Assembly (NCBI GenBank): GCA_026003195.1
Contig: BPGU01000003.1
Location: 660,763 to 724,762 of the forward strand
DNA from: Armatimonadota bacterium
Lineage (GTDB): Bacteria; Armatimonadota; HRBIN16
Reading direction: 5' to 3'
DNA: 64,000 nucleotides
A program made the translations under genes and the position numbers. The notes under the pieces are model-generated. The model saw nothing but the letters and a program-made list of their open reading frames with translations, did not search any database and was not told the DNA's origin. Positions 1 through 64,000 of the stretch are shown in pieces (the stretch's first letter is position 1; every line of letters begins with the position of its first letter).

Positions 1-348
1 GCGATGGGTAAAGTACGAGAGCGACAAACTCTGCAGGTGCTCATACACTCTCTCACGCAGGCGCATCGTGAAACGATTGACCGCCAGGGAGAGGTAGTAG
101 GTCTGCCCATAGGCGAAAACAAACTTGAGGAGGAATGCTCCGACAACAATCAGGCTCACGCGGTTGAGCAGGCTCACATCGTGGTAGTGCTGTGCCGCGT
201 TGACCACGTCACGGGTGAGCGCGAAGATACGCAGGGTAATCCCCTGCGCTCCCGCTGCGCAAATCAAGCCGAGAATGATGTATTTCAGGTGAGGCTTGAG
301 GTCTCGCCACAATCGCCTTTGTAGTTGTTTGTCATCCCGAGTCGGCAT
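1..348 (-). CDS. msbA: Lipid A/LPS flippase MsbA-type ABC transporter, N-terminal part
   Basis: The first 116 codons of an ABC exporter are present; the rest lies beyond the window edge. The frame opens with ATG at 348, inside the last codons of lpxB (17-bp overlap), with GGAAG about 7 bases upstream. The translation has two hydrophobic stretches (residues about 21-40 and 60-80) followed by LRERVYEHLQSLSLSYF, the intracellular-loop signature of MsbA-type half transporters (compare LR..lf.hLq.Ls..ff). In the family these homodimers flip lipid A-core from the inner to the outer leaflet of the inner membrane. Its place right after lpxB supports that role. No ATPase motifs can be checked, so another exporter of the same fold remains possible. 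Confidence 0.8.
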   Translation of the reverse strand, partial: MPTRDDKQLQRRLWRDLKPHLKYIILGLICAAGAQGITLRIFALTRDVVNAAQHYHDVSLLNRVSLIVVGAFLLKFVFAYGQTYYLSLAVNRFTMRLRERVYEHLQSLSLSYFTHR

Positions 349-1501
349 CGCTCACTTCCAGACACTCCAGGAGCATTTGTGCGGCGCGTTCGGTCGCACC
401 CGGCGCTCCCAGTACGGATTTTACCTCCTGCAGGGCTTCCCGTTGTAGCCGGTGACCTTCGGTGCCCGGCAAAAGATTCAAGGAGTGAGCCACGATGTTC
501 TGTGGTGTCGCAGAATGCTGGAGCAGCTCCGGGCAAACGCTGCGCTGCGCAATCAGGTTGGGCAAGCCGATAAAGGAGAGGTTCAGCGAGCGCTTACGGA
601 GATGGTATTCCAGCTCCATCAGCCATGAACCGCGATACAGGATAATCATCGGCGTGCCCAGTATCGCCGCCTCCAGCGTGGCGGTGCCCGAACAACACCA
701 CAGCAGGTGGCTGTATGCCATCACATCGTACGTCCTCTCGCGGACGATTCGCCAGGGGACAGTGCATCCAGCGAAGACGCGCTGCACCTCTTCGTCCTTT
801 ACCGCTGGCGCGAGCGCGAGCACGAACTGTGCTGCCGGTTCCTGTTCAGCGAGCCGTTCTGCTGCCTGGCGCAGGACGGGTAGTAGCGAGCGTACCTCCT
901 GTCGTCGGCTTCCGGGCAACAGTCCTATCCGCAAGCCCTCCGGATTCAGGCTGAGCCTCTCGCAGAACTCCTTTTCATTCAGCGAGGGTTTCACCCTGTC
1001 CAGCAAGGGATGCCCGACAAAGTGCGCGTTCGCTCCCGCCTGCCTCAGCAGCTCGGCGGACCAGGGAAACGGTGTGACGATGCAATCGGTGCAGGATGGA
1101 AGGTCGTTGCGCCGGGGTAGATACCTGCGCCAGGAACCGGGCGGGAAATAATAGAACACCTTCATCCCTCTTTCTTTCGCCCACTTCGCCAGCGGCACGT
1201 TAAACGCACCGAAATCCACCAGTACCAGCAGGTCAGGAGGTTCCTGAGCCAGCCGGTGTTTCAGCTTTTGCTGTGCCAGCCACAGCGCAGGCGCAACACG
1301 CAACGCCTCTACCACACCGACCGCGCCCCACTGGCTACTATCGTACAGCAGCTGTACTCCCGCTCTCGCCATGAGTCGTCCGCCGACGCCCCAGAAGTGT
1401 ACATCAGGCAGCCGTTCACGCACTGCCTGCACGAGCGCGGCGCAACTGGCATCGCCACTGGCTTCTCCTGCCACACAGAAAATGGTTACTGGTTTGCTCA
1501 C
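332..1501 (-). CDS. lpxB: Lipid-A-disaccharide synthase
   Basis: 389 residues. LpxB joins UDP-2,3-diacylglucosamine and lipid X to form the beta-1,6-linked disaccharide of lipid A at the inner face of the inner membrane. The N-terminus carries the GEASGD motif (residues 12-17), and the middle has VGHPLLD and GLLPGSRRQEV, both typical of this GT19 enzyme. The usual DFPGFN and SPQVWAW motifs appear here as DFGAFN and PPGSWRR, a divergent variant. The start is GTG at 1501, overlapping the lpxA stop in a GTGA arrangement, so translation is probably coupled. Length and context make the assignment firm, although the altered motifs deserve a structural check. Confidence 0.9.
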   Translation of the reverse strand: MSKPVTIFCVAGEASGDASCAALVQAVRERLPDVHFWGVGGRLMARAGVQLLYDSSQWGAVGVVEALRVAPALWLAQQKLKHRLAQEPPDLLVLVDFGAFNVPLAKWAKERGMKVFYYFPPGSWRRYLPRRNDLPSCTDCIVTPFPWSAELLRQAGANAHFVGHPLLDRVKPSLNEKEFCERLSLNPEGLRIGLLPGSRRQEVRSLLPVLRQAAERLAEQEPAAQFVLALAPAVKDEEVQRVFAGCTVPWRIVRERTYDVMAYSHLLWCCSGTATLEAAILGTPMIILYRGSWLMELEYHLRKRSLNLSFIGLPNLIAQRSVCPELLQHSATPQNIVAHSLNLLPGTEGHRLQREALQEVKSVLGAPGATERAAQMLLECLEVSDADSG

Positions 1502-2319
1502 CGCATACCGCGAGGGTCGTTGGCACGCCCTCCAAACCCCTTACGGATACTGCGCAGGAAATCCAGCAGATAGTCGCGCTCCGGGCTGGGCTCCACCTCC
1601 TCCTCAATGGCTTCGATCGCCTGCGACATGTTCAGTTTCGAGCGGTACAGCAGTTTGTATGCCTGCCTCAGCCCCGCTCGTACCGCAGGGGGAACACCAT
1701 GTCGGCGCAGACCGATTGTGTTCAGGTCCAGCACCTCTGCGGGACGCCCATCCACCATCATGAAGGGAGGAACGTCCTGCACCACTTTGGACATCCCGCC
1801 CAGCATTGCCAGCTTGCCGATACGGGTGTACTGATGCACGCCCACCATCCCACCGAAGACCACGTGGTCTTCCACGATAACGTGCCCGCTGATGCCCGCC
1901 TGATTGGCAATGATGATGCCATTGCCCAGCTTGCAGTTGTGCCCGATATGTACATAGCCCATAATCATATTGTCATCGCCGATGACAGTGGCTTCCTCTT
2001 CACCGGTAGCGCGGTGGATGGTGACGAACTCGCGGATGATGTTGCGGTCACCGATGCGCAGGTAGCTGCGCTCCCCTTTGAACTTGGTATCTTGCGGAGG
2101 TCCACCCAGAATCGCGCTATGGAAGATGTGGCAGTAGGAACCGATAGTTGTCCACTTCTCCACCACCACATGCGATTCGAGGATGGTTCCTTCCCCGATG
2201 TAGACGTGAGCTCCAACGATACTATAAGGACCTATCTCTACGTCTGGAGCCAGTTCTGCCGTCGGGTGGATAATCGCCGTTGGATGTATCTTCGAATGCG
2301 CCATCGTTTGTATGCCCAT
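1498..2319 (-). CDS. lpxA: Acyl-ACP--UDP-N-acetylglucosamine O-acyltransferase
   Basis: About 273 residues. LpxA starts lipid A synthesis by 3-O-acylation of UDP-GlcNAc in the cytoplasm. The first two thirds are a left-handed beta helix of hexapeptide repeats (for example IHPTA, IGPYSIVG, IGDDNMIMGYVHIGHNC), with the VVFGGMVGVHQ and MSKVVQDVPPF stretches typical of LpxA, followed by the helical C-terminal domain (GLRRHGVPP...). The ATG at 2319 overlaps the fabZ stop (TGATG), and another in-frame ATG (MAHSK) at 2304 is also plausible. It is surrounded by fabZ, lpxC and lpxB as in many Gram-negative bacteria. Confidence 0.93.
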   Translation of the reverse strand: MGIQTMAHSKIHPTAIIHPTAELAPDVEIGPYSIVGAHVYIGEGTILESHVVVEKWTTIGSYCHIFHSAILGGPPQDTKFKGERSYLRIGDRNIIREFVTIHRATGEEEATVIGDDNMIMGYVHIGHNCKLGNGIIIANQAGISGHVIVEDHVVFGGMVGVHQYTRIGKLAMLGGMSKVVQDVPPFMMVDGRPAEVLDLNTIGLRRHGVPPAVRAGLRQAYKLLYRSKLNMSQAIEAIEEEVEPSPERDYLLDFLRSIRKGFGGRANDPRGMR

Positions 2320-2831
2320 CACTGAGAATTCCCTTCGTCTACAGTGGAGTTTTCCATCTGTTGTTGTGCGCGGCTACCGTCCTTTCTGCGTTCAACCAGC
2401 GCAAAAATCATCTCCGCTTCCGCCACCACCTGCCCGTTCACGCGCCCGACCACGCGTACTTTGCCGGTGCTACCGCGAAAACGTAACACCTCTACCTCAG
2501 TGATGAGGGTATCGCCCGGCACCACCGGCTTGCGGAAACGCACCTTGTCGATGCCGCCAATATAAGCCAGCTTGTGGCGATGCTCCGGCAGCGAAAGCAT
2601 CAACACACCTCCCACCTGAGCCATCGCCTCCACGACCAGCACACCAGGCATAATGGCTTGCCCGGGAAAATGCCCGTTGAAAAACTCCTCGTTGATGGTG
2701 ACGTTTTTCAACCCCACCGCCCGTTTGCCGGGCTCCAGCTCCAGAATGCGATCCACCAGCAGCAACGGATAGCGGTGCGGCAGTATCTCGCGAACCGCCT
2801 CCACGTCCAGAACCCCGTTCGGTCCTATCAT
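2319..2831 (-). CDS. fabZ: (3R)-hydroxyacyl-ACP dehydratase FabZ
   Basis: 170 residues, a little longer than most FabZ because of a charged C-terminal tail after about residue 148. The hot-dog fold enzyme dehydrates 3-hydroxyacyl-ACP in fatty acid synthesis and balances use of hydroxyacyl-ACP between phospholipids and lipid A. Catalytic residues are visible as His54 in NGHFPGQAIMPGVLVVEAMA and Glu68 in the same motif; ILPHRYPLLLVDRI near the start is also diagnostic. It lies 3 bp after lpxC and overlaps lpxA. In several diderm lineages lpxC and fabZ are fused; here they are adjacent but separate. Confidence 0.95.
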   Translation of the reverse strand: MIGPNGVLDVEAVREILPHRYPLLLVDRILELEPGKRAVGLKNVTINEEFFNGHFPGQAIMPGVLVVEAMAQVGGVLMLSLPEHRHKLAYIGGIDKVRFRKPVVPGDTLITEVEVLRFRGSTGKVRVVGRVNGQVVAEAEMIFALVERRKDGSRAQQQMENSTVDEGNSQ

Positions 2832-2834
2832 CTT

Positions 2835-3656
2835 TCACTCCCCCTGTATGGTCTGTCGTAATGCCAGCGCGAAGGCGGTGTTCATCGTGTGGCTGGGCTT
2901 TACCGCCACGAACAACGCCTCCACCTGCGCGCCCACCAGCGCCATATCGCCGAGAAGGTCGAGCACCTTGTGCCGGAGCACCTCATCCGGGAAGCGAAGG
3001 GGAGTACTGTAACGGTCTGGAAAGATCACCAGCGCATTATCCAGGCTTCCGCCCAGTGCTTTCCCCCGTGCCAGCAGTGCTTCCACCTCTTCCCAGAAGC
3101 CAAAGGTGCGGGCAGGTGCTATCTCCTCCAGATAGTCTATTTTATCCAGATGGAACCACGCCACCTGCGTGCCTATCAATGGGTGGTCATAGTGCACCGT
3201 GGTGATGAGCAGACGTTCGGGATGAGGCATTGCCCAGATACCCCGGTCGCCCGCCATGACCGATACCGGGCGCGTGAGGCGGATGCGCTGGCGCTCTGCG
3301 GACTGCTCGCAGAGCCCCACCTGCTGAAAACGCTCTGCCCAGGGCATCGCACTGCCGTCTAAAACCGGTATCTCCTCACCGTCTACCTCGATGTGCGCGT
3401 TGTCTACACCAGTGCCTGCCAGCGCGGAAAGCAGATGCTCCACCGTCATCACCCGCACGCCGTCCCTGCCGAGGGTGGTGCATCTGTCGGTGGAAACAAC
3501 GTATTCTGCCAGCGCAGGGATATGTCGCCCCTCCACGCAGAAGGTAATCCCCGCGTTCTCCTCTGCCGGACGAACCGTTACCCGGCTCTGTTTGCCTGTG
3601 TGCACGCCAACGCCTTCGACGCTGACCGCCTCTTTCAGCGTGCACTGTCTACTCAT
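2835..3656 (-). CDS. lpxC: UDP-3-O-acyl-N-acetylglucosamine deacetylase
   Basis: About 273 residues. This zinc deacetylase is the committed step of lipid A synthesis. Zinc-binding and active-site motifs are seen: TVEHLLSALAG (first His), FPDEVLRHKVLDLLGDMAL (second His and Asp) and KPSHTMNTAFA (catalytic His near the C-terminus). I place the start at ATG 3656 (MSRQCTLKEAV), which overlaps the lpxD stop by 8 bp; an upstream extension in frame would lie inside lpxD. It is shorter than proteobacterial LpxC (about 305 residues), mostly at the C-terminus. No fused FabZ domain. Confidence 0.95.
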   Translation of the reverse strand: MSRQCTLKEAVSVEGVGVHTGKQSRVTVRPAEENAGITFCVEGRHIPALAEYVVSTDRCTTLGRDGVRVMTVEHLLSALAGTGVDNAHIEVDGEEIPVLDGSAMPWAERFQQVGLCEQSAERQRIRLTRPVSVMAGDRGIWAMPHPERLLITTVHYDHPLIGTQVAWFHLDKIDYLEEIAPARTFGFWEEVEALLARGKALGGSLDNALVIFPDRYSTPLRFPDEVLRHKVLDLLGDMALVGAQVEALFVAVKPSHTMNTAFALALRQTIQGE

Positions 3657-4680
3657 CTTTCCCCTCCATCGATACACCCAGTTTCTTCTCCAGTTCTTTG
3701 ACCCGCTCGAACAGCTCGGGCAGGCGACTGGTGTAAGCCATCAGGCGCAACTGTTTGCCGTGCTCACGGGCAGGGCTGCCAAAGTAGCGCTGTCCGCCCT
3801 GAAGGTTGCCTGCCACCCCCGATTGTGCCGCCACAATGGCACCGTCACCGATGCTCACGTGGTCCGCTACTCCTACCTGTCCCGCCAGCACGACATAGCG
3901 ACCGATGTGCACGCTACCTGCAATGCCCACCTGTGCGACCAGCAGGCAATTCTCCCCAATCTGCACATTATGCCCGATGTGAACCAGATTGTCAATCTTG
4001 GTGCCCGAACCGATGCGGGTGACCCCTGTTTTCGCCCGGTCGATGCACACATTCGCGCCTATTTCCACGTCATCGCCAATCTCCACCGTGCCGATATGGG
4101 GTACTTTGCGGTGCACGCCCCCCACCGTCACGTAACCAAAACCATCCGCGCCGATGACTGAACCCGGATGTACAATGACCCGGTTGCCCAGTTTGACCCC
4201 GTGCATCAGCGTCACGTTCGGGTACAGCACACACCGCTCGCCTATCTGCACATCACGCCCGATATAGCACAGTGGATACAGCACGCTGCCCTCCCCGATT
4301 CGTGCTCCCGCTTCGATGACACACCCTGCACCGATGACCACATCCTCTGCAAGTTCTGCATCGGGGGAGATGACAGCGTTCAGGTCAATACCTTGCGGGT
4401 GTCGCGGCGGCGGTGCAAACAGCTCCAGAACTTTCAGAAATGCCTCCCTGGGCGAGTCGACGCGCAGAACAGGCTTGCCGATAGAGGGTGCGTCTTGCCA
4501 GACGATGATCGCGGAAGCAGGACACCGCTCCGCTATGCGCAGGTAGCGAGGCGATTCCGCAAAGACAACATCCCCCTCCTGCGCGAACTCGATGGAGGAG
4601 GCTCCTGTAATCAGCGTGGATGCATCACCCTCCACCTGGGCGTTGAGCTTCTGTGCCAGCGCCTGTAACGTCATTTTCAT
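3649..4680 (-). CDS. lpxD: UDP-3-O-(3-hydroxyacyl)glucosamine N-acyltransferase
   Basis: About 343 residues. LpxD adds the second hydroxyacyl chain during lipid A synthesis. The N-terminal uridine-binding domain (residues 1 to about 100) is followed by many hexapeptide repeats forming a beta helix (IGAGCVIEAGARIGEGS, HIGHNVQIGENCLLVAQ) with the GADGFGYV motif, then a short C-terminal helix ending in RVKELEKKLG. The ATG at 4680 overlaps the TGA of the preceding lipoprotein gene by four bases (ATGA), so I reject a longer in-frame start at 4791. Confidence 0.94.
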   Translation of the reverse strand: MKMTLQALAQKLNAQVEGDASTLITGASSIEFAQEGDVVFAESPRYLRIAERCPASAIIVWQDAPSIGKPVLRVDSPREAFLKVLELFAPPPRHPQGIDLNAVISPDAELAEDVVIGAGCVIEAGARIGEGSVLYPLCYIGRDVQIGERCVLYPNVTLMHGVKLGNRVIVHPGSVIGADGFGYVTVGGVHRKVPHIGTVEIGDDVEIGANVCIDRAKTGVTRIGSGTKIDNLVHIGHNVQIGENCLLVAQVGIAGSVHIGRYVVLAGQVGVADHVSIGDGAIVAAQSGVAGNLQGGQRYFGSPAREHGKQLRLMAYTSRLPELFERVKELEKKLGVSMEGKDE

Positions 4681-5711
4681 CGAGCGGTTCCTCGTATCTC
4701 CTGGGCGATTTGTGTGGTCACATCGGGTATACCCTCCCGCGCCTGCCAGACAGGTATCCAGCGATGACGACGACATATCGCCTCCACCCACCGCTGGACA
4801 TCCTGCTCTATCAGAGGGCGTATTTCCCCTTTCGGGGTTGCAGGGGCAGGGGGCAGCGATCGCAAACCTCGCACGGCTCTCTCCGGTACCTGGAGGATGG
4901 TTTTCGGGAAAACAACCGGATCGCTCGCATCGGCGAAGGCGCGTATCTGCAGACTGGCGCGCAGCTGCTCTGCCAGCAGTCGTTTTGCGCTCCTCTCTCG
5001 CAGTTCCTCACGCCTGCGCTCATACTCCCGTTCAATGCTTTCTTCGCGCTCACGGATGCGGCGAGCGGTTTCCTCCTCGATGGTAGCCAGCTTCCGACGC
5101 AGCGTCTCCGAAAGGTGCAATTGCTCCGCCTCCACCTCCTGGAGACGAGCGTTCAGAGCATCGCGCTGGTCGGGTCGGATACGAACCAGCCGTTGCAATA
5201 CCAGTCGCCTGATTTCCACATCCGCATGAGGCAGATGATGCTGACGCAGGGCTTCCGCTATCTGCTGTTCCGCCTGCTGCAGCAGTTCCTGGCGCGCCCG
5301 TTCTCCCTCCGCCTTTTGCTCCACTTCCAGCTGTGCCAGCTCTTCTTGAAACAGGCGTGCCTCCATCTGCTGCAAGCGAGCAGCCAGTGCCTGCTGTTGC
5401 TGGGTGGAGGTCTGTGCAATACGCTGACGCCTGCGCTCCGATTCGGGGGTTTGCAGGGGGCGTAATGTCGTTCCCGGCAGGGAAAAGAGCGACGGGAATC
5501 TCTGCCCGGCGATGATGTGGGACGGCCGGGCGCCCTGCCCGATTGGCTGCCATTCCCAGAGAGGATGGTACACCAGCAGGGCTTGCCACTGAATGTAAAC
5601 CCTTTGGGGCTGTGGAACGCCGGCACAACCGCTCAGGTAGCTCCCAGCCGTCAGCACCGCCAGCAGTGAAAGAGCGAGCTGTTTACTTCTTGTTAAGTCG
5701 CTTGATGACAT
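4677..5711 (-). CDS. Unrecognised coiled-coil lipoprotein in the lpx/bam locus
   Basis: 344 residues, family not recognised. A signal peptide ends in a lipobox (LSGC, Cys29), predicting a lipid-anchored periplasmic protein. Residues about 105-250 are almost entirely Glu, Gln, Arg, Leu and Ala with heptad spacing, a long coiled coil; the last ~90 residues contain FADASDPVVFPKTILQVPE and a C-terminal segment rich in Trp and Ile that may be a small globular domain. The C-terminal half looks OmpH/Skp-like in style. It overlaps the skp stop by 29 bp and the lpxD start by 4 bp, so it is firmly inside the operon. A periplasmic chaperone or LPS/barrel-assembly accessory role is an inference from context only. 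Confidence 0.75.
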   Translation of the reverse strand: MSSSDLTRSKQLALSLLAVLTAGSYLSGCAGVPQPQRVYIQWQALLVYHPLWEWQPIGQGARPSHIIAGQRFPSLFSLPGTTLRPLQTPESERRRQRIAQTSTQQQQALAARLQQMEARLFQEELAQLEVEQKAEGERARQELLQQAEQQIAEALRQHHLPHADVEIRRLVLQRLVRIRPDQRDALNARLQEVEAEQLHLSETLRRKLATIEEETARRIREREESIEREYERRREELRERSAKRLLAEQLRASLQIRAFADASDPVVFPKTILQVPERAVRGLRSLPPAPATPKGEIRPLIEQDVQRWVEAICRRHRWIPVWQAREGIPDVTTQIAQEIRGTAR

Positions 5712-6306
5712 CGCTGGTGATGTCGTTGGAGGCGTAGAGCACCTGTGTGCTGTCGAACACCACCGCCAGCTTCTTCTCTTGAGCGACCGCCGCTACCGCT
5801 TTGCGGATGTCCTGCAGCATCTGGTTAATCATCTCATCACGGCGCGCGTTAAGCTGCTGCTCAAACTGGTCCTGCAGCTGCATGAGGGTTTCTCTGTTTC
5901 GGTTCTCGATGGCGGTGAGCTGGTTGATGCGCTGTACCTCTTGCTCGGAAGGCGGGTTCTTCTGGCGCAGCTGGGAAAGCTCCTGATTGAGCTGTTGCGA
6001 CTTCTGCTCGATCTGCTGCATCCGCTGCTTTTGCTGGTCGGTGGGATTGGTGATGCTCATCAGGTTTTCATACTCGGTGATTTCCGACTCTTCCAGCAAA
6101 AGGTTATTGGCTCTCCATTGCAGTTTGGCACGCATCTGGTCGCGCATCTGCTGCAGCTGGCTCTCCAGGGTTTTGCGCTGTTCGTATTCGTCCACGACGC
6201 GCTTCAGGTCGACCATGCCGAATGGGCTTTGTGCCTGCGCCCACGCACCGGCGGTCAGGCTGATGATTCCTGCTATCGCTATCAGCAGGCTGAACGCTCG
6301 TTTCAT
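5683..6306 (-). CDS. skp: Skp/OmpH-family periplasmic chaperone
   Basis: 207 residues. A signal peptide with likely cleavage after AGAWA (about residue 23) precedes a long Gln/Glu/Arg-rich coiled coil (about 45-165) and a C-terminal beta segment LAVVFDSTQVLYAS followed by DVIKRLNKK, the pattern of OmpH/Skp proteins (typically VDSTGVLYAdp..DIT..V...L). Skp trimers hold unfolded outer-membrane proteins in their tentacles. The gene follows bamA by 36 bp and precedes an unknown coiled-coil lipoprotein, matching the common bamA-skp-lpxD order. Confidence 0.88.
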   Translation of the reverse strand: MKRAFSLLIAIAGIISLTAGAWAQAQSPFGMVDLKRVVDEYEQRKTLESQLQQMRDQMRAKLQWRANNLLLEESEITEYENLMSITNPTDQQKQRMQQIEQKSQQLNQELSQLRQKNPPSEQEVQRINQLTAIENRNRETLMQLQDQFEQQLNARRDEMINQMLQDIRKAVAAVAQEKKLAVVFDSTQVLYASNDITSDVIKRLNKK

Positions 6307-6342
6307 CCGATATTCCTCCTCGTGTTCCTCACTGATGATACC

Positions 6343-8124
6343 TCAGAATACATTGCCGATGCTGAAGTGAGTCCGTGCTCCTTCGCTGCCAAAGCCGTAG
6401 TCCAGTCGCAAGGGACCGATGGGCGTGCGCACACGGATGCCGATTCCTGCACCCACCTGCGGTTTGAAGCCGGAGTGCTGGGTGAAGTCGTTAATGGTGC
6501 CGTAGCGTCCGCCCCAGGCGTCGCCAGCATCCACAAAAAGCACCCCCACCAGGTTCTGTGCCAGCGGGGCACGGTATTCCACGCTGAACAGCGCCACGTT
6601 TTCACCCCAGAAGCGGTCCTCGGGGTAGCCTCGCAGGCTTTCCGCACCACCCAGGAAGAACTGTTCGAAGAAGGGTAGTTTCCCAAATGCCTTGCCTGCA
6701 TACAGCCGTATGGCAAAAACGTGTCGCTTGTCGGCGAGCGCGCGCCTGCGCCCCTGCGGCGAGAAGTAGCGCCTCAGGTCTATCGAGACCTTGTTGAAGC
6801 TCGCCTTGCCCACGAATCCGCCCGAGATAGCCGTGCCGATGTCCTTCAGGTCTGCCAGAGCGGTTTCAAAGGCGAAAGAATCAAAGCCACCCGAAGCGGG
6901 GTCAAAGTCCACATCGCGCGTGTTGTGCGTTAAGCGAAGGGAAAACGCGCTGACCGTGCCGTCCTGCTTAATGAATATCTCGCTGGGCAGCACCGATGGG
7001 TTGTTCGTACGCACGGACTCGGTGCGCACACCGATATAGGCTCGTGTTGTCTCCGACAAGGGACGGCTGAGGGTGACGATTCCTCCGCGCCGTCGCTCGT
7101 CATAGCGGTCTTCATCGCCGATGGTACCCGGGTCCGAGGTGAAAAGCCCTCTGCTAAACCGATACAGGGTCTTATCGAAAACGCTCAGCGAGAGAGAAGT
7201 ATTGCGGCTATCCAGCCAGGGCTCCGCGAAGTTTATCTCGAAGTTATTGGCATTGGCGGGTCCTCCACGCTCCAGACGAACGCCCAGCGTTTGCCCGACC
7301 CCGCGGAAGTTCGTCTCGTACATCTCCAGAAACCCCACCAGCTGCTGGCGGTTGTTGTAGGCGGCACCGACCGAAAACAGCCCCGTGCGTCGCTCCGCTA
7401 CGTTCACGGTGACGATCACCTTGCTCAGGTCAGAGCCGATTTCCGCCTTGTAGCTGATGTCCTCAAACAGCTCCGTGTTATACACCCTCTGCAGGTCCTT
7501 CTGAATCTGCTCCAGGTTATACAACGCACCCGGGCGAGTGTAGCGCATTTCGCGAAGCACCACTCGCTCGCGCGTCTTGCGCAATCCGGTCACCTTCACC
7601 GCCTCTATGGTAACCTCTTTCAGGGGCAGATTCAAAATGGTGGGGTCATCGCGGTCGGGTCCTACGGTATCCGGGTCCACGTTCACCAGGTACCCCTTCT
7701 GCATGTACAGCCGGGTAATCGCCTCGATGTCGGCGGCGAGGTCGTTGTGATTGAGCAGTCTGCCCGGCTGCGTGCGCATCAGCTTCAGTATCTCGTCGGT
7801 GGAGAAGACGGTATTACCAGTAATGCGTATCTGGCTGATGCGGGGATATTCCTGCACTTCATAGATGATGCGAACCCCCTGCGGCGTGGTTTCCGTGCGC
7901 GGAATCACATCGCTGAAAAAGCCCATATCTCGCAGCGCCGCACGGTCTTTACTGAGCAGCGATTGATCGAAATCCATACCCGGCTTGGCAGAGATTTTCG
8001 CCAGAATGGCTTCCTGTGGCACGTTGACATTGCCACGAATGACTACCTCGGCGATGCGCTGGGCATGGGCAGCACTCGCCATCGCCCATAACGCGACACA
8101 AAACGCGATTCGCAGTGTTCTCAT
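6343..8124 (-). CDS. bamA: Outer membrane protein assembly factor BamA (Omp85)
   Basis: About 593 residues, starting at ATG 8124 (MRTLRIAF) with a signal peptide ending in AHAQ; the frame is open upstream, but that part reads as leader. The mature N-terminus has POTRA repeats (IAEVVIRGNVNVPQEAIL; ISQIRITGNTVFSTDEIL; VTIEAVKVTGLRKTRERVV), so about three rather than the five of E. coli. The remaining about 300 residues form the Omp85 barrel, with LGGAESLRGYPEDRFWG as the conserved L6 VRGY/F-like motif (here LRGY) and a terminal Phe. BamA inserts beta-barrel proteins into the outer membrane. The gene sits just downstream of an ECF sigma gene and upstream of skp. Confidence 0.93.
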   Translation of the reverse strand: MRTLRIAFCVALWAMASAAHAQRIAEVVIRGNVNVPQEAILAKISAKPGMDFDQSLLSKDRAALRDMGFFSDVIPRTETTPQGVRIIYEVQEYPRISQIRITGNTVFSTDEILKLMRTQPGRLLNHNDLAADIEAITRLYMQKGYLVNVDPDTVGPDRDDPTILNLPLKEVTIEAVKVTGLRKTRERVVLREMRYTRPGALYNLEQIQKDLQRVYNTELFEDISYKAEIGSDLSKVIVTVNVAERRTGLFSVGAAYNNRQQLVGFLEMYETNFRGVGQTLGVRLERGGPANANNFEINFAEPWLDSRNTSLSLSVFDKTLYRFSRGLFTSDPGTIGDEDRYDERRRGGIVTLSRPLSETTRAYIGVRTESVRTNNPSVLPSEIFIKQDGTVSAFSLRLTHNTRDVDFDPASGGFDSFAFETALADLKDIGTAISGGFVGKASFNKVSIDLRRYFSPQGRRRALADKRHVFAIRLYAGKAFGKLPFFEQFFLGGAESLRGYPEDRFWGENVALFSVEYRAPLAQNLVGVLFVDAGDAWGGRYGTINDFTQHSGFKPQVGAGIGIRVRTPIGPLRLDYGFGSEGARTHFSIGNVF

Positions 8125-8158
8125 TGCCGAACCGATGCTTCCTCCTTCTTCCATGCGC

Positions 8159-8725
8159 CTATCCTCTGTAGTAAGGCTCTAGTTTGCGACGTAACAGTGC
8201 TCTGGCGCGCGAGATGCGCGTCTTCACAGTGTCCAGCGGCAAGCCGGTCACCTCCGCAATCTGCTCGTAAGTCATCCCCTCCAGGTCGCGCAACACGGCG
8301 AACGCACGGTAACGCGGCGGCAGCGATTGTACCGCCTGTCGAACCCGCTGGATGAGCTCCTCTTTTTCCAGCATCTGTAAAGCCGACGGCGAGGGGTCGG
8401 GCAACTGCGTGAACAGGCTCTCGCCATCTGTTTCCACCGGTTCATCCAGTGAGCGGCTCACAAACTCCTGCTCGCGCCGGAGCCGTCTCAGGTACGAACG
8501 ATACTCATTGATAGCAATCCGGTACAGCCAGGTGTAAACGCTTGCCTCACCGCGAAATCGCCCAAACGCCTCGTACGCCTTCACAAACGTGTCCTGCGTT
8601 AAATCTGCCGCAAGATGCGTATCTGTCACAATATGACAGAACAGATTATAGATACGGGCGTAATACGCATCTACAACCTCTGTGAACCGGCGACGGCGCT
8701 CCTCTAGGTAATCGTCCTGTGCCAT
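8159..8725 (-). CDS. ECF-type RNA polymerase sigma factor
   Basis: 188 residues with region 2 (ADLTQDTFVKAYEAFGRFRG, VYTWLYRIAINEYRS; residues about 15-95) and region 4 (SLPPRYRAFAVLRDLEGMTY, TGLPLDTVKTRISRARALL; about 125-180). No region 3 or 1.1. ECF factors redirect RNA polymerase, often in envelope stress. It is located between the tamB-like gene and bamA, 34 bp before the bamA start. No anti-sigma gene is adjacent, unlike the second sigma gene at 40595. Control of the downstream envelope genes is an inference. Confidence 0.9.
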   Translation of the reverse strand: MAQDDYLEERRRRFTEVVDAYYARIYNLFCHIVTDTHLAADLTQDTFVKAYEAFGRFRGEASVYTWLYRIAINEYRSYLRRLRREQEFVSRSLDEPVETDGESLFTQLPDPSPSALQMLEKEELIQRVRQAVQSLPPRYRAFAVLRDLEGMTYEQIAEVTGLPLDTVKTRISRARALLRRKLEPYYRG

Positions 8726-8784
8726 AGCTCTCTCGCGGAAATACCTCTCACATGGCGCCGCCCTCGTTGCTGTAGTCTTTCACT

Positions 8785-11700
8785 TTAGAAGCGAAAACTT
8801 CCTTCTATACCCCACAGCCGCTGCTGCTTCTCATCTATCGAAAAGCTCAGCAGAAGGCGACGCGACAATCTTGTCCACTCTGGCAATTCATACAATATCT
8901 TCAAGAGGTAACGGTCCTGCTGGGTGGAGACCGTTCGCCAGTAACTCAGACTGAAACCGTCCCACAAGCGTTTCACTAAAGTCACGGTCACCGGCTGGTA
9001 CCTGTCGTACTCGATACGGAACTCGCGCAGCTGGAGTGCCTCCTCGATACCGCGCTCCAGCGGCGAGAATATCTGCGGCACATACGCAGAGGTGAACAGG
9101 TTCACCACCTCACGCTGCAACACCTGTTCCACGTTGCGTCCGCTTAACAGTTCTTCCAGAGTACCCACCCCCAGCGCACGGGCAATTTGCTGCGTAGACA
9201 GTTCCGGGGGATCCGAGCGAAACTCGGTTCGCGGTCCCTCCGGCGAGGTAATAGCCCCGCTGACGAGTACCGTTATCTCGTAGCGGCGCACTCCTCCCGT
9301 CGGCGAAGCCATGCTGAGGCTGGTCTTTGCCTGCACGTCCACACCCACCCGGAACGGATTATCGCCCGGAACCGGATAATCCAGCGCAATGCTGCCTCCA
9401 CGCTCCAGGCGGAAGCGTGCAGTGGGGAAGTACGCATATCCGCGCTCCAGCCCCAGCTGTCCGTGTACGACCGGTTCCTGCAGGGTGCCGCTCAGCACGA
9501 TGTCTCCGGATGCCTGTGCGGAAAGGCGGGGACTGTTCAGCCACATACCCTCGCCAATGCGCAGCACCACACTGCTGAAGCGCGGGTTGATGGAGAGAGG
9601 GCGTGCTTCCGCCTTCTGCTCGGGAAAGCTGGCTGGCAAAGTAAAAGCCCCGCCGCTGGCGGTAATCATGCCAGACACCTGCGGGCTCTCCGCGCTGCCC
9701 GCACCCCTCAGTTCACCGTCCAGGAAGGTGCGTACCTGCTCCCCGTACTGCCCGGACAGGTTGCGCTCCTCCAGCCAGAATCTCTCCAGCCGCAAACTGG
9801 CGTCGATGGACTCGCCTTCTTGCCCGCCGAAGCGTATCGCTCCCGATCCGACGATACGTCCACCACGTGCGCTATCACCTGCAGCGCTCAGCTCCACGAC
9901 ACGAACCGTCTCGTTCTCCAGCCGAACCAGCGCACGCACGTCCCGAAGTCCCGTTGCCAGAGGCTCCATGCGCAGGGTGTCCGCGCTCACCTGCATCTCA
10001 CCGGAAAGCCTCGGCGAGGCTCGCGTGCCCGCCAGGTTCGCCTTGAGAGACCAGCGTCCTGTTGCCTGCGCTGCTTTCGCGGAGGGGAGATAAGCCAGTA
10101 ATGCGCTCAGTGGCTGAGGAGCCGCTTCGACAGAAAGGTCTATGGGCTCCTTGTCCGGCACCTCCAGAGGCTTCCAGTGGAAGGGCAGGGTGCCCCAGAT
10201 GCGCACCTGTCCATCTGGCTGTGCCAGCACGATTTCCGATATGTCTATCTTTCCTTCGTGAAGCTGTACTTTTCCAGTCAATACGCGGTCGGCGCGAACC
10301 GCACCGAACTGTGGCTCTTTCAACGCCAGCGTCAGTACGAGGTCGGGAGAATCGCTTTTGCCGGAAGCCTCGAGGGTCGCCATTTCCAGCTTACCGCGCA
10401 TCTCGGTCGCACTGGGCACCCACCGCTGGAACCAGGAGAGGTCTACATTGTAAGCCTCCGCACTCAGGCTCAGGTTGCCGTCGGGCTGGTAAATACCCGA
10501 AGCGGTCAGATAGTGCTCCCCGTTCGCCAGCACAGCGTTTTGCAGATGCCACGCGCCCCCCTCATCCCGGCGCAGTGCTGCCTGCAACGTACCCAGCGTA
10601 CGCCCGTCTATCTCGATGCCCTCCACCCGTGCCGAAGCTTGCGCGCTCAGGTGTTCACCCTCTCCCCATAAACGGAAAGGCACTGTGGCTGTGCCGGTGA
10701 TACGCCCCAGCTCGCGCAACACTTCGCCCAGGCGAGGCACTCTCTCGTGAAGCCAGACGCTATCCAATGCCCGCTGGCTCAGCTGCTCCAGCGAGGAGAT
10801 GGACAGTGTGCCCTCTGCTTCTATCGTGCGCGGAGAGCTGGCGAACCGCAGGTGTCGGAGCGTGATCTCCGCCTCCGGGCTGGCGAGGCGCACCTCCCGG
10901 GCGTTCAGCCCCTCCTTGCTCCATTCCACCTCCGCATAACCATTGCTCAGCGTCCACGCATCCCAGGCGGCGTTTCTGGTCACCAGCTCTGCCCGAAACT
11001 GCGGCTCCCGCTCCGTGCCGGAGAGCACACCTCGCACCGATGCCTCTCCGCTGATATCCTGAGGTGCCTCTTCGGGCAACAGCGGGCGCACCTGCGCCAG
11101 AGGCAAACCCTCGCCTTCTATGCGGAACGAGAGCCTGCCTTCCCCATCTCGCTCGCCCTCGCCTTTCAGCACGCCGTCCCCCAGCCGGGCGGAGACGGGA
11201 GCAACCCGCAACACGCCGTCTTCGTAGCGCAAGGAACCTCTCAGGTCGGTCAAGCTCCAGTGTTGCACCTGCACGGTGGGGGCAGTGAACGTGATGTCGG
11301 CGGAAGGCGAGCGCAGGTGGCCTGCAACGTGGAAGAACACCCTGCCAATCGCTTCCACGGACGGTGGGCTTTCGTCGTCTGTCTGCTCGCGCAGAGCCTT
11401 CAGCACTTCTTCCGCGTCCACGTTGTTCGCCACGCCGTCCAGGCTCAACTGGGCTTTTTCCGCATCCAGCGGCTGTTGCAGTTCTCCCTGCCAGGTCACC
11501 TCCATCGGCGGACGACGCAAGATGCCCCCTTCCACGCGCACCACCTGCGGAGACGCCTCCAGTCGGGCGACCACATAGTCCACGTTCCAGCGGCGCCACT
11601 GCAGGTCTGTCGCCTCTACCACCCCGCGGAAGGCAGGTTCGCGGAAAGTGCCTCCCAGTTCTCCTCGGGCATACACCCACGCGAAGGGTACATCGCCTTC

Positions 11701-13320
11701 GTGCTTCAGCTTCGGGGCAAGACGCTCTACCCACGGCGCCAGCAGCACCTCGTCGGCACGGACGCGCAGAGCCAGCCGCTGTCCCGCCAGATCGATCTGT
11801 CCCGACACATACGCCGACCCCGCCCAGTCCTCCAGCATGGCGCCCTCGATGTCTACCCTTCCAGGCGTCCAGCGGAACCGCGCTTGTGCCTGTTCACATC
11901 GCCAGAGCGTGCCTGCCAGACGCTCGCCCCACAGGTTCGCCACGACGATGGGCTTCTGCAAGGTGCCATGAGCCAGCCCCTCGCCACGCACGATGCCCCG
12001 CACGTCCTTCGGCAGAAGGAAATGGAGCTGGGCGAGATTGAGATCGTCCGTACGCCACTTTGCGACGAAACGCCAGTCTTTCTCCTTCCACAATGCCGCT
12101 TGTAATCGGGCGTTCCCTCCAGCAACCCGCAAAGTGGCTTCCGGTAGCAGCACGGAACGTGCATTCAGTATCAGTTTAGCGTTCAATTTTTGTACATTTA
12201 CCTTTTGAATGCTCACCCTTTCAGTATGCACAGTGCCCTGTATGTACGGTTGTGAGGGCACGCCCTGTACGGTCATACGGGCATCTACCGGCGCGTCTAA
12301 AGCCACCTGAGGCACATATCGACGCAGCCAGGGTTGCAGCTCGCGCGGAGGCATCTGGCTGGCGTCTACGGAGAGGTGCATGGCGAGCTGGGGTTGCCAC
12401 TGTATCGTTCCCAAGGCAAGCACCTGTCCCGTCCCTGCGTTCGCGCGAGCACGCCAGGTCGCAGCACCCGTCTGAAACTCGCCGGAGCCGCTGAGGTTGC
12501 TCAGCGAAAGGGTGCCTTGAGGCAGTCGCCATCGCGCCCGCGTTGCCCGGACACTGGCTGTACCGCCGTAATGGATGCGTCTCTGTGAATCGGTGTACAC
12601 CCACACGGTGCCTGTGGCGTGTGCGTCACCAGCGTCGAGGGAGGGCAGGCGTACGTAGTGCATGAGCGAGGAAACGGGTACGTCGGAGGCATCCACTCGC
12701 AGGCGCAACTGCCCGTTGACCACCCAGCCATCCACCTGCGCCTGAAATGGGGGCATCGCCTCCCCGTGCCCAAAGCGAAACCTCGTGATGCCCGCATCGG
12801 AGCGAACCTCGCCGTTCACCTGGCGCAATACGGCATGCAGTGTCGGGCGTGCCTTGCGGTCCTCGAAAAAGAGCGTTGCATCGGTGATGCGCACCTTCCA
12901 GAAAATCTCCGCAGGAGGGCGACGGCGTTTGGGGATAAGGGGAGAGAAGTTCCACCGTCCGTCAGGCAGGCGCACGACATGCGCGACAGGGTGGGAGACC
13001 TGAATGTGGGGCTGGTGTGAGAACAGCTGGCTCACGGCTACCTCGCGTGCTGCAACCAGCGGTCTTCGCGGAGAAACCGGGTCGCCCAGAAACACGTTCC
13101 GCGCGGTGATTCTGCCCCGGCGCAGGTCGGTGGAGATTTCTCCCACCAGGATGGGTATCCGCCACTCGTTCTGCGCCCAGGCGATCCCCGCCTCTATCGC
13201 CTGCTGCTGGAAGCCGGGCGCCGCCTGCCAGAGATAGAAAGCACAAACACTGCATACCCATATCAGCGGCGCGAGCACCACCAGCCAGGCGATGTATCGG
13301 CAGGAACGACGGCAGGTCAA
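8785..13320 (-). CDS. TamB-like AsmA-superfamily envelope protein (DUF490)
   Basis: 1511 residues. One transmembrane segment near residues 11-30 anchors it in the inner membrane. The rest is a very long run of short beta strands with AsmA/TamB-style repeats (for example GTVWVYTDSQRRIHYGGTAS and LSGEMQVSADTL). The last about 300 residues have TamB C-terminal features: YFPTARFRLERGGSIALDYP, SGAITSPEGPRTEFRSDPP, and YDRYQPVTVTLVKRL, ending in Phe. TamB-like proteins form hydrophobic troughs spanning the periplasm for phospholipid transfer or barrel assembly. Its neighbours bamA and skp fit. The stop of lipA overlaps its end region at the other side (lipA stop 13317), so it follows lipA directly. 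Confidence 0.85.
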   Translation of the reverse strand: MTCRRSCRYIAWLVVLAPLIWVCSVCAFYLWQAAPGFQQQAIEAGIAWAQNEWRIPILVGEISTDLRRGRITARNVFLGDPVSPRRPLVAAREVAVSQLFSHQPHIQVSHPVAHVVRLPDGRWNFSPLIPKRRRPPAEIFWKVRITDATLFFEDRKARPTLHAVLRQVNGEVRSDAGITRFRFGHGEAMPPFQAQVDGWVVNGQLRLRVDASDVPVSSLMHYVRLPSLDAGDAHATGTVWVYTDSQRRIHYGGTASVRATRARWRLPQGTLSLSNLSGSGEFQTGAATWRARANAGTGQVLALGTIQWQPQLAMHLSVDASQMPPRELQPWLRRYVPQVALDAPVDARMTVQGVPSQPYIQGTVHTERVSIQKVNVQKLNAKLILNARSVLLPEATLRVAGGNARLQAALWKEKDWRFVAKWRTDDLNLAQLHFLLPKDVRGIVRGEGLAHGTLQKPIVVANLWGERLAGTLWRCEQAQARFRWTPGRVDIEGAMLEDWAGSAYVSGQIDLAGQRLALRVRADEVLLAPWVERLAPKLKHEGDVPFAWVYARGELGGTFREPAFRGVVEATDLQWRRWNVDYVVARLEASPQVVRVEGGILRRPPMEVTWQGELQQPLDAEKAQLSLDGVANNVDAEEVLKALREQTDDESPPSVEAIGRVFFHVAGHLRSPSADITFTAPTVQVQHWSLTDLRGSLRYEDGVLRVAPVSARLGDGVLKGEGERDGEGRLSFRIEGEGLPLAQVRPLLPEEAPQDISGEASVRGVLSGTEREPQFRAELVTRNAAWDAWTLSNGYAEVEWSKEGLNAREVRLASPEAEITLRHLRFASSPRTIEAEGTLSISSLEQLSQRALDSVWLHERVPRLGEVLRELGRITGTATVPFRLWGEGEHLSAQASARVEGIEIDGRTLGTLQAALRRDEGGAWHLQNAVLANGEHYLTASGIYQPDGNLSLSAEAYNVDLSWFQRWVPSATEMRGKLEMATLEASGKSDSPDLVLTLALKEPQFGAVRADRVLTGKVQLHEGKIDISEIVLAQPDGQVRIWGTLPFHWKPLEVPDKEPIDLSVEAAPQPLSALLAYLPSAKAAQATGRWSLKANLAGTRASPRLSGEMQVSADTLRMEPLATGLRDVRALVRLENETVRVVELSAAGDSARGGRIVGSGAIRFGGQEGESIDASLRLERFWLEERNLSGQYGEQVRTFLDGELRGAGSAESPQVSGMITASGGAFTLPASFPEQKAEARPLSINPRFSSVVLRIGEGMWLNSPRLSAQASGDIVLSGTLQEPVVHGQLGLERGYAYFPTARFRLERGGSIALDYPVPGDNPFRVGVDVQAKTSLSMASPTGGVRRYEITVLVSGAITSPEGPRTEFRSDPPELSTQQIARALGVGTLEELLSGRNVEQVLQREVVNLFTSAYVPQIFSPLERGIEEALQLREFRIEYDRYQPVTVTLVKRLWDGFSLSYWRTVSTQQDRYLLKILYELPEWTRLSRRLLLSFSIDEKQQRLWGIEGSFRF

Positions 13321-14225
13321 CGCACTTCCACACTCCCCTGCACGGCTTCTATCTGCGTCAGACGCTCCGCCATCACTTTGCGCGAGAATGCCTCCGCGTT
13401 ATACGAACTGCGCACAAAGGGCGCAGAGGCGACAAACAGAAAGCCCATCTCCTCACCGATACGCCGGTACTCGGCGAACACGCTGGGATGCACGTACTCC
13501 ACCACCGGCAGATGGTTCATGGTCGGGCGCAGATACTGCCCGATGGTGAGGCAATCCACCCCTGCGTCGCGCAGGTCGCGCATGGTCTGTATCACTTCCT
13601 CTTTGGTCTCGCCCAAGCCCACCATCAGCCCCGACTTCGTGTAGATATGGGGGTAGTTGCGCTTGACGAAATAGAGCAGGTCGATGGAACGCCAGTACTT
13701 TGCTTGTGGGCGCACCACAGACTGCAGCCGCTCGACCGTCTCCACGTTGTGGTTGTAGATATCGGGCTGAGCGTCGGCAACCGTCTTGATGCACCAGCGG
13801 ATACCTTTGAAATCGGGAGTGAGCACCTCTACAATCGCACCCGGTATCGCGTGGCGTACGGCGCGAATGGTCGCTGCAAACTGCTCTGCTCCCCCGTCTG
13901 AGAGGTCGTCGCGCGCGACGGAGGTAATCACCACGTGCTTGAGCCCCAAATGCTTTGCCGCCAGTGCCACACGCCGAGGCTCCAGAGGGTCTACCTCTTC
14001 GCCCCGCCCCGTGCTGATCGCGCAGAAGCCACACGAGCGGGTGCACACATCGCCCAGTATCATGAAGGTAGCAGTGTGCTTGCTCCAGCATTCGGTCAGA
14101 TTCGGGCAACGAGCGCTTTCGCATACGGTGTGTAGCCGCAGCCCTTTGATAAGGCTATCTACTTCCTGTATCTGCCCCGGGCGCGGAGCGCGTATGGTCA
14201 ACCATTCGGGTAGTTTCCGGTTCAT
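13317..14225 (-). CDS. lipA: Lipoyl synthase
   Basis: 302 residues. LipA is a radical-SAM enzyme that inserts two sulfurs into octanoyl groups on 2-oxoacid dehydrogenases and the glycine cleavage H protein. Both cluster motifs are seen: the auxiliary cluster CESARCPNLTEC (C-X4-C-X5-C, residues about 35-46) and the radical-SAM CTRSCGFC (C-X3-C-X2-C, about 61-68). The RSSY motif that completes the auxiliary cluster is near the C-terminus (FVRSSYNAEAF). No lipB is visible nearby. It overlaps the tamB-like start by 4 bp and probably heads the transcription unit. Confidence 0.97.
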   Translation of the reverse strand: MNRKLPEWLTIRAPRPGQIQEVDSLIKGLRLHTVCESARCPNLTECWSKHTATFMILGDVCTRSCGFCAISTGRGEEVDPLEPRRVALAAKHLGLKHVVITSVARDDLSDGGAEQFAATIRAVRHAIPGAIVEVLTPDFKGIRWCIKTVADAQPDIYNHNVETVERLQSVVRPQAKYWRSIDLLYFVKRNYPHIYTKSGLMVGLGETKEEVIQTMRDLRDAGVDCLTIGQYLRPTMNHLPVVEYVHPSVFAEYRRIGEEMGFLFVASAPFVRSSYNAEAFSRKVMAERLTQIEAVQGSVEVR

Positions 14226-14304
14226 GCGCTGTTCCTTTGCTTTGGGAAATCTACAGTAGAATTATATCCTTCCGGGAGAGGTTGTGTAAAGGAGGGGCTG
14301 TGGT

Positions 14305-14343
14305 ACCGCAGAGAACGCGGAGAGGCACTGCGTCCTCTGCGGT
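14305..14343. repeat. Imperfect palindrome, REP-like
   Basis: Between lipA and the sensor kinase the sequence ACCGCAGAG at 14305-14313 faces CTCTGCGGT at 14335-14343, with an interior rich in GCGGAGAGG and GCGTCCTC. It could act as a transcription terminator for the kinase gene, but there is no T run. I read it as a short extragenic palindromic repeat. Confidence 0.5.
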
Positions 14344-14358
14344 GAGCGACTCGTTTCT

Positions 14359-17034
14359 TTAGGCGGCTGGCTGGAGGAACTGCTGTTGGATATAGTCCTG
14401 CACGCGCTGCCACTCTGCGAAGAGGGACTGCGCCGTGCCGAATGCGTCGTCGCTGCGCTGTTGCTTTGCTGCTTGCTCCAGCGCGAAAGCAATCTCGGCG
14501 AAAGCGCGCGCGCCCACCGCCCTCGCACTGCCCTTGATGGTATGGGCAGCATGCACCAGAGATTTGTAGTCACCTGCGTGCAGAGACTGCTCCACCTGCT
14601 CTAGCAGAGGGGGAATAGTGCGTAGAAATTCCTGCGAGAGTTCTCTCTGAAACTCTTCGTCCCCGCCTGTTATCTCTGCCAGAAAGCCGTGCTCTATAGG
14701 CGGCAAATCGGCTGTCTCCTCGGGCAAATCGGAAACTTGCCACTTCTCAAGCATCCTTTGCAAAACCTCCCATCTGACTGGCTTACTCAAGTAGTCGTCC
14801 ATGCCCGACATGAGGCATCTTTCCACGTCTTCCTTCATGGCGCTGGCGGTCATGGCGATAATCACCTGATGCCCGCCAGTGATACACTCGCGCTCTCGAA
14901 CCCGTCGGGTGGCCTCGAGACCATCCATGCGCGGCATGTGCACGTCCATCAGCACCGCAGCATAGCGACGCTGGGCGGTCTTCTCTACCGCTTCACCGCC
15001 ATCCTCTGCCACATCTACCTCGTAGCCCAGCCTTTGCAGCAGGCGAACAGCTACCTTGCGGTTCACCTCGTTGTCTTCGACCAGCAGCACACGCCCCTTT
15101 GCACAAGCGGCGCCCGACGCGGAGCCGTCATCGGCACCGGCAATCTGTCGAGACAGAACGGCGCCGATCGTCCCCATGGATTGTTCCATATTTGGGGCAA
15201 AAAGTGGCAACACTACCCAAAAGTCGCTGCCTTTGCCCTCCTCGCTCTGCACGCCGATGGTTCCGCCCATGAGCTCCGCCAGACTGCGGTTAATCGCCAG
15301 ACCGAGACCGCTACCCCCGTAGCGGCGTGTGGCGGAACCATCCGCCTGAGTGAAGCTCTCGAAAATGGTGGCTTGCTTGTCCGGAGGGATCCCGATGCCA
15401 GTATCGCTCACTGCCAGCTGCACCCACACGGTGGAGAAATGCTCCGGAATCGCAAACTGGTGGCGCAGAGAGTGCGCTTTCTGTATATTGCCTGCTTCCA
15501 CCAGACGGACACGGATGGTAATACTGCCCTGCTCGGTAAACTTCACCGCGTTGCCGACGAAGTTGGTGAGTATCTGCCGCAGGCGTAACTCGTCCCCACT
15601 CAGAGTGGCTGGAACCTCTTCATCCACCTCCACCTGAAGCAACAGCCCTTTCTCTCGAGCGCGCGCCGCAAACAACCGGGCAACCTGATGCACCAGCTGG
15701 CGAGGGTTGAAGGGAGCGTAACGCAGCTCCATCTTGCCTGCCTCGATACGCGAGATGTCCAGAATGTCTCCCAACAACGATAGCAGACTTTCCGCACTCT
15801 CTTTCAGCGTGGTCACATAGTCCCTTTGCTCCTCGCTCAGCGGGGTGTCCATGAGCAGCTGTGCCATGCCCAGAATGCCGTTCATCGGCGTGCGGATTTC
15901 ATGGCTCATGTTTGCCAGAAACTCCGATTTGGCGAGGCTGGCAGCCTGAGCCTGTTCCAGCGCTTGCTCCAGCTGCTGCTCGAACCGCTTGCGCTCGGTC
16001 ACATCCTGTTTAATGGCGATGAAGTGTGTGATGTTGCCCTGTTCATCGCGCACCGGCGCAACGGTCATCTCTTCCGTGTAGAGGCTCCCGTCTTTACGGC
16101 GGTTGATCACCTCCCCTTTCCAGACGTGTCCGCTCAGGATAGTCTGCCACAACTGTTCGTAGTACTTCTGGTCATGCCTGCCCGATTTCAGGATGCGTGG
16201 GTTCTTGCCGATAGCCTCCTCTCGGGTGTAGCCGGTGATGGCGGTGAAGGCGGGGTTGACCCACTGGATGGTGCCGTTGCGGTCGGTGATGACGATGGCG
16301 TTAGCTGCCATCTCCATGGCGCGTGCGTGCAGGCGTAACTGCCTGTGGGCGCGAGCGGACCTGCGCGACAGGAGATACACGACCGCGCCGATCAGCGCGC
16401 TGACCGCCAGTACCAGGGTGTGGGTTATGATGGCATGGCGGCGTATGGAAGCCAGGCGCTTGCGGTACTCGTTCACATGCAGGTCTACGCCCACAATGCC
16501 CGCCAGTTTGCCGCTGGAGTCGCGGATGGGCGCGTAACCGCTGAGCACCGTGCCCCACTGGTCGGTATAAAAGCGTTTTTCCGCAATCGCTAGCCCCTCG
16601 TGCAGAGCACGAAGCAATTCAGGGGTCGCCTCGTCATAAGGCTTCTTCAAGTAGGAATAATCCGGCTTGCCGGTCTGAGGGTCCTTGTCGGGAGTACCCA
16701 GCACAAAGTACACCTTTCCACCGCGCAGAACGCAGGTGTAGATGTCATGGATGTCCTTCGATGCCTCCATGAGGCGATAGAAAGGGGCTATCGCTTTCTG
16801 GTATTCGGGGGTGAAGGCGTCTTCGGGCTTCCAGAGCAGATGCCTGTCTCCGTCCACATGAAGCGCAGCGATGCGAGCGAGGCGCAGGAGATTCTGTCGC
16901 ACCTCGTGGTGTAAGGCATTCTCTGCCTTTCTTTGCAGCAGCGCCCCGCTGGCAAGCGATAGAAGCGCGATGAGCAAAGCAACCGCCGCCCCCGTTACAG
17001 ACGGCTTCGTCAGCCAGCCAGCGAGTAACTTCAT
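14359..17034 (-). CDS. Hybrid sensor histidine kinase with PAS, REC and HPt domains
   Basis: 891 residues, an all-in-one phosphorelay. Transmembrane helices at about 14-34 and 188-210 flank a periplasmic sensor region of the Cache type. A PAS domain follows (about 235-350; [20 protein letters not shown]), then HisKA with the phospho-His in [12 protein letters not shown], an HATPase domain with [10 protein letters not shown]-like [12 protein letters not shown] and GGSGLGLAI, a receiver domain with [10 protein letters not shown] and the phospho-Asp in [13 protein letters not shown], and a C-terminal HPt with [14 protein letters not shown]. No separate response regulator or output domain is adjacent, so the final target is unknown. 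It resembles BarA/TorS-type kinases. Confidence 0.92.
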
Positions 17035-17059
17035 CGTTTTTTCCTCTTGGGATCTATCT

Positions 17060-17200
17060 CTGGAATTATCGGCAGAGAGTCGCCGTTTTGTGATGGTAGT
17101 AGTGAAGTGAAGTAGGGGCAGACCTTCGTGTCTGCCCCTAATCTGGAATTATCGGCAGAGCCGCCGTTTTGTGAAGTGAAGGCAGACCTTCGTGTCTGCC
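17060..17200. repeat. Two tandem copies of a short extragenic palindromic unit
   Basis: This intergenic stretch (17035-17236) holds a duplicated unit. The 18-mer CTGGAATTATCGGCAGAG occurs at 17060-17077 and 17143-17160, each followed by CGCCGTTTTGTG and then by a hairpin. Hairpin 1 has stem AGGGGCAGAC (17114-17123) with GTCTGCCCCT (17130-17139); hairpin 2 has stem GGCAGAC (17181-17187) with GTCTGCC (17194-17200); both have the loop CTTCGT. No coding capacity. It may terminate the gene at 17237, although no T run follows. Confidence 0.75.
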
Positions 17201-17236
17201 CCTACCCCCTTCGGGAAAGGGGGCAAACGACAAGGG

Positions 17237-18394
17237 TTACTCGTCCCCAATCGCGCCGAAGTTGCGCACCAGAATGCCGAAGTCAAACAGCGTCACTTCC
17301 TCATCCCCGTCCAGATCGGCGCCGGGATCCCAGTTGTCATCTCCCGGTACCGAACCGAACGCAGCCACCAGCGCGCCGAAGTCGAACAGGGTAATCTCGT
17401 TGTCGTCGTCGATGTCGCCGTTGGTCAGCGATACGTTCACGCCGGTCACGTCGGCGTCTTCCACCGTCACGCCCGTCACCACCGTGCGCAGCCAGTGGCT
17501 GGCTTTGAAGGCAAGGTCATACGTACCCGGTAGCACAGCGGGGATGGTGTAGTTGCCGCTGGCATCCAGGTTCACCACCGCCGTCCGCACTACGTTGCCG
17601 TCCTGGCGCAGTTCCACCGTCACCGGCACCTGCGTGATGTCTCCGCTGAAATCGCGCAGCTCCACGTTGCCGGAAACAGACCACACCGCTACCTGTTCAA
17701 AGTCATCCAGGTAAATCAGATAGGGACCCACTGCCCCCGCTTCTACCGGCGCGAAGGCGAGGCACTCGAGGGTGCCACGAGGCACGTCCAGCACCCCGTT
17801 CGCGCTGGCTCCAGCAAAAGGCAGAACCGGCTCTGCGGGAATGTTAAATACCACTTCTACCCACTGGTCCTTGGCGGTGATGAGCTTGCCAATGGGTCGC
17901 ACGTTACCCGGGTCTACCTGGGAGGCTCCAACCCACTCAATACCGCCGGATGCTCCTCCGTTGCCGCCGATCGGCGCTGTCGTGTTGGTCTCACGCACAC
18001 CCAGTGTGATGTAAATATCCGGTGTTCCACTGGCAACGTACATTTTGAAACGCAGAGCATGCGCGAAGTCAATGGCAGGATTTGCGAGGTTAGGGGTGTT
18101 GTAGGTAGTCAATCTCAACCAGGCGCCGGGCTTATCCGGCAGGAACTGCCAGTTCACCTGTAACGATTTGGTGCCGCTGTAGGCACGGTCGGTGACCACC
18201 CGAGAGGCGTTTACGGCAGTGTCGATAAAGCTGCTTGTAGATCCCGAGAAGCTGGGCTGACGGAACATCACCAAGCCGCTCGTGGAGGACGCAGGGAACG
18301 CCTCAAAGTCGGTGATGGGAAACGTTTGCGCGGCGACCGCAGCCGCCAGTACCCCCGCCAGCAGGGGTACGAAAAGGAACCTTGCGAGTTTCAT
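17237..18394 (-). CDS. Secreted protein with dockerin-like EF-hand repeats
   Basis: 385 residues with a signal peptide (about 1-22, ending AAAVAAQ). Residues about 25-215 look like a carbohydrate-binding or lectin-like beta sandwich (TDRAYSGTKSLQVNWQF, FPVEAGAVGPYLIYLDDFE-like strands). About 230-320 is a carboxypeptidase regulatory-like domain (VPVTVELRQDGNVVRTAVV, GTYDLAFKASHWL). The C-terminus has two Ca-binding dockerin-type repeats: DIDDDNEITLFDFGALVAAF and DLDGDEEVTLFDFGILVRNF. Such tails are common in surface proteins of Armatimonadota-like bacteria. No cohesin was seen in the window. Its promoter and first codons are inside the duplicated block 18373-19355. Confidence 0.85.
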   Translation of the reverse strand: MKLARFLFVPLLAGVLAAAVAAQTFPITDFEAFPASSTSGLVMFRQPSFSGSTSSFIDTAVNASRVVTDRAYSGTKSLQVNWQFLPDKPGAWLRLTTYNTPNLANPAIDFAHALRFKMYVASGTPDIYITLGVRETNTTAPIGGNGGASGGIEWVGASQVDPGNVRPIGKLITAKDQWVEVVFNIPAEPVLPFAGASANGVLDVPRGTLECLAFAPVEAGAVGPYLIYLDDFEQVAVWSVSGNVELRDFSGDITQVPVTVELRQDGNVVRTAVVNLDASGNYTIPAVLPGTYDLAFKASHWLRTVVTGVTVEDADVTGVNVSLTNGDIDDDNEITLFDFGALVAAFGSVPGDDNWDPGADLDGDEEVTLFDFGILVRNFGAIGDE

Positions 18395-18444
18395 ACCTTC
18401 CTTCCTCCTTCGCAGGCTTCAAGTGAAAATCAACTTCCATCCCT

Positions 18445-18473
18445 ATTGTAGCACTAACGTCTCCACAAAGCAA
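18445..18473 (-). promoter_or_regulatory. Promoter of the dockerin-type gene
   Basis: On the minus strand TTGCTT (18473-18468) and TACAAT (18450-18445) are separated by 17 bp and point at the ATG at 18394, with an AAGGAGG-type ribosome site between. The element lies in the duplicated block and is therefore also present at 44221-44249. Confidence 0.65.
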
Positions 18474-18566
18474 TACCTGCTTCACGCCAAGCATGTTACC
18501 CCAGCGCGCAGGATTGCCCCTTTCGTCCGATGAATTTTGTGGATGGCTGGAGGGAAGTTCGCAACG

Positions 18567-19355
18567 ATGAAGCGTCTGGAAGGTAAAACAGCGATTGTGA
18601 CAGGAGCCGCGCAGGGGCTCGGCGAAGCCATCGCCACCCGTCTGGCGAAGGAAGGGTGCACAGGCGTGACGCTGGCAGACCTGCAGGTGGACAAGGCGCA
18701 GGCAGTCGCACAGAGCATCGAAAAGGAATCACCCGGGTGCCAGACGCTGGTGGTGCCGTGTGACGTCACCAGTGAGGCAGATGTGGTGCAGATGGTGCAA
18801 CGCCACGTGCAGACGTTTGGCAGGCTGGACATCCTGGTGGCCAACGCGGGCATCCTGATCGCGCACGACATCACCGAATTTCCCGCCGACCAGTGGAAAA
18901 AGGTGGTGGATGTGAACCTGTATGGCTACTTCCTGTGCGCCCGCGAGGCGGCGAAGGTGATGGTGCAGCAGAAAAGCGGCGTCATCATCCAGATAAACTC
19001 CAAGTCGGGCAAGAAAGGTTCCTTCCGCAACAGCGCGTACGCGGCGAGCAAGTTCGGCGGGGTCGGCTTGACGCAGAGCATCGCGCTGGACCTCGCGCCC
19101 TACGGCGTGCGCGTGAACGCCATCTGCCCGGGCAACCTGCTGGATTCCCCCCTGTGGCGCGACAGCCTGTACGAGCAGTATGCCCGCAAATGGGGGCTGA
19201 CGGTGGAGCAGGTACGGCGCAAGTACGAGGACCAGGTGCCTCTGGGACGCGGCTGCACCTACGACGACGTAACCAACTTGCTGGTGTTCCTCGCATCGGA
19301 GGAGGCAAGCTACATCACGGGCGAAGCGTACAGCGTCACCGGCGGACAGCTGTAG
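18567..19355 (+). CDS. Sorbitol-6-phosphate 2-dehydrogenase-like SDR, copy 1
   Basis: About 262 residues. A classical short-chain dehydrogenase: TGAAQGLG (12-19) binds NAD(P), NAG at about 90, Ser in QINSKSGKKGS and the YAASK catalytic pair. The C-terminal half (KSGKKGSFRNSAYAASKFGG, PLGRGCTYDDVTNLL, SYITGEAYSVTGGQ) closely follows the SrlD/GutD pattern, which oxidises sorbitol-6-phosphate to fructose-6-phosphate. No PTS or sorbitol genes are nearby, so the substrate may be another polyol or sugar phosphate. I chose ATG 18567 (MKRLEGK) as family start; ATG 18543 is an alternative. Copy 2 at 43339-44127 differs by one residue (Gly57 here, Trp there). Confidence 0.85.
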   Translation: MKRLEGKTAIVTGAAQGLGEAIATRLAKEGCTGVTLADLQVDKAQAVAQSIEKESPGCQTLVVPCDVTSEADVVQMVQRHVQTFGRLDILVANAGILIAHDITEFPADQWKKVVDVNLYGYFLCAREAAKVMVQQKSGVIIQINSKSGKKGSFRNSAYAASKFGGVGLTQSIALDLAPYGVRVNAICPGNLLDSPLWRDSLYEQYARKWGLTVEQVRRKYEDQVPLGRGCTYDDVTNLLVFLASEEASYITGEAYSVTGGQL

Positions 19356-19385
19356 AGGACCCTTCTCCGGCGGGGCGCTTCCCCC

Positions 19386-20648
19386 TTACGAGGTTTCGCA
19401 CAGTCCCCGCATGACCAGCCCACTAAGCAGCTTGGGATAGAAATAGGTGGATTTGGGGGGCATCTTTTCGCCTGCCAGCGCAACCTCACGTACCTCCTGC
19501 ACCGTCGGCGGGTTCAACAGAAAAGCCACTGCCCCCTCGCCCCGCAACACCCACTCGATAGCCTCCCCCTCGTCACGGGTGTAGCGGATGCCCTCGGCAC
19601 GCTCCAGATGGTGGTGGGTAATACCAAAAATCGGCTGCAGCACCACAGCCTGTAACAGCGTCACGTCCAGACGCCGGGTGGTTGCGCCGTACGGCTCGGG
19701 CACAAGTGCCTCCGGCGGGATACCCTCCCGGAGCCACGCGGTAAACGCCTTTGCCCCCCGCATCACCACTGCGAATCCTCGCCGTGATGCCCCCGCGCGC
19801 AAGGCACGCACCACCTCCTGTGCAGAGCAAGGCTGTACCTCAAACCACTGCCTCAGATATTCCGGCAGACGCTCCAGCACCTGCTCCGAAGCCTGCGGGA
19901 TGACCCGATGCGTGGGCAGTATGACTACACCCGGGTCCTCCAGAGGAGTCAGCGCAATCATCAGCCAGTCATAGGGCTGGAGACCTGGCGGGTTGCCCTC
20001 GGCGTCGCGACGCTCGCGGCGATACTGCAGGCACGTCTCGTAGCGGTGATGCCCATCGGCAATCCACACTCTTGCCGGGGCGGCGCGCGCCGTCAAGTCT
20101 TCCAGCACCGCAGTGTCCTCTATCCGGCGCAAGCGGTGCAGTCCATCCGTATACGCCACCTCCGCAACCGTCGGGGCGGAGCGAGCCAGTGACTCCAGCA
20201 AGGGAAACAGTTCTCCCTCTACCAGACCGTAGATGGGTTCCAGATGGGCTTCGGTGGCGCGAAGAAGCTGCAGGCGGTCTTCCTTCGCCCGCGCCTGCGT
20301 GTTCTCATGGGGCAACACCACGCCTGCGTCGTACTCCTCCAGCGCCATCAGGCACACCAGTGCGAGGCGCCGAAGGGTCTCTCCGGTGGCTGGATGGGCG
20401 AACACCTGCTCCAGCAGATACATTGCGGGCAGTGGGTCTGTCCGCAGGACCCCCTCCTTCTGCCATTCGCGCCACAGCTGCGCCGCCCGGTCGTAGCTGT
20501 CGGGAAGGGTCAGATAAGTCATATTGTAGGGGAACTGCCGGAGCTTTTCGCGCTCCGGCGGCGGGATCACATCGTATGGTGGCGCGACGCACGGCTGCAG
20601 ATCGGAAAGGGCATAGCGTACGCCGCGGAAGGGGGCAATGCGCGCCAT
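19386..20648 (-). CDS. DUF1015 family protein
   Basis: About 420 residues with the features of DUF1015: FRGVRYALSDL near the N-terminus, CVAPPYDVIPPPEREKL, the HENTQARAKEDRLQLLRAT motif, WIADGHHRYETCLQYR and ITHHHLERAEGIRYTRDEGE. The biochemical role of the family is not settled; conserved His, Asp and Glu suggest an enzyme, possibly a kinase or phosphate-handling enzyme linked to serine/3-phosphoglycerate metabolism by co-occurrence. Start ATG 20648 lies 5 bp after the trxA stop, so the two genes are probably co-transcribed. Confidence 0.85.
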   Translation of the reverse strand: MARIAPFRGVRYALSDLQPCVAPPYDVIPPPEREKLRQFPYNMTYLTLPDSYDRAAQLWREWQKEGVLRTDPLPAMYLLEQVFAHPATGETLRRLALVCLMALEEYDAGVVLPHENTQARAKEDRLQLLRATEAHLEPIYGLVEGELFPLLESLARSAPTVAEVAYTDGLHRLRRIEDTAVLEDLTARAAPARVWIADGHHRYETCLQYRRERRDAEGNPPGLQPYDWLMIALTPLEDPGVVILPTHRVIPQASEQVLERLPEYLRQWFEVQPCSAQEVVRALRAGASRRGFAVVMRGAKAFTAWLREGIPPEALVPEPYGATTRRLDVTLLQAVVLQPIFGITHHHLERAEGIRYTRDEGEAIEWVLRGEGAVAFLLNPPTVQEVREVALAGEKMPPKSTYFYPKLLSGLVMRGLCETS

Positions 20649-20652
20649 TCGG

Positions 20653-20973
20653 CTACAGCAACGCCTCCAGCTTCTGCACAATGGTCTGTTTGGGCACAAC
20701 GCCCACAATCATATCCTGTACCTTGCCTTCCTTGAAGAACAGCAGGGTGGGTATACTCTGAATGCCGTAGCGCAGAGCCAGCTCCGGTTCCTCGTCCACG
20801 TTCACCTTCACGACCTTCGCTCTGCCGGCGTACTCCTGCGAAATGGCTTCCACGTGCGGCGCGATCGCCCGGCACGGACCACACCACACCGCCCAGAAAT
20901 CCACCAGAACCGGCACCTCGGACTGTAGAACCTCGGCGTCAAAGTCAGCCGTTGTGACATGCGTTGCGCTCAT
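20653..20973 (-). CDS. trxA: Thioredoxin
   Basis: 106 residues, the usual length. The redox motif WCGPC appears in [18 protein letters not shown] (about residues 27-44), and the cis-Pro loop as [16 protein letters not shown]. It reduces disulfides in cytoplasmic proteins such as ribonucleotide reductase. A ribosome site (GGAGG) precedes ATG 20973 and a good sigma70-type promoter lies at 21005-21034. It is followed closely by the DUF1015 gene. Confidence 0.97.
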
Positions 20974-21004
20974 ACTTGCCTCCTGCGAAAAAGCTCACGC
21001 CCTC

Positions 21005-21034
21005 ATTATGCGGGATAACAGGGCGCTTTGTCAA
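21005..21034 (-). promoter_or_regulatory. trxA promoter
   Basis: On the minus strand TTGACA (21034-21029) and CATAAT (21010-21005) are 18 bp apart. The expected transcript start near 20998 gives a leader of about 25 bases before the trxA ATG at 20973. Confidence 0.7.
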
Positions 21035-21091
21035 CTTCCCGTACCGTTGCGGGTCAGGTGCAACAGCATCCTTTCCGATAGAGTGATTGGA

Positions 21092-23167
21092 ATGAACGCG
21101 CAGACCGCTCCCAAACAGCACAGCGCACAGCCAATAGTCTTAGGACATTACCGGCTCTACCACCACGAGGACGGCACCTTTACGATAGCCCTGAGTTCGG
21201 GAAAGACGGAGGTGCCGTTGCTGGGCGTTCACGCGCCTCTACCCCCCATTGAGCTGCAGACCTCTCACGAGCGACACGCCCTTTTCGTGCGCCATTGCAC
21301 TCCGGCGGAAGGGGAGGTTGCGTTGTGGGACGAGCGGATGATAGACAACGTGCCCGTACGCTGGGAGATCCTGCTCCATGAAGAGGAAGGCAATCTGCAC
21401 CTGCAGATGCACTTCCTGAGCTATGGCTTGATACAGGCAGAGGTGCGTTTTTTGTGTGAGTTTCTTGCCGAAACACGGAACACAAAAACCTTCCTGTGCC
21501 CATATCCCTCTGCCCTGCTGGTCGCTTCACGAGGCGCGCTCTCGGTGGTAACTCTAGAACCGGTAAGCCCGGCTTCGCTGCACCTGGAGGGAGAGAACCG
21601 GCTGGTGTGGACTCTGCCCGCTGCGCCCCTGCACCAGCAGACCCTGCGCCTGCACGTCCATCACCGGGCACACGAGGAAAAGGAGATGGATCCCGTGCAA
21701 CACGTGCAACACCGATCTACCTTGCTTTCCGCGCAGCCCGTTCTCCTCCCGTCGATGCAGCTCCGATCGGCAGCGCAGAGCGCGGTGGCGATACTGCTGA
21801 ATCCTGAACAGCGGTGGCACTTCGCCGAGGACCAGGTGGTGCTGCGCGTTTCGTCGACCGACCACAGGTTCAGCGTGTTTACTCTCGCTGCAGCGAAGGC
21901 TCTCATGGACTGGAACCGCTTCTCCGGCGATGAGATGGCGTTGTGGACAGCCCGCCTCGCCCTGAACAGCGCGATGGATTTCCAAGTGCTCAACGCTCAG
22001 AGTAGCAACAGTGGCGCTTGCTGGGACACTATCGACGAGCGCAAGCGAGGCTCCGACATCACCGGTCAGCAACGATTTAGCCTCTACCGCAACGCCCGTG
22101 CGATTCAGCAGATGCTGCAGTTGCACCGCGATACGGGTTCCGAACTGTGTGCGCGCGTGGCGATGAACGGCGTCTCGTGGCTGCTCCTGAAACGGGGGGC
22201 GACCGGCACTTATGACGGCGCGCTGGTGCAGCCAGACGGCACGGTGCAGGGAGGCAGCGGCAAAGGTATCATGGGAGCGATGATCTCCGTGATGTGCGCC
22301 GCGTATAGTCTCACCGAAACCGAGGCGTATATGCACGCGGCGAACCGACTGGCGGAGTACCTGCTGCGCGACGGCTGCCTGCCCCTGTCTCCCGGCTCGG
22401 TACTGCCCGCCGAGCGGTTTCCGAACCTCCGCGACGACGTGTTCGCCGCTGCCAGCGCAATAGAGGGGCTTGCCCGTCTGTATCGGGCGTATCCGCACGA
22501 GCCCACCCGGGAGGGTGCGCAGAGACTGATGCAGTGGCTGAGCCTGTGGCAGTTACAGACGCCTCTGGAGAACATCGGCGAAGCAGGAGAGGTGCTGGCA
22601 GGGGAAGAGAGCACCGGTGGCTTTGTGGATACCAGCGTGGAGTTCGCGCGGGGCGCCCTCTGGGCTTTCTCGCTGAATCGGGACACCCGCTGGTTCGCCA
22701 GCGCCACCCGGGCACTGCACGCAGTGGCAGGCTATCTGCACCCGCTGGCAGGTTTCCCGGAGGCAAAACTGGCTTATCCCGACCATACGTATGCGCTGGC
22801 GATGTTCCTTCGCACCTACCTGCACTGGCTCCTGTCCCTCCCTGTGTTCGCGCCGGAGGTGGAGTGCGACCCTGACCTGCTGGTATGCCGCACCGGCAGC
22901 CGCATCTTCGTGCCAGAGCCCGGATTATGGAGGTCCATCCGCATCCAGGCGCGAGGTCTGGTGGACTGGGTGGCTCTGGTGTGCCCTGCCACGCATGACA
23001 TTTTACTGGCTGTGCTGACCGACGGCAGCAGTGGTGCGGTGACGGTGGACGCGGGAGAACATCGGCAGATGGCGACCGACCTCATCGGCGGCAGCGCCGG
23101 AACAGTATACTCTTTGCACCCTGTGCCCGGAGTTGGTAGCGTCGGCGTGTACATCCTGCAGGCATAA
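21092..23167 (+). CDS. Unknown protein with six-hairpin-like helical domain
   Basis: 691 residues from ATG 21092 (MNAQTAPK). No signal peptide, so probably cytoplasmic. Residues about 1-220 look like beta-sandwich (VLGHYRLYHHEDGTFTIAL). Residues about 270-610 are alpha-helical with Trp, Gly and Asp-rich turns (SGACWDTIDERKRG, GLARLYRAYPHEPTREGAQR, GAMISVMCAAYSLTETEAYM), in the style of the (alpha/alpha)6 barrel found in glycoside hydrolases and lyases. A short beta domain ends the protein. I cannot assign a family or catalytic residues. It lies immediately upstream of dnaA with its own orientation the same as dnaA. Confidence 0.7.
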   Translation: MNAQTAPKQHSAQPIVLGHYRLYHHEDGTFTIALSSGKTEVPLLGVHAPLPPIELQTSHERHALFVRHCTPAEGEVALWDERMIDNVPVRWEILLHEEEGNLHLQMHFLSYGLIQAEVRFLCEFLAETRNTKTFLCPYPSALLVASRGALSVVTLEPVSPASLHLEGENRLVWTLPAAPLHQQTLRLHVHHRAHEEKEMDPVQHVQHRSTLLSAQPVLLPSMQLRSAAQSAVAILLNPEQRWHFAEDQVVLRVSSTDHRFSVFTLAAAKALMDWNRFSGDEMALWTARLALNSAMDFQVLNAQSSNSGACWDTIDERKRGSDITGQQRFSLYRNARAIQQMLQLHRDTGSELCARVAMNGVSWLLLKRGATGTYDGALVQPDGTVQGGSGKGIMGAMISVMCAAYSLTETEAYMHAANRLAEYLLRDGCLPLSPGSVLPAERFPNLRDDVFAAASAIEGLARLYRAYPHEPTREGAQRLMQWLSLWQLQTPLENIGEAGEVLAGEESTGGFVDTSVEFARGALWAFSLNRDTRWFASATRALHAVAGYLHPLAGFPEAKLAYPDHTYALAMFLRTYLHWLLSLPVFAPEVECDPDLLVCRTGSRIFVPEPGLWRSIRIQARGLVDWVALVCPATHDILLAVLTDGSSGAVTVDAGEHRQMATDLIGGSAGTVYSLHPVPGVGSVGVYILQA

Positions 23168-23179
23168 ACAAATTTCGCG

Positions 23180-23208
23180 TTGTCACCGCGTGGCGATTCT
23201 GCTATAAT
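23180..23208 (+). promoter_or_regulatory. dnaA promoter
   Basis: TTGTCA (23180-23185) and a perfect TATAAT (23203-23208) are 17 bp apart. The expected start near 23215 leaves about 29 bases to the GTG at 23244, with AGGAGGG in between. No TTTTCAACA-type box overlaps it, so DnaA autoregulation is not evident here. Confidence 0.8.
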
Positions 23209-23243
23209 TCGGCTTTGGACGAGGAAAGGAGGGCGGCACCGAG

Positions 23244-24653
23244 GTGGAGGACCAGCTGCATCTGGGTGAGGATGAAAACACGCTGGCGCTGCGCCGTGCG
23301 TGGGACCGCGCGATGCACACCCTGGCCAATCGCGTGAACAAGCCCTCTTTCGAGTCATGGTTCAAAAGCATGAAGCCCGTCTCCTTCGATGGGGAGCGGG
23401 TGACCCTCGGCGCGCCCAGCCCCTTCGCCTGCGAGTGGGTGAGCAAACGCTACGGCAACCTGGTGCGCGAGGTGCTCTCCCAGCATCTGGGGAAGGGGGT
23501 AGAGGTCACCATCATTTATCTGCCTCCCGAGAAGCGCCCGGTGCTTGGGGAACCCCCTGTGGAAGAGACCCCTCCCGCCACGCAGCCGGCTTTCCTTCCG
23601 TTGGAGCAGGAACCCGCTCCCTTCGAGAAGCCGGTGCTGAACCCCAAGTACACGTTCGAAAACTTCGTGGTGGGCAACTCCAACCGGCTGGCGCAGGCTG
23701 GGGCGATGTCGGTGGCGCGCGCGCCGGGGCAGAGCTATAACCCCCTGTTCATTTACGGGGGCGCCGGTCTGGGCAAAACGCACCTCATGCACGCCATTGG
23801 ACACTATGTGCTTCAGGCACATCCTCGCCTGCGCGTGGCTTACCTCTCTGGCGAAACCTTTGCCCAGCAGTACATCGCCGCCCTGCGCGAACAGCGTATC
23901 GATGCCTTCCGCCAAAAGTACCGAAACGTGGACGTGTGGCTGGTGGACGACATCCAGTTCATTGCGGGCAAGGAGCACACGAAAGAGGAGTTTTTCCATA
24001 CCTTCAATACCCTCTACCAGATGGGCAGGCAGGTGGTGTTCGCCAGCGACCGTCCCCCGCGTGAGCTCCACGCGATGGATGACCGCTTGCGCTCTCGCTT
24101 TGAAGCAGGGTTGATCGCGGACATTGCACCGCCAGAGTTCGAAACTCGTGTAGCTATTTTGCAAAAACGTGCACAGATTGAGGGGATTCAGGTACCCGAC
24201 CAAGTGATCTATCATATCGCCTACGCGGTGGAAGGCAACGTCCGCACGCTGGAAGGGGTGTTGATATCTATCGCCGCGCGGGCATCGGTGCACAACAAGC
24301 CTATCACCCTGCAGCTCGCTAACGAGGTACTGGCGCGCCATTACGTGGACGAGAAACAGGTACACACCGTCCCCACCGAGCAGGCGGTACTGCAGGCGGT
24401 CTGCCAGCGGTTCGGACTGACCACACAGGATATTCTGGGAGATCAGCGCAGCCGGGAGGTGCTGATGGCGCGCCAGATAGCGATGTATCTGCTCCGTGAG
24501 AAGGCGCAGCTGCCGCTTCAGCAAATCGGACAGATGTTCGGCAAAAACCACTCTACTGTGCTCCATGCCTACAACCGCGTGAAGACCAGCCTGAACAAAG
24601 ACAAGGAGCTGAGCAGCATTATCTACGATTTGAACACCGTACTGGGCCATTAA
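23244..24653 (+). CDS. dnaA: Chromosomal replication initiator protein DnaA
   Basis: 469 residues from GTG 23244 (ribosome site AGGAGGG). Domain I about 1-85, a Pro/Glu-rich linker about 90-125, the AAA+ domain with Walker A GGAGLGKTHL and Walker B VWLVDDIQFIAG, and the C-terminal DNA-binding domain IV about 370-469. Domain IV has ARQIAMYLLREKAQLPLQQI and FGKNHSTVLHAYNRV. The usual bacterial signature is FGGRDHTTV..A; here it is one residue shorter and has Asn for Asp and Ser for Thr, and the usual Pro before EIG is Gln. These are positions known to touch DnaA-box bases in E. coli, matching the unusual boxes downstream. dnaN is not adjacent. Confidence 0.97.
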   Translation: MEDQLHLGEDENTLALRRAWDRAMHTLANRVNKPSFESWFKSMKPVSFDGERVTLGAPSPFACEWVSKRYGNLVREVLSQHLGKGVEVTIIYLPPEKRPVLGEPPVEETPPATQPAFLPLEQEPAPFEKPVLNPKYTFENFVVGNSNRLAQAGAMSVARAPGQSYNPLFIYGGAGLGKTHLMHAIGHYVLQAHPRLRVAYLSGETFAQQYIAALREQRIDAFRQKYRNVDVWLVDDIQFIAGKEHTKEEFFHTFNTLYQMGRQVVFASDRPPRELHAMDDRLRSRFEAGLIADIAPPEFETRVAILQKRAQIEGIQVPDQVIYHIAYAVEGNVRTLEGVLISIAARASVHNKPITLQLANEVLARHYVDEKQVHTVPTEQAVLQAVCQRFGLTTQDILGDQRSREVLMARQIAMYLLREKAQLPLQQIGQMFGKNHSTVLHAYNRVKTSLNKDKELSSIIYDLNTVLGH

Positions 24654-25060
24654 AGGTTGGTCATTGTTGAAATCTTTGCTGGAAATGTTCAAAACTTTGT
24701 TGAAAACTCCCCTCGAATTGTTGAAAACCCGTTTTCATTGTTGAAAACTTTGTGCAAAACTGATACACTTCGACAGTGTCTGGCAATGGTATCAACAATG
24801 TGTACAGGTTTTGAACATAGTTTTCAACATTTCATTGTTGAAATCTTTGCTATCTCAGTTGAAACCGCATGGATGAATCATTATGTTATAAAGACATATT
24901 CTCTCTGTAAAGAGACTTTAAATCTCGTAAAAGCAACAAAATACGGTAGCAACAGGTGAAAAGCATACCAAGTTTTCAACAATTTCAACAAGTACATTAT
25001 TAATAATAAAGGGGGAGTGTTCATTCACATTGTGTAGATTGTGTTGAAAGCCTTGATGAG
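24654..25060. other. Putative chromosomal origin, oriC
   Basis: This 0.4-kb non-coding stretch after dnaA is far richer in A+T than the rest of the window. The 9-mer TGTTGAAAA/TTTTCAACA occurs exactly at 24698-24706, 24719-24727, 24739-24747 (plus strand) and 24821-24829, 24973-24981 (minus strand). One-mismatch versions lie at 24665, 24686, 24809, 24836, 24982 and 25042. A 20-bp direct repeat starting TCATTGTTGAAATC lies at 24661-24680 and 24832-24851. Starts at 24698, 24719 and 24739 are 20-21 bp apart, two helical turns. Likely unwinding tracts are 24880-24950 and ATTATTAATAATAAA near 24997-25010. Classical TTATCCACA boxes are absent. Function is inferred from position and composition. Confidence 0.85.
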
Positions 25061-25067
25061 GGTCAGA

Positions 25068-25093
25068 GAGGGGCATGGCGGAACATGCCCCTC
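25068..25093. terminator. Perfect 10-bp hairpin between oriC and the phosphoesterase gene
   Basis: GAGGGGCATG (25068-25077) pairs with CATGCCCCTC (25084-25093) across a 6-base loop. It lies just past the stop of the minus-strand gene at 25104 and could end its transcript before the origin. There is no T run, so this is not a textbook intrinsic terminator. Confidence 0.5.
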
Positions 25094-25103
25094 GCCACGA
25101 ATG

Positions 25104-27500
25104 TTATTCCCTGCTAACCGACGGCTGGCTGAAGATACTCCTTACCGGAGCGGGCATCGGATGATCCGCTCCTTTCACTGAACGCCAGATAATCTCGCTG
25201 AAGAGCAAATCGTCCACACGATCTTCCTGGCTCAAGTCCATCGCCAGCGACTCTCGCCAGCCCCAGGCGTTCGCCGGATTCTTTTCGTTCAGGTTCCATC
25301 GCGCCGGTCGGCATGTGTACGGAGTGAAATCTGGCTTGTCGGTAAAGCATCGGTACATCGGGGTAGCCGCAGCGTCATACTGGCTTAACGGCTCCAGCCC
25401 CAAAATCAGCTCCATCGTGCGCAGCATCGAACAGGTGGTGTACAGCGTACTGTCCACACTGCGCCGCTTCACGTAAGGCGATATCACCAGCGCAGGACTC
25501 CGATGCGCGTCTACGTGGTCCGGACCGTTTTGCGCATCATCCTCCAGCACGAATATCGCCATCTCCTTCCAGTACCGGCTATGGGACAACGCTTCTACCA
25601 GCGTACCCAAAGCCAGGTCGTTCTCCGCCACCATCGCGCGCGGTGTAGGCTTGCCCGGACGGGTGCCGTAGGTGTGATCGTTCGGCAGACGCATGATGAT
25701 GAAGCGCGGCAGGTCGCCGTTCTTCTCATACTCACGGAACTCAACCAGGAACTGCTCGACGCGCTGCATGTCGGGAATATCCAGATTGTATGGGCTGAAA
25801 GTGGGGCTGAAATGCCCCTCCAGCGAGGGCACGTTGGCACGCAGCGTGCCATCCGGATTCTGAGAAACGAACTCCGCATACGAGCGGTAAGTTACCCCTG
25901 CCCGCTTGCAGGCATCCCAGATAAATCCAGCATCAGGATAGGTGAGAGGATTCGTTCCCTCATAGTCGTAACCGTGACCGTGCCCACCGTAGCCGTAGGG
26001 CCAGATTTTTTCCACGTAGTCGGTGGCGTAGGCAGCGGTAGACCAGTTGTGCCCATCTGCCGAGACCTCCGCGTCCACGTAGAAGTTATCCAGCAGCACG
26101 AACTCCCGCGCGAGGGCGTGGTGGTTGGGCGTCACCTCCTCCCCAAAGATACACAGGTTGGGGTCGCCGTTGCCTTCGGGCATGTCGCCGAACACCTGGT
26201 CGTAGGTGCGGTTTTCCTTGATGATATACACCACATACTTGATGGGACTGGGGTCGCCCACCTTTGCCGGAATCACTTTGGGCAGTTTGGAAGGCGCGCG
26301 AGTGAGCAGACCGTCCTTATAGGGCATCAGATTACGCACGCGCTGGGTATACTGGCGCAGAGTGGGTGCGTCAGGCACCGGTACGAACTGCACCGTACCG
26401 CGCAGGATGCTGCCGATATACTCGCGCTGGGGGTTGGCTTTGGGAGTAACGCCCTTCGAGTTCAGCACGTAGATCGTGCCGTTATCGGGAGCCACCCTCA
26501 CGCCAGCCGGATACCAGCCCGCCGGAATGAACCCCAGCACTTTGCTCTCCTCGCCGGAAACGTCCACCACCGCTACGCTGTAGTTGTCCGCGTTGGCAAC
26601 ATACAGCCGTTTTCTATCTGGAGAGAGCGCGAGGCTGTTCGGTGTGGAACCTGCAGGCGCACGCGGCGAAAGCGCCACGTTGATTTGCTCCACCGCTTTA
26701 CGCTGCGCCACGTCGATCACCGTTACCCGATTGTTGTTCGCACATGCCACGAATAACCGTTTTCCATCGGGACTAAAGGTCATCTCGTTGGGGTGTGTGC
26801 CGGTAGGTATCTGCGCGACACTTTGCCAGGTGTTCGTATCGAACAGCTCCACCGAGGACATTCCCCACTGACTGACCGCCAGCAGACCGCCGTCGGGCGA
26901 GACGGCAACGCCGTAGGGCGAACCCTGCACGCTCAGCTTGCGCAGCAATTTGCGCTCCTGAAGGTCCACCACCGCCACACCGTTGCCCTTCATCAGCGCG
27001 GCATAAAGCAGCCTGTCGTCCGGGCTAACCGCCACCTGCGCGACGAACTGCGTAGCGGTCTCGCCTGCTGGCTTCACCGGGATATCGCCGTCCTCGATGA
27101 GTCGTGCCACTCCTGCACGGAATACTCGCACCACGTCGTCAGAGCCGCCGGAGACGTACACACGCCGCCCATCGTTGCTCCAGCAGATTCCTATCCAACC
27201 CTTGGCAATAGGTTGCTGATGCAGGATACGCCGATTGGGTGCGTCGATGAGCATCACCGAGTGCCTGGGCACGCCGCAGTGCAGCACCGCCAGTCGCATT
27301 CCGTCGGGCGACAGCGCCATGCCCAGAGCGCCTACGTCAATCTCCAGCTGTTCTCCCACAGGATGGATGCGCCATCCGTTGGGAAGGAGCACTTCCCCAG
27401 AGGGTTTCTTGCCGGGCAGCTCGCCCTTCGGCTGAGCCAGCAGGGGGGCAACCACCAGCAACACCATGCTGAATATCCATAACCTGCAACTACGATGCAT
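25104..27500 (-). CDS. YVTN beta-propeller/phosphoesterase family secreted protein
   Basis: About 798 residues from ATG 27500 (MHRSCRLW), which has GGAGG 9 bases upstream; a longer in-frame start would run through the pilin terminator at 27546-27573 and is rejected. Signal peptide about 1-23 (VVAPLLAQ). Residues about 50-360 contain repeated seven-bladed propeller units (SPDGKRLFVACANNNRVTVI, SPDRKRLYVANADNYSVAVV). The C-terminal half is an alkaline-phosphatase-like phosphoesterase of the phospholipase C/acid phosphatase type: YIKENRTYDQVFGDMPEG, then a distal NDHTYGTRPG and EDDAQNGPDHVDAHRSP. Predicted secreted phosphoester hydrolase; the substrate is not known. Confidence 0.88.
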   Translation of the reverse strand: MHRSCRLWIFSMVLLVVAPLLAQPKGELPGKKPSGEVLLPNGWRIHPVGEQLEIDVGALGMALSPDGMRLAVLHCGVPRHSVMLIDAPNRRILHQQPIAKGWIGICWSNDGRRVYVSGGSDDVVRVFRAGVARLIEDGDIPVKPAGETATQFVAQVAVSPDDRLLYAALMKGNGVAVVDLQERKLLRKLSVQGSPYGVAVSPDGGLLAVSQWGMSSVELFDTNTWQSVAQIPTGTHPNEMTFSPDGKRLFVACANNNRVTVIDVAQRKAVEQINVALSPRAPAGSTPNSLALSPDRKRLYVANADNYSVAVVDVSGEESKVLGFIPAGWYPAGVRVAPDNGTIYVLNSKGVTPKANPQREYIGSILRGTVQFVPVPDAPTLRQYTQRVRNLMPYKDGLLTRAPSKLPKVIPAKVGDPSPIKYVVYIIKENRTYDQVFGDMPEGNGDPNLCIFGEEVTPNHHALAREFVLLDNFYVDAEVSADGHNWSTAAYATDYVEKIWPYGYGGHGHGYDYEGTNPLTYPDAGFIWDACKRAGVTYRSYAEFVSQNPDGTLRANVPSLEGHFSPTFSPYNLDIPDMQRVEQFLVEFREYEKNGDLPRFIIMRLPNDHTYGTRPGKPTPRAMVAENDLALGTLVEALSHSRYWKEMAIFVLEDDAQNGPDHVDAHRSPALVISPYVKRRSVDSTLYTTCSMLRTMELILGLEPLSQYDAAATPMYRCFTDKPDFTPYTCRPARWNLNEKNPANAWGWRESLAMDLSQEDRVDDLLFSEIIWRSVKGADHPMPAPVRSIFSQPSVSRE

Positions 27501-27545
27501 CGCCGGAAACCTCCTTATCGTAATGGAAACATCTTTCGCCACAGC

Positions 27546-27573
27546 AAAAAAGCCTTTCCTTCGTGGGAAAGGC
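27546..27573 (-). terminator. Intrinsic terminator of the prepilin gene
   Basis: Read on the minus strand, the stem GCCTTTCCC/GGAAAGGC with a 4-5 base loop is followed by six T residues (complement of 27546-27551). It lies 40 bp after the prepilin stop at 27613 and upstream of the next gene's ATG at 27500. Confidence 0.85.
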
Positions 27574-27612
27574 GTAACACACAACACATCATGGGGAAGT
27601 GGTCAGACGGGC

Positions 27613-28488
27613 TCAGTCTTCCTCTATGGTAAAGCGGAACATCAGATTGTTATAATGCTGTCCATTCCAGATGGCAGGATGGGTTTCCGCAAGGTAATCG
27701 AGACGCACCGCCTTAGCATGTCCATCGCACCACACGACGTTAGTCAGCTTCATGTGTCTTCCCAGGATCGCGCCGTTATTGCGCCGGTTGATCAGCGCAG
27801 GGAACGGGAAGGTCTCGTGCGGAGCAGTGGGCTGTGGGTCTGCCAGATCGCGGCGATAGAAGTCTGCGCTCTGCCCATAGCCCTGCACCTCTGCCACCAG
27901 TACGGTATCTGCAGGCTGGGCAATCCTCGCCATCGGCTGGTTGTTGGGCGGAGTGAAGTTGTCAGTTTCCAGGTAGTACATGTTATTGATGGCGTAGCTG
28001 CCAAATCTTCTCCCGATGTTGGTCGTTCCGAGAGGGTCACCGCAGTCTGCCTCGCGGAAAACCTGCGAGCCGTCGGGCGAGTAGGGCTGGAAGACGTAGC
28101 GCCTGTTCTCCATCAGCGTATGACGCTGCCCTGTCCACAGGATACCGCTGATAGGGGCGAAGGGGTCGCTCGGGCAGTTGAAAATCTGGAGGTTCTTCAC
28201 ATACGGCTGAATCACGTCCATCCAGCGCGGCGTGGAGCAGTTGGTGAAGTGTTCTCCTTCCAGCACGCGAGGCGCATCCGCATACGCATTGCGCGGAAGC
28301 ACCTCATCGTAGTCCTGAGCGTACATCATCATCGCCGTGCCAATCTGCTTGACGTTGCTGAGGCAGCTTGCCTGCCGCGCCTTGTCTCGCGCCTGCGCGA
28401 AGACCGGGAACAATATCGCTGCCAGAATGGCGATAATGGCGATGACAACGAGCAGCTCGATCAGCGTAAAAGCGTTGCGTAAGCGCAT
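27613..28488 (-). CDS. Prepilin-type N-methylation protein with H-X9-DG tail
   Basis: About 291 residues from ATG 28488, with AAGGAGG upstream. The N-terminus is a type IV prepilin-like signal ([20 protein letters not shown], processed before Phe), followed by [19 protein letters not shown] and QDYDEVLP, hallmarks of the DUF1559-like pseudopilin family abundant in Planctomycetota, Armatimonadota and relatives. The end has [12 protein letters not shown], the DG part of the H-X9-DG domain. Probably cleaved by PilD and assembled or anchored in the envelope; no other pilus genes lie nearby. Terminated at 27546-27573. Confidence 0.9.
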
Positions 28489-28664
28489 CCTCGTACCTCC
28501 TTGGTGGTATATGTATCGGGTTACATGGTAACACAACACTGTTAAGAGAGTGTTATGCAGAGGGCTGCGCTTGTGAGGCATAGGTCATTATTGGCTTGCG
28601 CGCCCGCATACGCAGTAGGGGCAACCACTACTACTCTGTCAAAGCTCAATGTTGTTGCAGACCA

Positions 28665-28736
28665 CCCGGCGACTGGAAGTCGCGGGCAACGTGCACAAAA
28701 CCCCCTTTGGGGGTTCATAACCTGCGTCAGCAGGTT
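28665..28736. repeat. Three-hairpin extragenic element
   Basis: The gap 28489-28778 holds three consecutive hairpins: an imperfect stem CCGGCGACT/AGTCGCGGG (28666-28674 with 28678-28686), a perfect AACCCCC-TTT-GGGGGTT (28699-28715) and a perfect AACCTGC-GTCA-GCAGGTT (28719-28736). A similar set is at 52048-52115. It may terminate the activase transcript, yet its structure is more that of a dispersed repeat. Nothing coding was seen in the gap. Confidence 0.65.
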
Positions 28737-28778
28737 TGACAAAGTACTAGGGTTGCCCCCACATGGCGGGGAGGTTTC

Positions 28779-31700
28779 CTACCGCACTGCGACGCCTGCC
28801 CGCGCCTGCGCCGACACCAAGGCGTACGTGTGGTGCCCATCCCCTTTCCAGCGTTCCTTCACCTGCCACATGAAGTGCGCCAGCTTCATGTCACGACTGG
28901 CGTCTACGAAGCCGTCGTAGTCCAGATTCAGCATCGGGATATTGCCGTAGCGGCGACGCAGCTCGCGCGTGAAAGCCGCCACTACGTTGCCGGGCATACA
29001 GCCGAAGGGTCGCACCGCCACGATGCCCGCCAGCCCGCGTCGGGCGAAGTCCACCGCCTTGCCGAGACTGCATATCGCCTCGCCGCCGAAGTCGGGATGC
29101 ACGAACTCCGAACCGAGCCGAATCACCTCGTCCGCGCTAATGTCCGGGTAGTCGCCCAGTATTTCGTGCACCACTTCCGCCAGCGTGTGCTCCTCGCGTT
29201 TGGCAAGATGGTGGTTGATCCATGCAGCGAGGAAGTTCACCAGATGTTCCCGGCGCAGGGTATCCAGCCAGCGGTGGCGCTCGTTGTACATGCCGATGCA
29301 GTTGGCGTAGGCGAAGAACTCAGTAGCGGGAGCCAGCCATGCCTCACCGCCCAGCTGCTCGATGCGCCGAATCACGTCCTGATTCGCGCCCTCGTGGATG
29401 CGCACGTAGAACTCGCCCACCACACCAATAAGCGGTCGCCTCTCTTCGCGCCTGGGCAATCGCCGAAACTCATCCTGCGCTTGCACAAGCAGCTCCTGCA
29501 GAGGGCGTAGGTGGCTTGTGGAGAGCAACGAGCGGATGGCGTGCCACCCCTCCTGCACCCGCTGGCGGTGTTCGGGTAGCATGTCGCAGATGGCGCCGAG
29601 ATACTTCAGGTAAATGGCGTCCGCGTCCGCCGGGTTCAGGCAGTAGGGGCGCGTGCGATGCAATATCCGCTGCAGCAGGTCGTGTGCCACCAGCGCGTCC
29701 CAGACTACCATTGCGAACAGCGTGCCCAAGCCGTCTTCCTCGTCGCCTGTACCCAGCGTCACCATATCCACCGTATGCAAGCCCATCCTCTCCAGAATGC
29801 GCTTCTGCAGGATATGGTACATGCCGAAGCGGCAGGGACCATCGCTGCTGCCCATAAAGAACGCCTCGCGTTCGGGGTTAAAGTCAGGCTGTTGCACGCG
29901 GTACAGAATATCTTCGGTGGTCATGAAGGCGGGCAAGCAGACGTCTTCCGTGATGGCGGTGCGTGCACGCTTCAGAGCAGGGTCAGGCGAGCGGGGAATG
30001 ATTTCCGCGTCCACGCCGCACGCGCGCAGGGCAGCGGCAATCACCCTCGCCCCCTCGGAAGCGTAGGGTACCCATACTTTGCGTCCGCGCGCTCGTTGCG
30101 GGCTGACCGACGAGGCGTGGATGATCGGTTTCTCCGAGCGGGGCTGTGTACCCCGCACAGTGTCGGCGAACGCCTCCAGTCGGGTGATGGTGCCCGCATC
30201 GGCGGTGTGCTCGTCAATCTGCAGGATGCAGCACGGCTCGTTCAGCTCATCCTTGAAGAAGGGGTTAGCGAACGAGTCGGGTCCGCAGCCGAAGTAGGTG
30301 AGCACCACCGCACGCAGGCGAGGGTCTTCGCGTACGACCCGCGCTGTCGCCAGCTTGCGCTGTATCTGGCGTGGGTTCACCGCTTTCCATGAATCGCAGA
30401 TGTGCACCTCGTTGATGGGCAGGAAATCCTGAGGGATAGGCAGGATGCCCATATCGCGTATCTTCTTGCCGATGTTGGTATTGACCGACTCGTCGTACAG
30501 CACGTACGGCCTGCCTACCACCACAAATGCTTTTTCCTCCTCGCCCAGTGACTCCAGTATCTGCCGTCCTCGCTCCTGCTGCCATTCGCGGAATCGCTGC
30601 AGGGATTCCAGCCCTGCCTCTAACGCGCGTTTTGCCTCACGTGGGCTTTTGCCCAGCTGCTTTGCCAGCTGCGTGAACACGCGCTGCAGGTGGCGTTTGC
30701 CGCGCTGGAAGTGCAGGCGCGGGGCGAGGTATTTCACACCCCTCTCCTCTACTCTGCAATAGGTTTGGAGCAGTTCGGGCAGAGCCTGCAGATAGGGACA
30801 GGTGAGCGATTTGCGGATATGTGGGTCGGGCTGCTCGGCGGAAATCACGCCCGGCACAAAGAGGATATCCACGCCTTTCTCCAGCAGGTTCAGCACGTGT
30901 CCGTGTGACGCCTTGACGGGGAAGCAGAACTCGCTGTGCGCGGTGAGTAGCCCATCACGCACGATGTGTCGGTTTGGTTTGTCGGAAGGAACCACCTCGA
31001 AGCCCAGCTCGGTGAAGAAGGCTTTGTAGAGCGGATAGTACTCGTAGAACATGCCCACGCGCGGAATGCCGATTCGTAGCGCGCCCTCGGGAGCCTTTTG
31101 ATTGTACACCTCCAGCAGCTTCTGCTCTCGCTCCGCGAACAGGTCGGGCAGCTTGCGCTCCGAAAGCGTACGGTTCGCTGCTCCGAAGCGTTCGCACCGG
31201 TCGTTGTAGAAGAACTTACGTCCGCCGGGTATCTGGAAGGTGTTCACGTCGCACTGGTTGGCGCAGCCATAACATTCGAAGGAACCCACCTGATAGCGTC
31301 CTTCCGCTACCTGTTCGAAGCCCCGGAAGCGCGACTCGGCAGGAGCCTCCAGCAGTGCCAGCCTCGCCACGCCGATGGCTCCTGTCAGATGCGGATAAGG
31401 TGGCACGAGGATCTTCTTACCCAGCACGGTCTCGAACGCCGCCACCATGCCCTTGTTGAACGCTACCGCGCCCTGAAACGCCACCCTCTCGCCGATGGGT
31501 CTGCCGCCCACGTTCTTCGCAAGGTAGTTGTGCACCGCCGCCAGGCACACCGCGGCACACAACTCCTCTATCGGCACGCCCACCTGCTGGTAGTACACCA
31601 TCGCGCTCTCGGTGAACACGGTGCAGGTCCAGTCCATGTGCGGAGGGTTCACTGCCCTCAGTGCGCGCTCGCCGAACTCCTCAATGGGGATGCCCAGTTT

Positions 31701-33068
31701 CGCCGCCTGCTTCTCCAGAAACGCGCCGCATCCCGCCGCGCAGGCTTTGTTCATCTCGTAGTCCACCACCACGTCGCCATCCAGCCGAATGTACTTCGAA
31801 TCCTGCCCACCGATTTCCAAAATGGTGTCTATGTCGGACAGGAAGGCGCGGGTTCCGCTCGCCTGCGCGGTAATCTCGTTGCGGATGAGGTCGGCGCCGA
31901 TGAAGTCGCCGGTGAGGTATCGTCCCGAGCCGGTGGTCGCCGCTACGATGCGACCGATGCGGTAGCCCTTCTGCTGAATCTGCTGATGAATCTTCGAGAG
32001 TGTATCCCGCACGGCGGTCAGGGGGTCGCCGTCGGTGCGCCGGTAGTAGCTCGCCAGCACGACCGTTTGTCCGTCACGCTCGGTCACCAGCGCGGCCTTA
32101 GTGGACACGGAGCCGATGTCCACGCCCAGCGCGGCGAGAGGAATCTCCTCCCGAAAGCCATCTTGCGCGGGCGGCTGCAGGATTTCCGATCGCTCAAAGC
32201 GCAAGGCTCCTGCGCTGGCGTAGGTTACCGGGCGCACTATCTGTTCATCCAGCAAACGAACGGCTTCGCGCAGGTTCACCTTTTGCGTGGCACACAGCGC
32301 AGCACCTAATGCACCCATCTCGCGGGCGTATTCAGGGATAAGCAACCGCTCTATGCCCAGCTCCTGCGTGAGAAAACGTACCATCGCCGGATTCTGGGAA
32401 ACACCTCCGATGAACGCCACTTCGGGCTGGATATCTTTGCTGCGGGCAATGCGGTTGCAGAAGTTACGGCAGATAGCTTGGTGGATGCCTGCCGCGATGC
32501 GCTCGCGCGACGTGCCTTTCTGGTAGAGGTGCACGATGTCCGACTCGGTGAACACGCTGCACCGCCCCGAAAGGGAAGCGGGCTTCTCGGTGTGCAACGC
32601 TACCTGTGCGAACTCCTCAATGCTGGCGAAACGGAGCCGCGCCGCCATATGCTCCAAAAACGCGCCTGCGCCTGCTGCGCATCGGTCGCCCATATCACAA
32701 TCGGAAAGGAGCAGCCTTCCCGAGCTGTCGTCGCGTTCGAACAGCAGGAGCTTCTGGCACTCCCTGCCCATCTCAATCAGCGTGCGTACCTGCGGGAGAA
32801 AACGGTTGACCGCTGCAGTGAGAGCAACAGGCTCGTCAATTACTCTGATGTGGAGCGCGTTCGCCACCGCCACACCGCCCGAGCCCGTCACGCCAAGCAG
32901 TACTTCCTCGTGCGGAAGATAAGCAAGCAGCTCTTCGAATAACTCTTTGGCACATGAGAGAGGGCGGGCGTGCACGCGGCGGATGGGGAACCGTTGCGGA
33001 GAGCCATCAGGAAGGAAAAGCACAGCCTTGACCGTGTCTGAGCCGATGTCCAAGCCAACGCGAACCAT
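28779..33068 (-). CDS. Giant acyl-CoA dehydratase activase-like protein (two BcrAD/BadFG ATPase domains, DUF2229)
   Basis: About 1429 residues from ATG 33068 (MVRVGLDIG), with AAGGAGG upstream. Domain 1 (about 1-290): ASKHA ATPase starting GLDIGSDTVKAVLF, with DRCAAGAGAFLEHMA. Domain 2 (about 310-580): GVDIGSVSTKAALV, GGQDSKYIRLDG and ACAAGCGAFLEKQA, retaining the Cys pair used for a bridging [4Fe-4S] cluster in HgdC-type activators; domain 1 lacks the second Cys. The remainder has DUF2229 and HgdB-like parts: IGIPRVGMFYEYYPLYKAFF, SEFCFPVKASHGHV, GRPYVLYDESVNTNIGKKI, YFGCGPDSF, FMGSSDGPCRFGMYHIL and VVGEFYVRIHEGANQD. ATP-driven low-potential electron delivery to a partner or built-in acceptor is a family-based inference; the real substrate is unknown. 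Confidence 0.88.
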   Translation of the reverse strand: MVRVGLDIGSDTVKAVLFLPDGSPQRFPIRRVHARPLSCAKELFEELLAYLPHEEVLLGVTGSGGVAVANALHIRVIDEPVALTAAVNRFLPQVRTLIEMGRECQKLLLFERDDSSGRLLLSDCDMGDRCAAGAGAFLEHMAARLRFASIEEFAQVALHTEKPASLSGRCSVFTESDIVHLYQKGTSRERIAAGIHQAICRNFCNRIARSKDIQPEVAFIGGVSQNPAMVRFLTQELGIERLLIPEYAREMGALGAALCATQKVNLREAVRLLDEQIVRPVTYASAGALRFERSEILQPPAQDGFREEIPLAALGVDIGSVSTKAALVTERDGQTVVLASYYRRTDGDPLTAVRDTLSKIHQQIQQKGYRIGRIVAATTGSGRYLTGDFIGADLIRNEITAQASGTRAFLSDIDTILEIGGQDSKYIRLDGDVVVDYEMNKACAAGCGAFLEKQAAKLGIPIEEFGERALRAVNPPHMDWTCTVFTESAMVYYQQVGVPIEELCAAVCLAAVHNYLAKNVGGRPIGERVAFQGAVAFNKGMVAAFETVLGKKILVPPYPHLTGAIGVARLALLEAPAESRFRGFEQVAEGRYQVGSFECYGCANQCDVNTFQIPGGRKFFYNDRCERFGAANRTLSERKLPDLFAEREQKLLEVYNQKAPEGALRIGIPRVGMFYEYYPLYKAFFTELGFEVVPSDKPNRHIVRDGLLTAHSEFCFPVKASHGHVLNLLEKGVDILFVPGVISAEQPDPHIRKSLTCPYLQALPELLQTYCRVEERGVKYLAPRLHFQRGKRHLQRVFTQLAKQLGKSPREAKRALEAGLESLQRFREWQQERGRQILESLGEEEKAFVVVGRPYVLYDESVNTNIGKKIRDMGILPIPQDFLPINEVHICDSWKAVNPRQIQRKLATARVVREDPRLRAVVLTYFGCGPDSFANPFFKDELNEPCCILQIDEHTADAGTITRLEAFADTVRGTQPRSEKPIIHASSVSPQRARGRKVWVPYASEGARVIAAALRACGVDAEIIPRSPDPALKRARTAITEDVCLPAFMTTEDILYRVQQPDFNPEREAFFMGSSDGPCRFGMYHILQKRILERMGLHTVDMVTLGTGDEEDGLGTLFAMVVWDALVAHDLLQRILHRTRPYCLNPADADAIYLKYLGAICDMLPEHRQRVQEGWHAIRSLLSTSHLRPLQELLVQAQDEFRRLPRREERRPLIGVVGEFYVRIHEGANQDVIRRIEQLGGEAWLAPATEFFAYANCIGMYNERHRWLDTLRREHLVNFLAAWINHHLAKREEHTLAEVVHEILGDYPDISADEVIRLGSEFVHPDFGGEAICSLGKAVDFARRGLAGIVAVRPFGCMPGNVVAAFTRELRRRYGNIPMLNLDYDGFVDASRDMKLAHFMWQVKERWKGDGHHTYALVSAQARAGVAVR

Positions 33069-33122
33069 CTCCGCGCCTCCTTCCAAAGGTCAATCATACA
33101 GATTACTTTATTAACTACACTA

Positions 33123-33185
33123 AGTATATCGCAAAGATGGTCAAATGTCAACCATCTTGTTCAGCTTGCTCTGCAATGGTATAAT
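33123..33185. promoter_or_regulatory. Divergent promoters sharing a palindromic operator
   Basis: Minus strand toward the activase: TTGACA (33151-33146), 17 bp, TATACT (33128-33123). Plus strand toward the gene at 33212: TTGTTC (33157-33162), 17 bp, TATAAT (33180-33185). An exact inverted repeat AAGATGGT (33134-33141)/ACCATCTT (33151-33158) with a 9-bp spacer overlaps both -35 regions. This suggests one dimeric repressor or activator controlling both genes. The regulator is not known. Confidence 0.7.
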
Positions 33186-33211
33186 CGAATGCAGAAAGGA
33201 GCGTCAGACGC

Positions 33212-34072
33212 ATGGTAGTGGAAGACCTGCATGACCTGATTCGACTGCTGGAGCAGTACCCCGAATGGCGCGCCGAGTTAAGGCGGGTGCTTCTGGGAGA
33301 TGAACTGTTGCAGCTTCCTGACCTGGTGCGTGAGATCCTGGAAATACTGCGCCAGCACTCGGAGATGCTGTCCGAGCACTCGCGGCAAATAGCCCTTCTG
33401 ACAGAGGCTCAGCAGCGTACGGAGCGTCGTTTGGAAGAGTTGGCAGAGGCTCAGCAGCGCACCGAGCGTCGTTTGGAAGAGTTGGCAGAGGCTCAGCAGC
33501 GCACCGAGCGTCGTTTGGAAGAGTTGGCAGAGGCTCAGCAGCGTACGGAGCAGGCGATAGCAGAGCTGATTCAGACGCAGAGGTACATGGCTCAGGAGCT
33601 GCACAGGCTAGTGGAATGGCAACGTGGAGAAGCGGGGCGCCGCGATGGGGAACGCTATGAACAGAATACCATACGGCGTGCCGTAGCTATATTCGCTGGG
33701 GGACAAGGCGGAGCAGCCGACCAGCCGCACGTACAAGCCGCTCTCTACCAATGGCTGGCTGACGTATATCATAACGAGGTCATCGACCCCGCCAGGGACC
33801 CCTCCCTCGCCGACATCATCTGGTGGAAGGGCGATGAGGTGGCGGTGGTAGAGGTTTCGCAGAAAGTGGATGCGCAGGATGTGCGTCGCGCCCGTCAGCG
33901 TGCTGAAACCTTGCGCGAGGCGGGAGTAAAAGCCACCCCTGTGGTGATAGGCGAGGATTGGGCAGCAACCGACACGCAGGCACTGGCTCAGGAGGAAGGG
34001 GTGGAGTGGATGATAGGGCAACACGGCTTATCGCAGGGCTTGCTTCGCTTCCGCAGGCTGACCCCGCAGTGA
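33212..34072 (+). CDS. Coiled-coil protein with PD-(D/E)XK nuclease-like C-terminus
   Basis: 286 residues. Residues about 45-135 are a coiled coil built from a 14-residue unit (LAEAQQRTERRLEE) repeated about three and a half times. The C-terminal 150 residues resemble the PD-(D/E)XK-like domain found in many hypothetical coiled-coil proteins (DUF3782 type): ERYEQNTIRRAVAIF, then DPSLADIIWWKGDEVAVVEV with a candidate D-X(n)-EVS catalytic core, and ARQRAETLREAGVKATPVVI. Nuclease activity is unproven. A ribosome site (AAAGGAG) precedes ATG 33212. The next gene follows in the same frame immediately after the TGA. Confidence 0.75.
   Translation: MVVEDLHDLIRLLEQYPEWRAELRRVLLGDELLQLPDLVREILEILRQHSEMLSEHSRQIALLTEAQQRTERRLEELAEAQQRTERRLEELAEAQQRTERRLEELAEAQQRTEQAIAELIQTQRYMAQELHRLVEWQRGEAGRRDGERYEQNTIRRAVAIFAGGQGGAADQPHVQAALYQWLADVYHNEVIDPARDPSLADIIWWKGDEVAVVEVSQKVDAQDVRRARQRAETLREAGVKATPVVIGEDWAATDTQALAQEEGVEWMIGQHGLSQGLLRFRRLTPQ
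33402..33551 (+). repeat. 42-bp tandem repeat inside the coiled-coil gene
   Basis: Units begin at 33402, 33444, 33486 and 33528 (the last cut at 33551), each starting CAGAGGCTCAGCAGCG. Units 2 and 3 are identical over their length or nearly so, and units 1 and 4 differ at a few bases (TACGG for CACCG). Each unit encodes 14 residues, four turns of helix or two heptads, so copy-number change keeps the frame and the coiled-coil register. Confidence 0.9.
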
Positions 34073-34207
34073 GCAAAACCAGTCACCGAAAGGAGGTTCA
34101 ACAACTTCCTGCCGCATCCATCCGGGCAGATTCCCTCCCTGCAATGGAAAGACCTCGCCCAGTTCCTGCAAGATTACGGTTACGACACACAGGAAAGGGA
34201 AAGTTTC

Positions 34208-34873
34208 GTGCTGGTCACCCAGCGATTGCGCACGTTGTGCCGCCAGTACGAGGTTCCGGAGACGTCCGTCCGCCGATGGCTCTTCCAGCGTGGGCGGGAG
34301 GGAGAACTGGACATCCCCGACATACTGGAAATCGCCTCGCTGCTGCCGAAGCAGATTCAGACCATTGCCTATCGTTCGGGCGATATCCTCGCTTTTCGGG
34401 AGAGTAAAAACCGACCACCCGGGCTCCTGCGCGAAATCAAAGAACATCCCCAATTGCAGGTGGCGTTACTGGCGATAGCTACACTTCCGCCCGCCATGAG
34501 GCAGATGGTACTGCAGGGTATGCCCATCCCCTTCCCGCAACTACCTACCGGGGTGCAGCGTCTGCTGATACTGACAAACAGCTTCACTCAGCCTGTCATG
34601 CCGCCTCTGGAGCGCGCTTCCCTTCTGGTGCGCATCGAGGAGCGCAATCGCCCCGAGCCTCCTGCCGAGATACCCATGGGCGATGATGCGCTGAGAACGA
34701 TTGTTGACCGTTTCTACAGCATGCCCTACGAGGAGTTTTACGCCAGCCTGTCTGAAGAGGAACGAAACCGCTACCTGCGCCAGCACTATCGGCGTGAGGT
34801 ACAGATACGCCTGCAGGAAGGGGAGCAGATTTATTTCCTGACAGGCTTCTACTGGGAACGCTGGGCAGAGTGA
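34208..34873 (+). CDS. Unknown protein with helix-turn-helix-like N-terminus, start uncertain
   Basis: 221 residues if started at GTG 34208, but the frame stays open and coding-like back to 34073, right after the TGA of the preceding gene. The extra stretch (for example LQWKDLAQFLQDYGYDTQER) reads as real protein and has no ATG, GTG or TTG; a strong AAAGGAGG at 34089-34096 precedes CTG 34109, a candidate rare start. Residues around RRWLFQRGREGELDIPDILE suggest a helix-turn-helix. The C-terminal half (PMGDDALRTIVDRFYSMPYE, LSEEERNRYLRQHYRREVQI) is helical. No family recognised. It may work with the upstream nuclease-like protein. Confidence 0.6.
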   Translation: MLVTQRLRTLCRQYEVPETSVRRWLFQRGREGELDIPDILEIASLLPKQIQTIAYRSGDILAFRESKNRPPGLLREIKEHPQLQVALLAIATLPPAMRQMVLQGMPIPFPQLPTGVQRLLILTNSFTQPVMPPLERASLLVRIEERNRPEPPAEIPMGDDALRTIVDRFYSMPYEEFYASLSEEERNRYLRQHYRREVQIRLQEGEQIYFLTGFYWERWAE

Positions 34874-34915
34874 GAGAAGGGGCGAGGTCTGGCAATCGCC
34901 TCGCCCTCCAGAGTT

Positions 34916-36517
34916 CTACTTCGCCTGCACAAATGCAGCCAGAGCATAAATCAATGCCGCGTTCCAGTTGATGGCGATTTCGTTGGTGCGATAGTCCTCC
35001 TGCACGTCCTGCCAGTTCTTTGCGCCCGGGTGTGAGCCACCTACCAGATAGCCGGGCCAAGGAGCATCCACCTTGTCGCCGCCGGATCGCCGATCGTGGG
35101 GACGCATCGGCGGTCGGTAGCCCAGCCCAGTGACGAAAGACCTCCCGTAGAAGTTGCGCCCGAACAGATGATTCAGCGCATCGAGAATGGTGTTCAGGTA
35201 CTGGGTGTTCTTTGTCACGCGATAGGCAGCGTGCAGCACCACCGCCTGTCGTGCTACGGAGCCGTTACATCCCCAGTAGTAGGCGTTACCCAGAGGTCGG
35301 GCATAGCCGTGCGACCGGGCGGTTTGCACGATGCGGTCTGCGGTGGCTATCAGGTTCGTTTTCACCTGATTCACCAGCGCACTATCCCTTCCACCCCGAC
35401 GTGAAAGCAGATAGGTTATCATGCCCAGATTGCGCACGTTGGGCCAGTCGAAGTCGTGGTCAATCCGTGCCTCCTGCGCGCGAATCCGCCCCTCCAGGTC
35501 CTTCAGTAGAGCGGGGTCTCCAGTAGTTTCCCAGAGCTCGGCTACTGCCCACAGGCGGTCATCGGGGTCATCGGTCTGATAGCCACCCGTTATCAGCCCG
35601 CGTGTGTCCGACTTGTGGTCTTCGGGATGCCTCTGTAAGAATGCCCAGCTTTTGCGTGCTGCCTGCAGGCATCGCTCGGCGTAGGCGCGGTCATAAGGAC
35701 GCACTGCACGGGCGAAGGCGGCGGTCATCGCCACAAAGTCGGCGGTGGCGGCGGTGCTCCACCCCGCATAGAAGCGCGGTTCCTTCTCCTGCTCCGGCAG
35801 GATAAACGGACCGAACTGCCGGGTGCTTATCTTGTGGTACACCGAGCCGTCGTCTGCCTGCATCTTCAACAACCAGTCTATTTCCCAACGGATCTCGGCG
35901 AGGTAGTCCGGCAACTTCCCGCCGGATTCGGGGATATCCAGTCGGATGCGGCGCAGCCGCGTGCCAAAGTCCTCCCATGCCCGCAGCATCACGCCCACCG
36001 TCACTCCCGCATTGACGACGTACTTGTTGTAGTCACCGGCATCGTGCCAGCCGCCAGTGGCGTCGCGGCGTACGTGTCCACCGCCTACGTAGTCCAGATA
36101 AGCGTCTTCGGTGTGGCAAGCTCCATGTGAAAAAGTGTTGCCCTGGTGCTTACCGGATACGGCGGTACCGCATCTCCACAGGTACATGGCTCTGGTAACC
36201 GTGTAGAAGGGGAAGTTGTACACGTCGGCACTGATGCGAAACGGTGGCGAGGAGCCGATGTCCGCAATCTGCAGCCGATATTCGCCCGGCGTTTGGAGCA
36301 CGCTGAAATCGGCGATGGTGATCCGCTCCTCTGTGTCGGCATTGGTGAGCGTTTCGCCTGCCTTACCCTCATACACCTTTTTCCCATCTCGGACTCGGAC
36401 GACGGTGAAGCGCGAAAACCTGCCCGCTACAGAAGCCCTCTTGGGGCTCCCAGGCAGATAGCCGATGGTGTTGAGGCGGATCCGGGAGGAAACTTCTGTC
36501 TGGGAAGCATCTCGCAT
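34916..36517 (-). CDS. Glycoside hydrolase family 9 protein
   Basis: About 533 residues from ATG 36517 (MRDASQTEV), with GAGGAGGT about 9 bases upstream. Residues about 10-100 form the CelD N-terminal Ig-like domain (IRLNTIGYLPGSPKRASVAG, ITIADFSVLQTPGEYRLQI). The GH9 (alpha/alpha)6 barrel follows with GGWHDAGDYNKYVVNAG (catalytic Asp pair), GLGYRPPMRPHDRRSG (substrate-binding His) and EDYRTNEIAINWNAALIY (Glu acid). GH9 enzymes cut beta-1,4-glucans or act as exo-glycosidases. There is no signal peptide, so it may be cytoplasmic and act on imported oligosaccharides. It diverges from the metallohydrolase at 36582. Confidence 0.92.
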   Translation of the reverse strand: MRDASQTEVSSRIRLNTIGYLPGSPKRASVAGRFSRFTVVRVRDGKKVYEGKAGETLTNADTEERITIADFSVLQTPGEYRLQIADIGSSPPFRISADVYNFPFYTVTRAMYLWRCGTAVSGKHQGNTFSHGACHTEDAYLDYVGGGHVRRDATGGWHDAGDYNKYVVNAGVTVGVMLRAWEDFGTRLRRIRLDIPESGGKLPDYLAEIRWEIDWLLKMQADDGSVYHKISTRQFGPFILPEQEKEPRFYAGWSTAATADFVAMTAAFARAVRPYDRAYAERCLQAARKSWAFLQRHPEDHKSDTRGLITGGYQTDDPDDRLWAVAELWETTGDPALLKDLEGRIRAQEARIDHDFDWPNVRNLGMITYLLSRRGGRDSALVNQVKTNLIATADRIVQTARSHGYARPLGNAYYWGCNGSVARQAVVLHAAYRVTKNTQYLNTILDALNHLFGRNFYGRSFVTGLGYRPPMRPHDRRSGGDKVDAPWPGYLVGGSHPGAKNWQDVQEDYRTNEIAINWNAALIYALAAFVQAK

Positions 36518-36542
36518 ATCGGTGCCACCTCCTCTTGTTCCC

Positions 36543-36572
36543 TTGCTCTCTCTTCTCCACGTGTGGTATATT
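36543..36572 (+). promoter_or_regulatory. Promoter of the MBL-fold hydrolase; likely leaderless transcript
   Basis: TTGCTC (36543-36548), 18 bp, TATATT (36567-36572). The predicted start at about 36579 is only some 3 bases before ATG 36582, and no ribosome site precedes that ATG, so the mRNA may be leaderless. Confidence 0.55.
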
Positions 36573-36581
36573 TCACCTGCT

Positions 36582-37361
36582 ATGGAGAGGGCTTCTGCGC
36601 TGGTGCTGGGCAGTGGCACGTCGCATGGCGTGCCGATGATTGGTTGCCGATGTCCTGTATGCACTTCCGATGACCCACGCAACCAGCGTGCTCGTCCCTG
36701 TGTGCTGCTCGAACTGCCCGAAGGGAATGTGTTGATAGACACTCCTCCCGAACTGCGACTGCAGTGCATTCGCTTTGGAGTGGAACGGGTAGACGCGGTG
36801 CTGTATACCCACGCGCACGCGGACCACCTGTTCGGGCTGGATGATATTCGACGGTTCAACGACCTGCAGGGGCACGAGATGCCCGTCTACGCCGAGCACG
36901 AGGTGCTGGAGACCATTTGCCGAGCCTTTGCCTACGTGTTCACGCCCACGCAAGCAGCGGGAGGAAAACCGCAGTTGAACCTCTGTCCCCTGAGCGGACA
37001 CATAGACCTGTGCGGAGCACGGATAGAACCTCTGCGCGTTTATCACGGGCAGCTGCCCATTCTGGCGTTTCGGGTGGGCGGTTTTGCCTATGTCACTGAT
37101 GTCTCGTACATCCCACCGGAAGCGGAGGAGCGGTTGAAGGGGCTGGAGTGGCTCTTTCTGGATGCCGTGCGCTACGAACCGCACCCCACACATCTCTGCT
37201 TCCGGGAGGCGGTGGAAGTGGTGCAGCGGTTGAAGCCCCAGCGTGCCGCTTTCGTCCACCTCTCACACGACTACGACCATGAGACCGTCAACGCCCTTTT
37301 GCCCGAGGGGATTGAGCTGGCGTACGACGGAATGCGTGTGACCTTTTCGCTGCAGATATGA
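36582..37361 (+). CDS. PhnP-like metallo-beta-lactamase-fold phosphodiesterase
   Basis: About 259 residues. The metal motif THAHADHLFGLDDIR (about residues 72-86) and the N-terminal LGSGTSHGVPMIGCRCPVC with a Cys pair resemble PhnP and related cyclic phosphodiesterases. Downstream are VYHGQLPILAFRVGGFAYVTD and HLSHDYDHE, which carries the last metal His. PhnP hydrolyses ribosyl cyclic phosphate, but no phn genes are near, so the substrate is open. Start at ATG 36582 (MERASA); a longer in-frame start at 36465 would overlap the divergent GH9 gene. Confidence 0.9.
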   Translation: MERASALVLGSGTSHGVPMIGCRCPVCTSDDPRNQRARPCVLLELPEGNVLIDTPPELRLQCIRFGVERVDAVLYTHAHADHLFGLDDIRRFNDLQGHEMPVYAEHEVLETICRAFAYVFTPTQAAGGKPQLNLCPLSGHIDLCGARIEPLRVYHGQLPILAFRVGGFAYVTDVSYIPPEAEERLKGLEWLFLDAVRYEPHPTHLCFREAVEVVQRLKPQRAAFVHLSHDYDHETVNALLPEGIELAYDGMRVTFSLQI

Positions 37362-37427
37362 AGCAGGCAATCCGAGCGCTCGGGGCGAACAGAATCGCTG
37401 GAGAATGCGAAGAGGGGAGGAGCACCG

Positions 37428-37682
37428 ATGGAGTTCTTCAGCACCGTACACTTCATCAGCGGACACCATCTGGATGTGATTATCGAGGCGGACAGTCTCG
37501 AAGCCGCCGTACAGTGGTGGCAAGAGCAGCTCTCACAAGAGAAGCCGGTACTGGCGTGGCGAGGGTTCTCTCCCAAGCGACCGGTGGTCATCAACACCGA
37601 GAACGTCGCCTATGTCGACAGCATCGAGCGTGCCCGCCCCGAAGCCGAGCTACGTCACCCAACGCCCTTCGGCACGCCGTAG
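37428..37682 (+). CDS. Small unknown protein
   Basis: 84 residues, start ATG 37428 preceded by GGGGAGGAG at a good distance. The sequence (STVHFISGHHLDVIIEADSL, AVQWWQEQLSQEKPVLAWRG, VVINTENVAYVDSIE) reads as a folded alpha/beta peptide with a small beta-sheet end, not unlike hypothetical phage or regulatory proteins. It sits 66 bp after the PhnP-like gene in the same direction and converges with the next gene (2 bp apart). Family and role not recognised. Confidence 0.6.
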   Translation: MEFFSTVHFISGHHLDVIIEADSLEAAVQWWQEQLSQEKPVLAWRGFSPKRPVVINTENVAYVDSIERARPEAELRHPTPFGTP

Positions 37683-37683
37683 G

Positions 37684-38400
37684 CTACTCAGCGGCAACAC
37701 CGGGCTGGAGCTCGATGATTTCCAGTCCTTCGATGTCGCGTGTGAGTTCGCGTAGTTCGTCCGGCGTGCCCGACAGCGGCGGGAAGGTGCGGTAATGCAT
37801 GGGGATGACCTTCTTCACACCCAGCAGACGCACCGCCACCGACGCCTCGCGCGGGTCCATCGTGAACAGCCCACCGATGGGCAGCATCGCCAGTTCCGGG
37901 TGATAGATCTGCCCGATGAGCTGCATGTCGCTGAACACCGCCGTATCGCCTGCGTGATAGAAAGTGAAGCCATCCTCACACTTCACCACAAAGCCTGCTG
38001 GGTCACCCAAGTATAAGATCTGCCCGCCTTCGCTCACTTGCGCGCTGGAGTGGATAGCGTGTACCATGGTCACTTCCAGACCTGCAACCTTCACCGTGCC
38101 ACCCTTGTTCATGCCGGTGGTGTTCTGCGCCCCCTGTGCGCTCAAGTAGCTGGCGAGCTCGTAGATGGCGATAACCTGCGGATGGAACTGCTTCGCCAGC
38201 GAAACGGCATCGCCGATGTGGTCACCGTGCCCATGGGTCAGCAGCAAGATATCCAGCTTGGGGAGCTTTTTCGCCGAATCGGGGCACAGCGGGTTGCTCA
38301 GCCAGGGGTCAATTGCAATGTGCGTGCCTCCGGGTGTGCGGATAAAGAAGCCGGAGTGTCCTAACCATGTAATCTGCAAGCCCGGGTGAATCTTTGCCAT
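37684..38400 (-). CDS. UPF0173-type metal-dependent hydrolase
   Basis: About 238 residues from ATG 38400 (MAKIHPGLQITWLG), with AGGAGG upstream. A metallo-beta-lactamase fold with ITWLGHSGFFI at the start, LLLTHGHGDHIGDA metal motif (about 52-66), GFTFYHAGDTAVFSDM and PMHYRTFPPLSGTPDE near the end, the pattern of UPF0173 (YtkL-like) hydrolases. These cytoplasmic enzymes have no settled substrate. It is divergent from the GH172 gene with 170 bp between, in which nothing distinctive was seen apart from a possible decayed copy of the GGCGAGGCTCC repeat near 38477. Confidence 0.9.
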   Translation of the reverse strand: MAKIHPGLQITWLGHSGFFIRTPGGTHIAIDPWLSNPLCPDSAKKLPKLDILLLTHGHGDHIGDAVSLAKQFHPQVIAIYELASYLSAQGAQNTTGMNKGGTVKVAGLEVTMVHAIHSSAQVSEGGQILYLGDPAGFVVKCEDGFTFYHAGDTAVFSDMQLIGQIYHPELAMLPIGGLFTMDPREASVAVRLLGVKKVIPMHYRTFPPLSGTPDELRELTRDIEGLEIIELQPGVAAE

Positions 38401-38570
38401 CTTTGCCCACCTCCTTTTCCAGTAGCAAATTATCTGCACAAGGACAATGCTCCTGCTCAGTCGAAGATTCGCTTCAGGGCGAGGCTCCATTCCATCCGGT
38501 GCAAGCTGCCGTCCGCCTGTCCGGAGTTTCGTCTCCCAATGGCTGCAAAGATTCGTCGGAGGTGACCGTG

Positions 38571-40049
38571 ATGCGGGTGATGGCTCTTGTCGCTCTCTTG
38601 CTTCTAAACGCACTGCCCGCAAGCAGTCAACCCCCTGCGCTGCGCAGCCTGACGCAGCTGCGCCATGAAATCACCCGACGCGAGTCGAGTAGCGACCCGG
38701 ACTGGCGCAACGGCAACCGCGACGCGCGCTCCATCGAACCGGGCGAGACACTGGTTATCGCCGACCTGCAGGGTCCTGGCGAGATCACCCATATCTGGTG
38801 TACTGTCGCTGCGGGTGAGCCGCAGTATTCGCGTCTGCTGTTACTGCGCATATACTGGGATGGCGAAGAACATCCTTCGGTAGAATGTCCGCTGGGCGAT
38901 TTCTTCGGGTTGGGACACGGTTGGGATGTGCCGTTCGACTCCTTGCCTGTGCGGGTAACCGCGAACGGCAGAGCACGCAACAGCTACTGGCTGATGCCCT
39001 TCCGCAAGTCGGCGCGAATCACCGTCACCAACGAGGGACGGGTGCGCGTGCGCTCCTTTTACTACTACGTGGACTGGCGGCAGCTGCCCAGCCTGCCCCC
39101 CGATACCGCCTACTTCCACGCCATGTACCGTCAGGAGTTTCCTACTGCGATGGGGCGCAACTACCGGATTGCCGACATCGAGGGGCGCGGGCATTATGTG
39201 GGCACAGTGCTCAGCTGCCGACAGCTCTCCAAATGGTGGTGGGGTGAAGGCGATGACTTCTTCTTTATCGACGGTGAGAAAGAACCCAGCCTGCGCGGCA
39301 CGGGCACAGAGGACTACTTCTGCGACGCCTGGGGCTTTCGTCAACATTCTGGACCCTTTTATGGAGTGCCGCTGATGGAGGGCGATTCGGTAGGAGCGCG
39401 TTCCAGTGCGTTTCGCTGGCACATCCATGACCCTATCACCTTCCGCAAATCGCTCCGCCTGGAGATCGAGCACAAGGGCGCCACCGTGAAGCCGGATGGC
39501 ACCATGCAATCGGGCTTTGAGGAGAGGGAGGACGACTTCTCCTCGGTCGCCTTCTGGTACCAGACCGAACCACACAAGCCGTTTCCGCCTCTACCCAGGG
39601 GCTATGCCCGGGTATTCCATACGGTGGCGAACGGCGGAACCGAAGCGGAAAGCCTGGTGGACAGGGTGACGGTCACCGCAGGCAAGGTGCAGAAGCAGGA
39701 GCTGCCCCTCTTCAGCGGTGGGGCGCAACTCTTCTGGACGCCTGAGAACGAGGGACAGGCACTGAGCATCCCGATAGAGGTCAAACAATACGGCAGGCAC
39801 GTGCTGTTTCTGGTGACTACTTATTCGTTTGACTTCGGTACTTTCAGCGTGGAGCTGAACGGCAAACCGTTAGGCATTACCTTCGACCTGTATGCCCGCA
39901 ACCCGTTTCTGCACGAGCAGGTGATGGAGCTGGGCTTCCTGGAGCCGGGCACGTACACCCTGACCCTGCGCAATGCGGGCAAGAACGAGGCGTCGAAGGG
40001 GTATTTTCTGGGCATCGACGCGCTGTTCGTACGACGAATGGCGCGATAA
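38571..40049 (+). CDS. GH172 (DUF2961) family protein
   Basis: About 492 residues, signal peptide about 1-20 ([10 protein letters not shown]), so exported. Contains the DUF2961 core: [75 protein letters not shown] and [14 protein letters not shown]2961 members were shown to be arabinofuranosidases or difructose-dianhydride enzymes (GH172), where conserved Glu residues in WDGEE and GTGTEDY-like motifs are catalytic candidates. A C-terminal beta-sandwich ([20 protein letters not shown]) follows. Start ATG 38571 with GGAGGT upstream; GTG 38568 also possible. Exact substrate is uncertain. Confidence 0.87.
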
Positions 40050-40068
40050 TAGAAGGGAGGATATCACC

Positions 40069-40506
40069 ATGCTTCAGGAATTCAAGAAGTTCGCCATGCG
40101 CGGCAACGCTATCGACCTCGCGGTCGGTTTCATCCTGGGTGGGGCGTTCGGCGCGATCGTCAACTCGCTGGTGAACGACATCATTATGCCGCCCATCGGG
40201 TTGCTGCTTGGGAAGGTGGATTTCGCCAACCTGTTTATCAACCTGTCGGGCACTCCGTATGCGACCCTGGACGAGGCAAAAAAAGCGGGAGCCGCTACCA
40301 TCAACTACGGGCTATTCATCAACACACTGGTGAACTTCCTGATAGTGTCCTTTGCGCTCTTCCTGGTGGTCAGGCAGGTGAACCGTTGGACAGCGAAGCC
40401 TGCGCCTGCTGCCGAGCCCACGACGAAGGAATGCCCGTACTGCTACAGCGAGATTCCGTTGAAAGCAACTCGCTGTCCACAATGTACCTCGCAGCTGGAG
40501 GTCTAG
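40069..40506 (+). CDS. mscL: Large-conductance mechanosensitive channel with C-terminal zinc ribbon
   Basis: 145 residues. The MscL core is clear: [20 protein letters not shown] (N-terminal helix and TM1), [18 protein letters not shown], the periplasmic loop and TM2 [19 protein letters not shown] (about 85-105). Instead of the usual terminal helical bundle it ends with [19 protein letters not shown], a CxxC...CxxC zinc ribbon. MscL opens under hypo-osmotic stress to release solutes. Ribosome site GGGAGG precedes ATG 40069. Located 19 bp after the GH172 gene. A weak hairpin with five T at about 40508-40530 may terminate it. Confidence 0.93.
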
Positions 40507-40594
40507 TCGGGGAGCGTTAGCGCTGGTTTTTCACAGAGGGAATCTGCTGCGCCTTTCGAGCGTCTTATTCTTTGAAGGGATATGGGTGGGTACC

Positions 40595-41176
40595 ATGTTC
40601 GAAGTGGACAATCAACTGGTGGAGCGTGCCAGGGCGGGGGATGTGGACGCCTTCGGCGAGTTGTATCAGCGCACCCATCGGCGCATCTACCAGTATATCC
40701 GTCAGATGGTGCCCACCCCTGAGGACGCCGAGGACCTGATGCAGGAGGTGTACCTGCGCGCGTGGAGCGGACTCCAGGGGCTGCACGCCAGTGAAGCCTT
40801 CTGGGTGTGGTTACATCGCATCGCCCGCAACGCGGTGCTGGATTCGAGGAAACGAAAGCAGCTGAACAGCGTATCTCTGGAGAGTGCGTTTACCGATGAT
40901 GAAGACGGTGAAACAGAGCCTGTAGAGGTCGCGGATTGGTCGGGCAATCCCGAGCAGATCGTGCTCTCCGAGGCGACGCAGGAGGCAGTGCGGCAGGCGG
41001 TACGTTCTCTGCCCGAGAGCCACCGCGAGGTTGTGACCATGTACTATCTGGAAGACATGGAGATTGCTGAAGTCGCACAGGTACTGGGCGTGCCGAAAAA
41101 CACGGTGCTGTCGCGTCTGGCGCGGGCGCGCGAGGCGCTGCGGCGCAAGCTGGGTTATCTGGTGGACGGGAAATGA
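40595..41176 (+). CDS. ECF sigma factor with adjacent anti-sigma
   Basis: 193 residues. Region 2: EDLMQEVYLRAWSGLQGL and FWVWLHRIARNAVLDSRKR; region 4: LPESHREVVTMYYLEDMEI and LGVPKNTVLSRLARAREALR. The linker holds an acidic stretch (TDDEDGETEP). It belongs to the RpoE/SigW-like group. The anti-sigma gene starts 4 bp later and an RseB-like gene overlaps that, so this is a complete sigma regulatory cassette, as in RpoE-RseA-RseB. ATG 40595 chosen; GTG 40586 possible. Confidence 0.93.
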   Translation: MFEVDNQLVERARAGDVDAFGELYQRTHRRIYQYIRQMVPTPEDAEDLMQEVYLRAWSGLQGLHASEAFWVWLHRIARNAVLDSRKRKQLNSVSLESAFTDDEDGETEPVEVADWSGNPEQIVLSEATQEAVRQAVRSLPESHREVVTMYYLEDMEIAEVAQVLGVPKNTVLSRLARAREALRRKLGYLVDGK

Positions 41177-41180
41177 GGCG

Positions 41181-41669
41181 ATGAGCATGCAGTGCACACA
41201 CATCAAACAGAGATTAGCGGACTACTCGGTAGGGTTGCTGGATGAATACGAGTGTGCGGCGGTGGAAGCACACCTGGCGCAATGCGCCTCCTGTGCCGCC
41301 GAGCTACGCGCGCTGGAGCGGGTAGACAGGATGCTGAAGGCAGTGGAACCTGATGAACCGCCGGCATACCTCTGGCAAAGCATCCGCGCGCGCATCGAGG
41401 CAGAACCCCGGAGAACGCGCACACCCGTCTGGCAAAGCTGGTTCACCGTACCCCGACTGGCTCTGGGCGGTGCGGTCGCAGCAGCAGTGCTGGTGGCGAT
41501 AGCCTATCTGGGTGCGCCGCGTCCACCGGAGGGAGAGGTTCCCTCACACGAGAACGCCGAGCAGTTGATGCACACCCACCAGATGATGTCTTGGGGCGAC
41601 CCGCTGAGCGACAAAGCCGCGCTGGGAGTGATGCTCGCCAGCCGCTCGCAGACGCAGGAGGTGCCTTAA
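41181..41669 (+). CDS. Anti-sigma factor with zinc-finger N-terminus
   Basis: 162 residues. The cytoplasmic N-terminus has the zf-HC2 anti-sigma motif: CTHIKQRLADYSVGLLDEY followed by VEAHLAQCASCAAEL (H-X3-C-X2-C). One transmembrane segment lies at about 95-115 (LALGGAVAAAVLVAIAYLG), with a short periplasmic tail. It should bind and silence the sigma factor encoded just upstream and release it on envelope signals. The stop overlaps the next ATG (TAATG). Confidence 0.9.
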   Translation: MSMQCTHIKQRLADYSVGLLDEYECAAVEAHLAQCASCAAELRALERVDRMLKAVEPDEPPAYLWQSIRARIEAEPRRTRTPVWQSWFTVPRLALGGAVAAAVLVAIAYLGAPRPPEGEVPSHENAEQLMHTHQMMSWGDPLSDKAALGVMLASRSQTQEVP

Positions 41670-42658
41670 TGCAGAGCCGCTGGCTGAACATAGCGATTCT
41701 CTTCCTGGCAGCGATGGGCACGGCGTTCGCCCAGAAGCCCGACCCGGTGCAGCGTGTGCGCGCCGCATACCAGGCAGAGAGCAGGGTGACGCTGAGCGGG
41801 GTAATGCGTACCACCAGTTACCTGCAAGCGGGCGAAATCAGCTCAGAAGTGGTTGTTTACCGCAAGGCGGGGATGACGCGCTACGAGTATCGCTCTCCGG
41901 AACTGCGCGGGCTGGTGCTCATCGACAAGGGCGATACCCTGATACGCCTGTACCCCACTACCCGCACGGCAACGGTGGAGACCGTGCACCGCTCGCCCGC
42001 TACGGTAGACCTGGTGCTGAAGAACTATCAGGCGCTGCTCTCTGGACAGGAACAGCTGCTCGGACGGCAGACAGACGTGGTCACCCTCAAGCCGCGGCAG
42101 GGAAACGGTCCCACGCGCAAACTGTGGGTGGATCGCGCGACGGGCGTGGTGCTTCGTACAGAGCAGTATAACTCCAGCGGCAAGCTGGTATCGCGCTCGG
42201 TCTACCTGTCGGTGGACTGGAAGGCAAATCCACCGGACCACCTGTTCACCGTGCCAGAGGGCTGGAAACAGGTCAACGCACCGGTGCAGACGGAGCGACA
42301 CTGGCAGAAAGAAGACCTTTCGAGGCGGCTGGGCTTCACCGTCCGCGAGCCGGTCTACGTTCCACCGGGCTTCGTGCTGGACGGCTTTCATCTGGTCATT
42401 CGCCCAAACGCCCAACCCTCCGCACACATTCGCTACGTGGATGGTCTGAACAGCATCTCCATTTTTGAGCACCGTTGCCCACCCGGCCGTGGACGAGGTT
42501 TTCAATGGGGGCGTCGAATGGGCAGGCGCGGTAACTGCGAGTTTTTCACCGGCCAGGAAGGCAACGTGCTGGTCAAAGAGGTCGGCGGTATTCGCTTCAT
42601 TGTGGTCGGCGATCTGCCCGAAGGCGAGCTGCAGAAGGTCATCGATAGCTTGAGATAA
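41669..42658 (+). CDS. RseB/MucB-like periplasmic sigma regulator
   Basis: 329 residues, signal peptide about 1-21 (AMGTAFAQ). The middle (LSGVMRTTSYLQAGEISSEV, LVLIDKGDTLIRLYPTTRT, KLWVDRATGVVLRTEQYNSS, NPPDHLFTVPEGWKQV) matches the MucB/RseB N-terminal domain, a LolA/LppX fold that senses lipid-like signals, and a C-terminal domain follows (VYVPPGFVLDGFHL, SAHIRYVDGLNSISIFE). In E. coli RseB shields the anti-sigma factor from proteolysis and responds to LPS. The direct overlap with the anti-sigma gene supports the same role, so this cassette may monitor the outer membrane. Confidence 0.85.
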   Translation: MQSRWLNIAILFLAAMGTAFAQKPDPVQRVRAAYQAESRVTLSGVMRTTSYLQAGEISSEVVVYRKAGMTRYEYRSPELRGLVLIDKGDTLIRLYPTTRTATVETVHRSPATVDLVLKNYQALLSGQEQLLGRQTDVVTLKPRQGNGPTRKLWVDRATGVVLRTEQYNSSGKLVSRSVYLSVDWKANPPDHLFTVPEGWKQVNAPVQTERHWQKEDLSRRLGFTVREPVYVPPGFVLDGFHLVIRPNAQPSAHIRYVDGLNSISIFEHRCPPGRGRGFQWGRRMGRRGNCEFFTGQEGNVLVKEVGGIRFIVVGDLPEGELQKVIDSLR

Positions 42659-42725
42659 TTGCGCGTTTCAAAGGCGGCGGGACGTGACGCGCTCCGTCGC
42701 GTCTCCTGAGGTCTGTAAAATCGCC

Positions 42726-42754
42726 TGGAGGGCGAGGCTCCTGCCGAGCCGTCC
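42726..42754 (+). repeat. Dispersed 29-bp repeat, copy a
   Basis: TGGAGGGCGAGGCTCCTGCC followed by GAGCCGTCC. A 27-of-29 match lies in inverse orientation at 47094-47122. Both are in intergenic DNA downstream of genes. Part of the otherwise empty gap 42659-42882, in which I see no gene. Confidence 0.6.
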
Positions 42755-42882
42755 CTTTCGGATCACGACGGGGCGTCATCATCGAGAAATGCATTCCGCA
42801 ATGCACCTCCCAAAAACACGGAATCTCCATCCCCCGTACTTCTTCTTATCCCATAGATACACTTACTGAAGGAGGTTCAGTG

Positions 42883-43263
42883 ATGAAAAGCGTCAAAGCG
42901 TTGATTCTCGGTGCGGTGCTGTTGCTGGGAGTATCCGTTTTGCCTTCCCTGTTCCTGCCCGTTGCCCCGCATCAACCGACGGCATGGAGCGCGGCAGCTC
43001 AGGACGTGGCGATTGTGGAGGGCAAGGTGCTCAGCATTGGGGAGGAGAGCTTCGTGATGCAGGTGCGCCGCGTGCGTCACTGCGACCTTAAGGGGCTGAC
43101 CGTTACTGTCGTGTGGGACGAGAATACGCAGTGGACTCGTGGCAAGCGCACCGCCTCGCCCGATGAACTATGGGTTGGCGCAGCAGTTACCGTATCGGGC
43201 ACAGTGGTAGAGGGCGTGCTGTATGCCGATACGGTGCAGATTGGCGGTGGCGGAAAGAGGTAG
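42883..43263 (+). CDS. Small secreted protein, DUF5666-like OB fold
   Basis: 126 residues with an N-terminal signal (about 1-40, LILGAVLLLGVSVLPSLFLP). The mature part (VEGKVLSIGEESFVMQVRR, VVWDENTQWTRGKRTASPDE, VGAAVTVSGTVVEGVLYADT) has the G-x-V...V-x-G-x...-A-x-x-V pattern of DUF5666 or related OB-fold proteins. Function unknown. ATG 42883 has AAGGAGG upstream. A strong hairpin at 43296-43324 follows the stop. Confidence 0.75.
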   Translation: MKSVKALILGAVLLLGVSVLPSLFLPVAPHQPTAWSAAAQDVAIVEGKVLSIGEESFVMQVRRVRHCDLKGLTVTVVWDENTQWTRGKRTASPDELWVGAAVTVSGTVVEGVLYADTVQIGGGGKR

Positions 43264-43295
43264 TGGTTCAGAAACCAACATGCTGCCCTCGCCTC

Positions 43296-43324
43296 AACCT
43301 CCTCTCCCAGCGGGAGAGGAGGTT
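43296..43324. terminator. Perfect 13-bp hairpin between convergent genes
   Basis: AACCTCCTCTCCC pairs with GGGAGAGGAGGTT across a 3-base loop (AGC). It lies between the stop of the secreted-protein gene and that of SDR copy 2, and 14 bp outside the end of the inverted repeat at 43339. It can serve as a bidirectional terminator; T-run support is weak. Confidence 0.65.
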
Positions 43325-43338
43325 GTTCGTGCCGGCTA

Positions 43339-44127
43339 CTACAACTGTCCACCCGTCACGCTGTACGCTTCGCCCGTGATGTAGCTTGCCTCCTCCGATG
43401 CGAGGAACACCAGCAAGTTGGTTACGTCGTCGTAGGTGCAGCCGCGTCCCAGAGGCACCTGGTCCTCGTACTTGCGCCGTACCTGCTCCACCGTCAATCC
43501 CCATTTGCGGGCATACTGCTCGTACAGGCTGTCGCGCCACAGGGGCGAATCCAGCAGGTTGCCCGGGCAGATGGCGTTCACGCGCACGCCGTAGGGCGCA
43601 AGGTCCAGCGCGATGCTCTGCGTCAAGCCGACCCCGCCGAACTTGCTCGCCGCGTATGCGCTGTTGCGGAAGGAACCTTTCTTGCCCGACTTGGAGTTTA
43701 TCTGGATGATGACGCCGCTTTTCTGTTGCACCATCACCTTCGCCGCCTCACGGGCGCACAGGAAGTAGCCATACAGGTTCACATCCACCACCTTTTTCCA
43801 CTGGTCGGCGGGAAATTCGGTGATGTCGTGCGCGATCAGGATGCCCGCGTTGGCCACCAGGATGTCCAGCCTGCCAAACGTCTGCACGTGGCGTTGCACC
43901 ATCTGCACCACATCTGCCTCACTGGTGACATCGCACGGCACCACCAGCGTCTGGCACCAGGGTGATTCCTTTTCGATGCTCTGTGCGACTGCCTGCGCCT
44001 TGTCCACCTGCAGGTCTGCCAGCGTCACGCCTGTGCACCCTTCCTTCGCCAGACGGGTGGCGATGGCTTCGCCGAGCCCCTGCGCCGCTCCTGTCACAAT
44101 CGCTGTTTTGCCTTCCAGACGCTTCAT
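43339..44127 (-). CDS. Sorbitol-6-phosphate 2-dehydrogenase-like SDR, copy 2
   Basis: Same 262-residue protein as at 18567-19355 apart from Trp57 in place of Gly57 (codon TGG for GGG). All other substitutions I found are synonymous, which argues for purifying selection on both copies or a recent copy with gene conversion. Start ATG 44127 by family comparison. Cofactor and catalytic motifs are intact (TGAAQGLG, YAASK). Whether the bulky residue in the beta3-alpha3 region changes function cannot be told. Confidence 0.85.
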   Translation of the reverse strand: MKRLEGKTAIVTGAAQGLGEAIATRLAKEGCTGVTLADLQVDKAQAVAQSIEKESPWCQTLVVPCDVTSEADVVQMVQRHVQTFGRLDILVANAGILIAHDITEFPADQWKKVVDVNLYGYFLCAREAAKVMVQQKSGVIIQINSKSGKKGSFRNSAYAASKFGGVGLTQSIALDLAPYGVRVNAICPGNLLDSPLWRDSLYEQYARKWGLTVEQVRRKYEDQVPLGRGCTYDDVTNLLVFLASEEASYITGEAYSVTGGQL

Positions 44128-44220
44128 CGTTGCGAACTTCCCTCCAGCCATCCACAAAATTCATCGGACGAAAGGGGCAATCCTGCGCGCTGGGGTAACA
44201 TGCTTGGCGTGAAGCAGGTA

Positions 44221-44249
44221 TTGCTTTGTGGAGACGTTAGTGCTACAAT
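44221..44249 (+). promoter_or_regulatory. Duplicated promoter facing the toxin remnant
   Basis: TTGCTT (44221-44226), 17 bp, TACAAT (44244-44249): the copy of the dockerin-gene promoter. Its ribosome site and first codons are kept, so it may express a chimeric peptide beginning MKLARFLSVMSRPIEK from 44300. Confidence 0.5.
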
Positions 44250-44321
44250 AGGGATGGAAGTTGATTTTCACTTGAAGCCTGCGAAGGAGGAAGGAAGGTA
44301 TGAAACTCGCAAGGTTCCTTT

Positions 44322-44694
44322 CCGTTATGTCCAGACCTATAGAGAAAACACGAGCCTTTGGTTTACGCAAGCGGAGATAGCCGAATTCGTCAAGTAAGTC
44401 CCACAGATAGTCTCGTAGCACCTCATGAGGTATTCCTGCTCGTCTCATAGCCTCGCGTCTCGCCGCTTGGGAGGTTTCATATACCACCTCTTCCGAAGGA
44501 CGCAAAGCTCTCAACGCTTTGCTACCAGCCCGCTGATACAGCACAATCTGAGCCGCTCGTTTGACCCAGAGATGGCGGCGTTCTTCCAGTCGCCTTCCAG
44601 TGCATAAAGACCCGCATTCACCAGGTCGGCGACTTCGCCCACGCCGGGAATGAACCCAGCGACATCCAGCCAGTCGCGGCAGCCCGCATCGGCT
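44322..44694 (-). pseudogene. Polymorphic toxin (pretoxin) remnant, frameshifted and truncated
   Basis: On the minus strand, starting right after the glycosidase stop, one frame reads GCRDWLDVAGFIPGVGEVAD and LVNAGLYALEGDWKNAAIS, the pattern of pretoxin (PT-TG/PT-HINT-like) linker domains in Rhs-type polymorphic toxins. It ends in a stop after VAKR. A second frame continues from about 44558 with VLYQRAGSKALRALRPSEE, VYETSQAARREAMRRAGIP and HEVLRDYLWDLLDEFGYLRL, typical of toxin C-terminal starts (SQAARREAMRRAGIP is common before HNH or similar domains). The sequence is cut at the edge of the inverted repeat (44321). No start codon, no immunity gene and no Rhs core are nearby. Family assignment rests on motif memory. 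Confidence 0.65.
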
Positions 44695-47004
44695 TCAGTA
44701 CTGCAGCGCGATGCCGGTGACGTAGATACTCCAGTCCTTGTCCGCGCTCTGCTGGTTGGAGTCCACCAGCACCACCGCCTCCCAGCGGATAGGATAGTGC
44801 ACCACGCCGTCGTTCGCGCCGCCCCAAAAGCCGGGAAACCCGCCGTCCAGACGCATGGTCACGAATCGCCAGCCTTTCCACGTGATAGGTCCGTAATCGG
44901 GCTGGAAGGTCTGTCCGGTGCGGTCGGTGATGCGGCAACGCAGCATGTTACCACTGCCGTCGCCGTACACCCACATCCCCACCGCTTTCGGCTTGCCTTC
45001 GATAGGCACGAACTGTCCGGGCAGGTTCACGCAGGCAAAGCGCCAGCCTGGAGCGAAGCGGTAGTCCAGACGCACTGCCGTACGCACGCCTAGCGGAGCA
45101 GGTTCGGGCGCGTCGGCAATGGTGACCTCCGCCTTGCCTTCCACCTTCGCGTCGCCGTCCAGCCACGCCCTCCAACCCGTTGCCTCGGCACGCACCGCAT
45201 CGAGCAACACCCAGCGTGTCTCTCCCGAACGCGCCAGCACCACCCCCTCGTCACCTATCGTGTGTGCCGAGATGCGCACGTCGGAAGGCAGTGTCTCCGG
45301 CATCTGCACGCTCACCGTCGCCTCACGCTGTCCTTTCGCAAGGTTCAATGGGGCACTGCCCTGCACACTGCCCGCCTGAATGCGCAGAGTCGCCTGTAGC
45401 GCTTCCCCACTTGGACTCTCGATAACCGCCAGTACCTGCCGTCCCACAGGTGGAAGGGTGCGCACGTTCAGCACGTTGGACACGCACAACCAGACGGTGG
45501 CGGTTTGCAACACGCCGGGCTGTTCACTCACCCACTCCACCGTCGCCCGCAGGCTTTCGCTGCCCCGGTCCTGGATTTGTACGGGGATGTTTACGGTGCG
45601 CTGTTCGCCTGCTCCCAGCCGAGCGCGTACCTGCCCCAGCACCTGTTCACCTACTCGCGCCCGCAGAGTGACGTTCAGGGTGCGCCCTGTTGGGTTCTGC
45701 AGGCGGATGGGGATGTTTTGAGTGCGCCCTGCGCGCACGGTGAGCAGCTGCCGCACAGGTGACCACGCCCCGACCAGACTCAGCTCGGCATGCGGGGGCA
45801 ACAGCAGGTACTGGGGTTCCTGCCCGATGTCCAGCACAAAGGGCGCACCACCGACCGCAACACTGCGCGTCTTGCCCGTGAACTCCACCATCTGCACCGT
45901 ACCACGCGGCAGGCTCAGCGTTATCGGGTGCGGGTCTCCCGTCGTCCACGCCGCCAGCGCCAGGGATTCGCCCTTGCGGAAAAGGAGCAGGTAGTCGTTG
46001 GGGTTGGGCAGGGCGATGCGCCGCAGGTAGCGGTAGCCGCTTAGCGTGCTGGTGAGCGCTTTGGCGGCGACGTAGGCGGGCTTCGGACGCAGGTCGTGGT
46101 ACACCGTGCCGAAATGGTGTTCCGGCTCTTTGGGGTCTTCGCCGTCGTTTTTCCAGTCGTACCAGATGCTGAGAAACACATCGTTGGCGAGGTTGGTCAG
46201 CCACTGGCGGGGCAGATACCTTCCCTGCTTCTGCATATCCATGCCCATCCAGATATCCGAATAGCCCCACTCGCCCGACAGGATGGGCAGATACTTGCGC
46301 GGGCTGTAGCGGTCAAGCAGCAGGCGCAGTCGGCGATAGTCGCCTTCCACGGTTTCGGGGGGCTGTTGTCGATAGGGATGCACGGTCACTGCGTCCAGTT
46401 TTGCCAGCACACCGCGCTGTCCAAGTGTCTCCATAAAATCCCAGGGGAACCCCGAAGAGGCGGGCGCAACGATGAACTCGCCGGGCGCAACGCGCCGGAT
46501 GGTGTCTATCACCAGATGCGCCAGCTTCGCGTAGTCCTCCACGTTCGGCTTGGGCTGCCAGAAGAAGATATTGGGCTCGTTCCAGATTTCCCACAGGATG
46601 CCCTTGCCGGCGTACCGCTTGACACCCGCCTCCGCGAAGCGGGCGAACGCGGCTCTGCCCTCGTCGGTGCAGGGGGCTTTGCCATCGTCGTAGAGGGGGT
46701 TGCCGTAGTCGAGAATGAACAGGATGCGGATACCGCGTGCGGTCATGTCGCGCACCAGCACGTCGTAGCGGGAGAAGTCATAAACGCCTTTTTGCTTCTC
46801 TATCTCGCTCCAGGTGAAATCCATCCGCACGAAGCGGAAGCCGCCGTCCGCCAGCAGGTTGAGTTCGCGTTCGGGCGCCTGCGTAAAGTGGATGTTTACC
46901 CCAAAAGGCAGGGGCACGACAGGCTCCGGCACACCGCGTGGCGCCGCGGAAACCATCGTCATCAGTGCTATCATACTGAGTGCGCTCCCCCAGAAGTGCT
47001 TCAT
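44695..47004 (-). CDS. Secreted clan GH-A type glycosidase-like protein
   Basis: About 769 residues from ATG 47004 (MKHFWGSA), with AGGAGG 9 bases upstream. Signal peptide about 1-22 (MTMVSAAP). Residues about 30-345 form a TIM barrel like GH39/GH5: VRMDFTWSEIEKQKGVYDFS, WEIWNEPNIFFW with the acid/base Glu, and LPILSGEWGYSD with the likely nucleophile Glu. Two or three beta domains follow (about 350-420, 430-610) and a C-terminal carbohydrate-binding-like sandwich (about 620-769). Probably a beta-glycosidase acting on polysaccharides outside the cytoplasm; the family number is uncertain. Confidence 0.85.
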   Translation of the reverse strand: MKHFWGSALSMIALMTMVSAAPRGVPEPVVPLPFGVNIHFTQAPERELNLLADGGFRFVRMDFTWSEIEKQKGVYDFSRYDVLVRDMTARGIRILFILDYGNPLYDDGKAPCTDEGRAAFARFAEAGVKRYAGKGILWEIWNEPNIFFWQPKPNVEDYAKLAHLVIDTIRRVAPGEFIVAPASSGFPWDFMETLGQRGVLAKLDAVTVHPYRQQPPETVEGDYRRLRLLLDRYSPRKYLPILSGEWGYSDIWMGMDMQKQGRYLPRQWLTNLANDVFLSIWYDWKNDGEDPKEPEHHFGTVYHDLRPKPAYVAAKALTSTLSGYRYLRRIALPNPNDYLLLFRKGESLALAAWTTGDPHPITLSLPRGTVQMVEFTGKTRSVAVGGAPFVLDIGQEPQYLLLPPHAELSLVGAWSPVRQLLTVRAGRTQNIPIRLQNPTGRTLNVTLRARVGEQVLGQVRARLGAGEQRTVNIPVQIQDRGSESLRATVEWVSEQPGVLQTATVWLCVSNVLNVRTLPPVGRQVLAVIESPSGEALQATLRIQAGSVQGSAPLNLAKGQREATVSVQMPETLPSDVRISAHTIGDEGVVLARSGETRWVLLDAVRAEATGWRAWLDGDAKVEGKAEVTIADAPEPAPLGVRTAVRLDYRFAPGWRFACVNLPGQFVPIEGKPKAVGMWVYGDGSGNMLRCRITDRTGQTFQPDYGPITWKGWRFVTMRLDGGFPGFWGGANDGVVHYPIRWEAVVLVDSNQQSADKDWSIYVTGIALQY

Positions 47005-47093
47005 CTTTGCCAACCTCCTGCTTTTTTTGTTCGCCCTGTCTGGCGCGTTCCCTACCGACCTCCCATTCGCACAACCTCAGTTGCGTCCGAAAT

Positions 47094-47122
47094 GGACGGC
47101 TCGGCGGGAGCCTCGCTCTCCA
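47094..47122 (-). repeat. Dispersed 29-bp repeat, copy b
   Basis: Inverse of the element at 42726-42754, 27 of 29 bases equal. Just beyond it a near-palindrome GGTTCTGAGCGAAGCGAGG with AACC (about 47144-47166) lies in the same gap (47005-47224), which has no gene. Confidence 0.6.
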
Positions 47123-47224
47123 GAAGAATGGTTGCGCCTGCCTGTGGTTCTGAGCGAAGCGAGGAACCTCCGCTGAGTTGCATAGCCCATCCGAAAAAGC
47201 GGGATGATCTCGGCGTGGCGCGCC

Positions 47225-48070
47225 TCACAATGCACGATTGCGCCTCATCCAGAACACCAGCGAGGCTCCTGCCCACGCGACTGCCCCCGCGATACCCAGC
47301 CAGCCGAGTGGGTGGCGCGTTGTTGCCAGCAGCGCGCATACTGTCACGAGTATCCACCATATCCCCCATCCGCGCCACCACATCAGCGAGACGGGCAGCA
47401 GGTCTATCACCGCCCGCAGATACCGGCTGGCTCCAAAACGGCTGCGCCCGCGGCGACGCGCCACGTGTGGAACCGGAGCTTCGCTCACGCAGTATCCCAT
47501 CCGTGCCGCCAGAACGGGTAAGTAGCGATGCATCTCGGAGACCATCCACCCCTGCAGGTTCTCCGCCACTTCGCGCTTCATCGCTTTGGTGCCACAGTTC
47601 ACGTCGTGTAGAGGAATGCCGGTCAGCCAGCTCAGCACGGCGTTGAACAGGCGTGAGGCAAGCACCCGAAAGAGAGCATCCTGCCGCTGCTGTCGCCATG
47701 CCACCACCAGGTGCGCCTCGCCGGACTGCACCCGCGAGATGAGCATGGGCAACACTTCGGGAGGCTCCTGCAGGTCGGCATCTGTGGTCACGATAATGTT
47801 CCCACGTGCGATGGCGAAACCGGCGGATAGCGCGGCGGTCTTCCCACGCCGCTCAGGCAACCGCACCGCGCGTGTGCATATCGGCTGCGGTTGCTGCAGC
47901 AGATTCTCCAGCTCTTGCGGGGTGCCGTCGGTGCTGCCGTCGTCCACGTAGATGATTTCACTGGGGGCGTCGAGACGGCTCAGCACCTTCGTCAAGCGTG
48001 CATGCAGCTCCGGCAGGTTTGCCTCCTCGTTATACATCGGCACGACCACACTCACCTGTGGCGCGCTCAT
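47225..48070 (-). CDS. Polyprenyl-phosphate glycosyltransferase (GT2, DPM1-like)
   Basis: 281 residues. The GT2 domain shows VSVVVPMYNEEANLPELHAR, EIIYVDDGSTDGTP, GKTAALSAGFAIARG and TTDADLQEPPEVLP (metal-binding DAD), with the later GTKAMKREV. Two C-terminal membrane helices (about 225-275) suggest a DPM1/ArnC/GtrB-type enzyme that moves a sugar from a nucleotide to polyprenyl phosphate at the inner membrane. ATG 48070 overlaps the stop of the preceding gene (ATGA). The partner at 48067-49671 is a likely user of the lipid-linked sugar. Confidence 0.9.
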   Translation of the reverse strand: MSAPQVSVVVPMYNEEANLPELHARLTKVLSRLDAPSEIIYVDDGSTDGTPQELENLLQQPQPICTRAVRLPERRGKTAALSAGFAIARGNIIVTTDADLQEPPEVLPMLISRVQSGEAHLVVAWRQQRQDALFRVLASRLFNAVLSWLTGIPLHDVNCGTKAMKREVAENLQGWMVSEMHRYLPVLAARMGYCVSEAPVPHVARRRGRSRFGASRYLRAVIDLLPVSLMWWRGWGIWWILVTVCALLATTRHPLGWLGIAGAVAWAGASLVFWMRRNRAL

Positions 48071-49671
48071 CGCTCCCCTGCCTCCACCCGGAACAGGTCA
48101 AACTGCTCGCGGTAGCCACTGGGTAGCCATCGGAAGGGCGGTGCACCCCTTAGCGAGGCGTAGAAGCCCGCCGTCGGTGGCAGGGTCGCCAGGCGCGCTG
48201 GCGCGATCACCTCCACGCTGTGTTCGTACAGCAGGCGCGGCACCAGCGCAGGAGGCACTGCAGCATCCCCTCCCACCGTGGGTATCGCCACCAGCGTGCC
48301 TTCGGGGGGCAGACGGTTTGCACTCACCTGTTGTAGCCCGGCGTGTTGCGCATAGTACATCCAGCCCCAGTGCCCCACGAATGCCTGCGCACCGTGTTCC
48401 TTCGCCAGCAACTGCGCGCCCCGTCGGTAAACATCCGCTATCTGCATATCGCACCAGCCGGTATAGATGCCCCAACCAGCCTGAACCGCCACCACCGCCG
48501 AAAGAGCCAGCCGCTTGCCCGGACGCCACTGCCCTTCAGGGAGCCACAGCAGCGCCAGCGGCGGGATGGCAGGCAGGAGATGTCTCGCTGCAGCGAAGGG
48601 CGCACCGACGCCAATCGCCAACAGCACCCACGCCGCCCACAGCACACAAAAAGCCTGCTCATGCCACACTTCCCATGCACGGAAGAGGGTCAACACCAGC
48701 AGAAACGCCCCGGCTGCGCTCCAGAACGCGGCTTCCACGTCGCCCGCAGGCATGAACCGTTGCCATCTCCACCAGCCGACGGCGAGAGCAATCATCAGCG
48801 CGAGAGCAGATGCCCACCGTTGCCTGCACACGATGCCCGCCCACAGCCACAACAGCCACACTCCGCCCAGTGCCGCCAGAGTGCCCCACAGGCGGTCCGA
48901 GAAGGGCGTGTGGATATCCTTGCGCTGCAGGGTTGCCCAGAAGTGCAACTGCCCGTGTACCATCAGGTTCTGCACACACCACAGAGCAAACGGCAACAGT
49001 GCCAGCAGCACCCACCCGAGCTGTCGAGCGCGCCTCTGCAGGAGTACATACACAGCCAGCAGCACGATCGCACCCAGCCCCGAGTATTTCATCAGCGCGG
49101 CACAACCGGTCATCCCCGCGCCCCAGCCCATGCGCCTGCTGTCTCCGGTATCGCTTCCCTGCAGAAACAACGCCGTGCCTAGAGCCCACAGGGCAACCAT
49201 CGGCACGTCGCGCATCAGATTGGGAGAGACAATCGTTGCGGGATTCAGCATGACCAGCGTAGTGGCGAGCGCAGGGTTCACCTTAAAGCGCCGTGCCAGC
49301 AACACCACTCCCCACCAGAGAAGAACCTGCCATATCAGCATGGCGGCGTGCATCACCCACTCGCGCTCTCCCCCGAGGAGCATCCACAACGCCAGATAAT
49401 AACTCAGCAGAGGGGGGTTGGTGGTCACGTGAAAGGTGGGTTTGACCACACCGTCCCAGTCCAGCTCGCCAGACAGAGGATTCAGCGGATGCATGAGTAT
49501 CTGCCGGGCGATGTGCAGCACGACCGTATCGTCCACATGAAAAGGTTTCTGGATGAAAGCAATCTGAACACCCAGTGCGACGACCAACACCCACCACGTG
49601 CTGGTGAGCGCAGGACGAGCAAGCTCCTTTTGCGAGAGGTTCTCTATGCGCTCTTGTCTGTCCATCGGCAT
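48067..49671 (-). CDS. Membrane glycosyltransferase, GT39/ArnT-like (PMT_2)
   Basis: About 534 residues with roughly 11 membrane helices. The N-terminal loop motif PFHVDDTVVLHIARQILMHP (acidic pair), then VTTNPPLLSYYLALWMLLGG, resembles ArnT/PMT_2 enzymes that transfer a sugar from a polyprenyl-phosphate donor to lipid A or a protein. The soluble C-terminal part starts at about residue 385. Start ATG 49671 or 49665; longer in-frame extension overlaps the divergent gene and is rejected. With the overlapping GT2 it forms a two-gene module, possibly for lipid A or glycan decoration. Confidence 0.85.
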   Translation of the reverse strand: MPMDRQERIENLSQKELARPALTSTWWVLVVALGVQIAFIQKPFHVDDTVVLHIARQILMHPLNPLSGELDWDGVVKPTFHVTTNPPLLSYYLALWMLLGGEREWVMHAAMLIWQVLLWWGVVLLARRFKVNPALATTLVMLNPATIVSPNLMRDVPMVALWALGTALFLQGSDTGDSRRMGWGAGMTGCAALMKYSGLGAIVLLAVYVLLQRRARQLGWVLLALLPFALWCVQNLMVHGQLHFWATLQRKDIHTPFSDRLWGTLAALGGVWLLWLWAGIVCRQRWASALALMIALAVGWWRWQRFMPAGDVEAAFWSAAGAFLLVLTLFRAWEVWHEQAFCVLWAAWVLLAIGVGAPFAAARHLLPAIPPLALLWLPEGQWRPGKRLALSAVVAVQAGWGIYTGWCDMQIADVYRRGAQLLAKEHGAQAFVGHWGWMYYAQHAGLQQVSANRLPPEGTLVAIPTVGGDAAVPPALVPRLLYEHSVEVIAPARLATLPPTAGFYASLRGAPPFRWLPSGYREQFDLFRVEAGER

Positions 49672-49818
49672 TCCCTGATGCGATTCTTTTCCCCGCCGCT
49701 CGGCGCAGAATCCTGCCACCGGCGAACCGAGAGGAACTTCCCCGCTCTCTGTATGCAGGAACAGAGGCGGTTGCCACGAAATCATAGTTATCTCAAAAGG
49801 CTGCGTACAGGGAGGTGG

Positions 49819-50325
49819 ATGGACATGCACCCAAGAGGTGTGCTTCTCGCCCTGTCTCTCGTGCTGATGGTAGTCACGGTTCGCATCGCCCTCGCCGATA
49901 GACGTGCTGAGCGACAAATCCGCGCAGAGTACGACAAAACGGTTTTTTACGCCAAACAGAAAAACGTGGAGGGGCTGCTCCGTCAGATGGCACCGGATTT
50001 TTTGTACAGGACAAAACGCGGCGAGATACTGAACAAACAGATGGTGGAAGCAATGATGCGGGCGCAATACGCGCAAATCAAGTCTGTGGACAAGCGCACC
50101 ACCCGCATCCAGAAAATGGACATCAAAGGCAATACGGCACGAGTGACCACTCAAGAAGAGATAGCGGTGACCATCGTGGATGCTCAGGGTAAACCGCATA
50201 AGGTGGTCAGTAGAGCAACCACCCGCGATACCTGGATCCGAACGCCGCAGGGCTGGAAGGTCAAAATGACGGAGGTTCTGGATGAGGAAACGTTCATCGA
50301 CGGGAAACGCCAGTCGTCCAGTTGA
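49819..50325 (+). CDS. Secreted NTF2-like (SnoaL/DUF4440) protein
   Basis: 168 residues with signal peptide about 1-26. The mature part (YDKTVFYAKQKNVEGLLRQM, PDFLYRTKRGEILNKQMVEA, VTTQEEIAVTIVDAQGKPHK, TTRDTWIRTPQGWKVKMTEV) fits the NTF2-like fold, in which a helix pair and a curved sheet form a small binding pocket. No catalytic residue is evident. GGAGG precedes ATG 49819. Divergent from the GT39-like gene with 147 bp between. Confidence 0.8.
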   Translation: MDMHPRGVLLALSLVLMVVTVRIALADRRAERQIRAEYDKTVFYAKQKNVEGLLRQMAPDFLYRTKRGEILNKQMVEAMMRAQYAQIKSVDKRTTRIQKMDIKGNTARVTTQEEIAVTIVDAQGKPHKVVSRATTRDTWIRTPQGWKVKMTEVLDEETFIDGKRQSSS

Positions 50326-50351
50326 CTCCGTGCCCCCAACAGGGCTATATT
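50322..50351 (+). promoter_or_regulatory. Promoter of lrp-like/aminotransferase operon
   Basis: TTGACT (50322-50327), 18 bp, TATATT (50346-50351). Predicted start near 50358, 23 bases before ATG 50381, with GAGGAG between. Confidence 0.7.
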
Positions 50352-50380
50352 ATAGTGAAAAAGCAGGATGAGGAGAGTTT

Positions 50381-50875
50381 ATGGACGAGGAAAAGCAGAA
50401 GGCGATCCTGGAGATTCTCGAACAAGACGCCCGCACCACACCGGAACAGATAGCTGCGATGCTGGCAATGGATGCGGACGAGGTGAAGCAAACCATCCAC
50501 CAGATGGAATCGGCAGGTATCATTCGCCGCTACAAAACGGTGATTGACTGGGACCGCTTTGGCGAGGAGCGTGTGTTTGCCTTCATCGACGTCAAGGTCA
50601 GTCCCGCGCGAGAGGTAGGCTTCGATGATGTCGCCGAACGAATCTACCGATTCCCACAGGTTCACGCTGTGTATCTCGTCTCGGGCGACCACGACCTTCG
50701 TGTTATCGTCAGCGGACGCACGATGAAGGAGGTAGCCGCTTTCGTCGCGGAGCGCCTTGCACCGCTAGACAGGGTGCAGGCGACCTACACGCAGTTTGTG
50801 CTGAAACGGTACAAGGAAGACGGCGAGGTGTATGCCGAGACCGAACCCGACCGCAGGCTGGTGATGACGCCATGA
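50381..50875 (+). CDS. Lrp/AsnC family transcription regulator
   Basis: 164 residues. An N-terminal winged helix (EILEQDARTTPEQIAAMLAM, VKQTIHQMESAGIIRRYKTV) is followed by a ligand-binding RAM domain (VHAVYLVSGDHDLRVIVSGR). It overlaps the aminotransferase gene by 4 bp (ATGA), so it probably senses an amino acid and controls its own operon. This pairing of Lrp and class I aminotransferase is common in Firmicutes (AlaT/PatA-like). Confidence 0.93.
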   Translation: MDEEKQKAILEILEQDARTTPEQIAAMLAMDADEVKQTIHQMESAGIIRRYKTVIDWDRFGEERVFAFIDVKVSPAREVGFDDVAERIYRFPQVHAVYLVSGDHDLRVIVSGRTMKEVAAFVAERLAPLDRVQATYTQFVLKRYKEDGEVYAETEPDRRLVMTP

Positions 50876-52032
50876 AACCCCTCTCGCAAGCGGTGGCTTC
50901 GGTTCCACCATCGGGCATCCGTCGGTTTTTCGATGTGGCAGCGCAGCTGGAGGACTGCATCTCGCTGGGCGTGGGTGAACCCGATTTCGTCACCCCCTGG
51001 CACATCCGCGAGGCAGCCATCTGGGCGATTGAGAAAGGTTTCACCACCTACACCTCCAATTATGGGCTTTTCACCCTGCGCCAGCGCATCGCGGCGCATC
51101 TCAAAGCACGCTACGGGGTAGATTATTCTCCTGAGAACGAGATACTGGTGACCGTCGGGGTCAGTGAAGGGCTGGATATTGCGATGCGCGCCCTGCTCAA
51201 CCCGGGTGATGAGGTGATCTTCTTCGAGCCGAGCTATGTCTCGTACGCACCCTGTGTGTTGTTCGCGGGCGGCAAACCGGTGCCCGTACCCACCGACTAC
51301 CGGCTGGGCTTTCAACCCGACGTAGACCGCCTGCGTCAGGCGATTACCCCGCGCACGAAGGCAATCCTGCTCTGCTACCCCAACAACCCAACGGGCGCAG
51401 TGGCTTCGCGCGACGTGTTGCAAGAGATAGTACGCATAGCCGTTGAGAACGACCTGTACCTTATCAGTGATGAGATATACGACCGGTTGATATACGACGC
51501 CGAGCACACCTGTGTCGCCTCACTGCCCGGTGCGGCAGAGCGTACCATCCTGCTGGGCGGATTCTCTAAGTCCTACGCGATGACCGGCTGGCGCATCGGC
51601 TACGCCTGTGCGCCTGCACAGATTATCGAGATGATGATGAAGGTGCATCAGTATACGATGCTGTGCGCACCCATCGCCGCCCAGAAAGCGGCGGAAGAGG
51701 CTCTGGAGCATGGGGAGCCTGAGGTAGAGCGGATGCGTCGCGAATACGACCGTCGCCGTCGCCTGATTGTGCGGCGTCTCAACGAGATGGGTCTGGAATG
51801 CGTCCCCCCACAGGGGGCGTTCTATGTGTTCCCCTCCATCCGCTGCACCGGTTTGCGTTCGGAAGAGTTCACCGAGCGGTTACTGTGGGAGGAGCGCGTG
51901 GCGGTAGTGCCCGGCAACGTCTTCGGGGACAGCGGCGAGGGACACGTGCGCCTTTCCTATGCCACTTCTCTGCCCAGGATAGAAGAGGCGTTGCATCGCA
52001 TCGAGCGGTTCGTCAATAAAAAAGCAAAGTAA
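50872..52032 (+). CDS. PLP-dependent class I aminotransferase
   Basis: 386 residues, fold-type I. Motifs: ISLGVGEPDFVTPWHIREAA, YTSNYGLFTLRQRIAAHL, LLCYPNNPTGAVA (Asn of the PNNPTG), DEIYDRLIY (Asp and Tyr), and the PLP Lys in GGFSKSYAMTGWRIGY. The last Arg (GHVRLSYATS) binds the substrate carboxylate. Typical for aspartate/alanine/aromatic aminotransferases in cytoplasm; substrate undetermined. Overlaps the Lrp regulator. Confidence 0.95.
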   Translation: MKPLSQAVASVPPSGIRRFFDVAAQLEDCISLGVGEPDFVTPWHIREAAIWAIEKGFTTYTSNYGLFTLRQRIAAHLKARYGVDYSPENEILVTVGVSEGLDIAMRALLNPGDEVIFFEPSYVSYAPCVLFAGGKPVPVPTDYRLGFQPDVDRLRQAITPRTKAILLCYPNNPTGAVASRDVLQEIVRIAVENDLYLISDEIYDRLIYDAEHTCVASLPGAAERTILLGGFSKSYAMTGWRIGYACAPAQIIEMMMKVHQYTMLCAPIAAQKAAEEALEHGEPEVERMRREYDRRRRLIVRRLNEMGLECVPPQGAFYVFPSIRCTGLRSEEFTERLLWEERVAVVPGNVFGDSGEGHVRLSYATSLPRIEEALHRIERFVNKKAK

Positions 52033-52047
52033 ACCTTTCACGGCTGA

Positions 52048-52115
52048 AGCCAGCCTTCGCTGGCTGTAACCCTGCGCAGGCGGGGTTTCGTCTGGAAGGG
52101 TGCGGCTTTAGCCGC
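52048..52115. repeat. Three-hairpin extragenic element, second copy type
   Basis: Hairpins AGCCAGC-CTTC-GCTGGCT (52048-52065), imperfect AACCCTGCGCAGGCGGGGTT (52068-52087) and GCGGCT-TT-AGCCGC (52102-52115) follow the aminotransferase stop. The middle arm resembles AACCTGCGTCAGCAGGTT at 28719. May act as a terminator and/or be a dispersed palindromic element. Confidence 0.6.
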
Positions 52116-52165
52116 AAGACATCCACCATCTGCACACGTAGAAAGTAGCGGTCAGGAGGCAGAAT

Positions 52166-52789
52166 ATGTTCGGCAACTTACGAAGTGGGACGACAATACT
52201 CTGGGCACTGATAGCACTGTCAACAGGAGCGCACGCCGACAGGATCATCCTCACTCCTTCGGCGTATAACCTGCCGCCCGGCAGTGTCAAGCTGGAAATT
52301 GCCCGGCGCGAAAGTCAAGGAGGTCTCACTCAGTACTGGGTAAACCTGGGGCTTGTGGGTGGAATCGAGCTGGAGGGAACGCGCACAGAGACGCGGAGAC
52401 AACAGATAGACAGCCTCAGCCTGCAATATAATATCCTGCCCGACATCGGCTTCACTCCGGCGGTGTCGGTAGGTGTGCGCGATGTGGCGAACAAGACAGA
52501 CGATGGTATCGCTTTCTACGTAGCGGTCGGCTATCGTCTGCCCTACATGCCCCCAAACCCCTTTATCGACGAGATGTACCTGTTTGGCGGCATCGGCGCA
52601 GGGGGGATCAAGGGACCTTTCATCGGCGCAGAGGTGCGTACACCCTACCGCATCCTGCTGAGTGCGGAGTACGACAGTCGGGTATGGAACGCAGCTGTCT
52701 CCTGGGAACCGGTGCCCCTGTTGCAGCTGCGCCTCTATAGCATTGATGGAGAAACCTACTATGGTGCCTCTCTGGCGGTGAGCTTCTAA
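52166..52789 (+). CDS. Outer-membrane beta-barrel-like protein
   Basis: 207 residues with a signal peptide (about 1-24, STGAHADR). The mature part alternates polar and apolar residues in strands (LTQYWVNLGLVGGIELEGTR, DGIAFYVAVGYRLPYM, GPFIGAEVRTPYRILLSAEY) and ends with Phe (LAVSF), all typical of a small outer-membrane barrel. No family recognised; YjbH/autotransporter-like barrel proteins have a similar style. CAGGAGG precedes ATG 52166. Confidence 0.75.
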   Translation: MFGNLRSGTTILWALIALSTGAHADRIILTPSAYNLPPGSVKLEIARRESQGGLTQYWVNLGLVGGIELEGTRTETRRQQIDSLSLQYNILPDIGFTPAVSVGVRDVANKTDDGIAFYVAVGYRLPYMPPNPFIDEMYLFGGIGAGGIKGPFIGAEVRTPYRILLSAEYDSRVWNAAVSWEPVPLLQLRLYSIDGETYYGASLAVSF

Positions 52790-52791
52790 CG

Positions 52792-53925
52792 GTGAACGAC
52801 CTGCAACGTTTTATCGCCTGCATGGAGTACGAGCCTGCAGACCGACGCCCGAACCATGAGCTGGGTGTGTGGGCACAGACCGCGCTGCGCTGGCAACAGG
52901 AAGCCCCGGAAGCGGTGAAGGATTTTCAGTGGAACTGGTTTCACGGTGAGGACGCGCTTGGGCTGGACCGGCGCGAATATATCCCCGTGAACTTCGGTTT
53001 TATTCCTCCCTTCGAACCCCAGATGATCGAGGAGACTCCGGAGTATGAAATCTATCGGGACTCGCTGGGTATCGTGCGCAAGGCGCTGAAAGAAGGAGCC
53101 GTTGGCGGTGCACGCATGTGTATGGACCAGTACCTCGCCTTTCCCGTGAGCAAGCCGGAAGACTTTGCCGAGGTCAAGAAGCGCCTTGTCGCCGCCATTC
53201 CCGAACGTTATCCCGCCGACCTCGACGCCCGTATCGAGGACTGGAAAAGACGGAGTTGCCCGCTCATACTGGGCGAAAACTGTGCAGCGAACGGATTCTA
53301 CTGGCGTGCGCGGGAGTTTATGGGTACAGAAGCACTGTCGTATGCCTGGTACGACTACCCCGACCTGATGCATGAGATGATGGAGTTCTTCTGTGACTTT
53401 ATCATCGAAACCAGCCGACCGGTTCTGGAGAAAATACAGATAGATTACTTCACCCTGAACGAGGACATGTGTATGAAAAACGGTCCTCTACTCAGCCCGG
53501 AGACTTTCCGAAAGTTTATTTTTCCGCACCTCCAGCGAATGGTAGAGTTTTTCAAAGCGCACGGCACCCGTTATTTCGCGGTAGATACCGATGGCGACCC
53601 GACACCACTCATCCCCTTGCTGCTGGATGCGGGCGTGGATGTGCTCTGGCCCATTGAGCGAGCGGCGGGCGTTTCTCCCCTGGAATGGCGCCGCCGTTTC
53701 GGCAAAACGCTCAGGCTATGGGGCGGGGTGGACAAAAGGGTGCTCACGCAATCGCGCGAAGCCATCCGGGCGCACCTGCGCGAATGGATACCCTTGATCG
53801 AAGAGGGGGGATGTATCCCCACCATAGACCACACCGTGCCGCCGGACGTACCCTGGGAGAACTTCCGCTACTACATGGAAATGAAACAAGCCCTGCTGCA
53901 AGGGGACTTCAGCAAGCTGGCTTAG
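52792..53925 (+). CDS. UroD-family corrinoid methyltransferase-like protein
   Basis: 377 residues from GTG 52792, 2 bp after the preceding stop. Family of uroporphyrinogen decarboxylase-like proteins (MtaA/CmuA type): FNWFHGEDALGLD-like start, DYFTLNEDMCMKNGPLLSPE, FRKFIFPHLQRMVEFFKAHG, YFAVDTDGDPTPLIPLLLDA and RLWGGVDKRVLTQSREAI. The Cys in EDMCMKNGP and in EEGGCIPTIDH are candidate zinc ligands as in methylcobamide:CoM methyltransferases. Heme genes are absent, so methyl transfer is more likely than porphyrin decarboxylation. No corrinoid protein is adjacent. Confidence 0.85.
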   Translation: MNDLQRFIACMEYEPADRRPNHELGVWAQTALRWQQEAPEAVKDFQWNWFHGEDALGLDRREYIPVNFGFIPPFEPQMIEETPEYEIYRDSLGIVRKALKEGAVGGARMCMDQYLAFPVSKPEDFAEVKKRLVAAIPERYPADLDARIEDWKRRSCPLILGENCAANGFYWRAREFMGTEALSYAWYDYPDLMHEMMEFFCDFIIETSRPVLEKIQIDYFTLNEDMCMKNGPLLSPETFRKFIFPHLQRMVEFFKAHGTRYFAVDTDGDPTPLIPLLLDAGVDVLWPIERAAGVSPLEWRRRFGKTLRLWGGVDKRVLTQSREAIRAHLREWIPLIEEGGCIPTIDHTVPPDVPWENFRYYMEMKQALLQGDFSKLA

Positions 53926-53927
53926 CC

Positions 53928-55340
53928 TCACTCCCACTCGGTATGGAACGTCCCTGCTTTGTCCACGCGCTCGTAGGTGTGCGCACCAAAGAAGTCGCGC
54001 TGTGCCTGTATCAGATTCGCGGGCAAGTTGGCGCGGCTCATGCTCAGCAGGTAATCTACCGCGCTACTGAGCACCGGCACAGGGATGCCGCAGGTATGCG
54101 CTGCGTCCATCACCTTGAGCGCGAACGGCATGTTTTCCAGCACAAACGCCTGTGCCTTCGGGCTGAGCAGCAGATGCGGGTTATCGCCTCCCTCTTGCAC
54201 AATCTCCCGCAGGAAGTTCAGCATCCGCGCGCGGATAATGCAGCCGCCCTTCCAGATGCGCAGTACTTCCGACAAGTTCAAGCCATAGTCATAAGCGCGG
54301 GACGCCTCCGACAGCAACCACAGCCCTTGCGAGAAGGCAAGAAACATGCTCAGGCGCAAGGAGTGTTCTATTGCCTCTGTCAGGAGCTGCGTATCCAGCG
54401 GGCACGAGTGGCATAGCGCGTCGGAGATGGCTTCGGCTATCTTCACTCGGTCTTCCTTGAAATGCGACAGGGTGCGGGCGAAAACTGCCGTTGCCAGCGA
54501 GGGGGTCGGCACGCCGAGGTCTAACGCTGCCTGCGCCGTCCATTTGCCTGTACCCTTCTGCTCCGCCTTGTCCAGAATCATCTCTACCAGCGGTTTGCCC
54601 GTTTCCTCATCGCTCTTGCGCAACGCTTTGTAGGAGATTTCCATGAGGAACGAGTTCAACTCGCCCTGGTTCCACTGCTCGAAGAGGTCGGCAATCTGAG
54701 AAGTGGAAAGCCTCGCCGCGGAGCGCAATACGTCGTAAGCCTCCGCTATCGCCTGCATGATGGCGTACTCGATGCCGTTATGCACCATCTTGACGAAGTG
54801 CCCTGCGCCCCCGCGTCCTAAATAGGTGCAGCACGCGCCGTCCTCCGTCTGTGCCGCAATGCGCACGAGCACCTCTTCCACCAGCGCGTACGCCTCGGGG
54901 GTGCCTCCGGGCATGATAGAGGGTCCCTCCAATGCCCCGCGCTCGCCGCCGCTGACGCCCGTGCCGAGGAACAGAAGACCTCTGGTAGCGAGGCTTTCCA
55001 TGCGCCTTTCGGTGTCGGCGTAGTGCGAATTGCCCATGTCGATAACCAGGTCGCCGCTCTCCAGCAGGGGGACGAGGGTTTCTATCATGGCATCTACCGC
55101 CGCGCCAGCCTGCACCATCAGGATAATCTTGCGCGGTCGCGCCAGGCTCTGTACAAAGGTTTGCAGGTCATAAGCGGGGGTGATGGGCTCACCATGCACA
55201 CGATCCTTCACGAACGCTTCGGTGCGCGCGGCGGTGCGGTTGTACACGCTGACCGAGTAGCCCTTGCGCGCGATGTTGAGCGCGAGGTTTTGTCCCATTA
55301 CGCCCAGACCAATCAGACCGATGAAGTTGCCTTCTGCCAT
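53928..55340 (-). CDS. gnd: 6-phosphogluconate dehydrogenase, decarboxylating
   Basis: About 470 residues, usual length. GLIGLGVMGQNLALNIARKG is the NADP site, GNSHYADTERRMESLATRGL and GTGVSGGERGALEGPSIMPG line the active site, KMVHNGIEYAIMQ carries the Lys and His, and GTGKWTAQAALDLGVPTPSL is the family signature. It makes ribulose-5-phosphate, CO2 and NADPH in the pentose phosphate pathway. Start ATG 55340 (MAEGNFIG). The FGGY kinase and SDR at 57.8-60.2 kb could supply 6-phosphogluconate from gluconate. Convergent with the UroD-like gene. Confidence 0.97.
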   Translation of the reverse strand: MAEGNFIGLIGLGVMGQNLALNIARKGYSVSVYNRTAARTEAFVKDRVHGEPITPAYDLQTFVQSLARPRKIILMVQAGAAVDAMIETLVPLLESGDLVIDMGNSHYADTERRMESLATRGLLFLGTGVSGGERGALEGPSIMPGGTPEAYALVEEVLVRIAAQTEDGACCTYLGRGGAGHFVKMVHNGIEYAIMQAIAEAYDVLRSAARLSTSQIADLFEQWNQGELNSFLMEISYKALRKSDEETGKPLVEMILDKAEQKGTGKWTAQAALDLGVPTPSLATAVFARTLSHFKEDRVKIAEAISDALCHSCPLDTQLLTEAIEHSLRLSMFLAFSQGLWLLSEASRAYDYGLNLSEVLRIWKGGCIIRARMLNFLREIVQEGGDNPHLLLSPKAQAFVLENMPFALKVMDAAHTCGIPVPVLSSAVDYLLSMSRANLPANLIQAQRDFFGAHTYERVDKAGTFHTEWE

Positions 55341-55400
55341 CTTCTCAAACCTCCACCTGTGCATTAGCCAGCACAGACGACAATCCCTGCATGTGGAGGC

Positions 55401-56909
55401 TTATCTCTGCTTACGCACCGTCACCTTTCGAAGGAGCAGTTCCCCTGCCGTACCCAATCGGAAGTCTGCACCGTTTGCTCTGTTCACAAAACGAGCGTCT
55501 TGCAGCGACACCCGGAAGGTTCGCCACGTGCCAGAGTTGCCCAGGGTGAAGCGCTGCGCTGGCTTAAACGCACCGTTGTGTACGCTACCAGCCGGGTCGG
55601 CGGAATCGTACTCCAGTGTGAACTCACCGCTGCCATCCCACACTTCTATCTCTATCTGCACCGGCAGGTCATTGTCGTAGTAAAAGCTATCATCTACCTG
55701 GAAGTAGGCGAAGCGCACGTTGTGATGGCGATTGGGCAGGGTTCTCCACGCCGAGACACCCCCGACTTCGGCAGGCTCCATCAAGCCGTCGCCGTTGGGG
55801 TCTATATGCAGGCGGATACCTCGGTCCACTGGTTGCCTCTCCAGTACAACGGAAACCTCTTGCGCTCTGCTATATGCCCCTTGCGGGCGCAGCTGCACTT
55901 TTCGCCGAAACAGAGGAGCGTATCGGGCGTTGAGCCGCACATACTGGTCACCGTATTCCCGGGAGGGGCAGATGTCTGTGCCCTCATGCAGCTCGTTCCA
56001 GGTCTCAATCATCACGATGGAGGGACGGCGTTTGGGGCTCATGCGCAGAATTTGCTCCCAGCTGCGCTCAAAGAACTTGCCTCCTTCGCGGTCGCGTACC
56101 AAAGGCGCTCTGCCCGGCACGGCAGAGTGGTCGTAGCCCGGTCCAATCGCCGCTACCTCCAGAATGGCAGGAGCCAGCGCACCGCCCCACGCGTACACGC
56201 TGTCCGTCCTCACCTTGCCCCAGGACACCTCTCGCACAATATAGGGGCGACAACCGAAATCCTTTTCGAACTGCCGGTATACGAAGTCTATCGCCTGCTG
56301 GTTGTAGTCCTTGGCGAACCCGGCGGCGTACAGGAATATCATCGGGCGGTGGTCTATCATCGCCCACAGCCTGGGAGGCACTAGGGAAAAGAAGTCGCGG
56401 ATGGAAACATAAAACCACTCCTGACCCTCGCGTGTCGTGAGGTCAGCATGGTAATTGTCGGCGTTCCATTGCAGGGTAGAGGTGTCGTAGAACAGCCCGA
56501 TTTTTGGCGGACGGCGTCTGGCAGCGAGCATCTGTTCCTGCGCTTTGACCAGAGCCTGCAGCCCTTCAAAGCTCCAGTAGAGCCCTTTGCCTGGCTGGCG
56601 GTCGGCAGGGTTGCCCCAGTAGACGGGCAGGATGAAGTCGATCCCCGCTCGCAGGATGTCCTCCATCTCGCGCCGATGCCATTCAGGCGAACGATAGCTG
56701 TAGCCCTGTGGGTTCGCAGGATGGTCGGTGAGTGCGTCGGTACCGTCGGGGTCCACGAAGTGCTCACCAGTGTTCACGTCGTACCAGTAGAAGTAGTAGG
56801 TGCCCACAATGGGTTGCCCGGAGCGATAGGTAGACTGCGCGCGAATGGTCGCAGGCTTATGGGCGATGTGCTTGCCCATCGGGGGTAGTTGCAGAAAGCG
56901 TTCAGGCAT
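55401..56909 (-). CDS. Glycoside hydrolase-like TIM-barrel protein (GH99/DUF5010-like)
   Basis: About 502 residues from ATG 56909 (MPERFLQL), with AAGGAGGAG upstream; no signal peptide. The barrel part (about 20-370) contains GTYYFYWYDVNTGEHFVD, EMEDILRAGIDFILPVYWGN, PKIGLFYDTSTLQWN and VMIETWNELHEGTDICPS, the WNE-containing pattern of GH99/GH71-like and DUF5010 proteins. A C-terminal beta-sandwich follows (about 375-502; ALERQPVDRG-like LERQPVDRGIRLHIDPNGDG). Glycan hydrolysis is inferred; catalytic residues are not certain. It lies 19 bp after the toxin-like gene. Confidence 0.75.
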   Translation of the reverse strand: MPERFLQLPPMGKHIAHKPATIRAQSTYRSGQPIVGTYYFYWYDVNTGEHFVDPDGTDALTDHPANPQGYSYRSPEWHRREMEDILRAGIDFILPVYWGNPADRQPGKGLYWSFEGLQALVKAQEQMLAARRRPPKIGLFYDTSTLQWNADNYHADLTTREGQEWFYVSIRDFFSLVPPRLWAMIDHRPMIFLYAAGFAKDYNQQAIDFVYRQFEKDFGCRPYIVREVSWGKVRTDSVYAWGGALAPAILEVAAIGPGYDHSAVPGRAPLVRDREGGKFFERSWEQILRMSPKRRPSIVMIETWNELHEGTDICPSREYGDQYVRLNARYAPLFRRKVQLRPQGAYSRAQEVSVVLERQPVDRGIRLHIDPNGDGLMEPAEVGGVSAWRTLPNRHHNVRFAYFQVDDSFYYDNDLPVQIEIEVWDGSGEFTLEYDSADPAGSVHNGAFKPAQRFTLGNSGTWRTFRVSLQDARFVNRANGADFRLGTAGELLLRKVTVRKQR

Positions 56910-56928
56910 GGGAAGATCTCCTCCTTCG

Positions 56929-57480
56929 CTAATCCATACTGCACGAGCTGAGATAACCGCAGGCGGGGCAGACCAGCTTGCACCCATGCAGCGGTTTCAT
57001 CGTGTAACCGCACACGGGGCAGGTGAGGTAAGTCTGCGCGGAGGCAACTGCCGACGGCGAGGGAAGCGGCTCCTGTACGCGAGGTTGTAACTCCGGCGTC
57101 GCCTTCTCCGGCGGTCGTGTGACCAGCGGGTAGACGCGCGCTCGATGCCCTTCCACGATGACGAGGCTGGTCATCAGTTTCGCTTCGGGCAGCTTGTGCA
57201 GGAGTGTCTGAAGCGTTTGCATCTGTACACGCGGGTGCGGGTCACCTGCCAGTAGTAGAATCGCTCCCGGACGCCATCCCCCCTCGCGGGAGATGAGGCG
57301 GGCAAACGCAGGCGATGCGCTGACCAGCACGCGCCCCTCGCGCCAGGCGGTTTGAACGAGTGTCACATCGTTTGCTCCGTGCAGGGTGGGGTCGTCGCGT
57401 ACCTCGCGCACGTCATGCCCCGACTTGCGCAGCCACGCTGCCACCTGCGCGCTAATCTGGCTATCCAGCAGCAGCTTCAT
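56929..57480 (-). CDS. DUF5615-type PIN-like toxin with C-terminal zinc ribbon
   Basis: 183 residues. Residues about 1-115 match the Mut7-C/PIN-like DUF5615 family (MKLLLDSQISAQVAAWLRKS, GHDVREVRDDPTLHGANDVT, GRVLVSASPAFARLI with the acidic positions). The C-terminus is an extra zinc ribbon, CPVCGYTMKPLHGCKLVCPA plus CGYL, after a Pro-rich linker. DUF5615 proteins pair with DUF433 antitoxins and are thought to be RNases. Overlaps the DUF433 gene by 20 bp. Activity unproven; a zinc ribbon may change target choice. Confidence 0.85.
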   Translation of the reverse strand: MKLLLDSQISAQVAAWLRKSGHDVREVRDDPTLHGANDVTLVQTAWREGRVLVSASPAFARLISREGGWRPGAILLLAGDPHPRVQMQTLQTLLHKLPEAKLMTSLVIVEGHRARVYPLVTRPPEKATPELQPRVQEPLPSPSAVASAQTYLTCPVCGYTMKPLHGCKLVCPACGYLSSCSMD

Positions 57481-57694
57481 CGTCGCGCTCCAGCCTTTCC
57501 GCCGCGGCGAGCAGCGCCAGACGAAGGTCCTCCTCGCTCAACTGCGGATACGCGCGCACAATCTCCCGATGGCTCATGCCCGATGCAAAGCATCGCAGGA
57601 TAAACGAGACGGGTATCCGCTCCTCGGGAATGCTGAGCGCGCCCCCGCAGATACCGTTCTCCTTCCGCACACGCTTTTGGGCGTACAGGCTCAT
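57461..57694 (-). CDS. DUF433 family antitoxin
   Basis: 77 residues. GICGGALSIPEERIPVSFIL and the end FASGMSHREIVRAYPQLSEE match the DUF433 antitoxin pattern (GGxPxIxGTRIPV...GxSxExIxxxYPxLt), with PEER replacing the usual IKGTR. DUF433 proteins form a winged-helix-like antitoxin and DNA-binding module. First gene of a toxin-antitoxin pair with the DUF5615-type gene. Start ATG 57694. Confidence 0.85.
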   Translation of the reverse strand: MSLYAQKRVRKENGICGGALSIPEERIPVSFILRCFASGMSHREIVRAYPQLSEEDLRLALLAAAERLERDDEAAAG

Positions 57695-57777
57695 TGTGGA
57701 TCCCTCTCTGATTACCTCTCCACACTACTATTCTACCTCTTTCGACTGGCGAGGAGAAACGTTCGTTCTACAGTCAC

Positions 57778-57807
57778 TTGCCCGGCTGTATGCAAAGCGT
57801 GTATAAT
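57778..57807 (+). promoter_or_regulatory. Promoter of the FGGY kinase operon
   Basis: TTGCCC (57778-57783), 18 bp, perfect TATAAT (57802-57807). Predicted start near 57814, about 32 bases ahead of ATG 57846. Confidence 0.75.
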
Positions 57808-57845
57808 GGCGTCAGCATTCTGGTCGTTTGGATGGGGAACAGGGC

Positions 57846-59339
57846 ATGGAAGGCGAGCCGCTGATACTCTCGGTAGATGTGGGCACTACGAACATCAAAG
57901 CGGGTGTCGTAGACGCCAGCGGCCGGGTACTGCAGGTTGCTCAGCAAGAGCTGCCCCTGGCACGCGACGAGAACGGCAAAGCCGAACACGACCCGCATCT
58001 GTTGTGGAATACCTTCTGCGTGGTAGCGAGGCAAGTTTCCAGCGGCTACAGCGGGAAGATAGGCGCGCTGGTGCTCTCTGCCTACCAGCTGAGCCTGCTC
58101 GCTCTCGATGAAAGAGGCGAGCCATTGACCGGTATCATCACCCTGCTGGATACTCGCCCACAGCACACCTACCCGCGTCTGATGGAGCGGATAGACGCCC
58201 TGCAGCTCTATCAGCGCACCGGTTGCCCACCGCTGTTTCACTATCCGCTTTCCAAAATCTTCTGGCTGAAGACAACCCACCCGGACCTTTTCGCCAGGGC
58301 GCGGCGATTCGTGGGAGCAAAGGAATACCTGATATACCGCCTGACGGGGCAGTGGGTGACGGAAGCCAGTTTAGGCACGGCGACGCAGCTGATGAACCTG
58401 CATACCCTGCAGTGGGATGAGGTTGCGCTGAACCTGCTGGGGCTGGAGGAGCATCGCTTGCCAGAGCCTGTGCAAGCAGACAGAGTGCTGGCGACCCTTC
58501 CCGAGTCGGTTTGCGCCGAGCTGGGTGTGACACAAGGCTGTCGGCTGGTGCCGGGTGTGTACGATGGGGGAGCGGTAGCCATCGGCATTGGCGCGCTGCT
58601 GGGAGGGACAGGCGCGGTGAATCTGGGCACCACGGCGATGTTGCGGGTGGCGATGCCACAACCGGTGCTGGACAGCGACCCCGCCATGCGACTGCAGACC
58701 TGCTACCTTGCCTGCGGTAGATGGTTCCCCGGTGGCGCGATTAATAACGCAGGTATCACCCTGCGCTGGTTGCGCGACAGCGTGTTGCATATCGATTACG
58801 ATACGATGAACCGCGAGGCGGAAGGTGTTCCTGATACGGCGGGGCTGTTTTTCCTGCCGTTCCTCAGTGGCGAGCGCAACCCGCAAATCGGCAACGCGGC
58901 GTCAGGTGTGTTTTTCGGGCTGCGAGGCTACCACACGCGCGGGCACATCGTGCGGGCGGCGATGGAGGGGGTTTGCTTCGCCCTGCGTATCGTGTATGAT
59001 GCTTTACGCGAGAACGGCGTGAGCCCGAGGGAGATACGCATCGGCGGAGGCGGCTCGCGTTCCCCGTTGTGGATGCAGACGATGGCAAACGTGCTGCGTG
59101 TTCCGCTTCAGGTGAGCCATGTAGACGAGCCTGCGCTGGTCGGCTCGGCGATACTGGGCTATGCGGCGCTGGGCGTGTATGCGGACGTGGAACAAGCCAC
59201 GCGGGCCATGGTGCAGACCGGCAAGCAGTATGTACCGCAGGAAGATGCTGTAGCCGCTTGCGAAAAGAAAAACCGCTTCTTCCGCCGCCTGATGCGGGAT
59301 CTGGCAGAGGCTTTTGCGGAACACACATCTCTGGAGTAG
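57846..59339 (+). CDS. FGGY-family carbohydrate kinase (gluconate/xylulose kinase type)
   Basis: About 497 residues. ATP and sugar sites: ILSVDVGTTNIKAGVVD at the N-terminus, NLGTTAMLRVAM, the FGGY signature region GVFFGLRGYHTRGHIVRAAM, and RIGGGGSRSPLWMQTMANVL. FGGY kinases phosphorylate gluconate, xylulose, glycerol or rhamnulose. The next gene is an SDR for sugar acids 38 bp downstream and gnd is close by, so gluconokinase is my preferred guess. Start ATG 57846; TTG 57828 also in frame. Confidence 0.88.
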   Translation: MEGEPLILSVDVGTTNIKAGVVDASGRVLQVAQQELPLARDENGKAEHDPHLLWNTFCVVARQVSSGYSGKIGALVLSAYQLSLLALDERGEPLTGIITLLDTRPQHTYPRLMERIDALQLYQRTGCPPLFHYPLSKIFWLKTTHPDLFARARRFVGAKEYLIYRLTGQWVTEASLGTATQLMNLHTLQWDEVALNLLGLEEHRLPEPVQADRVLATLPESVCAELGVTQGCRLVPGVYDGGAVAIGIGALLGGTGAVNLGTTAMLRVAMPQPVLDSDPAMRLQTCYLACGRWFPGGAINNAGITLRWLRDSVLHIDYDTMNREAEGVPDTAGLFFLPFLSGERNPQIGNAASGVFFGLRGYHTRGHIVRAAMEGVCFALRIVYDALRENGVSPREIRIGGGGSRSPLWMQTMANVLRVPLQVSHVDEPALVGSAILGYAALGVYADVEQATRAMVQTGKQYVPQEDAVAACEKKNRFFRRLMRDLAEAFAEHTSLE

Positions 59340-59377
59340 CAGGTTTCAGACAGCAACTGAACGATAAGGAGGAACGG

Positions 59378-60202
59378 ATGAGCTATCTGGAGGAGCTGTT
59401 CTCAGTCAAGGGTAAAGTGGCGCTCTTGACGGGGGGCGCAGGCGTACTGGCGGGCGCAATCGCCAGAGGTCTGGGCAGAGCGGGAGCACGCATCGTGCTT
59501 ACCGACATCGCTCCGCTGGACGAGCGCGTGCAGGAACTGCGCCAGCAAGGTATCGAGGCATACGGCTACCGGATGGACGTCATGGACAAGGCGGACATCG
59601 AGCGCGTGGCGGAACAGGTAAAGCGCGACGTGGGTGCAGTAGACATCCTGCTCAACGCGGCAGGGGGCAATATGCCCGAAGCCTCTACCTCGCCGGAGCG
59701 CAGTTTCTTCGACCTGCCCATAGAGGCGTTGCAAAAGGTGGTGAACCTAAACCTGTTCGGCGGGGCGATACTGCCCAGTCAGGTGTTCGCCCGCCAGATG
59801 TTAGAGAACGAGGCAGGAGGCGTCATCATCAACTTCTCCTCCATGTCGGCGTTCAAGCCGTTGACGCGCGTGCTGGGCTACTCGGCGGCAAAGGCAGCGG
59901 TGAGCAACTTCACGCAGTGGCTGGCGGTGCACATCGCGCAGGAGTACTCGCCTAAGGTACGTGTGAACGCTATTGCGCCCGGCTTCTTCCTGACCAAGCA
60001 GAACCGCTACCTGCTGCTGGATGAATCGGGCCACCTCACCCCGCGCGGGCAGGCGATTATCGCGCATACACCGATGGGACGCTTTGGGGAACCGGATGAC
60101 CTGATAGGAACCATCCTCTGGCTGGCTTCACCGGCGAGCGCGTTCGTCACGGGCGCAGTGATTCCCATAGACGGAGGCTTTAGCGCATTTGCAGGGGTGT
60201 AG
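59378..60202 (+). CDS. SDR oxidoreductase, D-mannonate/gluconate dehydrogenase-like
   Basis: 274 residues. TGGAGVLAGAIARGL (a variant TGxxxGxG with Val-Leu-Ala), NAAGG, SSMSAFKPL with catalytic Ser, and the YSAAKAA pair. The long insertion QNRYLLLDESGHLTPRGQAI before TPMGRFGEPDDL and VTGAVIPIDGGFSAFAGV resemble SDR-type D-mannonate oxidoreductases. It would interconvert fructuronate and mannonate, or gluconate and 5-ketogluconate, in the cytoplasm. AAGGAGG precedes ATG 59378. It forms an operon with the kinase. Confidence 0.85.
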   Translation: MSYLEELFSVKGKVALLTGGAGVLAGAIARGLGRAGARIVLTDIAPLDERVQELRQQGIEAYGYRMDVMDKADIERVAEQVKRDVGAVDILLNAAGGNMPEASTSPERSFFDLPIEALQKVVNLNLFGGAILPSQVFARQMLENEAGGVIINFSSMSAFKPLTRVLGYSAAKAAVSNFTQWLAVHIAQEYSPKVRVNAIAPGFFLTKQNRYLLLDESGHLTPRGQAIIAHTPMGRFGEPDDLIGTILWLASPASAFVTGAVIPIDGGFSAFAGV

Positions 60203-60217
60203 AGCGACCCCCTCCCG

Positions 60218-60943
60218 CTAAAACCGGAACAGGCTGTCGGGCAAGCCTTCGTTCACATGCAGGTCCACGTAGGTAGTCACGCCGCCCAGCTTGCCCTCAG
60301 CGTTGTACACCTCTACCCGGGTGGGAACCCAGATTCCGGGCGCCGCTTCTACCGGGTTCTTATAGTAGAACACCGCCATCAGCTTACCCTGCTGGTTGTA
60401 CCACTGTCGCTTAACCACCGTGCGGGTCTTGCCGTCCATCCACACAATATGTTTGGAGGTGTCGTCCGAGTTCGCCCAGGTGAGCTCGAACACCGGGTAG
60501 CGTACTCCATCTTCATGGTCGTAGCGCAGGAACTTCGCGTTCACCAGCTTCATGAAGCTGGGTGTCAGGATTCCGAAATCCATTAGCGACTGCCGCTTCC
60601 CCGGTGCGTTGCTGATGTCGTCGGTGTTTTTAATGGGACCGGCGGAGACGTGCTTCTGGTTGCCGTTGATAATGTACACCACGTTCACCACGCCCACTTT
60701 GCTCTCCAAACGCATTTTGGAAGGCTCTTTGTAGCGGGCGGTCATCTGCTTGATGCGATACGAGTTGGCGAAATCTTTGTTTATTTTCTCCAGCTCACGC
60801 TGGTTGGCTGTCTGCTGTCTGACGGTAGCACGCAGGTCGTGCAGACGAGTCTGCACATAATCGTTGATATCCTGCGATTGCGCCATAGCAAAGCTGGCGC
60901 ACAACCAGAACATTCCAGCCCACAGGATGCTCTTTCTCACCAT
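60218..60943 (-). CDS. LolA-like outer-membrane lipoprotein-sorting family protein
   Basis: 241 residues with signal peptide about 1-21 (ASFAMAQ). The core (YKEPSKMRLESKVGVVNVVY, FELTWANSDDTSKHIVWMDG, TVVKRQWYNQQGKLMAVFYY, PTRVEVYNAEGKLGGVTTYV) is the LolA/LppX half-barrel. Such proteins carry lipids or lipoproteins through the periplasm. No LolB or LolCDE is near. It converges with the SDR gene and follows valS in the same direction, but with 70 bp between. Confidence 0.8.
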   Translation of the reverse strand: MVRKSILWAGMFWLCASFAMAQSQDINDYVQTRLHDLRATVRQQTANQRELEKINKDFANSYRIKQMTARYKEPSKMRLESKVGVVNVVYIINGNQKHVSAGPIKNTDDISNAPGKRQSLMDFGILTPSFMKLVNAKFLRYDHEDGVRYPVFELTWANSDDTSKHIVWMDGKTRTVVKRQWYNQQGKLMAVFYYKNPVEAAPGIWVPTRVEVYNAEGKLGGVTTYVDLHVNEGLPDSLFRF

Positions 60944-61013
60944 ACCACTCTCCTGCTCTCGTCGTTTCCTGATGAATAGACGGGGCGCGCTGAGCGGCGG
61001 TTACACTCGCTGG

Positions 61014-63683
61014 CTACTCCAGCCTTTTCCACCGCTCCAGCAGCTTCGCCTGACGTTCCAGCAGCTCCGCCTGAATCGTCCTTTCCCTCTCCACAACCTC
61101 TTGCGGGGCGCGCTGCAGGAACTGCTCGTTGCCCAGCTTGCCGTTCACACGCTGCAGATCCTTCTCCAGCGAAGCCAGCTCCTTCTGGATACGCTGACGT
61201 TCTCGCTCCAGGTCCACCGCCTCCAGCTGCAGGTACACATCCGCCAGCTCGCAGTGCGTAGCGACCACTTTCGCGCCTTCTGGCAGGCTCTGCACGATGC
61301 TCATCGGCTCCACGCGCTGCAGGGTGCGAATCACCGCCTCGTACTCCCGCAGCAGGTCGCCAGCCTCCGCAGAGACGGGCACCACGAACACATTCGCCTT
61401 CAGCGAGATATCGAAGCCTATCTCCGTGCGCAGGGCGCGAACCGCTCTCACCGCTTCTATCAGCTTGTGCATACGCTCCTCAGCGGAAGGTGCGTTCCAT
61501 TCGGGATGTTCCGTCGGGAAAGGCGCCACCATGATGCTCTCGCCCTCGTGCGGCAGGCTCTGCCAGATTTCCTCGGTGATGTAGGGCATGAACGGATGCA
61601 GTAAGCGCAGGGTGTGTTCCAGTACGATGCTGAGCACGCGCTGGGCAACCTCACGCTCCGCTCCCCCTGCATTCAGGCGCGGCTTGCACATCTCGATGTA
61701 CCAGTCGCAGTATTCGTCCCACAGGAACGAGTAGATGGCTTTCGCCGCGTCGTCCATGTCGTAATTTTCCAGCGCGTTGTTGACCGTACGGATGGTGCCG
61801 TTCAGGCGGCTCAGAATCCAGCGGTCGATATCGTTCATCTGTTCGTCTGCTGGTAAGCAGCCGTCGAACCGCTGGCGGAACTCCTCGTCGAGGTTCATCA
61901 GCACGAAGCGCGAGGCGTTCCAGATTTTGTTGCAGAAGTTGCGTGCCTCCTCCACCTGGCTGTGTCTACCGTGCTGGATGCTGGCAAAGCGGATGTCCTG
62001 CCCCTTGGCGGTACGCACCAGCAGGGCAAAGCGCAGGGCATCCGCGCCGTACATCTCTATCAGGTCTAACGGGTCCACGCCCGTGCCCAGCGACTTGCTC
62101 ATGCGTCGTCCCTGCTCGTCCAGTACGGTGGCGTAGATGTACACGTCGCGGAAGGGCACCTCGTTCATGAAGTACAGCCCCGTCATAATCATCCGCGCCA
62201 CCCACAGGTAGATGATATCGCGCGCGGTAATCAGCACCGAGGTGGGGTAATAGGTTTTCAGGTCTTCGGTCTGCTCGGGCCAGCCCAGCACCGCGTGGGG
62301 CCAGAGGGCAGAGGAGAACCAGGTATCCAGCACGTCTTCATCCTGCTGGATGGCTTTGCCTCCCGCCTTCTGACGCGCCTCTTCCTCCGAGCGAGCCACA
62401 ATATACTCGCCGTCTTCGGTCGTCCACACGGGAATGCGATGCCCCCACCACAGCTGGCGTGAGATACACCAGTCTTTGATATTCTCCATCCAGTCTAAAT
62501 AGGTGCGGGCGTAGCGGTCGGGAATGAAGCGGATGCGCCCCTCCTTCACCGCATCGATGGCGGGTTGCGCGATCTGCTTCATGCGCACGAACCACTGCTC
62601 GGAGAGCAACGGCTCAATCACCGTATCGCAGCGGGCGCAGGTGGCAACAGGAACCACGTAATCCTCCACCTTCTCCAGCAAGCCCTGCGCCTGCAGGTCT
62701 TCCAGCACCTTTTCGCGTGCCTCGTAGCGGTCCAGACCTGCGTACCGCTCGCCCGCTTCGTCAGTCATGCGCCCGTGCTCGTCGATCACCACCACCTGAG
62801 GCAGGTTGTGGCGCAGCCCGCACTCGAAGTCGTTGGCGTCGTGTGCAGGGGTGACCTTCACCGCCCCTGTGCCGAACTCGGGCTTGGCGTAGTCGTCGGC
62901 GATGAAGGGTATCTCCCTGCCCACCAGCGGCAGGATAATGGTCTTGCCGAACAGGTGCTGATACCGCTCATCGGCAGGGTTAGCGGCGACAGCGGTATCG
63001 CCCAGCATCGTCTCCGGGCGAGTGGTCGCCACCACCACGTATCCGGAGCCATCCTGGAACGGATAGCGGATATAGTAGAGTTTCGAGGGCTGATCCTCGT
63101 GCTCTACTTCGATATCCGAGAGGGCGGTCAGACAGCGTGGACACCAGTTGATAACACGCTTGCCCCGATAGATGTGCCCATCTTCCCACCAGCGCACGAA
63201 GCATTCCATGATGGCGTCTACATAACCTTCGTCCATAGTGAAGCGGGTACGGCTCCAGTCGAACGAACAGCCCAGCCGCTGGAACTGCGTGAGAATCACG
63301 CCGCCGTACTCACGCACCCAGTCCCAAACGCGCTCTAAAAACCTCTCTCTGCCCAAATCGTGGCGGGTCAACCCCTCACGGCGCAGTTGCTTCTCCACCA
63401 CGTTCTGGGTAGCGATGCCCGCGTGGTCGGTGCCCGGTACGCACAGGGTGTTATACCCCTGCATCCTGCGCCAGCGGATCAGCGTGTCGTGGATGGTATA
63501 ACACAGCGCGTGTCCGATGTGCAGTGAACCTGTGACATTGGGAGGGGGGATGGTGATGCAATAGACTGGCTTATCCGGTGCCGGGCTGGGTGCAAAGTAG
63601 CCTTTCTGGCTCCAGTACTGATACCATTTTTCCTCCACGTTCGTGGGGTCATACACTTTCGGGATATGGTGTGCTTCCGCCAT
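61014..63683 (-). CDS. valS: Valyl-tRNA synthetase
   Basis: About 889 residues. Class I motifs: HIGH as PPPNVTGSLHIGHAL (about 43-57) and KMSKS as RRMSKSLGTGVDP. The editing domain contains ATTRPETMLGDTAVAANPAD, and the C-terminal coiled-coil (about 820-889, ELERERQRIQKELASLEKDL-like) binds tRNA. It charges tRNA-Val and hydrolyses mischarged Thr. Start ATG 63683 (MAEAHHIPK), with a strong promoter at 63725-63754; a longer frame from 63719 starts within the leader. Confidence 0.98.
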   Translation of the reverse strand: MAEAHHIPKVYDPTNVEEKWYQYWSQKGYFAPSPAPDKPVYCITIPPPNVTGSLHIGHALCYTIHDTLIRWRRMQGYNTLCVPGTDHAGIATQNVVEKQLRREGLTRHDLGRERFLERVWDWVREYGGVILTQFQRLGCSFDWSRTRFTMDEGYVDAIMECFVRWWEDGHIYRGKRVINWCPRCLTALSDIEVEHEDQPSKLYYIRYPFQDGSGYVVVATTRPETMLGDTAVAANPADERYQHLFGKTIILPLVGREIPFIADDYAKPEFGTGAVKVTPAHDANDFECGLRHNLPQVVVIDEHGRMTDEAGERYAGLDRYEAREKVLEDLQAQGLLEKVEDYVVPVATCARCDTVIEPLLSEQWFVRMKQIAQPAIDAVKEGRIRFIPDRYARTYLDWMENIKDWCISRQLWWGHRIPVWTTEDGEYIVARSEEEARQKAGGKAIQQDEDVLDTWFSSALWPHAVLGWPEQTEDLKTYYPTSVLITARDIIYLWVARMIMTGLYFMNEVPFRDVYIYATVLDEQGRRMSKSLGTGVDPLDLIEMYGADALRFALLVRTAKGQDIRFASIQHGRHSQVEEARNFCNKIWNASRFVLMNLDEEFRQRFDGCLPADEQMNDIDRWILSRLNGTIRTVNNALENYDMDDAAKAIYSFLWDEYCDWYIEMCKPRLNAGGAEREVAQRVLSIVLEHTLRLLHPFMPYITEEIWQSLPHEGESIMVAPFPTEHPEWNAPSAEERMHKLIEAVRAVRALRTEIGFDISLKANVFVVPVSAEAGDLLREYEAVIRTLQRVEPMSIVQSLPEGAKVVATHCELADVYLQLEAVDLERERQRIQKELASLEKDLQRVNGKLGNEQFLQRAPQEVVERERTIQAELLERQAKLLERWKRLE

Positions 63684-63724
63684 CCGTTCGTACGCTCCTG
63701 CGTGCTCAAAAGATTGCATACCAG

Positions 63725-63754
63725 ATTATACTGCACGTTGCAGGCGAGGGGCAA
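63725..63754 (-). promoter_or_regulatory. valS promoter
   Basis: Minus-strand TTGCCC (63754-63749), 18 bp, perfect TATAAT (63730-63725). Predicted start near 63718, so the leader is about 35 bases. No T-box leader fits in that length. Confidence 0.75.
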
Positions 63755-63783
63755 GGCGAGTACAGCAAGGATGAAGCAATTGC

Positions 63784-63813
63784 TTTACAAAAGCCCTATC
63801 CGCTGAGTATAAT
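63784..63813 (+). promoter_or_regulatory. Promoter of the nucleotidyltransferase gene
   Basis: TTTACA (63784-63789), 18 bp, TATAAT (63808-63813). Divergent from the valS promoter. The predicted start near 63820 leaves about 49 bases before ATG 63869, with GGGAGGTG upstream of it. Confidence 0.7.
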
Positions 63814-63868
63814 GGGTGAGGTGTAGCCAATCCGGAAATACAAAATCTTTTGCCTGGGAGGTGATGGA

Positions 63869-64000
63869 ATGCAGGGTATTATTATTGCCGGTGGATTTGG
63901 AACCCGTTTCCGCCCGCTCACTTACACCCGTCCGAAACCTCTCATGCCCATCTTAAACCGCCCGTTGCTGGAATATCAGGTTGGTTTACTCAAAGCACAC
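63869..64000 (+). CDS. Sugar-phosphate nucleotidyltransferase, N-terminal part
   Basis: 44 codons to the window edge. The start [20 protein letters not shown] with [16 protein letters not shown] is the nucleotide-binding signature of GlmU/RfbA/ManC-type enzymes (GGxGTRxxPxT...PKP). It makes NDP-sugars such as GDP-mannose or UDP-/dTDP-glucose for glycans. The sugar cannot be told from this part. Confidence 0.9.

Follow-up and report, generated by a model that had tools for sequence, protein, structure and literature searches.

A putative chromosomal origin with altered DnaA boxes downstream of dnaA in a genus of Armatimonadota

The dnaA locus and its box array

The window analysed here, a 64-kb stretch from the genome of a hot-spring bacterium of the phylum Armatimonadota, carries dnaA on the plus strand (23244..24653). 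Its 469-aa product was assigned to the DnaA initiators by alignments and by the family TIGR00362 (501.7 bits vs. a cut-off of 343.9). Upstream lies a 774-aa open frame (20843-23167, +) with 67-85% identity within the genus and no match in NCBIfam; downstream, a protein with β-propeller and acid-phosphatase-like parts, kept in several genus members, is encoded at 25104-27587 (-). The dnaN gene sits on another contig and not beside dnaA. The 407-bp intergenic region directly following the dnaA stop codon (24654..25060) has a GC content of 34%, compared to about 60% around it. No known RNA elements were found.

We have identified in this region five exact and six one-mismatch copies of the nonamer TTTTCAACA, in line with the original prediction of five and at least six copies within 400 bp. 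At up to one mismatch, 0.88 copies were expected, and none of 1000 dinucleotide-shuffled versions of this AT-rich sequence reached the observed 11; an unbiased scan of all 9-mers of the region returned the same word. The five exact copies are the sole ones in the window (0.15 expected), and a genome-wide count, proposed along with the prediction, placed 5 of the 22 copies in 4.58 Mb inside 284 bp. Together with the sister form TTTTGAACA, present twice, there are seven exact boxes of the pattern TTTTSAACA vs. 0.12 expected (0 of 1000 shuffles), i.e., a cluster of DnaA-box-like words beyond chance, and by the box-pair pattern this TTTT(C/G)AACA array is unique in the genome. The word TTATNCACA is missing from the 64-kb window. 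The predicted absence of TTATCCACA from the region was borne out, even allowing one mismatch; its 23 copies elsewhere in the genome are near the 13 of a reversed-pattern control. A DnaA regulon made up of the scattered TTTTCAACA copies was considered and rejected, as seven of eight inspected copies fall inside ORFs. In the literature searched, no paper naming TTTTCAACA in connection with a DnaA box was found.

Motif counts and the genus alignment resolve the array as follows. On the minus strand, a one-mismatch box ATTTCAACA (24665..24673) and a box TTTTGAACA (24686..24694), both invariant in 7/7 aligned genus members, are followed by TTTTCAACA at 24698..24706 (replaced by TTTTGAACA in genome G187), 24719..24727 and 24739..24747 (TTTTGAACA in some relatives) and by TTTTGCACA at 24751..24759, a homologous site that varies among TTTTCAACA, TTTTGCACA and TTTTCCACA in the genus. 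Facing them on the plus strand are TTTTGAACA at 24809..24817 (TTTTCAACA in some relatives) and TTTTCAACA at 24821..24829 (TTTTGAACA in some relatives); another one-mismatch ATTTCAACA (24836..24844, -) is kept in the aligned members. Further downstream, TTTTCAACA at 24973..24981 (+) and an abutting, invariant ATTTCAACA at 24982..24990 (+) form a tandem pair with a 9-bp step, arranged as in the Bacillus unwinding module, and adjoin a conserved AT-rich stretch TACATTATTAATAATAAA (24993..25010, +), which by analogy with that module (PMC8287927) is the probable unwinding site. The one-mismatch box CTTTCAACA (25042..25050, -) occurs, among the aligned genomes, in this one only and is probably non-functional. 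The 20-21-bp spacing emphasised in the original prediction is real among the TTTTCAACA copies (steps of 21 and 20 bp), but once TTTTGAACA and TTTTGCACA are counted, a 12-bp step is equally frequent (24686/24698, 24739/24751 and 24809/24821).

Conservation in the genus and placement of the origin

Alignment of this genome with HRbin16, SKYG83 and four more HRbin16-type Armatimonadota of the genus showed the array to be conserved in the seven: positions and orientations of the boxes are fixed and their sequences conserved, with position 5 of the box alternating between C and G, whereas the DNA at about 24865-24960 diverges. By the pair pattern, the array was found in eight of ten genus genomes; in one of the two genomes without it dnaA was undetectable. 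The accepted Escherichia coli rule is TTWTNCACA (PMC5835720), compared with which the sole real change in TTTT(C/G)AACA is, on the sequences aligned here, C to A at position 6, T being allowed at position 3. Boxes with A and C at this position are hereafter referred to as A6 and C6. The flanks of eight genus loci contain 61 A6 vs. 4 C6 boxes. No C6 pairs of the TTWTNCACA type were detected in 9/10 genus genomes, including, genome-wide, all eight with A6 arrays; the tenth, the one devoid of both a detectable dnaA and an array, has a single C6 pair. The tandem boxes are present in 7/7 members. The Bacillus-type arrangement calls for three or more DnaA-trios on the appropriate strand, no further than 16 bp from one or two DnaA boxes; by inspection, at least three suitable triplets follow the tandem boxes in only 3/7 members. 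The DnaA-trio-like triplets at 24993-25010 are only partly conserved in the genus.

The GC-skew minimum anticipated at about 24.7 kb did not materialise. Sampled from 20-kb stretches along 922 kb of the contig, the skew fluctuates jaggedly about zero, with no switch at the array, and it is likewise jagged and without a switch in the relative G184; a jagged skew has also been described for Fimbriimonas (PMC4072686). In bacterial origins, a skew switch is usual though not universal. Skew was consequently dropped as an origin locator for want of a usable signal, and since the genome has no usable skew anywhere sampled, this result does not refute an origin at the array. An exact parS is present in a single copy in the genome, within the 3' part of parB (G000 C3:601955-601970; L191:16955), 83 kb from the array. 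Nine of ten genus genomes have one perfect parS each, and in G184 parS and dnaA are on different contigs.

Given its position adjoining dnaA, the box array, the AT content with the conserved AT-rich stretch next to the tandem pair, the conservation and the parS 83 kb away, we consider 24654-25060 to be very probably the chromosomal oriC, with TTTT(C/G)AACA as its DnaA boxes. The missing skew switch, the location of dnaN on a separate contig and the separation of parS from dnaA in G184 are neutral or speak against this. It is predicted to be an ordinary DnaA-dependent origin, the box of which is altered genus-wide.

The DnaA recognition helix and box position 6

E. coli DnaA recognises 5'-TnCACA through the major groove with its helix 434-451 and TTA through the minor groove with Arg399 (PMC5742627); residues 432-435 provide base contacts (PMC5043019). 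The helix-turn-helix signature of the genus DnaA, LQQIGQMFG-KNHSTVLH, deviates by Gln423, Lys432, Asn433 and Ser435, while Arg399, Arg407, Gln408 and His434 are kept (E. coli numbering, with an E. coli DnaA fragment as the ruler).

We compared residues and boxes at Armatimonadota loci having at least three informative boxes near dnaA. Loci with Asn433 and/or Ala435 have A6 boxes in 12/12 cases, and those with Asp433 plus Thr/Ser435 are C6 or tied in 17/18; the one outlier is L220, which sits on a long branch and has many AT-rich matches. The association (12:0 vs. 1:17) gives p=1.5e-7, and p=7e-4 when this genus is left out (4:0 vs. 1:17), both values treating related loci as independent under a rule picked once the table was known. 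Three separate changes of the box label are forced by starred branches of the DnaA tree. The sister group of this genus comprises families f17, f16 and f19, and f17 has C6 arrays; f32, the third A6 group, is represented by just three and two boxes.

Two other features of DnaA were tested as causes and rejected: several C6 lineages have also lost Pro423, and the one-residue-shorter turn before the recognition helix (FG-KNH) also occurs with C6 boxes, in G065 (box TTTTCCACA) and in Mycobacterium tuberculosis. Despite sharing the short turn, the latter DnaA (PDB 3pvp; FG-RDHTTV) keeps Asp433 and Thr435, and its box is YWRTCCACA (PMC5043019); turn length by itself therefore does not produce A6. 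Three f8 DnaAs (G032, G033 and G038; L161, L238) combine Asn433 with Thr435 in the helix NHTTVQR and are without an array or informative boxes near dnaA; as G033 has isolated C6 pairs, Asn433 alone may be insufficient.

A genome-wide count of box pairs covered 291 Armatimonadota genomes. A6 arrays are found in this genus and, among Chthonomonadaceae, in G040, G041 and G042, to which G046 adds one pair and several isolated boxes; other families, e.g., f6, f8, f14 and f17, have C6 arrays; in a control set of Bacillota flanks, C6 outnumber A6 in 61/63. Chthonomonas calidirosea and relatives (L074, L256-L258) likewise have A6 boxes (TTATCAACA or TTTTCAACA) at 12-bp steps, but differ by keeping Asp433, with Ala435 where it could be read, and by having some arrays beside recF rather than dnaA. 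The changed consensus, originally proposed for this lineage, is not limited to it: TTTTCAACA arrays also mark recF-linked Chthonomonadaceae origins. Three of them (L256 in G040, L257 in G041 and L258 in G046) lie just upstream of a recF-like gene, assigned by reading the start of the ORF and not by family search. In G040, the TTTTCAACA array and dnaA are on different contigs, hence its origin appears to be separated from dnaA.

The simplest reading is that an altered recognition helix co-evolves with box position 6, and the altered box, which has arisen more than once, appears coupled to changes in that helix. We see even chances that residue 433 causes the A6 reading. Just as evenly balanced is the broader proposal that residues 433/435 act as a specificity switch for box position 6, Asp433 with Thr/Ser435 reading C and Asn433 and/or Ala435 reading A, which would have been flipped at least three times in Armatimonadota, with nearly every origin box rewritten in concert. 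In the proposed mechanism, DnaA encoded directly upstream would bind the TTTT(C/G)AACA boxes in their two facing groups, and a filament formed from the tandem pair (24973-24990) would open the AT-rich DNA next to it (about 24993-25010). Asn in place of Asp at 433, together with Gln423, Lys432 and Ser435, would make the genus DnaA read A6 instead of C6, and the retained Arg399 would recognise the TTW half via the minor groove.

Alternative readings and comparison with known origins

A shifted DnaA-box consensus, as originally proposed, remains the best reading in view of the genus-wide array, the absence of C6 pairs from 9/10 genomes and the altered base-contacting residues, though the change itself, C6 to A, is small. 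Alternatively, the array could be oriC with DnaA specificity unchanged, its boxes being low-affinity relatives of TTWTNCACA in which A6 is tolerated drift. The C6 boxes TTTTCCACA and TTTTGCACA persisting at one homologous genus site, and the tolerance of C-to-A at position 6 in Epsilonproteobacteria (PMC5043019), would agree with this; we nevertheless regard it as unlikely, because A6 predominates 61 to 4, genus-invariant sites included, tracks residues 433/435 in three lineages and contrasts with the C6 arrays retained in the sister lineage f17. Still less probably, the array beside dnaA would titrate DnaA or have a regulatory role, with replication starting elsewhere: the lack of a skew switch and the arrays located off dnaA, near recF, in some relatives would fit, but the pair pattern finds no second such array in the genome, the layout of an unwinding module with its AT-rich stretch is present and parS shares that part of the contig. 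That the repeats bind another regulator, e.g., of dnaA or a neighbour, is very improbable: although two bases off TTATCCACA, the motif is one base off TTWTNCACA, matches the C6 arrays of relatives in its 12-bp step and layout, recurs beside recF in another family and is missing upstream of dnaA, the expected place for an operator.

The preferred reading, an origin with a shifted box, has parallels among characterised systems. The oriC and basal unwinding module of Bacillus subtilis (PMC8287927) show the same array after dnaA, with two abutting boxes in the same orientation and then AT-rich DNA; here, however, the box sequence differs, dnaN is not adjacent and the DnaA-trio triplets lack genus-wide conservation. 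Cyanobacterial origins with TTTTCCACA boxes (DoriC, PMC6323995) likewise have a lineage-specific box with T at position 3 in an intergenic cluster, but they keep C6, in contrast to the A6 and DnaA Asn433 of this genus. At epsilonproteobacterial origins (PMC5043019), a class-wide box shift is likewise accompanied by substitutions at the N-terminal end of the recognition helix. Those boxes have an invariant T at position 5 and the variable residues are 435/438/439, whereas here position 6 became A and the variable residue is 433 (435 in other lineages).

Few protein-DNA pairs in bacteria are as conserved as DnaA and its box, and a change of their code needs a dozen sites altered together. How such a change can proceed may be tested directly in Armatimonadota, where related lineages have C6 and A6 origins and candidate residue changes are few. 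Origin finders that search for TTATCCACA overlook such origins; an earlier Armatimonadota genome paper reported its copies as only scattered (PMC4072686).

Other box arrangements occur in the phylum. Downstream of dnaA at L152 (G031), nine copies of TTATGCACA accompany a DnaA with Arg439, a position that is usually His, which points to another lineage-specific consensus. Genomes G008 and G009 (f6) have very dense TTATCCACA arrays at 11-bp steps, and in one f6 genome further TTATCCACA pairs occur at several separate places, possibly as titration sites or as more than one origin-like locus.
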